From positions 1-37,192 of the forward strand of contig CAMONN010000005.1 of assembly GCA_946620645.1 (NCBI GenBank): a stretch of 37,192 nt of DNA, written 5' to 3'. This stretch comes from an uncultured Clostridia bacterium. Lineage in GTDB: Bacteria > Bacillota > Clostridia > Oscillospirales > Oscillospiraceae. Of this stretch, positions 1 through 37,192 are shown one piece after another. A program made the translations under genes and the position numbers. Position 1 is the first letter of the stretch. Every line of letters begins with the position of its first letter. Below the pieces are notes generated by a model. That model had not been told where the DNA came from, did not search any database, and saw only the letters and a program-made list of their open reading frames with translations.

Positions 1-844
1 TCATCTCCGGTTCCGCTTTTTCTTCCGGTTCTGCCTGGGCCTCCGCCTCCGGCACAGCCGGTTCCGGCACCGTCTGAGCCGGGGCCGCTTCCGCGGCCGC
101 CGGGGAAGTCACGGCCTCCGCCAGCGCCGCCAGCGGTTTCGGGCGGGCAGACCCGCCGGCGCGTTCACTTTCATAAAACTCATCACAGCGTTCCCGGATA
201 GAGAGGACCGTGTTCAGCCGGCGCTGCGCCTTCTGATATCCGGTATAATCAAAGATAATGATAAAGGTCAGCACCACCGCGGCAACGGCAAAGTAGGCCT
301 GCAGGTCGGCGCCGGGAAGCGAGAGCACCTGCCCTCGAACAAAGTAGAACGCAATCGGGTACACCAGAAACAGCAGCGCCAGCACAAAGAATACCAGACT
401 GATGATGCCGTGCCCCACCGTCTTTTTCTGAAGATGTTTGTTGTTCTTTTTCTCCCAGGCCAGCTCCAGGAGCGTGCGTTCCCTCTCATCCGAAACCGTT
501 CTGAGGCTGGCGATAAAATCCAGCTCATCGGAAGCCGTTTTGTGGAAACGCCGGTCGCTCAGGTCATTCCTTGCAAAGGCCGGCTTCAGGATGGAGGCAG
601 AGAGCTGCTGCAGAAAGTCATTGTCCTCCAGCAGCCGGTAGGCCCAGTCCGAGGCAGCGAACATCACCGCCGCAAAGCCCAGGGTTGTGGCAAACACCCT
701 CCAGAAACTGCCGTCCGCTGTGGGCGGAACCGGCCCGAAGCCAAGGCCCTCCGGCCGGAAGAACAGCAGCGCTATTGCCGCCGCCACACACAGAAAAACG
801 AGCACACGGGAAATGATATGGCAGACTTTTAAAAATTTTCGCAT
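1..844 (-). CDS. Four-helix membrane protein, C-terminus off the window
   Basis: This reading frame is open for 281 codons from an ATG at 844 down to the window edge, so the C-terminus is missing. A clear ribosome binding site (AAAGGAGG) lies 8 bases before the ATG. Two hydrophobic segments lie at about residues 10-30 and 48-68. A charged, probably cytoplasmic stretch of about 80 residues follows. Two more hydrophobic segments lie at about 160-182 and 193-212. The visible end is an Ala/Pro/Glu-rich low-complexity tail. I do not recognise a family and assign no function. The membrane topology is inferred from hydrophobicity only. It is divergent from the YitT-family gene and has its own promoter-like site at 927-955. 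Confidence 0.75.
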   Translation of the reverse strand, partial: MRKFLKVCHIISRVLVFLCVAAAIALLFFRPEGLGFGPVPPTADGSFWRVFATTLGFAAVMFAASDWAYRLLEDNDFLQQLSASILKPAFARNDLSDRRFHKTASDELDFIASLRTVSDERERTLLELAWEKKNNKHLQKKTVGHGIISLVFFVLALLFLVYPIAFYFVRGQVLSLPGADLQAYFAVAAVVLTFIIIFDYTGYQKAQRRLNTVLSIRERCDEFYESERAGGSARPKPLAALAEAVTSPAAAEAAPAQTVPEPAVPEAEAQAEPEEKAEPEM

Positions 845-926
845 CGGTCGTGTCCTCCTTTATTGATGGGACAGATTTATGACAGGTCCGCCGGAGCGCT
901 CTGTCCGGAGGCTCCGGATCGCCCCC

Positions 927-955
927 ATTGTACCAAAATCTAAGCGGCCATACAA
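927..955 (-). promoter_or_regulatory. Probable sigma-A promoter for the left-edge membrane protein
   Basis: Read on the minus strand, a TTGTAT -35 (955-950) and a TACAAT -10 (932-927) are separated by 17 bases. The start codon lies about 80 bases downstream. The same stretch read on the plus strand gives TTGTAC-17-TACAAG, so it might also fire towards the YitT-family gene. Confidence 0.5.
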
Positions 956-1102
956 GATGATTCTTTGGAAAAGTCGGATTTTTCAGTCTCCCGTCCATAA
1001 TTGCTCTTGCGTCTCTGCGGGTTCTGTGTTATCCTTGCCGGGCTCCGGGGGCTTTTCCCCTCAGGACGCTCCACTACGGTACGGAAAGTCAGGGATCACA
1101 GT

Positions 1103-1963
1103 ATGAACTGGAACTGGAAAACGGATGGCAAACGGGTCGCCGGGGTGCTTCTGGCCGCAGCGCTCATGGCCCTTAACATGAAGACTTTTGTCCACGCCGG
1201 TGATCTTTACCCCGGCGGTGTAACCGGCCTCACCGTGCTGATTCAGCGGCTGGCGGATAAGTACTGGGGACTTCAGCTTCCCTACTCGCCCATCAGTCTT
1301 CTGCTGAACGCCTTCCCGGTGTATGTCGGCTTCCGTTTTGTCGGGAAGAAGTTCACCCTGCTGTCCCTGCTGGTGATTGTAGTCAGCAGCTTTCTGACAG
1401 ACCTGATCCCCGCCTATGTGATTACCTATGACCCCCTGCTGATCGCTGTTTTCGGCGGTATTCTCAGCGGTGCGGCGGTAAGCCTGTGCCTTTATTTCGA
1501 CGCAACCAGCGGCGGCACGGATTTTATCGCCATCTACCTGTCTCAGAAGCGGGGTGTGGAAACCTGGAATATGGTTCTGGGCTTCAATGTCATTATTCTA
1601 TCCGTCGCCGGATTCTTTTTCGGCTGGGACAAGGCCCTCTACTCCATCATCTTCCAGTATGTCTCAACCCAGACCCTGCACACGCTGTACCGCAGCTATC
1701 AGAAGCAGACCCTCTTCGTGATAACAAAAAACGCCCAGGCCGTGTGCGACGCCATCCACATCGCCTGTCACCATGGGGCAACCATTTCCGACGCCATCGG
1801 TTCCTACACCCATGACAATTACAAAATGGTTTATTCCGTCATCTCCGGCGCCGATGTCAAAATTGCCCTTCAGGCCGTGAAGGACGTGGATCCGGACGCC
1901 TTTGTCAACTCCATTCATTCCTCCGAAATCCGCGGCAATTTCTATATGCGGCCCAAAGACTGA
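1103..1963 (+). CDS. YitT family membrane protein (DUF161 + DUF2179)
   Basis: A 286-residue integral membrane protein. The N-terminal two thirds hold about five to six hydrophobic segments with the family's glycine-rich loops (GGVTGL near residue 38 and ATSGGTDF near 136). A soluble C-terminal DUF2179 domain covers about residues 210-280. YitT proteins are common in Bacillota in several copies; their transport role is unproven. The ATG at 1103 is preferred over an upstream in-frame start at 1001 because the family starts just before the first helix; the ribosome binding site is weak in either case. A perfect terminator follows 21 bases after the stop, so the gene is probably monocistronic. 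Family assignment is firm; the start is moderately sure. Confidence 0.85.
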   Translation: MNWNWKTDGKRVAGVLLAAALMALNMKTFVHAGDLYPGGVTGLTVLIQRLADKYWGLQLPYSPISLLLNAFPVYVGFRFVGKKFTLLSLLVIVVSSFLTDLIPAYVITYDPLLIAVFGGILSGAAVSLCLYFDATSGGTDFIAIYLSQKRGVETWNMVLGFNVIILSVAGFFFGWDKALYSIIFQYVSTQTLHTLYRSYQKQTLFVITKNAQAVCDAIHIACHHGATISDAIGSYTHDNYKMVYSVISGADVKIALQAVKDVDPDAFVNSIHSSEIRGNFYMRPKD

Positions 1964-1984
1964 TCCGCCGCCGTCTGTGACTGC

Positions 1985-2019
1985 AAAAGGACGCCATCTC
2001 AAGCGATGGCGTCCTTTTT
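1985..2019 (+). terminator. Rho-independent terminator after the YitT-family gene
   Basis: A perfect 14-bp stem (1985-1998 with 2005-2018), a 6-base loop, and a run of five T (2015-2019) at the end of the 3' arm. It separates the YitT-family gene from the DUF5058 operon. Confidence 0.92.
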
Positions 2020-2035
2020 CTGCGGGTTTCTCCGC

Positions 2036-2064
2036 TTTACAATGAATTTCCGATCTGGTAAGAT
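2036..2064 (+). promoter_or_regulatory. Promoter of the DUF5058 / M20 peptidase operon
   Basis: TTTACA (-35, 2036-2041) and TAAGAT (-10, 2059-2064) are spaced by 17 bases, with a TGG just before the -10 that makes an extended -10. It lies right after the upstream terminator and about 40 bases before the first start codon. Confidence 0.65.
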
Positions 2065-2106
2065 GGCCTTATGTTCCTGATTTCAATCCGATAAGGAGGG
2101 ATCTTT

Positions 2107-2844
2107 TTGCAGTTCGATGTCAACCATCCCGTGCTGTATCTGCTGGCCGGGATTGTTGTGCTGGTGGTTCTGGCCCAGTCCGTCGCCTTTCTGCTCAGAG
2201 CCTGGAAGCGCGGGAAGGAAATCGGCATGCCGATGGACAAGCTTCGCCGCATCGTTATCAGCACAGCTGTCTTCACTCTTGCCCCGGCGACCGCCATTGT
2301 CATCAGTGTAATCAGTCTTTCCAAAAAGCTCGGCATACCCCTCCCCTGGATGCGCCTGAGCGTGGTTGGCGCCATCACTTATGAAACGCCCGCCGCGGCA
2401 AACGCCCTGAGCGCCATGGGGCTGGAATGGGCGGAGATCACCAGTCTTTCCGCAACCCAGTATGTCACCGTTGCCGCCGTCATGACAATGGGCATCATGG
2501 TGGGCATCTGGCTGGTTCCCGTCGTCGGGAAAAAGCTCATCGGCGGCATGATCAGCCTGGAAAAGCGGGACCGTAAATGGGGCGAAATCTTCTCCGCCTC
2601 CCTGTTTCTCGGGATGATTTCCGCATTTTTGGGCTATGTGTTCAGCGACTTCTCTTCTGTCTTCCACGGCGACACCAGCGGCCTGATACCGCCCCTTGTC
2701 ATGCTGGTTTCCGCCGCCATGATGGGGGTGTGCGCCCTGGCGCTAAAAAAACTCAACTGGCGCTGGATGAACGACTACGCCCTGCCCATCAGCCTGATTG
2801 TGGGCATGGCCTCGGCCATTCCCATCACCGCCTGGTTGTCCTGA
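2107..2844 (+). CDS. DUF5058 family integral membrane protein
   Basis: A 245-residue polytopic membrane protein that I recognise as DUF5058. Hydrophobic segments lie at about residues 10-30, 50-72, 115-140, 160-178, 193-213 and 224-243. A conserved loop before the third segment reads YETPAAANAL (92-101). It starts with TTG at 2107; a strong AAGGAGGG lies about 7 bases upstream and no ATG fits as well. The partner membrane gene begins 12 bases after its stop, and an M20 peptidase follows. The function is unknown. The context suggests half of a two-subunit transporter for a peptide- or amide-type substrate, but that is inference. The partner protein carries a matching PAA-x-NAL motif. Confidence 0.8.
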   Translation: MQFDVNHPVLYLLAGIVVLVVLAQSVAFLLRAWKRGKEIGMPMDKLRRIVISTAVFTLAPATAIVISVISLSKKLGIPLPWMRLSVVGAITYETPAAANALSAMGLEWAEITSLSATQYVTVAAVMTMGIMVGIWLVPVVGKKLIGGMISLEKRDRKWGEIFSASLFLGMISAFLGYVFSDFSSVFHGDTSGLIPPLVMLVSAAMMGVCALALKKLNWRWMNDYALPISLIVGMASAIPITAWLS

Positions 2845-2856
2845 GGAGGTCCCGGA

Positions 2857-3519
2857 ATGAAAAAAGAACGCTCCTACATTGATTCCGTTCATCACGCGGG
2901 CCGGATCTGGAACCTTTCGGTCATGGTGATTCTCCTCCTCTTCCCGGTGGCCGTCAGCCTGATTTTCAATGCCGGCATCGACTGGCGCGGCTTTGCCTTC
3001 GGAATGCTGGCCACAGCGCCGATGTACTGGGCGGTCGGAATCATCGAGACCTTTACCTATGTTCCGATGCTGGGCGCCGGCGGCTCATACCTGGCCTTTG
3101 TTACCGGCAACATCACAAACCTCAAGGCACCCGCAGCCCTGAATGCCCTGGAGCAGGTGAACGCCGATATTAAGACCGAGGAGGGCGAAATCGTTTCCAC
3201 CATTGCCATCGCGGTTTCCAGCATTGTCACCACGCTCATCATCGTGCTGGGTGTGCTGCTCATCACCCCTCTGACTCCGGTTCTCAACTCCCCGGCCCTG
3301 GCTCCCGCTTTTGACCAGATTCTCCCGGCGCTCTTCGGCGGACTCGGTGTGGTCTACATCGCCCGGAACTGGAAAATCGCCATTGCCCCGGTGCTGTTGA
3401 TGCTGGTGCTCTTCACCTCCATTCCGGCGCTGGGCGGCCTTGTCAGTATTATGGTGCCGGTGGGCGTGCTGTTCTCCCTGGCGGTGTCCCGGATCCTGTA
3501 CCGTAAGGGTTTACTGTAA
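2857..3519 (+). CDS. Small polytopic membrane protein, partner of the DUF5058 protein
   Basis: A 220-residue membrane protein of unknown function, starting 12 bases after the DUF5058 gene with a GAGGAGG ribosome binding site. Hydrophobic segments lie at about residues 18-37, 45-70, 112-136, 154-169, 172-190 and 193-213. The loop at residues 90-99 (KAPAALNALE) resembles the TPAAANALSA loop of the DUF5058 protein, and in both it sits between the second and third hydrophobic segments. This suggests the two are distant homologues forming a heteromeric complex. No nucleotide-binding or enzymatic motif is visible. The M20 peptidase gene begins 25 bases downstream. Confidence 0.75.
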   Translation: MKKERSYIDSVHHAGRIWNLSVMVILLLFPVAVSLIFNAGIDWRGFAFGMLATAPMYWAVGIIETFTYVPMLGAGGSYLAFVTGNITNLKAPAALNALEQVNADIKTEEGEIVSTIAIAVSSIVTTLIIVLGVLLITPLTPVLNSPALAPAFDQILPALFGGLGVVYIARNWKIAIAPVLLMLVLFTSIPALGGLVSIMVPVGVLFSLAVSRILYRKGLL

Positions 3520-3544
3520 AAGCTAATACAAGGAGGAATTCAAC

Positions 3545-4969
3545 ATGGTGATTATCTACATTCTTCTGGTGCTGATTGCGGTAATTCTGGCCCGCACCCT
3601 GATGTTCACCCCGCCGCAGCAGGAGAAAAAAACTTTTGAGGATATCCAGCAGGATACCGATGCTGCTGTCCGCAATCTTTCTGAACTGGTCCGCTGCAAA
3701 ACCGTTTCAAATGAAGATCCGGCTCTTGAAGATGATGCGGAATTTGAAAAACTCATCGCCCTCCTGCCGACCCTCTACCCCAGCGTCTGGAAAACCTGCC
3801 CCCTGCAGCGCTTTGAGGGCAGAGGCCTGCTTTTTCACTGGAAGGGAAAGACCGACGGGGATCCCGCAGTCCTGATGGCCCATTATGATGTGGTGCCCGT
3901 AGAGGAGGAGAACTGGCAGAAGCCTGCCTTTGATGCGATCATTGAGGACGGCGTCATGTGGGGCCGCGGCACCCTGGACACCAAGGCAACCTTTAACGGC
4001 ATCCTTACCGGTGCCGAAAATCTGATCCGCCAGGGCTTTCAGCCGGAACACGATGTGTACTTTGCCTTTTCCGGCGGTGAGGAAGTCAACGGGCCCGGAG
4101 CGGAGAACATCGTCCGCTACTTTCAGGAAAAGGGTCTGGAGCTGCGCCTGGTGCTGGATGAAGGCGGCGCCGTTGTGGAGGATGTCTTCCCCGGCGTAAG
4201 CGGCAGCTGCGCCCTCATCGGTATCGCTGAAAAAGGCCTGCTGAATCTGGAATATTCTATTTCCGGCGCCGGTGGCCACGCCTCCGCCCCCGCGCCCCAT
4301 ACCCCGGTTGGCAAGCTCGCCATGGCCTGCGCCAAAGTGGAAGCGCATCCCTTCCGGATGCACCTGACCGCTCCGGTAGCCAAGATGTTCGATACTCTCG
4401 GCCGGCACTCCAGCTTTCTGTACCGTATGATTTTTTCAAATCTCTGGGCGTTCGGCTGGGTGCTGAATCTGCTGACCAAAAAGCAGGGCGGTGAACTCAA
4501 CGCCTTGCTGCGCACCACCGTCGCCTTCACCCAGATGTCCGGCAGCAAGGCGCCCAATGTTATCCCCCCGAAAGCCTCTCTGGTCTCCAACCTGCGGCTC
4601 AACCCGGCAGACTCCGTGGATTCCGCCATTGCCCGTATCCGGAACATCATTGGCGATGAAGATATCCGTCTCACCAATCTCACCAGCATGGAGCCCAGCC
4701 GCATTTCCAGCACAGACTGTGAGGGTTGGGACATTGTCTGCAACGCGGTTTCCGGCACCTGGAAGGGCTGCATAGTTTCACCCTACCTGATGGTGCAGTG
4801 CTCTGACAGCCGCCATTACGGCTGTATTTCCGATAAGGTTTACCGGTTCTCCGCCATGCATATGACGGCGGAAGAACGTCACAGTATCCACGGGAATGAT
4901 GAGCGCATTCGCCTGGAAAACATTCCCCTGGCGGTGGAGTTCTTCATGCGCGTTATGAAGCAGCTTTAA
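3545..4969 (+). CDS. Membrane-anchored M20 family metallopeptidase (PM20D1/CPS1-like)
   Basis: A 474-residue zinc-dependent M20 peptidase or amidohydrolase. One hydrophobic segment at residues 3-20 is a membrane anchor or uncleaved signal. The metal-site motifs are intact: HYD (H113, D115), RGTLDTK (bridging D145), GGEE (E179 catalytic, E180 metal) and D205. A late SDSRHYG motif supplies the last metal histidine. Family members cleave dipeptides, C-terminal residues or N-acyl amino acids; the substrate here is unknown. It follows the two small membrane proteins in the same operon, with AAGGAGG before the ATG. There is little positive charge before the anchor and several basic residues after it, so the side of the membrane that the catalytic domain faces is not settled. 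Confidence 0.88.
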   Translation: MVIIYILLVLIAVILARTLMFTPPQQEKKTFEDIQQDTDAAVRNLSELVRCKTVSNEDPALEDDAEFEKLIALLPTLYPSVWKTCPLQRFEGRGLLFHWKGKTDGDPAVLMAHYDVVPVEEENWQKPAFDAIIEDGVMWGRGTLDTKATFNGILTGAENLIRQGFQPEHDVYFAFSGGEEVNGPGAENIVRYFQEKGLELRLVLDEGGAVVEDVFPGVSGSCALIGIAEKGLLNLEYSISGAGGHASAPAPHTPVGKLAMACAKVEAHPFRMHLTAPVAKMFDTLGRHSSFLYRMIFSNLWAFGWVLNLLTKKQGGELNALLRTTVAFTQMSGSKAPNVIPPKASLVSNLRLNPADSVDSAIARIRNIIGDEDIRLTNLTSMEPSRISSTDCEGWDIVCNAVSGTWKGCIVSPYLMVQCSDSRHYGCISDKVYRFSAMHMTAEERHSIHGNDERIRLENIPLAVEFFMRVMKQL

Positions 4970-5054
4970 CCGGTTCTTCCGGCAATCGCGGCGTTTCAGG
5001 AAGATTCCCTTTCTTTACCGTAATTACATCATGAATTCAAAGGAGTATTGATCC

Positions 5055-6035
5055 ATGAAAATTGTTATTCTCGATGGCTATACCGAAAACCCCGGCGACC
5101 TGAGCTGGGAGGCCCTGGAGTCCTTCGGCGATCTCACGGTCTATGACCGCACCCCCTATGAGGATTCCGTTATTGCCGGGCGCATCGGAGACGCGGAGGT
5201 CGTATTCACCAACAAATGCCCCATCCGCAAGCCGGTTCTTGACGCCTGCCCGAACCTGAAGTATATTTCAGTTCTGGCCACCGGCTACAACATCGTGGAC
5301 TATACCTATGCCTGGGAAAAGGGAATCTGCGTTTCCAATGTCCCTACCTACGGCACCGCTGCCGTGGGACAGTTCGCCATCGCGCTGCTGCTGGAAATCT
5401 GTCATCACGTGGCCCATCACTCCAGCGCCGTCCATGAAGGCCGCTGGGAAACCAATCCGGACTGGTGCTTCTGGGATTATCCGCTGATTGAGCTGGCCGG
5501 CAAGACAATGGGCATCATCGGCTTCGGTAAAATCGGCCAGACCACCGGGAAAATTGCAAAGGCCCTGGGTATGACGGTTCTTGCCAGCGGCAGCCGGGAG
5601 ACCGAGGCCGGAAAAGCCATCGCGGAATATGTGGATCGGGATACTCTTCTGGCCCGCAGCGACGTGGTGGTGCTGCACTGCCCGCTCTTCCCTGAGACCG
5701 AAGGCATGATCAACCGGGAATCCATTGCCAAAATGAAAGACGGTGTCATCCTGATTAACAACAGCCGGGGCCAGCTGGTCGTGGAGCAGGACCTGGCCGA
5801 CGCGCTCAACAGCGGAAAGATCTTCGCTGCCGGGCTGGACGTGGTCTCCACCGAACCCATTCGCGGCGACAATCCTCTGCTCAAAGCCAAAAACTGCATC
5901 ATCACCCCCCACATCAGCTGGGCACCGAAAGAGGCCCGCCAGCGCATCATGGACTGCTCTGTTCAAAATCTTCAGTCCTATCTGGACGGCGCTCCTGTCA
6001 ACGTCGTGAACAGGCCCCGGGAGTACAAGGCATGA
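5055..6035 (+). CDS. hprA: D-2-hydroxyacid dehydrogenase, probable glycerate dehydrogenase / hydroxypyruvate reductase
   Basis: A 326-residue NAD(P)-dependent D-isomer 2-hydroxyacid dehydrogenase. The Rossmann fingerprint GFGKIG is at residues 156-161. The catalytic triad is visible: R238 (NNSRG), E267 and H286 (ITPHISW). The substrate-side loop LATGYNIVD (74-82) is of the hydroxypyruvate reductase/glycerate dehydrogenase type. Its stop overlaps the start of the glycerate 2-kinase by 4 bases, so the pair probably converts hydroxypyruvate to D-glycerate and then to 2-phosphoglycerate. AAAGGAG precedes the ATG. There is an 85-base gap after the M20 gene with no clear promoter or terminator, so it may be co-transcribed from 2036. 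The exact 2-oxoacid substrate is inferred from the neighbour. Confidence 0.82.
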   Translation: MKIVILDGYTENPGDLSWEALESFGDLTVYDRTPYEDSVIAGRIGDAEVVFTNKCPIRKPVLDACPNLKYISVLATGYNIVDYTYAWEKGICVSNVPTYGTAAVGQFAIALLLEICHHVAHHSSAVHEGRWETNPDWCFWDYPLIELAGKTMGIIGFGKIGQTTGKIAKALGMTVLASGSRETEAGKAIAEYVDRDTLLARSDVVVLHCPLFPETEGMINRESIAKMKDGVILINNSRGQLVVEQDLADALNSGKIFAAGLDVVSTEPIRGDNPLLKAKNCIITPHISWAPKEARQRIMDCSVQNLQSYLDGAPVNVVNRPREYKA

Positions 6036-7267
6036 ACCGCTCCCTCCGTTCGGATGCGGATGCCATTATCCGCGCTTCCCTGAAAGCCGTCCTGCCGGAC
6101 AGCGCGGTACAGCGGGCGCTGCGGAATTACCGGCCGGGTTCAGGCAGGACCCTGCTCATCTCCGTCGGCAAGGCCGCCTGGCAGATGGCAAAAGCCGCGC
6201 TGGACACACTGGGTACCGTAGACGACGGCCTTGTCATTACCAAATATGACCATGTAAAAGGCCCGCTTCCCGGTCTCCGCTGCTTCGAGGCTGGTCACCC
6301 GGTGCCGGATGAAAACAGCTTTGCCGCAACCCGGGAGGCCCTTGCGCTGGTTTCCGGCCTAAGCGCCGGAGACACCGTCATTTTCCTTCTTTCAGGCGGC
6401 GGCAGCGCCCTGTTTGAAGCTCCCCTCATTCCCGGCACAGAGCTGCAGGATATCACCCGTCAGCTTCTGGCCTGCGGCGCCGACATCGTGGAAATGAACT
6501 GCATCCGCAAACGTCTTTCCGCCGTCAAGGGCGGCCGTTTCGCTCAGGCCTGCCGGCCGGCAAAGGTCCTCAGCATCGTCCTCAGCGACATTCTTGGAGA
6601 CCCTCTCGACAGCATCGCCAGCGGCCCCGCATATCCCGACGGCAGCACCTGTGAGGAGGCTCTGGCTGTAGTGGAGAAATACGGGCTGTCCCTTTCTCCG
6701 GAAGCCACAGCGCTTCTTGGGCAGGAAACGCCTAAAGCCCTGGACAACGTGGAAACCCATATTAACGGTTCTGTTCGGGAGCTCTGCTCCGCAGCGGCGG
6801 ACGCCGCCCGCGCTCTCGGCTATGAGCCTGTTTTTCTGACCGATCTGCTCTCCTGCGAAGCCCGGGAAGCGGGCCGTTTTCTGGCTTCCGTTCTGCGCAG
6901 TCACGTCAAAACCGGAAAATCCCTCGCCTTTATTGCCGGCGGTGAAACGGTTGTTCATCTGACCGGAAACGGCCTGGGCGGGCGAAACCAGGAGCTGGCT
7001 CTCGCCGCCTGTGAAGGTCTCGACGGTCTCGACGGCGCGGCGGTCTTCTCCGTAGGCAGCGACGGAACCGACGGCCCCACCGATGCCGCCGGCGGCTACG
7101 TCGATGGCGAAAGCCTCGCTTCCCTGAAGGCCCTCGGCCTGGACCTGCACCGGATTCTGGCGGACAATGACGCCTACCACGCCCTTCAGGCTCTCGACGG
7201 GCTGATTATCACCGGACCCACGGGGACAAATGTCAACGATGTCGCTGTAGCGCTGCTGAAAGTCTGA
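6032..7267 (+). CDS. Glycerate 2-kinase (GckA/MOFRL family)
   Basis: A 411-residue kinase of the DUF4147-MOFRL family, which phosphorylates D-glycerate at C2 using ATP to give 2-phosphoglycerate. The N-terminal domain shows VGKAA (K47), AGHPVPD (87-93) and the glycine-rich LLSGGGSAL loop (119-127). The C-terminal MOFRL domain shows GLGGRNQELAL, SDGTDGPTDAAG and TGPTGTNVND. Length is normal for the family. Its ATG overlaps the dehydrogenase stop (ATGA), which indicates translational coupling. Together they form a hydroxypyruvate/glycerate entry into lower glycolysis. It is the last gene of the rightward set and faces the Na/Pi transporter across a terminator hairpin. Confidence 0.9.
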   Translation: MNRSLRSDADAIIRASLKAVLPDSAVQRALRNYRPGSGRTLLISVGKAAWQMAKAALDTLGTVDDGLVITKYDHVKGPLPGLRCFEAGHPVPDENSFAATREALALVSGLSAGDTVIFLLSGGGSALFEAPLIPGTELQDITRQLLACGADIVEMNCIRKRLSAVKGGRFAQACRPAKVLSIVLSDILGDPLDSIASGPAYPDGSTCEEALAVVEKYGLSLSPEATALLGQETPKALDNVETHINGSVRELCSAAADAARALGYEPVFLTDLLSCEAREAGRFLASVLRSHVKTGKSLAFIAGGETVVHLTGNGLGGRNQELALAACEGLDGLDGAAVFSVGSDGTDGPTDAAGGYVDGESLASLKALGLDLHRILADNDAYHALQALDGLIITGPTGTNVNDVAVALLKV

Positions 7268-7299
7268 ACACCAGGTCTGAAACGAAGTCCCTCATACTC

Positions 7300-7355
7300 A
7301 AAAAATGGAAACCCGAAGCACTGTCCCCTCCGGGCGGCATGGTGCTTCGGGTTTC
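7300..7355 (-). terminator. Terminator for the Na/Pi transporter gene
   Basis: A perfect 14-bp stem (7308-7321 with 7342-7355) with a 20-base loop. Read on the minus strand it is followed by CA and six T (7305-7300), as expected for a leftward terminator. On the plus strand there is no T run, so it probably acts only weakly on the glycerate kinase transcript. Confidence 0.8.
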
Positions 7356-7403
7356 TCCGTTCTCTGATTCTGCCGGAAGTCTCTTCCGGGCTTCCTGCGT
7401 TTT

Positions 7404-9173
7404 TTACTCCAGCTGATACTTTTCAGAAAACTTTTTATAGTAGCGGGAAAATTCTTCATCCTTCCTGGCCAGCAGGCTTTCCTGATAGTCGTGGGTGTCA
7501 AACTCGTTCCGTTCAAGTTCAATCATGGCAATTGCAATGTTGGAGCAGTGGTCGCTGATTCTTTCCAGATTGGTGATCAGGTCGTTAAAGACAAAGCCGT
7601 GCTGCAGCGTGCATATTCCTTTCTGCAGGCGGTTCACATGACGGTTCTTCACCTCATCACTGAGGCCGTCGATCACTTCCTCCAGCGGCTCCACCATGTG
7701 GGCACTGTCGCTGTCCAGGTCGGTCAGCGCCCGAAGCGCGAGGCTCAGAACTTCTCTTACCGCCGACACCATGATCTGCAGCTCTTCGATCGCTCCGGAG
7801 CTCAGGTCAATCTCCTTGTCGTGGATTTCCTTCGCGTTCTCCGCGATGTTCATGGCGTGGTCCGAGATGCGCTCCAGGTCCGTAATGGCGTGGAGAAATC
7901 GGTACAGGTCTTCATTCTGCTGGGTTGTCAGCTCCGCGGAGCTGATCTTTACCAGATATGTTCCGATCTTGTCCTCGTAGCAGTCAACCGTCTCCTCCAG
8001 CTCCTGAACCTCCCGGAACCTTTCGTCGCTGTATTCATGAAGAAGCTCTACCGCCTGTTCCAGGTTCGCCTGGGTGCTGGCCGCCATGGAACAGACCACA
8101 ATGCGGCTCTGCTCGATGGCGATGGCCGGGTGGCTTACAAAGCGCTCATCCAACAGATCCCAGTCCCCCGTAGGCTCCGCTTCCGGAGCTTTTCCGGGCT
8201 TCTCCTTCATAAGGGTACACGCCAGCTTCCCCAGTGTGCCGATCAGGGGAGTCAGCACCAGTACCGTCACCATGCGGAAGATCGTGTTCAGCAACGCAAC
8301 CCTTACCGGGTTCATGGTCATTTCCATAAACGGGAAGGGGTGCAGGGCGTTGACCGCATAAAACACCGCTCCGCAGAAAACCGCTCCGAAAATATCTATC
8401 ATCAGATGGATGAGGGCCGTCCGCCGGGCGTTCAGTGAGGCGCCTGCGGCACTCAGCAGCACCGGTACTGCGCCGCCCACAGCGATCCCCAGAAGAATCG
8501 GGTAGGTCTCGGCAAAGGAAAGCGTCCCCGTAATACTCAGCGCCTGGAGAATACCGACGGCCGCGGCGGAGGACTGAATAACCGCGGTGAAAACAATGCC
8601 CGCCAGAATCCCCAGTACCGGATTTGAAAACTTCGTCAGCAGTTGGATGAACGCTTCGTTTTCCCTCATCGGCGTCACGGCGCTGCTCATGGCGTTCATA
8701 CCGAACATCAGCACTGCAAGCCCGAGAAGAATCGCGCCCAGATGATTATGCGTCGGTTTTTTGCTGAACTTGTAAAGCACGATCCCCACCACGGCCATCA
8801 CGCCGGTAATAAAGGTGGAGGAAAAAATCATCAGAATCCCCTCGCCCTGATCCAGGGACGAGAGGCTTACAATCCAGCCGGTAATGCTGGTGCCAACAAT
8901 GGAACCGAGAATGATGCTGACGGCCTCATGAAACTGCATGAGCCCGGAATTGACAAAGCCGATCGCCATCACGCTGGTGGCGGAAGAGGACTGAATCAGC
9001 GCCGTAACGGCAATCCCCAGCAGAATTCCCTTAAAGGGGTTGCTGGTCAGCTGATAGAGAACCTTCTGCAGCTTATCACCGGCTACCTTGCTGAGACCAT
9101 CACCCATCAGGGAAATGCCGTACAGGAAAAGCGCCAGGCCGCTGAGCAGGCCAATCAGATTCGTGATATTCAT
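7404..9173 (-). CDS. Na+/phosphate cotransporter family protein with C-terminal PhoU-like domain (NptA/YjbB type)
   Basis: A 589-residue protein. The membrane part (residues 1-325) has the two inverted repeats of the Na/Pi cotransporter family, each with a QSS motif: ALIQSSSAT at 59-66 and AVIQSSAAA at 198-205. The usual NIGT signature after each repeat is degenerate here (SIVGTS at 91-96 and AVGGAV at 231-236). A cytoplasmic helical PhoU-like domain spans about 350-575. The family moves phosphate with sodium; some bacterial members are proposed phosphate exporters. The ATG at 9173 has AGGGGAG upstream, a promoter at 9231-9259, and a terminator at 7300. It is a single-gene unit. Direction of transport and ion are not decided by sequence. 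Confidence 0.88.
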   Translation of the reverse strand: MNITNLIGLLSGLALFLYGISLMGDGLSKVAGDKLQKVLYQLTSNPFKGILLGIAVTALIQSSSATSVMAIGFVNSGLMQFHEAVSIILGSIVGTSITGWIVSLSSLDQGEGILMIFSSTFITGVMAVVGIVLYKFSKKPTHNHLGAILLGLAVLMFGMNAMSSAVTPMRENEAFIQLLTKFSNPVLGILAGIVFTAVIQSSAAAVGILQALSITGTLSFAETYPILLGIAVGGAVPVLLSAAGASLNARRTALIHLMIDIFGAVFCGAVFYAVNALHPFPFMEMTMNPVRVALLNTIFRMVTVLVLTPLIGTLGKLACTLMKEKPGKAPEAEPTGDWDLLDERFVSHPAIAIEQSRIVVCSMAASTQANLEQAVELLHEYSDERFREVQELEETVDCYEDKIGTYLVKISSAELTTQQNEDLYRFLHAITDLERISDHAMNIAENAKEIHDKEIDLSSGAIEELQIMVSAVREVLSLALRALTDLDSDSAHMVEPLEEVIDGLSDEVKNRHVNRLQKGICTLQHGFVFNDLITNLERISDHCSNIAIAMIELERNEFDTHDYQESLLARKDEEFSRYYKKFSEKYQLE

Positions 9174-9230
9174 ACTGTTCTTTTCTCCCCTGTTTCCGCA
9201 GGAAAAGTAACCCTCACAAGACCAGGCTAT

Positions 9231-9259
9231 AGTATAACAGACTGGCGAAAAAGAGTCTA
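9231..9259 (-). promoter_or_regulatory. Promoter of the Na/Pi transporter gene
   Basis: On the minus strand, TAGACT (-35, 9259-9254) and TATACT (-10, 9236-9231) are 17 bases apart, about 58 bases before the start codon. No Pho-box-like repeat was recognised. Confidence 0.55.
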
Positions 9260-9342
9260 CTGTCTTTTTTCACAAAGATACCCGGCAACCGGTCGGGGCC
9301 TTCGCCGCCGCTTTTGAAGGCTTTCGTCCCGGGAGTTGCCGC

Positions 9343-9371
9343 TTGTGAAACGGTTCGGAGTGTGATAGGAT
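9343..9371 (+). promoter_or_regulatory. Promoter of the HAD hydrolase gene
   Basis: TTGTGA (-35, 9343-9348) and TAGGAT (-10, 9366-9371) are 17 bases apart, with TGA just before the -10 giving an extended -10. The ribosome binding site and ATG follow 30-45 bases downstream. Confidence 0.55.
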
Positions 9372-9415
9372 ACGCCGTGGCCTGCCATACACGAAAGATT
9401 CGGAGGGCAAACATC

Positions 9416-10081
9416 ATGAAAGCAAAAACCGTTATATTTGATATGGATGGCGTAATTTTTGATTCCGAGCGGCTTTACATTGAATGTTGTGTGGAGGCTG
9501 CAAAGCCCCTGGGCATGGAGAACATTGTAGAAACCTGCTACAGGTGCATCGGCGTTACCACCGGCGTGACGGAGGAAATTCTCCTGGAAGCCTACCGGGA
9601 TGCCGGCCTGGTGGCAGAGTTTCGGGAGCGTTCTGTCCAGCTTTTCAGCGAGCGCTGCCGCGCCGGAGAGCTGGAGACAAAATCCGGCGCCGCCGACCTG
9701 CTGCAGGCGCTGAACGAGGCAGGTGTGCCGACGGCCATCGCCTCCTCTACCCGAACCGACATTGTCAGGAACGAACTTCTGGAAGCCGGACTCCTGAATT
9801 ACTTCTCAGTGGTCGTAGGGGGAGACCAGGTACGGAGAAGCAAACCAAACCCCGATATTTTTCTGAAGGCAGCAACACTTCTGGACATGAAACCGGAAGA
9901 ATGCCTGGTAATCGAAGACTCCTATAACGGGATCCGCGCCGCAAAAGCAGCCGGAATGACCGCCCTGATGGTGCCGGATCTTCTGGAACCAAACGAGGAG
10001 ATAAAGGGCCTGGCCGATCATATCGTCTCATCCCTTGTTGAGGTAAAGGCGCACCTGGCTGACTTCGTGGCGCTGAACTGA
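9416..10081 (+). CDS. HAD family phosphatase, beta-phosphoglucomutase-like subfamily
   Basis: A 221-residue HAD-superfamily hydrolase. Motif I is FDMDGVIFDSE with nucleophile D9 and acid D11. A helical cap covers about residues 18-85. Motif II serine/threonine lies in IASSTRTD (108-115), motif III lysine is K143 (RSKPNPD), and motif IV is IEDS (E167, D168). This pattern fits small sugar-phosphate phosphatases and beta-phosphoglucomutase relatives; the substrate cannot be told from sequence. The ATG at 9416 is chosen over an upstream extension to 9314 because CGGAGGG lies 8-10 bases before it and motif I then sits at the usual distance from the N-terminus. It is a single gene between a promoter at 9343 and a shared terminator. 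Confidence 0.88.
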   Translation: MKAKTVIFDMDGVIFDSERLYIECCVEAAKPLGMENIVETCYRCIGVTTGVTEEILLEAYRDAGLVAEFRERSVQLFSERCRAGELETKSGAADLLQALNEAGVPTAIASSTRTDIVRNELLEAGLLNYFSVVVGGDQVRRSKPNPDIFLKAATLLDMKPEECLVIEDSYNGIRAAKAAGMTALMVPDLLEPNEEIKGLADHIVSSLVEVKAHLADFVALN

Positions 10082-10083
10082 AG

Positions 10084-10134
10084 AAAAAATGATCTCCGGA
10101 GATCTGGAACAGACTAATCCGGAGATCATTTTTT
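10084..10134. terminator. Bidirectional terminator between convergent genes
   Basis: A perfect 17-bp inverted repeat (10084-10100 with 10118-10134) around a 17-base loop. It has six A on the left and six T on the right, so both transcripts end in a U run. The stop codon of the leftward gene overlaps its right arm. Confidence 0.92.
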
Positions 10135-11347
10135 AAGGCGAAATCATTTTCCTTTCTCCTCCGCGGGCGGAGGCAAAATAGATAATGTCGCTGATTTCCT
10201 TTTCCCAGCCGAACTGAACGGGATTGATGAGACTGCCTCCAAAAACAGTGGTCGCAGTCTGTCCTCCATCCAGGGCGTAGGCCTTGCGGCAGCCCCGGGC
10301 AACCATGGCATCGGCAGCCTGACGAAGCGTGGCAAGATTGTAATAGGGTGTCCCCGGTTCCGCACAGTTCATGTTCATGGTCAGGTAATGGAGCGGTTCA
10401 AGCTCGCCCAGTGCGGAACGGGCATAGGTATCATTCACCTCGCCCCAGGGATACTCCTCCGGGGTAACATCCACTCCGTCGTCAATCAGCACCGGGCCGA
10501 ATCCAAGAGAAAACAGCACATTGTTCTCCTTCGCAAAGGCTTCGGCTTCCGACTGGTCTGTAAACTGTCTCCGGTAAGAAAACAACAGTTCTCCTTCGCC
10601 GGTGATGTAGCAGGTGTCACAGGTCACCGGCTCAAACCGGTAAAGCTCCCGCTGATAAAATCCCACGCCGCAGGCTCTTCCGTGGTAGTAGAAATCGCCG
10701 CCGAAAGCCAGAACGGCGTTGGTATCGGCCGCAAACTGGCTGGTGGTTTCAAAGGCGAAGCTCCACAGTTCATCCGCCGAAATCTTCCGCCTCAGCTGGG
10801 AGCCGTCGGCAATGATCACCTCTGAGAAGGTGCCCACCGTCTGGGCTTCCACTTCCTGCCAGACGATGCAGAGAATCGTCTCGTCAAAGTACCAGCGCAC
10901 CGGCGTTTCAGGGTAGCGCTCAATGTCGGCATTCCACACCAGCTTCCGTCCATCCACCAGGGTCTGAACCTCTTCCCGCTGCAGAAAGGCCGCAAGCTCC
11001 GCCGCCTCCATGCTCTCATGGTAGCCTTCAGGATCCGGTTCCATGCCGGACAGGGCGTTTTCCGGGATGGTATAAACAAAAACCGGTTCCGGCGTTGGTT
11101 CGGGCGTCGGCGCGGGGGTTGCCGTGGGGGCGGGTTTTTCCACGTCAGTGGTGAATTCTGCCTCTTTTTGACCGGCCTTTTCCCCATTAAGTGGTGAGTC
11201 CTGCCCGCTCATGGTCCTTTTCTGCAGGTTCAGGTTCATCATTACAAGTCCTGCGGCAACACCCAGCAGAACCAGGAAAAGCGGCAGCAAAAGCAAAGTT
11301 CGCTGCCGTTTTCCCGTTCTTTTTCTGTTTTGATCAGAAGTCCGCAT
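10133..11347 (-). CDS. Membrane-anchored phosphodiester glycosidase family protein (NAGPA domain)
   Basis: A 404-residue protein with a basic N-terminus, one transmembrane anchor (about residues 17-37), a Pro/Thr/Glu linker (71-88) and an extracytoplasmic C-terminal domain. That domain has landmarks of the phosphodiester glycosidase (NAGPA/DUF2233) family: AFGGDFY (214-220), [11 protein letters not shown] (281-291), an Arg-Ser-Ala motif at 310-312, and [14 protein letters not shown] (358-371). Animal homologues uncover mannose-6-phosphate; bacterial members are thought to act on cell-envelope glycans, with unknown substrate. The ATG at 11347 overlaps the end of asnS by 14 bases, suggesting coupled expression. 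An in-frame ATG at 11377 is possible; neither has a good ribosome binding site. Confidence 0.75.
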
Positions 11348-12728
11348 TTCCGGTTGTGCGCGGGTGAAGCTCCACATCGCGAATGTTGGAGACGCCGGTC
11401 AGGTACATCACCAGACGCTCAAAGCCCAGGCCGTAACCGGCGTGGCGGCAGCTTCCGTAGCGCCGCAGATCCAGATACCACCAGTAATCCTCTTTTTTCA
11501 GGCCGAGGGCATCCATGCGCGCTTCCAGTACGCTCAGACGCTCTTCCCTCTGGCTTCCGCCGATGATCTCCCCGATACCCGGCACCAGGCAGTCTGCCGC
11601 GGCAACGGTTTTTCCGTCGTCATTCAGGCGCATGTAAAAGGCCTTGATCTCCTTCGGGTAGTCGGTAACAAAGATCGGTTTTTTAAAGACTTCTTCCGTC
11701 AGGTATCTCTCATGCTCGGTCTGAAGGTCGATGCCCCATTCTACCGGATAGTCAAATTTCTTTCCGCTCTTCTTCAGAATCTCGACGGCTTCCGTGTAGC
11801 TGACCCTGCCGAATTCATGGGAAATGACATTCCCCAGGCGGTCCAGCAGACCCTTGTCCACAAAGGAGTTGAAGAAGGTCATCTCCTGGGGGCAGCGCTC
11901 CAGAACCGTGTTGATGATGTATTTCACCATCGCCTCTGCGGTATCCATGTAATCATAAAGGTCTGCAAAGGCCATTTCCGGCTCAATCATCCAGAATTCC
12001 GCCGCGTGCCGCTGCGTATAGGATACTTCCGCCCGGAATGTTGGGCCGAAGGTGTAGACATCTCCGAAGGCCATGGCAAAATTCTCGGCGTTCAGCTGGC
12101 CGGAGACCGTGAGGTTTGTGGCCTTGCCGAAGAAATCCTTGCTGTCGTCCACAGTGCCGTCTTCCTTCAGCGGCAGATGGTTCAGATCCAGTGTGGTTAC
12201 CCGGAACATCTCCCCTGCACCTTCGGCATCGGAGCCGGTGATAATCGGCGTCTGAACATAGACAAAACCCCTGTCCCGGAAAAACTCATGTACCGCCTGG
12301 GCGGCCACACTCCGGACCCGGAACACTGCGGAAAACAGATTCGTCCGGGGACGCAGGTGCTGGATGGTTCTCAGAAACTCCACACTGTGCCGCTTCTTCT
12401 GAAGCGGATAATCCGGCGCGGAGCTCCCTTCCACCTGAATTTCGCAGGCTCTCAGTTCAAAGGGCTGCTTGGCCTCCGGTGTCAGCACCAGCTGCCCTTT
12501 CACAATGAGGGCGGCACCGACATTCTGGTGTGCGATCTCTTCGTAGTTGGACAGTTCCTCCCGGGCAAAAACAACCTGCAGCGATTTGAAGCAGCTGCCG
12601 TCGTTGAGCTCGATAAAGCCGAAGTTCTTCATGTCCCGGACGGTGCGCACCCAGCCGCAGACGGTAAGCGGGGCCTCTGTAAAAGCCGCCGCATTATTAT
12701 AAATCGCAGAAATTTTAATTCTTTCCAT
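11334..12728 (-). CDS. asnS: Asparaginyl-tRNA synthetase
   Basis: A 464-residue class IIb synthetase that charges tRNA-Asn with asparagine in the cytoplasm. The N-terminal OB-fold anticodon-binding domain (about 1-105) shows [19 protein letters not shown]. The catalytic core carries motif 2 (FGPTFRAE...[11 protein letters not shown], 227-250) and motif 3 ([15 protein letters not shown], 431-445), and the protein ends in the typical PRTTGNADF. The ATG at 12728 follows AAGGGAG; an in-frame TTG at 12752 lies upstream of that site and is rejected. The motif 2 loop reads EVSYTQ where E. coli has ENSNTS. It lies downstream of the lipid kinase, with only about 50 bases between, and probably shares its transcript. 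Confidence 0.96.
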
Positions 12729-12777
12729 AATCTTCCGCTCCCTTACGGTCAAGTATGATGACTGATCTTCCCTTTTA

Positions 12778-13665
12778 TCAGAAAATCAGCTGAACAGGCG
12801 CGTGATAGTTGCAAAGGGTGACGTCCTGATGCTTACCGCCGTCCTCCCCGTCCCGGGTCCAGGCTACCGGCCTCTCAAAATGAAAGCGGGCCCTGCGGGT
12901 ATGGAGGATGGTCAGATATTCACTGTCAAAACGGCGTGAAAGTACCGCCGCGGCCAGCTCTCCGTAAGCGTCAACCCGGCCGGGGTCCTTTACGAGAACC
13001 AGCTCACTCATACCGTCGCCCAGGCTGACCATACTCTCCGGAAAATGCACGATTCCTGCAACGGAGGTGGAGTTGGACATGCTGCCGTAAACCAGCTCAC
13101 CTTCAAACACGCCGTCATCGTATTCGATACGCGTCGGGATGCGCTCGATTTTCCCAAGCTGCGCCGCCCCCTGCAGCACATAGGCCAGCTGGCCCAGCGC
13201 CCGCTTTTGATCCTGCGGAGTCGAATAGCTGACCTCCGTAAAAGCGCCGAAGGCCGCCACATAGGCAAAGTAGCCCTCCTCCCCGAAACCGCCGACGTCA
13301 AAGGGGTGCGCCTCGCCGGAGAGCACCCGTCTGGCGGCCGCAACCGTGTCGTTTTTTGGAAGGCCAAGGGAAGTCGCGATATCGTTGGTGGTGCCCATGG
13401 GGAAATAACCCACCGGCGGAGGACTGGGAATCTGCATGAGGCCGGAGATCACTTCACTGAGCGTTCCGTCGCCGCCGATACAGGCGACGGTGTCATACTC
13501 CGCCGCATACTTCGCCGCAAACTCCGTCGCTTCGCCCGGCCGGGTGGTAAAGAACAGAGAAACTTGATATCCGCCGTCTGCCAGTGTCTTCATGGCATCC
13601 CCGAAGAAGAACCGGTAGCCGCCGCGTCCGGCATTGGGGTTTACGATCAGCATCATCTTTTTCAT
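12778..13665 (-). CDS. YegS/DagK-like diacylglycerol/lipid kinase family protein
   Basis: A 295-residue lipid kinase of the diacylglycerol kinase catalytic family. It begins [13 protein letters not shown] (4-16), has the nucleotide-binding GGDGT (64-68) with the following TLSEVISGL helix, and PMGTTND (89-95). Length is normal. Such kinases phosphorylate diacylglycerol (DgkB) or related lipids at the membrane's inner face, recycling diacylglycerol; the lipid is not determined here. The ATG at 13665 is preceded by GGAGGCGG. A longer frame back to 13737 would begin inside the rpsT terminator and is rejected. Part of a leftward run with rpsT upstream and asnS downstream. Confidence 0.88.
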
Positions 13666-13681
13666 ACGAGATTCCGCCTCC

Positions 13682-13717
13682 AAAAAAGCCCAAGGGACGC
13701 AGAAACTGCGCCCCTTT
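13682..13717 (-). terminator. Terminator of rpsT
   Basis: On the minus strand an 11-bp stem (13716-13706 with 13702-13692, one G-U pair) closes a 3-base loop and is followed by GGGC and six T (13687-13682). The lipid kinase ribosome binding site follows at once, so readthrough may feed the genes downstream. Confidence 0.8.
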
Positions 13718-13737
13718 GTCATCAGCAAGAATGTCAA

Positions 13738-14001
13738 TCAGCCCAGTTCATTGAGCTTTCCGGCCATCGCGGACTTTTTACGTGCTGCATTGTTCTTGTG
13801 CAGCAGGCCTTTTCCGGCAGCGCGGTCAACAGTCTTAACAGCAACTTTATAGGCATCGGCGGCTGCGTCCTTGTTACCCTCGTTCACAGCGGCCTCGAAC
13901 TTCTTCATTGTTGTTTTCAGCGCGGTCTTCTCAGCGCGATTCTTTGCGCGCAGTTCCTTCGACTTCAGGTCTCTCTTTGCGGAAGACTTGATGTTTGCCA
14001 T
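13738..14001 (-). CDS. rpsT: 30S ribosomal protein S20
   Basis: An 87-residue, lysine/arginine/alanine-rich helical protein that binds 16S rRNA in early 30S assembly. It shows the S20 pattern: MANIKSSAKR at the start, RNRAEKTALKTTMKKFEAAV-like helix in the middle, and KGLLHKNNAARKKSAM near the end. The ATG at 14001 has AGGGGAGG about 10 bases upstream; a GTG at 14013 is adjacent to that site and is rejected. It is flanked by its own promoter (14058-14086) and terminator (13682-13717), and is transcribed away from the origin. Confidence 0.96.
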   Translation of the reverse strand: MANIKSSAKRDLKSKELRAKNRAEKTALKTTMKKFEAAVNEGNKDAAADAYKVAVKTVDRAAGKGLLHKNNAARKKSAMAGKLNELG

Positions 14002-14057
14002 GCAGTTTGCCACCTCCCCTGACAGAATTTATGCGGGTTTCACACTCGCGTTTTGAG

Positions 14058-14086
14058 ATTATAACAAAGAAAAAGCGGAAAAGCAA
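14058..14086 (-). promoter_or_regulatory. rpsT promoter
   Basis: On the minus strand, TTGCTT (-35, 14086-14081) and a perfect TATAAT (-10, 14063-14058) are spaced by 17 bases. The leader to the ATG is about 50 bases. Confidence 0.8.
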
Positions 14087-14217
14087 GCATTTTTTCTGGC
14101 TTTTTTGCCTTTTTTTCCGCATTTGTTTAAATCTCAATTTCTTGTAGTTTCACGCCCGGATCAGCACAAGATTTTGAAGTCAGGAAGCCCGCTCTCTGCC
14201 GCCTTTCACAGTCCGAG

Positions 14218-14233
14218 TGTTTCACGTGAAACA
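14218..14233. promoter_or_regulatory. parS: parS centromere site 1
   Basis: A perfect 16-bp palindrome TGTTTCACGTGAAACA that equals the bacterial parS consensus bound by ParB/Spo0J. ParB loads here as a CTP-dependent clamp and spreads along the DNA. It is 115 bases upstream of soj and 37 bases from the second site. Confidence 0.97.
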
Positions 14234-14254
14234 TTTTCTCCCGGTCTTTTTAAA

Positions 14255-14270
14255 TGTTTCACGTGAAACA
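14255..14270. promoter_or_regulatory. parS: parS centromere site 2
   Basis: A second copy of the identical 16-bp parS palindrome. It ends one base before the -35 hexamer of the soj promoter, so bound ParB would be placed to interfere with transcription of its own operon. Confidence 0.97.
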
Positions 14271-14271
14271 A

Positions 14272-14300
14272 TTGCATTTACTTCGGGATGCTGGTATAAT
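14272..14300 (+). promoter_or_regulatory. soj-parB promoter
   Basis: TTGCAT (-35, 14272-14277) and a perfect TATAAT (-10, 14295-14300) are spaced by 17 bases, with an extended -10 TGG. It abuts parS site 2. The soj ATG is 32 bases downstream of the -10, after GAAGGG. Confidence 0.85.
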
Positions 14301-14332
14301 CCTCATAGTTTTTTGAAGGGTGCTCCAGAATA

Positions 14333-15106
14333 ATGGCAAAAATCATTGCTTTTGCAAATCAAAAAGGCGGCGTCGGAAAGACTACAACCTGTGTGAATCT
14401 GTGCGCTGCCCTGACCCTGCTCGGTAAGAAGGTTCTGCTTGTCGACTGCGATCCTCAGGGGAACGCCACCTCCGGCCTGGGCATTCAGAAGAACCGCTCT
14501 CCCAACATTTATGACATGCTGATCCGGGATGTTCCCTGTGAAGAGTGTATTGTGCGGACCAAATACGGGGATTTAATTGCCAGCGGCCGGGATTTTGCCG
14601 CTGCCACCGTGGAGCTGATTGACCGACCCCAAAGGGAAAAAATTCTGTATTCTGCTCTGCAGCGCGTTTACACGGAGTATGATTATATTTTTCTGGACTG
14701 TCCTCCTTCTCTGGAGCTGATCACCGTCAACGCCCTCGCGGCGGCGGACAGTGTTCTGATTCCCATGCAGTGCGAGTATTACGCGCTGGAGGGCATTACG
14801 GATCTTATCAGCAGCATCAGAATCTGCTCCTCCCGGCTGAACAGCCGTCTGCACGTGGAAGGGATTGTCCTTACCATGTATGACGCCCGGGCCAATCTGA
14901 CGCTGCAGGTTGAAAATGAACTGAGACGATATTTGCCGGACAAGGTTTACCGCACCGTGATTCCCCGTTCGGTAAGGCTGTCGGAGGCTCCCAGTCACGG
15001 CCTGCCCGGCATTGTCTATGATAAAAACAACAAGGGAAGCCGGGCTTATCTGTCCCTGGCGGAAGAATTTCTGATGAAAGAAAAAGGGAAACACTCATGG
15101 CAGTAA
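14333..15106 (+). CDS. soj: Chromosome partitioning ATPase Soj/ParA
   Basis: A 257-residue ParA-family ATPase with the deviant Walker A KGGVGKTT (11-18), the A' motif VDCDPQGN (37-44) and the Walker B LDCPPS (about 125-130). With ParB and parS it segregates newly copied origins, and in Bacillus the monomer/dimer switch also controls DnaA. It lacks the long N-terminal regulatory domain of plasmid type Ia ParA, as expected for a chromosomal protein. Its end overlaps the parB start by 10 bases. Transcribed from the promoter at 14272, next to two parS sites. Confidence 0.96.
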   Translation: MAKIIAFANQKGGVGKTTTCVNLCAALTLLGKKVLLVDCDPQGNATSGLGIQKNRSPNIYDMLIRDVPCEECIVRTKYGDLIASGRDFAAATVELIDRPQREKILYSALQRVYTEYDYIFLDCPPSLELITVNALAAADSVLIPMQCEYYALEGITDLISSIRICSSRLNSRLHVEGIVLTMYDARANLTLQVENELRRYLPDKVYRTVIPRSVRLSEAPSHGLPGIVYDKNNKGSRAYLSLAEEFLMKEKGKHSWQ

Positions 15107-15996
15107 AAGAAAAGCGAGGTCTGGGGACCGGGCTGGACGCCCTCTTCGGGCCTGAAACCCGGGAATACCGGGAGGGCACGGTACAGTCTCTGCCCCTCTC
15201 ACGGATCGAGCCGCGTCCCGATCAGCCCAGAGACCGCTTTGACGAGGCGCTGCTGCAGGATCTGGCCTCGTCCATTGCAAGGCACGGCCTGATTCAGCCG
15301 GTGATTGTTCGGCGGCTGCCGAATGATGATTACCAGATCATCGCCGGTGAACGCCGCTGGCGCGCCGCCCGCCTGGCGGGTCTCACCGAGATTCCCGTCC
15401 GGGTCCTTGAGGCGGACGACCAGACCGTGGCGGAGCTCGCGCTGGTAGAGAACCTGCAGCGGGAAGACCTGAATCCGATGGAGGAAGCCCGGGGATACCG
15501 GAAGCTGATCACAGACTACCATCTGACGCAGGAAGAGGCCGCCGCCGGCGTCGGAAAATCCCGCTCCACCGTCACCAACGCCCTGCGGCTGTTGAATCTC
15601 TCCGGCCCGGTAGCAGACCTGGTGGAGTCCGGCGCACTTTCCGCGGGACACGCCAGAGCCCTCCTTTCCATTGCGGATCCCGAGCTTCAGCTCTCCGCAG
15701 CAAATCACGTTCTGGAGAAGAACCTTTCTGTCCGCAAAACGGAGCAGCTTGCGGCCAGGCTGAATAAAGCAGGCTCCGACTCGCCTTCTCTCCCGGGAAA
15801 AAGGCCCCTGGTGGACTACGCCGCGGAGCTTTCAGAGGAGCTCTCCTCCCTTCTGGGGAGACGGGTATCTCTCCGGGAGGAGAAAAAAAATCAGGGAAAA
15901 ATTGAACTCTACTACGACAACGCCGATGACAGGGAACTGCTGATCGAAGCCCTCCGCAGCATCAGGCGCGGAGAAATTAAGCCGGAACGATTCTGA
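15097..15996 (+). CDS. parB: Chromosome partitioning protein ParB/Spo0J
   Basis: A 299-residue ParB CTPase and DNA-binding clamp. The N-terminus (KRGLGTGLDAL, 6-16) is the Soj-stimulating basic peptide. The CTP-binding core holds GERRWRA (84-90) and ENLQREDLNPMEEA (118-131). The parS-reading helix-turn-helix lies at about 143-165 (LTQEEAAAGVGKSRSTV), and a C-terminal dimerisation domain ends at 299. Overlap with soj by 10 bases signals coupling. The two parS sites are about 0.85 kb upstream of this gene. No Noc paralogue is seen in the window. Confidence 0.96.
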   Translation: MAVKEKRGLGTGLDALFGPETREYREGTVQSLPLSRIEPRPDQPRDRFDEALLQDLASSIARHGLIQPVIVRRLPNDDYQIIAGERRWRAARLAGLTEIPVRVLEADDQTVAELALVENLQREDLNPMEEARGYRKLITDYHLTQEEAAAGVGKSRSTVTNALRLLNLSGPVADLVESGALSAGHARALLSIADPELQLSAANHVLEKNLSVRKTEQLAARLNKAGSDSPSLPGKRPLVDYAAELSEELSSLLGRRVSLREEKKNQGKIELYYDNADDRELLIEALRSIRRGEIKPERF

Positions 15997-16033
15997 AGAA
16001 CAATACAGAGACAGGAATAAAGGAGAAGAACTC

Positions 16034-17353
16034 ATGCTGGATATCAAATTTGTCCGGGAAAATCCGGAACTTGTAAAGGAAAACATCAGAAAAAAGTATC
16101 AGGATTCCAAACTTCCCCTGGTAGACGAGGTCATTGAACTGGACGCCCGGAACCGCGCTGCCATTACGGAAGCCAGTGATCTGCGGGCGGAGAGAAACCG
16201 CCTCAGCAAGCAGAACGGACCTCTGTTCGGAAAGCTGAAAAAAGCTCCGGAAGAGGAGCGGGCGGAAATTCAGAAGCAGATTGATGCCAACATCGCCGCA
16301 GTGAAGGCCGATGATGAGCGGCTCGCGGAACTGGAGCAGCTGGAAACCGAATATGCCGCGGAACTGAAAAAACGGATGCTTCTGATCCCCAACATCATTG
16401 ATCCCTCGGTCCCCATCGGCCCGGACGACAGCTGCAATGTTGAGGTGCAGCGGTTCGGCGATCCGGTCGTTCCCGATTACGAGATTCCCTACCACACGGA
16501 AATCATGGAAAGCTTTAACGGGGTGGATATGGATTCCGCCGGGAGAACTTCCGGCAACGGCTTTTACTATCTGATGGGGGACATTGCCCGTCTGCATTCG
16601 GCGGTTCTGGCCTATGCCCGCGACTTTATGATCAACAAGGGCTTCACCTACTGCATTCCCCCCTTCATGATTCACGGCAACGTGGTACAGGGTGTCATGA
16701 GCCAGACCGAGATGGACGCCATGATGTATAAGATTGAAGGGGAAGACCTCTACCTGATCGGCACTTCTGAGCATTCCATGATCGGCAAGTTCATTGACCA
16801 GATTTTGACTGAGGATCAGCTCCCCCTGACGTTGACCAGTTATTCTCCCTGCTTCCGCAAGGAGAAGGGTGCCCACGGAATTGAAGAGCGCGGCGTTTAC
16901 CGCATTCACCAGTTTGAAAAACAGGAAATGGTCGTCATCTGCAAGCCGGAAGACTCCATGGCATGGTATGAGAAAATGTGGCGCTATTCTGTGGAACTCT
17001 TCCGCAGCATGGAAATACCCGTCCGGCAGCTGGAGTGCTGCTCCGGGGATCTGGCGGACCTGAAGGTTAAATCCTGTGATATTGAGGCCTGGTCTCCGCG
17101 GCAGCAGAAGTATTTTGAAGTCTGCTCCTGCTCCAACCTTTCCGACGCCCAGGCCCGCCGCCTGCAGATTCGCGTGAAGAAAGGCAAAAACGAAACCTAT
17201 CTTCCCCATACCCTGAACAACACCGTCGTGGCTCCGCCGCGGATGCTGATTGCCTTCCTGGAAAACCATCTTCAGGCTGACGGCAGCGTTACCATCCCGC
17301 CGGTCCTCCGTCCCTATATGGGCGGAACTGAAGTTCTGATTCCCAAAAAATAA
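16034..17353 (+). CDS. serS: Seryl-tRNA synthetase
   Basis: A 439-residue class II synthetase charging tRNA-Ser. The N-terminal long coiled-coil arm (about 28-105), which contacts the tRNA long variable arm, is charged and heptad-like. The core has motif 2 starting FRKEKGAHG (about 273) and motif 3 NNTVVAPPRMLIAFLEN (about 394-410). This motif 3 differs from the usual bacterial NGSGLAVGRT type and resembles a second bacterial SerRS subtype that I recall from clostridia. AAAGGAG lies before the ATG; a 37-base gap separates it from parB. It probably belongs to the soj-parB transcript. Enzyme identity is sure; the subtype statement rests on memory of the family. Confidence 0.94.
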   Translation: MLDIKFVRENPELVKENIRKKYQDSKLPLVDEVIELDARNRAAITEASDLRAERNRLSKQNGPLFGKLKKAPEEERAEIQKQIDANIAAVKADDERLAELEQLETEYAAELKKRMLLIPNIIDPSVPIGPDDSCNVEVQRFGDPVVPDYEIPYHTEIMESFNGVDMDSAGRTSGNGFYYLMGDIARLHSAVLAYARDFMINKGFTYCIPPFMIHGNVVQGVMSQTEMDAMMYKIEGEDLYLIGTSEHSMIGKFIDQILTEDQLPLTLTSYSPCFRKEKGAHGIEERGVYRIHQFEKQEMVVICKPEDSMAWYEKMWRYSVELFRSMEIPVRQLECCSGDLADLKVKSCDIEAWSPRQQKYFEVCSCSNLSDAQARRLQIRVKKGKNETYLPHTLNNTVVAPPRMLIAFLENHLQADGSVTIPPVLRPYMGGTEVLIPKK

Positions 17354-17390
17354 TAATTAAAATTTTTTAAATAAAAAGGAGTGTCTCATC

Positions 17391-17819
17391 ATGAAAAAGT
17401 TCCTGGATGAATTCAAAGCCTTCATTGCCCGCGGCAACGTCATGGACATGGCCATCGGCGTTATCATCGGCGGCGCGTTTGCTGCCATCACCGGCTCTCT
17501 GGTTGCCGACATCATCACCCCGCTCCTGGCCGCCATCTTTAACAGCCCGAATCCCGATGCCCTGAACATCACCCTCCGCGCCGCCGAAGGAGAAAATGCC
17601 GCCATCGTTCTTGGTCTCGGAACCTTCCTCGGCACCATCGTTAATTTTCTTGTGATTGCCCTGGTTATTTTCTCCGTCATCAAGGCCATGAACAAGGCCG
17701 CGGAAATGGCAAAGAACCTGAAGAAGAAAGAGGAAGAGGAAGCTGCTGCCGCAGAGCCGGCCGGCCCCACCACGGAAGAGCTCCTTACCTCCATTCTCGA
17801 AGAGCTGAAGAAAAAGTAA
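17391..17819 (+). CDS. mscL: Large-conductance mechanosensitive channel MscL
   Basis: A 142-residue homopentameric channel that opens under membrane tension to release solutes on osmotic downshock. It has the N-terminal amphipathic helix (1-13), TM1 with the RGNVMDMAIGVIIGGAF signature (14-30, helix to about 46), a short extracellular loop, and TM2 (about 71-100). A cytoplasmic helix follows with an unusually Glu/Ala-rich linker (114-123) before the final leucine-containing bundle helix. AAAGGAG lies before the ATG. A terminator follows directly, making it the last gene before dnaA. Confidence 0.95.
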   Translation: MKKFLDEFKAFIARGNVMDMAIGVIIGGAFAAITGSLVADIITPLLAAIFNSPNPDALNITLRAAEGENAAIVLGLGTFLGTIVNFLVIALVIFSVIKAMNKAAEMAKNLKKKEEEEAAAAEPAGPTTEELLTSILEELKKK

Positions 17820-17846
17820 TCAGTTTTCTGTTAATTCGATAATTCG

Positions 17847-17900
17847 AAAAGCGGCTGTCTCACGGAAGGACCTGTTCTTCTGCGGGACAGCTTCTTTTTT
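17847..17900 (+). terminator. Terminator after mscL
   Basis: An 8-bp core stem (17854-17861 with 17884-17891), extended by A/T pairing between the upstream AAAA and the downstream T run, with a 22-base loop and six T at 17895-17900. It isolates dnaA from the upstream transcript. Confidence 0.75.
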
Positions 17901-17954
17901 GTTCCGTTTTTCTCTCTTTCCCTTCTATAATATATTATATCTTATCTGTTTTCC

Positions 17955-17983
17955 TTGCATGTCCAGGTAAAATCTGTTATAAT
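17955..17983 (+). promoter_or_regulatory. dnaA promoter
   Basis: TTGCAT (-35, 17955-17960) and a perfect TATAAT (-10, 17978-17983) are 17 bases apart, with an extended -10 TGT. This is almost the same design as the soj promoter. An AT palindrome (TATAATATATTATA, 17926-17939) lies just upstream. No convincing DnaA box is seen near it, so autoregulation is not evident. Confidence 0.85.
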
Positions 17984-18029
17984 AGGTCGCTCAGGCGTTT
18001 TTCATTTTTTTATGAAAGAGGGTCTACCC

Positions 18030-19343
18030 ATGAATTCTCTGGAGGATATCTGGAATGTGCTGATGCAGAGTCTTTCCGAAAAGCTGACTCCCACGGCCCT
18101 TTCCACCTGGTTCAGTGACTGCCGGCCTGTGGAACTGGAGGAATACCGTCTGGTTATTCGCACATCAACCCAGTTTAAAAAGAAAATTATCAGTGAACGC
18201 TTTGCCTCCATCATCAAGGACTCGCTTTCAGAGCTTTTTTCCTCCGATTTTGAAATTCTGATTCTGGTGGGAGAAGAGGATTATCTGAAAGAAGAGGTTG
18301 GGGATGACGGTCCCCTTCCCGAGATGGCAGGGTACACCTTTGACAATTTCATTGTCGGCAATTCCAATAAGTTCGCTCACGCCGCCGCCAAGGCCGTTGC
18401 CGAAAATCCCGGGAAAAATTACAATCCTCTCTTCATCTTCGGAAATTCCGGGCTCGGAAAAACCCACCTGCTGATGGCGATTGGTCATGATATTCATGAA
18501 AGCTATCCGAAAAAGAACATATCCTACATCAAGGGTGATGACTTTACCAACGAAATGGTGAAAGCCATCCGCGAAGGCAAAACCCTGGAATTTCGGGCAA
18601 AATACAGGAACGTTGACCTGTTTCTGGTAGACGATATTCAGTTTATTGCCGGAAAGCAGAGTACTCAGGAGGAGTTTTTCCACACTTTTAACTCGATCTA
18701 TGAGGCCGGAAATCAGATCGTAATCACCTCCGACCGTCCTCCGAAGGAAATGTCCCTGCTGGATGACCGTCTCCGGACCCGCTTTGAAGGCGGATTAATG
18801 GCGGATATTGCCCCGCCGGATCTTGAAACCAGAATGGCCATTGCCCGAAACAAGGCCACCCGTCTCGGCCTTCTGCTTCCGGATGAGATTATAGAATATA
18901 TCGCCTCAAAAATTACCGCCAATGTCCGTCAGCTGGAGGGCGTTATCAAAAGGCTGACCGCCTATCGGGAAATCCTGAATGATGAAATTACCCGCGCTTC
19001 CGTTGACCGGGCCATTGACGATGTCACCAGAAACGGAACGGATATTCCGAATCCGGATAACATCATCCGTGAAACCGCAAAGTATTATTCCTTGACTCCG
19101 GAGGATTTAAAAGGGAACAACCGTTCCAGGGACACCGCCATGGCGCGGCACATTGCCATTTACCTGATGCGCCAGCTGACCAATCTCTCTCTCAACGATA
19201 TCGGCAAAGAACTTGGAAGAAATCACACAACGGCTCTCAACTCCATTCGCCGCATTGAGGACATGATGAGAAATGATTCCGAAATGACCGTAATTATCCG
19301 GGATATTACCTCAAATATAACGACGAGTTCCGGTACCGCCTGA
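18030..19343 (+). CDS. dnaA: Chromosomal replication initiator protein DnaA
   Basis: A 437-residue AAA+ initiator. Domain I covers about 1-80, a short linker follows, and the ATPase shows Walker A GNSGLGKTH (138-146), Walker B FLVDDIQF (198-205), sensor 1 ITSDRPPKE (232-240) and the RLRTRF arginine finger (247-252). The DNA-binding domain IV (about 345-437) keeps the minor-groove arginine equivalent to E. coli R399 (R373). The recognition helix, however, reads RNHTTALNS (397-405) where nearly all DnaA proteins have RDHTTV: the base-contacting Asp is Asn398. The ATG at 18030 follows AGAGGG; upstream in-frame starts at 17955 and 18012 lack ribosome binding sites or lie in the promoter. Confidence 0.97.
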   Translation: MNSLEDIWNVLMQSLSEKLTPTALSTWFSDCRPVELEEYRLVIRTSTQFKKKIISERFASIIKDSLSELFSSDFEILILVGEEDYLKEEVGDDGPLPEMAGYTFDNFIVGNSNKFAHAAAKAVAENPGKNYNPLFIFGNSGLGKTHLLMAIGHDIHESYPKKNISYIKGDDFTNEMVKAIREGKTLEFRAKYRNVDLFLVDDIQFIAGKQSTQEEFFHTFNSIYEAGNQIVITSDRPPKEMSLLDDRLRTRFEGGLMADIAPPDLETRMAIARNKATRLGLLLPDEIIEYIASKITANVRQLEGVIKRLTAYREILNDEITRASVDRAIDDVTRNGTDIPNPDNIIRETAKYYSLTPEDLKGNNRSRDTAMARHIAIYLMRQLTNLSLNDIGKELGRNHTTALNSIRRIEDMMRNDSEMTVIIRDITSNITTSSGTA

Positions 19344-19404
19344 GTTTCTGACATTTTTCAGTCGAAATGTTGATTTTCAATTGTTCATTTTTTCTGATCT
19401 TTAC

Positions 19405-19489
19405 TTTTCAACAGTTTCGACAGTTTTATGAACAAAGTTTTCGACAGAAAAAAACAAGTGTTTTCCTGATCGAATCAGGGTTTTCGACA
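19405..19489 (+). repeat. Candidate non-canonical DnaA boxes (TTTTCGACA type)
   Basis: Four same-strand 9-mers: TTTTCAACA (19405-19413), GTTTCGACA (19414-19422, directly abutting), TTTTCGACA (19438-19446) and TTTTCGACA (19481-19489). They differ from the standard DnaA box TTATCCACA at positions 3 and 6. Their clustering between dnaA and dnaN, and the placement of the last copy next to trio-like triplets, suggest that they are the initiator sites. Binding is inferred. Confidence 0.65.
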
Positions 19490-19499
19490 ATTATTTTCC

Positions 19500-19545
19500 C
19501 TACTACTATTCATACTAAGAATTAATATATATCTATCTTTAATGA
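19500..19545. other. DnaA-trio-like triplets and AT-rich unwinding element
   Basis: From 19500 the plus strand reads CTA CTA CTA TTC ATA CTA, that is 3'-GAT GAT GAT AAG TAT GAT-5' on the other strand, fitting the DnaA-trio pattern. It follows the last 9-mer box after 10 bases of spacer. The next 28 bases are almost all A/T and lead into the dnaN ribosome binding site. Confidence 0.65.
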
Positions 19546-19555
19546 GGTGATTATT

Positions 19556-20668
19556 TTGAAGATTCTCTGTGAAAAACTTCTGCTTCAGACAGCCGTTGTC
19601 AACGTCTCACGCGCTGCAGCAAATAAAAGTCCCGTTCCCGCCATGGAGGGTATTCTTTTTGAAGCGAAGGATTCTCTGAAGCTCACGGCGTTTGACAGTA
19701 AAATCGGAATCTACACCTATCTTGACGCGGAAATTTCCGAACAGGGCGGTGTTGTTCTGCCGGCGAGATTCCTTGTAGACCTGGTAAGGAGACTTCCGGA
19801 CGGAATGGTCTGCATTGAGTCCAACGAAGAGGATGCTGTAAACATCCGCTGCGGAAAAACGGAATTTCATCTGATCGGCCTTTCGGCGGAAACTTTCCCC
19901 GAGCTGAATGTGGTAAATCCGAAGCAGACCTTCCGGATTCCGGAGGGGATTCTCAAGAGCATGATTAATCAGACCGTTTTTGCCGTGTCAACTTCGGACA
20001 GCAGGCCCCTTTATATGGGTGTGCTTTTTGAGGTAGGAGCGGAAGACCTGACCATGGTGGCCATTGACGGTTACCGTATGGCAAAGCGGAATGAGGAAAT
20101 CAACAGCACCGGTATGGAGCCCTGCAGCTTCATTATTCCCGGAACTTCGCTGAATGAGGTGGAAAGACTCTGCTCGGCGGAAGGAAAAGATGACGTTGTT
20201 ATTTCTCTCGGGGACAAGCACGCTTCCTTTTCCGTCGGAAGCACGGTTTTGATTACAAGACGCCTGGAAGGCGAGTTTATGAACTACAGAAAGTCCATTC
20301 CCACCTCCTTCCGTTATGAGATCGTTGTGGAGCGGGAAGAGATGATGCGGGTGATTGACCGTGTTTCTCTCGTAATCAAGGAAAAGCAGAACTCTCCCAT
20401 TAAAATGATTGTCGGGGACGGAACCCTCCAGTTTTTCTGCACAACCTCCTTCGGTCATTCCGAAGATTTCTGCCTCTGTGAGGGAAGCGGGGAAGGAATG
20501 AAAATCGGCTTTAATGACCGCTATTTTATGGACGCCATGAAAGCGGCCAATGAAGAAAAACTTCGCATTTCCATGAATACGCCCACGTCTCCGATTATTA
20601 TTGAAGCGGCGGAAGGCGGAAAATATCTCTATATGGTATTGCCGGTAAGGCTGCGGGAAGGCGATTAA
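19556..20668 (+). CDS. dnaN: DNA polymerase III beta subunit (sliding clamp)
   Basis: A 370-residue protein of three repeated clamp domains (about 1-125, 126-250, 251-370) that dimerises into a ring round DNA and tethers polymerase III. It begins MKILCEKLLLQTAV and ends YMVLPVRL, typical of the family's C-terminal partner-binding region. The start is TTG at 19556: GAGGTGA lies 5 bases upstream and the N-terminus then matches the family. A GTG at 19547 would lie inside that ribosome binding site. yaaA follows one base after the stop, starting the packed dnaN-yaaA-recF-remB-gyrB-gyrA array. Confidence 0.96.
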   Translation: MKILCEKLLLQTAVVNVSRAAANKSPVPAMEGILFEAKDSLKLTAFDSKIGIYTYLDAEISEQGGVVLPARFLVDLVRRLPDGMVCIESNEEDAVNIRCGKTEFHLIGLSAETFPELNVVNPKQTFRIPEGILKSMINQTVFAVSTSDSRPLYMGVLFEVGAEDLTMVAIDGYRMAKRNEEINSTGMEPCSFIIPGTSLNEVERLCSAEGKDDVVISLGDKHASFSVGSTVLITRRLEGEFMNYRKSIPTSFRYEIVVEREEMMRVIDRVSLVIKEKQNSPIKMIVGDGTLQFFCTTSFGHSEDFCLCEGSGEGMKIGFNDRYFMDAMKAANEEKLRISMNTPTSPIIIEAAEGGKYLYMVLPVRLREGD

Positions 20669-20669
20669 A

Positions 20670-20900
20670 ATGGAAATCGTCTCTATTCAAACCCCGTACA
20701 TCAAGCTGGACGCGCTGCTGAAGTTTTCAGCGCTGGCAGGGACAGGCGGGGAGGCAAAGCAGATCATACAGGACGGGCTGGTTGGCGTAAACGGAGAAAC
20801 CTGCCTGCAGCGCGGTAAAAAAATCTATCCCGGGGACGTTGTCTCCTTTTGCGGAGAAGAAATCTCGGTCAAGCAGATAGACTTTGATGAAAATCAATAA
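20670..20900 (+). CDS. yaaA: S4 domain RNA-binding protein YaaA
   Basis: A 76-residue protein made almost entirely of one S4-like RNA-binding fold: IKLDALLKFSALAGTGGEAK (11-30), then IIQDGLVGVNGE and the KKIYPGDVV turn (50-58). This small protein sits between dnaN and recF in most Bacillota and is implicated in ribosome or RNA handling, but its exact role is not established. It starts one base after the dnaN stop, and recF begins inside its last codons. Confidence 0.9.
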   Translation: MEIVSIQTPYIKLDALLKFSALAGTGGEAKQIIQDGLVGVNGETCLQRGKKIYPGDVVSFCGEEISVKQIDFDENQ

Positions 20901-21996
20901 AATTGTTCTTAACGGTTTTCGTAACTACGAATGGGAGACTGCGGAGTTTTCCGAACAGACCAATGTGATTTTCGGAAACAATGCGCAGGGAAAGACCAAT
21001 CTTCTGGAAGCGGTTTATCTTCTGTCCGGAGGAAAGAGCTTTCGTACCAGATCGGACCGGGATTTGATCGGCTTTAACTACTCCGAGGCGGAAGTGCTGG
21101 CGGAAGTAAGCAGTCATGAGCGGGATCAGACCGTCAGAATCCGTCTTTTTCCGGGGCAGGCAAAGAAAATTACCGTAAACGGCGTGAAAAAGACCGGAAC
21201 GGAGCTGGCAGAAACAGTCAACACGGTTTTATTCTGCCCGGACGATCTGAATCTCATAAAAGACGGTGCCCAGGTCCGCAGAAAAATGATGGATCAGGCC
21301 ATCTCCCAGATCAGGCCGAAGTATGCTTCTCTCCTGACGGAATTTAACCGGCTTTACGAGCACAAAACACGGATTCTGAAGGACTGGAGGGAAAAGCCGG
21401 CGCTTCTGGAAACGCTGGATACCTTTTCCGACGGTCTCTGCCGGGTTTCCGCGCAGATGATTCGTTACCGTGCGGCCTATGTTGCAAGGCTGAATGAGGA
21501 AGGAAGCCGTATTCATGAAGAGTTTTCAGGGCGGGGAGAACACCTGAATCTTTGCTACCATACCGTAAGTACGGTAAGAGACCCCTTCGCTTCCTCCAAA
21601 GAAATCTATTATGACCTCTGTGAACATCAGGAAAAACACAGGCAGGCGGAGCTGGAAAGCACCTTCTGCCTCACGGGCGCGCACAAGGACGATGTGGAGT
21701 TTACCATTAACGGGATTTCTGCCAGAAACTTTGCCTCCCAGGGACAGACCCGCACAGCGGCCCTGTCGGTAAAGCTTGCAGAGAGAGAGATTATTCTCCA
21801 GGAGACGGGCGAGTATCCGATTCTTCTCCTGGACGATGTGCTCTCGGAACTTGATGAAAAGAGACAGGCCTTCGTCCTTAACCGGATTGGGGGCGGGCAG
21901 ACGCTGATCACCTGCTGTGAAGATGCGCAGATTTCAGCGCGAACAGGCGGAAAGGTCTTTTCGGTGGAAGGGGGAAAAATTCTCGCATGTACCTGA
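20887..21996 (+). CDS. recF: DNA replication and repair protein RecF
   Basis: A 369-residue SMC-like ABC ATPase that helps load RecA at single-strand gaps. The N-terminal Walker A is FGNNAQGKTN (29-38). The ABC signature region lies near the C-terminal third (SVKLAEREI) and the Walker B/D-loop reads LLLDDVLSELD. Length is normal. The ATG at 20887 overlaps the end of yaaA by 14 bases; a TTG at 20884 just before it is less likely. Its end overlaps remB by 10 bases. Translational coupling across this array is likely. Confidence 0.95.
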   Translation: MKINKIVLNGFRNYEWETAEFSEQTNVIFGNNAQGKTNLLEAVYLLSGGKSFRTRSDRDLIGFNYSEAEVLAEVSSHERDQTVRIRLFPGQAKKITVNGVKKTGTELAETVNTVLFCPDDLNLIKDGAQVRRKMMDQAISQIRPKYASLLTEFNRLYEHKTRILKDWREKPALLETLDTFSDGLCRVSAQMIRYRAAYVARLNEEGSRIHEEFSGRGEHLNLCYHTVSTVRDPFASSKEIYYDLCEHQEKHRQAELESTFCLTGAHKDDVEFTINGISARNFASQGQTRTAALSVKLAEREIILQETGEYPILLLDDVLSELDEKRQAFVLNRIGGGQTLITCCEDAQISARTGGKVFSVEGGKILACT

Positions 21997-22277
21997 ACAT
22001 CGGAAAGACGGCGGTTATTCCGGAGAATTCCATTCTCGGAATTTTTGATCTGGACACGGCCTCGCAGTCTTATCTCACAAGAGAGTTTCTCGGGGCTGCT
22101 GAAAAATCCGGAGCTGTTGAAAATGTGGCGGAGGATATTCCAAATTCATTTCTGCTCTGTGTGGAAGACGGGAAAAGCCGCGTTTTTCTCTCACAGAGCA
22201 CATCCAGAACCCTATATAAACGTTTGAACCAGAAGGAAGAAGAACGGAGACTGACATGGCGGAACTCAATGAACTGA
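21987..22277 (+). CDS. remB: Extracellular matrix regulator RemB family protein (DUF370)
   Basis: A 96-residue DUF370 protein, slightly longer than Bacillus RemB (about 81). It starts [20 protein letters not shown] and has the family's conserved ending [16 protein letters not shown] (68-83) followed by a charged tail. In Bacillus subtilis the gene between recF and gyrB (yaaB) is remB, linked to biofilm matrix gene control. The gene overlaps recF by 10 and gyrB by 22 bases. The regulatory role here is inferred from family and position. Confidence 0.85.
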
Positions 22278-24196
22278 CCCAGAAAGTAACAGAAGAATAT
22301 GACGCTTCACAGATTCAGGTGCTGGAAGGCCTGGAGGCGGTGCGGAAAAGGCCGGGAATGTATATCGGCTCAACCTCATCGTCCGGTCTTCACCATCTGG
22401 TTTATGAGATTGTGGACAACTCCATCGATGAAGCGCTTGCCGGATACTGTACCCATATTGAAGTCACCATAGAACCGGGGGATGTGATTCAGGTTTCAGA
22501 CAACGGGCGCGGCATCCCGGTGGATATTCAGGAGCAAACCGGGAAAAGTGCCCTTGAAGTCGTCTTTACCGTGCTGCATGCAGGCGGAAAGTTTGGCGGT
22601 GGAGGCTATAAGGTTTCCGGCGGACTGCACGGCGTTGGCGCCTCTGTTGTCAACGCCCTGTCCGAGTGGCTTCAGGTTCAGGTCCACAAGGACGGGAAGA
22701 TCTATCAGATGTCCTTTTCCCGCGGCGATATTACCGAGGGTATTCACATTGTGGGAGAGACCGACCGTACCGGAACCACGGTGCGCTTCAAGCCGGATCC
22801 CGAAATGTTTGACGATACCGTTTACGATTATGATATTCTTCATACCCGTATGCGGGAGCAGGCCTTTTTGAACGGCGGTTTAAAAATAACGCTGGAGGAT
22901 CAGAGAGAAGGCCGGGAACAGAAGGAAAGCATGCGCTACGAAGGCGGTATCCGGGAGTTTGTCGCATGGCTGAATCAGCATAAAACCCCGATCCACGAAG
23001 AAGTGATCTATCTTTCCGGCAGCAAGGGAGACGCTGTTGCGGAAGTCGCGCTGCAATACAATGACGGTTTCAGCGAAACCCTCATTTCCTTTGCCAACGA
23101 CATTCACACCCCGGAAGGCGGCATGCACGAAACCGGGTTTAAAACCGCCCTGACCCGGGTAATCAACAACTATGGCCAGAAAAACAATATCATCAAGGGA
23201 GATGACAAGGTTTCGGGTGAGGACGTGCGGGAAGGAATCTCCGCCGTGATCTCGGTAAAGCTTCCGGAAGCCCAGTTTGAGGGGCAGACCAAGCAGAAGC
23301 TCGGAAATGCCTATATTCGAACCCTGGTGGATTCCCTGGTAAACGAACAGCTGTCGGTATACTTTGAAGAGCACCCGGCCGTGGCCAAGGCCATTCTTGA
23401 AAAAGCCATGATGGCCAACCGGGCCCGTGAAGCCGCCCGGAAAGCGCGGGAATCCGTCCGGCGCAAGACCGGCCTTGAAAGCGGCCAGATGCCGGATAAG
23501 CTGCAGGACTGCAACGAGCGGGATCCTTCTCTCTGCGAGATCTACATCGTGGAGGGTGACTCGGCCGCCGGTTCCGCCATTCAGGGCCGGGACAGCCGTT
23601 TTCAGGCGATTCTTGCCATGTGGGGAAAAATGCTGAACGTGGAAAAGGCCCGGGCGGATAAGATCTACGGCAATGATAAACTCTATCCCCTGATCGTGGC
23701 CCTGGGCGCCGGGATCGGAGATGAGTTCAACATTGAAAAGCTCCGCTACCATAAAATCATCATTATGGCGGATGCTGATGTGGACGGCTCTCACATTCGT
23801 ACCCTGCTGCTGACCTTCTTCTTCCGGTATATGCGGCCGCTGATTGAAAGGGGTTATGTCTATTCCGCGGTTCCGCCGCTGTATAAGCTGACCCGGGGAA
23901 AGCAGCAGCGCGTGGCCTACTCCGATGAACAGCGGGATATGATCAGCAGCGAGATGCGCGGCGACAATCCCAATGTCAAGGTGGATATCTCCCGCTATAA
24001 AGGCCTTGGTGAGATGGACCCCCACGAGCTGTGGGAAACCACCATGGACCCGGAAAAGCGGTCCCTGCGCCGTATTACACTGGGAGATGCCATTCTGGCG
24101 GACCAGGTCTTTACAGTCCTCATGGGCGAGGAAGTAGAGCCGCGTAAGGAATGGATTGAACAGAATGCCCGCTATGTGGGCAATCTGGATATCTGA
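22256..24196 (+). CDS. gyrB: DNA gyrase subunit B
   Basis: A 646-residue ATPase subunit of gyrase, which with GyrA introduces negative supercoils. The GHKL ATP site includes [13 protein letters not shown] (about 44-56), the DNGRGIPV loop and the [14 protein letters not shown] lid. The transducer follows. The TOPRIM domain carries [13 protein letters not shown] (about 427-439) and [10 protein letters not shown] (about 504-513), with acidic residues that bind magnesium. It ends in YVGNLDI, standard for short Gram-positive GyrB. It overlaps remB by 22 bases and is 24 bases before gyrA. Confidence 0.97.
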
Positions 24197-24220
24197 ACAT
24201 AGAATCAGAGGAAGCACAGT

Positions 24221-26749
24221 ATGGCACACAAACGAGATTATAAACCGGAAGACATTCTGTTTCCGAATCAGGTAATTACCGAGTCGGAACTTGTCGGAGA
24301 GATGCAGCGCAGCTACATTGACTATGCCATGAGCGTCATTGTAGGCCGCGCGCTGCCGGATGTGAGAGACGGTCTGAAGCCGGTACACCGCCGGATTCTT
24401 TACACAATGTATGAGTCGGGCCTGACCTCCGACAAACCCTTTAAAAAGTCCGCCACCTGCGTCGGCGACGTGCTTGGCCACTATCATCCCCATGGTGATG
24501 CGTCAGTCTACGATGCCATGGTCCGGCTGGCCCAGGACTTTTCCATGCGCTATATGCTGGTGGACGGGCACGGCAACTTCGGCTCCGTTGACGGAGACCC
24601 TCCTGCCGCTTACCGATACACCGAAGCGAGGCTATCCAAAATCTCCAATGAAATGCTTCGCGATATTGAAAAGGATACCGTGGAATGGGACCCGAACTTT
24701 GACGAAAGCCGCAAGGAACCCCGGGTTCTGCCTTCCCGTTTTCCAAACCTGCTGGTAAACGGCTCCAGCGGAATTGCCGTCGGCATGGCCACAAACATCC
24801 CGCCCCACAACCTGCGGGAGGTCATCGACGCCTGCGTGTGCGTGCTTGACCACCCGGACGCCACGCTTTCAGATCTGATGCAGCATCTGACGGGGCCGGA
24901 TTTTCCCACCCGGGGCATTATTATGGGCCGCAACGGCATTATGCAGGCCTACGCCACCGGACGCGGCAAGATTGTTCTCCGGGCCCGGGCCGAGTTTGAG
25001 GAACACGGTCAGAACCGGACCCGCATTATTGTGACGGAATTGCCGTACCAGGTCAATAAACGGCAGCTCATCCGCAACATCGCGGATCAGGTGCACGACA
25101 AGCGGCTCGAAGGCATTTCGGACCTCCGGGATGAGACAGACCGCAACGGCATGCGCATTGTCATTGAATTAAAACGCGATGCAAATCCCCAGGTGGTCCT
25201 GAACCGGCTTTATAAACAGACGGCGCTGCAGACCAGCTTCTCCATCAACATGCTGGCTCTGGTGAACAACCAGACTCAGCCGAAGATTCTGAACCTTCGC
25301 AGCATTCTGGATGAGTACCTGACCTTCCAGGAGGACCTGATCGTCCGCCGGACCCGCTACGACCTCAAAAAGGCCGAAGAGCGCGCCCATCTGCTGGAAG
25401 GGCTGCTGCTTGCCCAGGACAACATCGACGAAGTAATCCGCATCATTCGCTCCAGCTACGACAATGCCAGGCAGAACCTGATGGAGCGCTTCGGTTTTTC
25501 CGAGGTGCAGGCCCAGGCGATCTGTGACATGCGGCTCATTCAGCTGCAGGGCCTGAACCGGGAAAAGCTGGAGGAGGAGTACCGGCAGCTGGAGGAGAAA
25601 ATCGCCTATTACAAGGAACTGCTTGCAGATCCCGAAAAGATCAAGGGTGTTCTGAAGGACGAGCTGATCGCCATCCGTGACCGCTTCGGCGATGAGCGGA
25701 AAACCGAGATTCAGGACGTGGAAGACGAGATTGTCATTGAAGACCTCATTGAGGAAGAAGAATGCGTCTTCACCCTTACCCACGGCGGGTATATCAAGCG
25801 TCTTCCCGTCAGCGAATACCGCGCCCAGGGCCGCGGCGGAAAAGGCATCCGCGCCATGTCGACAAAGGAAGAGGACTATGTCCGCACCGTCTTTACCGCC
25901 TCCACCCACGACCATATTCTTTTCTTCACCAGCAAGGGCCGCGTGTTTATCCGCAAGGGCTACACCATTCCGGAGGCCGGCAGGACCGCCAGGGGCACCA
26001 ATATTGTCAATATTCTGCCCATTGAACTGGGGGATGAAAACGAGACCGTCAGCGCCATGATCCGCGGCCGGGGCTATGAGGAGGACAAGTACCTCTTCTT
26101 CGTGACCCGCAACGGCACCGTAAAGCGGATCAGCCAGGCGGCACTGAAGAACGTGCGCAATAACGGCATCCGCGCACTGACACTGGATGAGGGTGATGAG
26201 CTTATTGCGGTTCTTCCCACCGAAGGAGACGACCGCATCATCATTGCAACTCACAACGGCCAGGCGATTCTGATACCGGAAGACGACGTCCGCGTCATGG
26301 GCCGCACTGCCGTGGGTGTCCGCGGCATCCGGCTTCGCGAGGGAGACTACGTCGTCGGCGCCGGCAGCAGTGCGGAGGGTGACAGCCTTCTCAGCATCAC
26401 CGAAAAGGGCTTTGGAAAACGCTCCGCCCTGGCGGACTACCGGTACCAGAGCCGCGGCGGCTCCGGCGTTACCAGCCACAAGATTACGGAGAAGACCGGT
26501 CCGGTGGCGGCGGTTAAGGTGGTACGGGGGGATGAGGACATCCTTCTGGTCACGGATGACGGAACCATGATCCGCGTCCAGGTAAACCGGATCTCGCAGT
26601 TTGGCCGCAACTCCATGGGCGTGCGGGTCATGCGTCCTGCGGACGGAAGCCGGGTCATCGACATTGAAAAGACCGAACGGGAACCGGGGGCTGAAACGAT
26701 AGAACCGGAAGCCGCCGAACCGGAAACGGAGGAGCCGGAATCCCCATGA
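24221..26749 (+). CDS. gyrA: DNA gyrase subunit A
   Basis: An 842-residue breakage-reunion subunit. The catalytic tyrosine is Y133 ([10 protein letters not shown]). The quinolone-determining segment reads [12 protein letters not shown], with Ala94 where E. coli has Ser83. The C-terminal beta-pinwheel has a near-consensus GyrA box QGRGGKG (about 535-541), which separates gyrase from topoisomerase IV. The last 22 or so residues form a Pro/Glu-rich acidic tail beyond the pinwheel. The stop overlaps the rnhA start by 4 bases (ATGA). The position beside gyrB at oriC also argues for gyrase rather than ParC. Confidence 0.97.
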
Positions 26750-27195
26750 AGCAGGTCAGCATCTACACGGATGGTGCCTGCAGCGGAAATCCGGGCCCCG
26801 GAGGCTGGGCTGCCATTCTGATCTACGGCGGGAGAGAAAAAGTGCTCTCCGGCGGTGAGGCCCAGACAACAAACAACCGGATGGAACTGATGGGTGTCAT
26901 TTCCGCTCTCCAGGCGCTGAAGGAGCCCTGCGAAGTAGATCTCTGGTCCGATTCCCGCTATGTCATCGACGCCCTGGAAAAAGACTGGGCGCGGAGCTGG
27001 AAAAGGAAAGGCTGGAAAAAGGCGGACAAAACCCCGGCCAAAAATCCGGATCTCTGGGATACCCTGCTGCAGCTGACAGAGGTTCACAGGATGCGCTATC
27101 ACTGGGTGAAGGGCCATGCGGAAAATCCCTACAATAACCGCTGCGACGCCCTGGCTGTACAGGAGAGGGACCGGTTTTCGGAAGAGGCTGAATAA
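26746..27195 (+). CDS. rnhA: Ribonuclease HI
   Basis: A 149-residue RNase HI that cleaves the RNA of RNA-DNA hybrids. The active site is complete: D9 ([14 protein letters not shown]), E47 (RMEL), D69 (SDSRYV) and D134, with H124 ([13 protein letters not shown]) as the flexible histidine. The basic helix [11 protein letters not shown] (85-95) is the substrate-binding handle. It begins within the gyrA stop (ATGA overlap), so it is made in step with gyrase. Clearing R-loops next to the gyrase subunit that limits their formation is a plausible shared task. There is no N-terminal hybrid-binding domain. Confidence 0.96.
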
Positions 27196-27211
27196 ACAGA
27201 AGGAAACAATA

Positions 27212-27793
27212 ATGCTGAGAATCAGAGAAGCAACGAGGACCGAACTGGGGCGCTGGTACAGCGCCATGGAAACGGATTTTGATGAGCGGGAATTGCTTCC
27301 GCTGAGCGCCGTCCGCAGGGCGGTCCGCCGCGGCGATCAGGAATTCCTGCTGTTTGAGGAAGAGGAAAGCGGCCTGACCGTCGGCTACGCTCTGGTCTGC
27401 ACCCGAAACGTCTACGGCTATGTGCTGCTGAAGTATTTCGGAATTCTTCCCTGGTACCGGGAACACGGGATCGGGGTTCAGGCCATGAGGCTCCTCAACA
27501 AACGTTACGCGGACCGGCAGGGTATTCTTGCGGAACTTACGGTATTCGGCGACAGTGAAGACGAGGCCTATCTCCGGAAGCTTAAGCGCTTTTTCCAGCG
27601 CTTTGGATATATTGAGGTTTCCTCCGGGTACCGTCTGGGCGGGGCGGATGTGAATCTTTATGTAAAACGATGCAGCGGGACGCCGGAAATCACGCCGGTT
27701 GTCCGAAGGATCATTCTGGACTTTTATTCCCGCTGTCTGCGCCCGTCCCAACTGGAGAAACTGCTTGCCTTTACACCCGACGGTAACGAATGA
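27212..27793 (+). CDS. GNAT family N-acetyltransferase
   Basis: A 193-residue protein with a GNAT fold. It begins MLRIREATRTELGRW, has the beta4 strand and pyrophosphate loop YFGILPWYREHGIGVQAMRLL (the R-x-x-G-x-G part at about 94-99), and RFFQRFGYIEVSS near residue 130. About 40 extra residues follow the core. The acetylated target is unknown. The ATG at 27212 follows AGAAGGA; a longer frame back to 27116 overlaps rnhA without a ribosome binding site. It sits between rnhA and mfd and overlaps mfd by 4 bases, so its product is made alongside genome-maintenance proteins. Confidence 0.75.
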   Translation: MLRIREATRTELGRWYSAMETDFDERELLPLSAVRRAVRRGDQEFLLFEEEESGLTVGYALVCTRNVYGYVLLKYFGILPWYREHGIGVQAMRLLNKRYADRQGILAELTVFGDSEDEAYLRKLKRFFQRFGYIEVSSGYRLGGADVNLYVKRCSGTPEITPVVRRIILDFYSRCLRPSQLEKLLAFTPDGNE

Positions 27794-30700
27794 AGGAACT
27801 GGTTAAACAGATTCTGAATCACAAGGAGCTTGCCGCCCTCCCGGAACTTCTGGAGAGCGGCGGGCTTCCTGCGCTTGTTTCGGGGCTTTCCGCGGTACAC
27901 CGGGCAAATCTCGCGGCCGCCCTGGCAGAGCGTCTCGAGAAACCGCTTTTTGTCGTGACGGCGGACGATACATCTGCGGAGAACTTCGCCCGGGATCTGC
28001 AGAGCATGCTGGGGCTGCCGGTGCAGACCCTGTGCATGCGGGAATACAGCTTTCTTCCGGCGGAGGCGGTCTCCCGCAGGGTTGAACAGCAGAGGCTCAA
28101 CGCCCTCTATGAGCTTGCAGCGGAAGAACGTCCGGATTCGCCGAAGCCGATTACGGTGGCGTCCGTTTCCTCCCTGCTTCAGAGAACGCTTCCGGCGGAG
28201 ATTCTGGGCAGGGCGGCCTTTACGCTGAAGGTCGGGGACACGGTGCCTCTTGACGATGTTCTGGAGGCGCTGCTGCGCTGCGGCTATGAGCGTACGGAGC
28301 AGGTGGAAGGGCCGGGGCAGTTTTCAAACCGCGGCGGGATTCTGGACCTTTTTTCACCGGCGGAGGACCGGCCGATCCGGATGGAATTCTGGGGCGATGA
28401 TATCGATTCCATGGGAGTTTTTGACATTTCCTCCCAGCGCCGGGAGGAAAACGTGGAAGCGGTTACGGTACTCCCTGCGGCGGAGGTACTCCCGACACTG
28501 AGTCCGGGCGGAGCGGAGACGCTGAGCCGGAAGCTGGAAGAGCTGGCCGACCGGCTTGTCCGTCGGAAAAACAGCGAACTCTCCGGCCGTCTGGCGGCAA
28601 CGGCGAGAACAGACGCCGAAAAAGTGCGAAACGGCCTGAGAATGCCGGACCTGGACCGGTGGCTCCCGCTTCTGTATCCGGCCGCCACGGGTTTTGATTA
28701 TATCCCCGCCGGGTCGCTGGTATTTGTGGACCAGCCGACCCGCTGCGCGGAAATGGCCCGCGACTACCGAAAGCAGCTGGGAGAGGATCTCCGGCTGCTG
28801 CAGAAAGACGGGCTCTGTCCCTTTGGGGCGGAGCAGTTCTGTTTTCCCCCTGAGGAAATCTGGAATGAACTGGAGCGCTTTCCGGTTTTTGCGGCGGATG
28901 CTTTTACGCTGGGCCGGGGAGGATTCCGGCCCGGGACGCTGCTCAGCATTGCGGCCAAACAGCTGCCGTCCTATGCCGGAAACGCCCAGGCCGCGGCCGA
29001 GGACCTGAAGGTCTACCGGAAACAGGGTTACCGGGTGGTGCTTCTTGCCGGAGACGAGCGGCGGGCGAAAGTCCTTCAGAGCTATCTGCGGGAGCACGAG
29101 GTGCCGGTACTCATCCGTCCGGAAATGGAAAAGCTGCCCGATTACGGCGACTGCTGTATCGGGGTCGGCGCGCTTTCCGCCGGAATGGAGTATCCGGGCC
29201 TGAAGCTTGCAGTCCTGACGGACGCGCAGCTGCTGCGGGGAAGATCCAAACGGAAAACGGGATCTAAAAAACTCCCGGCCGGCCGGCAGCGGATTGAATC
29301 CTACGCAGACCTGTCCATCGGGGATTATGTGGTTCACGAAACCCATGGCATCGGCCGCTTTGACGGAATTATCAAGATGGCGGTGGACGGGGCCGAGAAG
29401 GATTATATCAAAATCAACTATGCCGGTACGGACATTCTCTATGTGCCGGCGACTCAGCTGGACCTGGTCAGCAAGTATACCGGCGGCGGAGAAGACCGAA
29501 ATGTCCGGCTGTCCAAAATGGGCGGGACCGAATGGGCGAAAACCCGCAGCCGCGCCAAGGGCGCGGCAAAGGAAATGGCGAGAAAGCTCATCGCCCTCTA
29601 TGCCGAACGCCAGCGCCTGCCCGGCTATGCCTTTTCACCGGACAGCAGCTGGCAGCGGGAATTTGAGGAAAACTTCCCCTATACGGAAACGGACGACCAG
29701 CTTCGCTGCACGGCGGAAATCAAGCGGGACATGGAAGCCTCTGTCCCGATGGACCGGCTGCTGTGCGGGGATGTCGGCTTCGGGAAAACAGAGGTGGCGT
29801 TCCGCGCCATCATGAAATGCGTGCTGGACGGAAAGCAGGCGGCCATTCTTGTGCCTACCACCATCCTGGCCCAGCAGCACTACCAGACGGCGCTGCAGCG
29901 CTTTTTCGGTTTCCCGGTGGAGATTGAAACCCTCAGCCGCCTGGGAAACGGCGGAGGGAACAGCCAGACCCTGAAAAATCTGGAGAGCGGGAAATGCGAT
30001 CTGGTGATCGGAACCCACAGGCTGCTTTCCAAAGATGTCCGGTTTAAAAATCTCGGGCTCCTGGTTGTGGATGAGGAGCAGCGCTTCGGCGTGACGCACA
30101 AAGAACACATCAAGGAACTCTCCAGGGGGGTTGATGTGCTGACGCTTTCGGCAACCCCGATTCCGCGGACAATGAACATGGCCCTCAGCGGCATCCGCGA
30201 CATGTCCACCATTGATGAAGCGCCAGAAGACCGGATTCCGGTTCAGACCTTTGTCATGGAGCATGACTGGAGCCTGGTTACGGACGCCATCCGGCGGGAA
30301 CTGCAGCGGGGAGGACAGATCTACTATCTCCACAACCGGATTGAGGATATCGACCGGACGGCGTACCGGCTTTCCCAGATGCTGGAAAATGTCAGCATCG
30401 CCGTTGCCCACGGGAAAATGGATAAGAACGAACTGGCCCGCGTGATGGACAGCGTTGTGACCGGGCAGACCCAGGTGCTGGTCTGCACCACCATCATTGA
30501 AACCGGTATTGACATTCCGAATGTGAACACCCTGATTGTGGAGGACGCCGACCGTCTGGGTCTTGCGCAGCTCCACCAGATTCGCGGCCGGGTGGGACGC
30601 TCCGCCCGCAGGGCGACGGCCTATCTGACATTCCGGAGAAACAAGGTTCTCTCCGAAGACGCGGAAAAACGCCTGTCGGCAATCCGGGACTTCGCCCAGT

Positions 30701-31323
30701 TCGGTTCCGGCATCAAGATCGCCATGCGGGACCTGGAAATCCGCGGCGCCGGAAACCTGCTTGGCGCCGAACAGTCCGGTCATATGGTGGACGTGGGCTA
30801 CGACATGTACATGAAGCTCCTGAACGAAGCGGTTCTGGAAGAGCGGGGCATTCCGGTGCCCCAGCGGGCGGACTGCTCGGCGGACCTTGCGGTGGCGGCC
30901 AGCATTCCGGACCGTTATATCCCCTCGTCGGAACAGCGAATGGATATCTACCGGCGCATTGCCATGATCCGCACCGAGGAGGAGGCGGATGACCTCCTGG
31001 ATGAGCTGATCGACCGCTACGGTGATCCGCCTCCCGGTGTAAACGCGCTGATCCAGGTGGCGATCCTTCGGGGCGTGGCCGGAAACGCCGGCATTACAGA
31101 TATTCTTCAGAAGCAGGGTGAGCTGCGCTTTACCGTGAAGGAATTCAATATGGAGAAGGTTTCGGAGCTCTATGCCCGGCCTGAATATAAAGGAAAACTG
31201 CGGGTGGAGGCGGGATCCAAACCCTGCCTCAGCCTGAAAATCAAGTCAAAGAAAAACGTTATTGACGAAGCGCGGGAATTCGCCCTGGCCTGGGGTGGCA
31301 GCGCGGAAAGGAAAGAAGCATGA
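27790..31323 (+). CDS. mfd: Transcription-repair coupling factor Mfd
   Basis: A 1177-residue DNA translocase that pushes stalled RNA polymerase off DNA and recruits UvrA. The UvrB-homology region is N-terminal (about 1-340). The RNA-polymerase-interacting domain (about 500-560) contains GDYVVHETHGIGRF. The RecG-like motor has Walker A GDVGFGKTE (about 659-667), the DEEQ box (about 760), SATPIPRTMNM and QIRGRVGRS. The autoinhibitory D7 domain is C-terminal. Size is normal. It overlaps the GNAT gene upstream and the PpiC gene downstream by 4 bases each. Confidence 0.97.
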   Translation: MKELVKQILNHKELAALPELLESGGLPALVSGLSAVHRANLAAALAERLEKPLFVVTADDTSAENFARDLQSMLGLPVQTLCMREYSFLPAEAVSRRVEQQRLNALYELAAEERPDSPKPITVASVSSLLQRTLPAEILGRAAFTLKVGDTVPLDDVLEALLRCGYERTEQVEGPGQFSNRGGILDLFSPAEDRPIRMEFWGDDIDSMGVFDISSQRREENVEAVTVLPAAEVLPTLSPGGAETLSRKLEELADRLVRRKNSELSGRLAATARTDAEKVRNGLRMPDLDRWLPLLYPAATGFDYIPAGSLVFVDQPTRCAEMARDYRKQLGEDLRLLQKDGLCPFGAEQFCFPPEEIWNELERFPVFAADAFTLGRGGFRPGTLLSIAAKQLPSYAGNAQAAAEDLKVYRKQGYRVVLLAGDERRAKVLQSYLREHEVPVLIRPEMEKLPDYGDCCIGVGALSAGMEYPGLKLAVLTDAQLLRGRSKRKTGSKKLPAGRQRIESYADLSIGDYVVHETHGIGRFDGIIKMAVDGAEKDYIKINYAGTDILYVPATQLDLVSKYTGGGEDRNVRLSKMGGTEWAKTRSRAKGAAKEMARKLIALYAERQRLPGYAFSPDSSWQREFEENFPYTETDDQLRCTAEIKRDMEASVPMDRLLCGDVGFGKTEVAFRAIMKCVLDGKQAAILVPTTILAQQHYQTALQRFFGFPVEIETLSRLGNGGGNSQTLKNLESGKCDLVIGTHRLLSKDVRFKNLGLLVVDEEQRFGVTHKEHIKELSRGVDVLTLSATPIPRTMNMALSGIRDMSTIDEAPEDRIPVQTFVMEHDWSLVTDAIRRELQRGGQIYYLHNRIEDIDRTAYRLSQMLENVSIAVAHGKMDKNELARVMDSVVTGQTQVLVCTTIIETGIDIPNVNTLIVEDADRLGLAQLHQIRGRVGRSARRATAYLTFRRNKVLSEDAEKRLSAIRDFAQFGSGIKIAMRDLEIRGAGNLLGAEQSGHMVDVGYDMYMKLLNEAVLEERGIPVPQRADCSADLAVAASIPDRYIPSSEQRMDIYRRIAMIRTEEEADDLLDELIDRYGDPPPGVNALIQVAILRGVAGNAGITDILQKQGELRFTVKEFNMEKVSELYARPEYKGKLRVEAGSKPCLSLKIKSKKNVIDEAREFALAWGGSAERKEA

Positions 31324-32633
31324 AAAAACTGATTGTTGTCCTGGTTGCGCTCTGCCTGGTGGCGGCAGTCGCTTTCGGTGCGGTGAGCATGCGCGGCGCC
31401 GTGCCCGGGACCTGGGAAACCGCCGCACAGACGTCGGCGCCGGAGACGGAGAAGGACCCGACCGAAGGCTGGGTTATGGATGAGATCGGACCTCTGAGCG
31501 AGGAGGAAGCCGCCGCCGCTGCCGGAACAACTACCGGGGCTCTGCCCGCGGCGCCGGAAGCGGCGTCCGCCACCGCCACAGGCCGGGTGGATTTTGAGGC
31601 GCTGTACGCCCTTCACGCGCCGGATGAGAAGGTGCTGGCCATCAACGGTCAGGAAGAAACCTGGGGTGACTACTTCTACGGGCTGTACGCCCAGGGGATG
31701 CAGATCGAGAACTACTTTGACAGCATGGCTCTGTACGAAGGCTCCCGCCACGCCTGGGACGATCCGATTGAAGAGGGCGGGGAGAGAACCTTTGCGGACG
31801 CCCTGGTGGAGAGCGCCGGGGATTTTCTGAAACAGATGACGGCGATGGAGCGCTTTGCCCAGGATAACGGCGTAGAAGTCAGCGAGGAGATGCGTGCCAT
31901 TATTGACGCCCAGAAACAGCAGGATATGGTTTCCCTTCTGGGTGAAGAGGCGACGCCGGAAGAGTTTTTCAAGCTGCTGGAGGAACAGTATCTCTCCCCT
32001 GAGATGTATGAGCGCAGTGTGAAATACAACATTCTTTATCAGGAATGCTTTACCAGACTCTACGGGGAAAAGGCGGAAAATCTCTCTGAGGAAGCCGCGC
32101 TGAACTACCTGACCGAAAACAACTACCGGGCGGCCGGCCATATCCTCTTCCTGTTTAACGATCCGGCCAGCGGCGAAGTCCGGGATGAGGAAACCCGTGC
32201 CGCCAAAAAGGCGGAGCTTGAGACCCTGCGGGATGAACTGCGGGGTATTGAGGATGAGGGGCTTCGGGCGAAAACCTTCCTGGAGAAGACGGCCGAACTC
32301 AGTGAAGACAGCGGCAAGTCCTACTATCCCGACGGCTACACCTACACGCCGGGCACCATGGTACCCCAGTTTGAGGAGGCGGTTGACGCCCTGGCGGAGT
32401 ATGAGATCTCCGATGTGGTGGAAACAGAGTACGGCTATCACCTCATTATCCGGCTTCCGCTGAATGCTGACGCTGCGGTGGAATTCAGCAACAATACGGG
32501 TGAAGCCAGAACGGCCAGAATGCTGGCAGCCAACCAGGAGTATGGAGAGCGGCTGCAGGGGGTATTTGACGAGCTGGAGCTCGAATGGCTGCCGGGAGCC
32601 GGGGCCCCCGCGCTGATGGAGTATGTCCGCTGA
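31320..32633 (+). CDS. Exported PpiC/PrsA-type peptidyl-prolyl isomerase foldase
   Basis: A 437-residue extracytoplasmic foldase. The N-terminus (MKKLIVVLVALCLVAAVAFGA) is a signal peptide or anchor; the Cys at 12 is preceded by Leu, so it is not a good lipobox. An Ala/Thr/Pro-rich linker (65-88) follows, then a SurA-N/PrsA-like chaperone region (about 100-255) and a parvulin PpiC domain (about 265-380) with GHILF (H274) and YGYHLI (H374). It starts within the mfd stop (4-base overlap), an arrangement also known for prsA near mfd in Bacillota. Prolyl isomerase activity is inferred; the catalytic domain is divergent. Confidence 0.82.
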   Translation: MKKLIVVLVALCLVAAVAFGAVSMRGAVPGTWETAAQTSAPETEKDPTEGWVMDEIGPLSEEEAAAAAGTTTGALPAAPEAASATATGRVDFEALYALHAPDEKVLAINGQEETWGDYFYGLYAQGMQIENYFDSMALYEGSRHAWDDPIEEGGERTFADALVESAGDFLKQMTAMERFAQDNGVEVSEEMRAIIDAQKQQDMVSLLGEEATPEEFFKLLEEQYLSPEMYERSVKYNILYQECFTRLYGEKAENLSEEAALNYLTENNYRAAGHILFLFNDPASGEVRDEETRAAKKAELETLRDELRGIEDEGLRAKTFLEKTAELSEDSGKSYYPDGYTYTPGTMVPQFEEAVDALAEYEISDVVETEYGYHLIIRLPLNADAAVEFSNNTGEARTARMLAANQEYGERLQGVFDELELEWLPGAGAPALMEYVR

Positions 32634-32665
32634 AAACGGACCGGATGCCGAGCTTGGAGAATCGA

Positions 32666-34366
32666 ATGAAAGTATATGAACTTCCCTATCGCCGCGTTAC
32701 CCTGGAAGAGGTGCAGGCCGTCATGGACGGAGTCCTGCCCCGGGTCCGGAACGCGAAGACGGCCCGGGAGATTCTGGATGCCAGAGAAGACTATCTGAAA
32801 ATGATGCTGGAATACCAGACAAACTCCGCCCTGGCCTATATGCGTTATTCCTGCAACACGGCGGATGAATTCTATGTGGCGGAAAACAGCCACTATGATG
32901 AAATCGGTCCGGCTGTGCAGAGCCTTTCGGTAGAATACGCCTCGGCGCTGCTGGATTCTCCCTTCCGGCCGGAGCTGGAGCAGGCGCTCTCGCCGGTCCT
33001 GTTCCGGTCCATGGAGGTTTCCCGCAAAGCCATGTCCCCGGACATCATCGACGATATGGTGGAGGAGAACCGGCTGGTTCGGGAGTATTCCGACCTGATG
33101 AGCGGGCTGGAGTTTACTTTCCGCGGGGAAACCATGCCCCGCTCCGTGCTGATGAAGTATGCCAAGGACGAGGACCGCGCTGTCCGGCAGGAGTGCTATG
33201 AGGTGCTGGGCCGGGGGCTGGAGGCTCACCGGGAGCAGCTCGACAGCATTTTTGACCGCATGGTGCATGTCCGCGACCGTATGGCCAAAAAGATGGGCTA
33301 TAAAAACTTTGTGGAGCTGGGCTACTACCGGATGGGCCGGCTCTGCTATGACGAAGAAATGGTCCGTGTTTTCCGGGAGAACATCCTCCGGGACATTGTG
33401 CCGGTGGTCTCCCGCCTGCGTACCGAGAATGCGAAACGCCTCGGCATCCGGGACTACCATTTTTACGATGACGGCGTCATTATTCCCGGCGGCGATCCGA
33501 AGCCCTGCGGCAAAGCGGAGCTGTTTGAGGCTGCCCGGGACATGTACCACGCCATGGGCGGGGAAACAGCCGCCTTCATCGACATGATGCTGGAGAATGA
33601 GGCCTTTGATGTTGACAGCCGTAAAAACAAATGGGGCGGCGGCTACTGCATCGACTTTCCGGGATATCGGCAGCCCTTCATACTGGCGAACTTCAACGGG
33701 ACTGCCGGCGATGTGGACGTGGTGACCCACGAGGCCGGTCATGCCCTGAACTCATGGCTTTGCTTTTCCAACCGCTTTGCCCTGGAGCTGGGGGCGGGCG
33801 GCATGGAAACGGCCGAAACCCATTCGATGAGCATGGAGTTTTTCGCCTGGCCGTATATGGAAAAATTCTTCGGCAGAGAGGCGGACAGCTACCGGTTCAT
33901 GCATGCGATGGAAGCCTTTTCCTTCCTGCCCTACGGCACGATGGTGGATGCCTTCCAGCATATTGTGTATGAAAACCCGGATATGACCCCCGCCGAGCGG
34001 AACGCCGCCTGGCTGGCTTTGGAGCAGAAGTTCCGCCCGCACATCTCCTTTGAGGGCATGCCGTATCTGAGCGAGGGCACCCGCTGGCAGTACCAGATGC
34101 ACATTTACGAGACCCCCTTTTACTACATCGACTACTGTCTGGCCCAGACGGCCGCCTTCTGCTTCCTGCTGGCATCCCGGGAGGACTACGACAGCGCGTT
34201 TTCCCGTTATCTGCACCTGAGCAGGCAGGGCGGAGAAAAGGTCTGGACCGACCTTCTCAGCGAGGCCGGCTTCCCCTCACCCTTCACCCCCGGCGCCCTG
34301 AAGGAGCTGGCCGAAAGAGTTGAGGCAATGCTGAGAAGCCTGCCTGCCGGCACAGAAAGAATCTGA
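32666..34366 (+). CDS. pepF: M3 family oligoendopeptidase (PepF type)
   Basis: A 566-residue zinc metallopeptidase. The zinc motif HEAGH is at 355-359, within VVTHEAGHALNSW, with the third ligand glutamate in ETHSMSMEFF about 28 residues later. M3 oligoendopeptidases degrade short cytoplasmic peptides. There is no signal peptide. The ATG at 32666 follows TTGGAGA; the frame is open upstream to 32585, but that would overlap the PpiC gene with no ribosome binding site. It follows the PpiC gene by 32 bases and precedes yhaM by 14 bases, so it probably shares their transcript. The exact M3 subfamily is less sure. Confidence 0.88.
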   Translation: MKVYELPYRRVTLEEVQAVMDGVLPRVRNAKTAREILDAREDYLKMMLEYQTNSALAYMRYSCNTADEFYVAENSHYDEIGPAVQSLSVEYASALLDSPFRPELEQALSPVLFRSMEVSRKAMSPDIIDDMVEENRLVREYSDLMSGLEFTFRGETMPRSVLMKYAKDEDRAVRQECYEVLGRGLEAHREQLDSIFDRMVHVRDRMAKKMGYKNFVELGYYRMGRLCYDEEMVRVFRENILRDIVPVVSRLRTENAKRLGIRDYHFYDDGVIIPGGDPKPCGKAELFEAARDMYHAMGGETAAFIDMMLENEAFDVDSRKNKWGGGYCIDFPGYRQPFILANFNGTAGDVDVVTHEAGHALNSWLCFSNRFALELGAGGMETAETHSMSMEFFAWPYMEKFFGREADSYRFMHAMEAFSFLPYGTMVDAFQHIVYENPDMTPAERNAAWLALEQKFRPHISFEGMPYLSEGTRWQYQMHIYETPFYYIDYCLAQTAAFCFLLASREDYDSAFSRYLHLSRQGGEKVWTDLLSEAGFPSPFTPGALKELAERVEAMLRSLPAGTERI

Positions 34367-34380
34367 AAGAGGGAGTCGAG

Positions 34381-35337
34381 ATGATTCAGAACCCGGCCCT
34401 GGCGGATGTTCAGGTTAACGATGAAATTGACGGTTTTTACCTGCTGACGGATGCAACGGTCCGCAGCTCTGCCAACGGCAGCCATTTTCTGTCAGCGACC
34501 CTCAGTGACCGCAGCGGCAGTATTTCTCTGAAAATGTGGGACTATACCGGGAGCATCGGCCCCGGAGACAACGGCAGCGCCGTCCGCGTCCGGGGTACAG
34601 TCGGAGATTACAAAGGCGTGAAACAGCTGACGGCACGAAGGCTGCGGCTTGCACTTCCGGAAGATAACGTGGACCCCGGGCAGCTGGTGCCTACGGCCCC
34701 GATAGATCCGGTGGAGGCCCTGGAGGAAATCCGGGAGCTGATCCGGAGTATGGCTGATGAAGACTACCGCCGGATTGCCGAGACGCTGTTTTCGCGGAAT
34801 GAGGAAAAGTTTTCCACGGTCCCGGCGGCAAAGTCCGTGCACCACGGTTTTCACGGGGGCCTTCTGATGCATACGCTGAATATGCTGAGAACGGCGGATT
34901 ACCTGGCGGACCTCTATGCCGAGGTAATCAACCGCGACCTGCTGCTGGCAGGGACGCTGCTGCACGACCTTGCAAAGATCCGGGAGTTCTCCCTTTCACC
35001 CCTCGGTATCGTCCGGGACTATTCCGTCGAGGGACAGCTGCTGGGCCATCTGGTTATGGGTGCGCAGGAGGCGGCCAATGCGGCGGAGGAGCTGGGCACA
35101 CCGAAAGAAAAGGCGGTCCTGCTGCAGCATCTGATTCTGTCCCACCACGGCGAGCCGGAATTCGGCGCGGCGGTACGCCCCATGTGCGCGGAGGCGGAGC
35201 TCCTGCACCTGATTGACATGATGGACAGCCGCATGGAAATCTACGCCGAGACCCTGCACACGACAGACTCCGGCAGTTTCAGCGAGCGCATCTTTGCGCT
35301 GGACAGGAAGGTCTATAAACCGTCGGACATGGAATAA
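34381..35337 (+). CDS. yhaM: 3'-5' exoribonuclease YhaM family protein
   Basis: A 318-residue protein with an N-terminal OB fold (about 10-95, nucleic-acid binding) and a C-terminal HD phosphohydrolase domain (about 150-290). The HD motif is LLHDLAK with H195-D196; further metal histidines are H164 (GGLLMHTLN), H223 and those of ILSHHGEPE. This is the YhaM/CBF1 layout, a manganese-dependent 3'-5' exonuclease of RNA and single-stranded DNA in Bacillota. AGAGGGAG lies before the ATG. It is the last gene of the rightward array that begins at dnaN, and a strong terminator follows. Confidence 0.9.
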   Translation: MIQNPALADVQVNDEIDGFYLLTDATVRSSANGSHFLSATLSDRSGSISLKMWDYTGSIGPGDNGSAVRVRGTVGDYKGVKQLTARRLRLALPEDNVDPGQLVPTAPIDPVEALEEIRELIRSMADEDYRRIAETLFSRNEEKFSTVPAAKSVHHGFHGGLLMHTLNMLRTADYLADLYAEVINRDLLLAGTLLHDLAKIREFSLSPLGIVRDYSVEGQLLGHLVMGAQEAANAAEELGTPKEKAVLLQHLILSHHGEPEFGAAVRPMCAEAELLHLIDMMDSRMEIYAETLHTTDSGSFSERIFALDRKVYKPSDME

Positions 35338-35343
35338 AAGTGC

Positions 35344-35386
35344 AAAAAAGACCGCTTATCGGGGTTTTACCGATAAGCGGTCTTTT
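35344..35386. terminator. Bidirectional terminator between yhaM and glpK
   Basis: A perfect 17-bp stem (35346-35362 with 35370-35386) with a 7-base loop, flanked by A runs on the left and four T on the right. It can end both the rightward yhaM transcript and the leftward glpK transcript. Confidence 0.92.
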
Positions 35387-35439
35387 AATCTTGCCTGCGG
35401 CGAAACCGCAGGGAACTGTTTCAAACTCCGGTCAGATCT

Positions 35440-36960
<1,521 letters not shown>

Positions 36961-37031
36961 CTATCGTTTTCGCCGAACGCGGTGGCAGCGATGTCCGTTC
37001 CGCAGGCCGCCGCATAATAGTTCTGTCACCT

Positions 37032-37060
37032 ATTATAAGGTTTAAAAATTAGTGTGTCAA
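37032..37060 (-). promoter_or_regulatory. glpK promoter (perfect consensus)
   Basis: On the minus strand, TTGACA (-35, 37060-37055), a 17-base spacer and TATAAT (-10, 37037-37032) match the sigma-A consensus exactly. The leader is about 85 bases and contains no clear antiterminator-type terminator. Such a strong core promoter suggests that expression is high or limited by a repressor. Confidence 0.9.
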
Positions 37061-37097
37061 TCTTTCGCAGAACACTCTCACGTTCTGGTATTTTTCC

Positions 37098-37126
37098 TTG
37101 AGCAGGGGGTATAACAGGATTATAAT
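37098..37126 (+). promoter_or_regulatory. Rightward promoter for a gene beyond the window
   Basis: TTGAGC (-35, 37098-37103) and TATAAT (-10, 37121-37126) are 17 bases apart. It is divergent from glpK. Transcription would start near 37133 and run off the window through a structured leader. Confidence 0.65.
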
Positions 37127-37149
37127 ATCATTGTGCAGTCAGATATGAC

Positions 37150-37188
37150 AGCCCAATAGATAACTGCATGGGCTCTCTGCCCGTGCAG
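37150..37188 (+). other. Structured leader with two competing hairpins
   Basis: AGCCCA (37150-37155) can pair with TGGGCT (37169-37174). Alternatively CTGCATGGGC (37164-37173) can pair with GCCCGTGCAG (37179-37188), a 10-bp stem with one G-U pair and a 5-base loop. The two cannot form together. The region lies just downstream of the promoter at 37098. It may be part of a regulatory leader or structured RNA, but the window ends before this can be judged. Confidence 0.4.
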
Positions 37189-37192
37189 CAGA

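Follow-up and report, generated by a model that had tools for sequence, protein, structure and literature searches.

Few protein-DNA pairs of bacteria are as conserved as the initiator DnaA and its target, the DnaA box. The stretch of DNA analyzed here (37,192 nucleotides; henceforth the window), which comes from an uncultured bacterium of the family Oscillospiraceae (class Clostridia), raises the question of whether both partners have been altered together in one lineage, and which part of the protein changed along with the DNA. The place of interest is a 212-bp gap (19344..19555, plus strand) between dnaA (18030..19343, plus strand; 437 aa) and dnaN (19556..20668, plus strand; TTG start). 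The product of the former contains the Pfam domains PF00308, PF08299 and PF11638 and scores 478.3 bits against NCBIfam TIGR00362, above the curated cut-off of 343.9, while that of the latter scores 273.2 bits against TIGR00663. Family models were used to confirm DnaA and DnaN; the gene order around them is, by names otherwise recognized by eye, presumably parA-parB-serS-mscL-dnaA-dnaN-recF-gyrB-gyrA.

Four exact box sites lie on the plus strand of the gap: TTTTCAACA at 19405..19413, with A at position 6 of the 9-mer (A6), GTTTCGACA at 19414..19422 (G6), which abuts it, and two copies of TTTTCGACA (G6), at 19438..19446 and 19481..19489, the latter being proximal to the DnaA-trios. Each has G or A at position 6, and C is absent there from all four; at the other positions of the canonical TTWTNCACA, three sites read TTTTC-ACA and the one at 19414 has G at position 1. 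The trio array (CTA CTA CTA TTC ATA CTA; 19500..19517, plus strand) follows the last box after a spacer of 10 bp, within the 16-bp limit of PMC8287927; statements on published work, here and below, draw on excerpts of the cited papers. Between the abutting pair, of a kind also present in L057, L059 and L060, and the next box there is a weaker box-like 9-mer, TTATGAACA (19426..19434, plus strand), with G at position 5; it is conserved, and TTTTGAACA occupies the same place in L057-L060. When the gap was shuffled 5000 times with its dinucleotide content preserved, no shuffle reached its two copies of TTTTCGACA (shuffle mean 0.016) or its four matches to [TG]TTTC[AG]ACA (shuffle mean 0.052), and the window outside the gap holds no TTTTCGACA and a single [TG]TTTC[AG]ACA. 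With a weight matrix built from eight other members of the clade described below, the window being left out, the four sites rank first, second, joint third and 14th among all 9-mers of the window. TTATCCACA does not occur anywhere in its 37 kb, and no box was matched immediately upstream of dnaA (17820-18029). A copy of TTTTCCACA at 18676 was discarded as a box, being inside the dnaA coding sequence; a like match recurs in relatives.

The gap thus displays the basal-unwinding (BUS) layout of DnaA boxes, short spacer and DnaA-trios. From this, the gene setting, the box cluster beyond what shuffles yield and a minimum of the cumulative GC skew in the 18001-20000 bin (computed over the window), we infer that it very probably serves as a chromosomal oriC that combines boxes with trios. 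A preliminary description of this locus had correctly read the two TTTTCGACA, the one TTTTCAACA, the one GTTTCGACA and the lack of TTATCCACA in the gap, had recognized in the CTA-type triplets a fit to the DnaA-trio arrangement, and had named the skew minimum as a check, which bears it out. Its statement that all sites are on one strand holds for the four clear ones; besides these there is a degenerate ATTTCGACT on the minus strand (19360..19368), near the matching place of which L059 has a minus-strand TTTTCGACA. There is little to back the further claim that standard origin-finding tools would miss such an origin: TTTTCGACA differs from TTWTNCACA by one mismatch and from TTATCCACA by two, which is within published mismatch limits (PMC7561715, PMC8287927), so that such searches should still find it.

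The altered boxes are not confined to the window. By a genus-wide pattern search in which the residue after GRNHTT could be Ala, Thr or Ser, a GRNHTT[A/T] DnaA is present in nine of 102 same-genus genomes, and all nine loci consist of this DnaA followed by an origin with G6/A6 boxes. In a tree of 103 distinct long DnaAs, from which the recognition region had been removed, the nine form one clade (support 1.00), with L335, L022, L341, L342 and L024 as its neighbors (0.96). The trio-proximal box is TTTTCGACA in seven of them, TTTTCGACC in L061 and TTTTCAACA in L002, and the trio arrays are alike elsewhere in the clade and in the genus. The first 210 bases after dnaA in the nine origins contain 40 box-like 9-mers (one mismatch allowed outside positions 5-7; a palindromic site in L059 is counted twice), of which 25 are G6, 14 A6, one T6 and none C6; counting over 260 bases gives 25, 20, one and none, respectively, and the exact TTWTCNACA boxes comprise 16 G6 and 10 A6. 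A search for TTTTCGACA, a spacer and CTAYKA matched 19 of the 102 genomes; seven matches lie beside dnaA, all of them in the clade, and the other 12 are at loci with no detectable dnaA. Five clade loci share downstream sequence with named records: L057, L058 and L059 with Oscillospiraceae metagenome-assembled genomes (MAGs) from goat or roe-deer abomasum, L061 with another Oscillospiraceae MAG and L060 with a Ruminococcaceae MAG. Their DnaAs are 76-85% identical to that of the window, and the closest named relatives of the window bacterium are mostly ruminant-gut MAGs.

On the protein side, the window DnaA reads RNHTTALNS, and its Asn398 (codon 19221-19223, plus strand), which is common to most of the genus, falls in the alignment where E. 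coli DnaA (1J1V) has the Asp of its GRDHTT, as had been read before; the number 433 of this Asp was counted by hand. It belongs to residues 393-402 (KELGRNHTTA; codons 19206..19235, plus strand), which comprise the HTH turn and the start of the recognition helix. The base-contact set given for E. coli DnaA consists of R399, P423, R432, D433, H434, T435, L438 and H439 (PMC5043019). Equivalents of R399, R432, H434, T435 and L438, and also of T436, are kept in the window DnaA, which differs at those of P423, D433, V437 and H439 (numbers counted by hand); those of P423, D433 and H439 are each Asn in an alignment read by eye, and the contact set is accordingly retained only in part. We compared the nine clade members with 85 of the 94 others, taking those above 540 bits to the window; 57 of these are from genomes (L157 being of another genus) and 28 are named records without genus assignment. 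Across the whole DnaA, 19 alignment columns are diagnostic of the clade, 14 of them outside residues 393-402 and five within: Lys393, Leu395, a one-residue deletion after 395, Thr400 and Ala402 (Thr in L061). The counterpart of Thr400 in E. coli is Thr435, one of the base-contacting residues listed above, and 64 of the 85 relatives have Ala at this position. A shorter turn as such is nothing unusual, since the DnaA of M. tuberculosis (3pvp), which reads GRDHTT, has a turn of the same length.

The remainder of the genus provides the background for these changes. Strict same-genus counts cover, from the 102 genomes, the nine clade origins and 70 others, 23 genomes being left out. Residue 398 is Asn in 68 of the 70 and Asp in two, and the trio-proximal box of the 68 Asn origins is C6 in 55, A6 in nine, unclassified in four and G6 in none; it could not be classified in five of all 70. 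The looser set of 85 close relatives gives C6 in 67, A6 in 13, G6 in none and no class in five. The box-like 9-mers of the 70 origins (n = 351) divide into 233 C6, 99 A6, 4 G6 and 15 T6, and their exact boxes into 104 C6, 54 A6 and no G6. T at box position 3, or the TTTT start, is equally common in relatives. Hence a nine-species clade has a purine, mostly G, at box position 6 where most relatives keep C, and the co-occurrence of this lineage-specific G6/A6 9-mer with a changed recognition region is supported in all nine genomes. On the tree, G6 appears together with the new turn in one transition, the change in the recognition region and that in the boxes coinciding on a single branch. The earlier proposal that box and reader changed together stands to this extent, whereas its choice of Asn398 as the matching change does not: with Asn in 68 of the 70 other origins, most of them C6, this residue is a background feature of the genus. 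Where a variant box had been expected alongside Asn, C6 persists in 55 of the 64 Asn origins that lie outside the clade and could be classified.

A few members of the comparison set stand apart. One of the two Asp cases among the 70 other origins, L044 (G020:C33:12441-13730), is placed in the same genus and has as its sole DnaA match an odd protein that is 40% identical and reads RDHATV; dnaN was not found in the stretch examined, and the contig is perhaps contaminating. L354 (G696) has an Asp DnaA (GGRDHTTV) nested among Asn relatives, apparently a reversion, and its exact boxes are TTTTCCACA and TTTTCAACA. L064, on a 4351-base contig of a Treponema MAG (JAFNQK010000065.1) that is perhaps mis-binned, encodes an Asn DnaA 63% identical to that of the window and has a trio-proximal TTTTCAACA.

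At the level of the order, we examined 224 distinct origins for exact TTNTCNACA boxes. Those with Asp DnaAs have C in 188, A in 67, G in three and T in two boxes, and those with Asn DnaAs have C in 121, A in 86, G in 17 and T in two. His is a third state at the position aligned to E. coli 433, found in 24 of the 224 origins, with mostly C6 boxes (C 34, A 7, G 1). On a DnaA/DnaN tree of 192 of these origins (32 without an exact C, A or G box were dropped), dependent evolution of Asn and purine-6 is preferred over independent evolution (LR 12.68, chi-square p = 0.013), a value matched or exceeded in two of 99 simulations under independence (99 of 100 were kept). Removal of six clade origins, among which L061 (no exact box), L288 and L293 are not included, leaves LR 9.82 and p = 0.044 by chi-square only, with no simulations. 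Individual cases vary: outside the close relatives, Asn DnaAs in L046, L049, L110, L245 and L254 lean to A6 or G6, and L048, L051, L109, L225, L229 and L260 are mixed or poor. Across the class, the Asn pattern was found at 22 places in 21 of 391 genomes, with a detectable DnaA at five; among these, L273 is a duplicate of L051, and the 450 bases downstream of L271 lack an exact TTWTCNACA box. Of the class-wide Asn types, L285 has A6 only. A G6 box with CTACTA occurs at 29 loci in 26 of the 391 genomes, and dnaA is detectable only at the window's own. The order-wide link between Asn and purine-6 is probably real, if loose; the sequences behind the tree are short.

This link bears on the simplest account of the clade, namely that the replacement of Asp by Asn at residue 398 is by itself enough to turn the box into TTTTCGACA. 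The association on the 192-origin tree speaks for it, as do the trio-proximal TTTTCGACA of L046 and ATTTCGACA of L110, both of which go with Asn. However, a narrower model, with dependence of the box on the residue but not the reverse, gives no significant improvement (LR 4.55, p = 0.10), and according to the fitted rates it is in origins whose boxes are purine-rich beforehand that Asn arises. Moreover, nothing remains of an association between Asn and the presence of any G6 box when the clade is left out (LR 4.46, p = 0.35), L280 and L281, two of the class-wide Asn types, have both C6 and A6, and the same-genus Asn relatives with TTTTCCACA contradict Asn398 as the sole determinant; we regard this account as very unlikely. 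Still less credible is the proposal that the 9-mers are not DnaA sites and that the origin lies elsewhere. While the draft genome is only 57.5% complete, which leaves some room for it, the box-trio layout is conserved in nine species and matches that of the C6 relatives, and the skew minimum of the window is here. The preliminary description had considered a rival TTATCCACA cluster elsewhere, and no tight one exists among the 76 TTWTCNACA matches in this draft. A second origin with TTATCCACA was likewise discarded, the nearest pair, on contig C24, being about 2.2 kb apart.

A more serious contender holds that the DnaA of the group tolerates any of C, A and G at position 6, the boxes of the clade having drifted to purines with the preference of the protein unchanged. 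It draws on the commonness of A6, which is found with Asp-type DnaAs in 67 of 260 exact boxes and, among the other members of the genus, in 99 of 351 box-like 9-mers and in the trio-proximal box of nine of the 64 classified Asn origins, on the mixture of A6 and G6 within single clade origins, and on the listing of TTATCAACA as a box in the experimentally studied linear-chromosome origin of Cyanothece (PMC4674748). Yet drift alone would not readily take C6 to none of 40 in the clade against 233 of 351 elsewhere in the genus. G6 is otherwise rare, both among relatives (four of 351) and with Asp-type DnaAs (three of 260 exact boxes), in whose origins the same 9-mers, if present, were to count against co-evolution by the preliminary description, and the recognition region changed on that branch as well. 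We consider this possible, if on the doubtful side. At the other extreme, a true specificity switch would have the clade DnaA prefer TTTTCGACA and bind TTATCCACA and TTTTCCACA poorly, having passed through a purine-tolerant ancestor with Asn398 and then acquired the shortened turn with Thr400 and Ala402; if true, the initiator and origin would be a pair orthogonal to that of close relatives, but we hold it to be somewhat unlikely. As the clade represents one evolutionary event, box and reader may have changed independently, and a single event does not tell co-evolution and drift apart. On balance, we favor the explanation that the gap is a BUS-type oriC whose boxes and reader changed along one branch, by which the need for C6 would have been lost.

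Under this favored explanation, domain IV of DnaA would bind the TTTTCRACA boxes and, by analogy with B. subtilis (PMC8287927), the box at 19481 would anchor a filament of DnaA, which may extend over the CTA trios and open the duplex there as proposed from that organism. Against a background of Asn398, one residue was lost from the HTH turn, with Thr400 and Ala or Thr402 appearing at the start of the recognition helix; the remodeled turn and helix start could move or re-equip the helix over base pairs 6-7 and thereby relieve the need for C6. We prefer the idea that the shorter turn would shift the helix. As sole determinant, the short turn is weakened by L077, which combines it with Asn and yet keeps C6, and by the turn of the same length in M. 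tuberculosis DnaA, for which a C6 consensus, YWRTCCACA, is given (PMC5043019). Asn398 looks permissive rather than decisive. Asp433 and Leu438 have been assigned to box position 7, not 6 (PMC8235120), so that a direct contact of Asn398 with G6 would be speculative. Published data indicate that C6 is normally important for canonical DnaA, since the DnaA of H. pylori is reported to leave TTATAGACA unbound, a box that combines G6 with A5 (PMC5043019). G6, in turn, is no requirement in the clade, as L002 keeps the clade recognition sequence with an A6 trio-proximal box.

Lineage-specific DnaA boxes as such are already known from Epsilonproteobacteria (PMC5043019) and cyanobacteria (PMC4674748). 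The former, with their TTCAC core, are the closest precedent that we have seen, and the authors suggest that this core originated in an altered beginning of the recognition helix of DnaA. There, however, T is invariant at position 5 and most boxes retain C6, whereas the window clade changes position 6; DMS footprints exist for the epsilonproteobacterial boxes, while those of the clade are described from sequence only. Cyanobacterial TTTTCCACA boxes usually have T at position 3, which makes the T3 part of our finding ordinary, and they too keep C6. The BUS-type oriC of Bacillus subtilis (DnaA-boxes #6/#7 and DnaA-trios; PMC8287927) resembles the window in its box, short spacer, CTA-type trios and location in the dnaA-dnaN gap. 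Its core is CCACA instead of CGACA or CAACA, and it has a tandem pair where the window has one clear, predicted trio-proximal box. Clostridioides difficile likewise has boxes beside dnaA and dnaN with possible trios, but its DnaA retains the contact residues Asp, His and Thr, and TTWTNCACA is what the authors expect (PMC7561715). Among the matches listed from openly licensed literature, we found no case in which closely related bacteria differ at position 6 and the recognition region has changed to match, and a search for TTTTCGACA gave no DnaA title among the matches listed.

The replacement of C by G at position 6 between close relatives offers a natural before-and-after pair. It lets one ask by what route an initiator that the cell cannot do without comes to use another target while the cell survives, and which residues of the recognition helix set the code. 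It also serves as a warning that the box consensus of model species is not to be transferred unchanged to the uncultured Clostridia of the gut.
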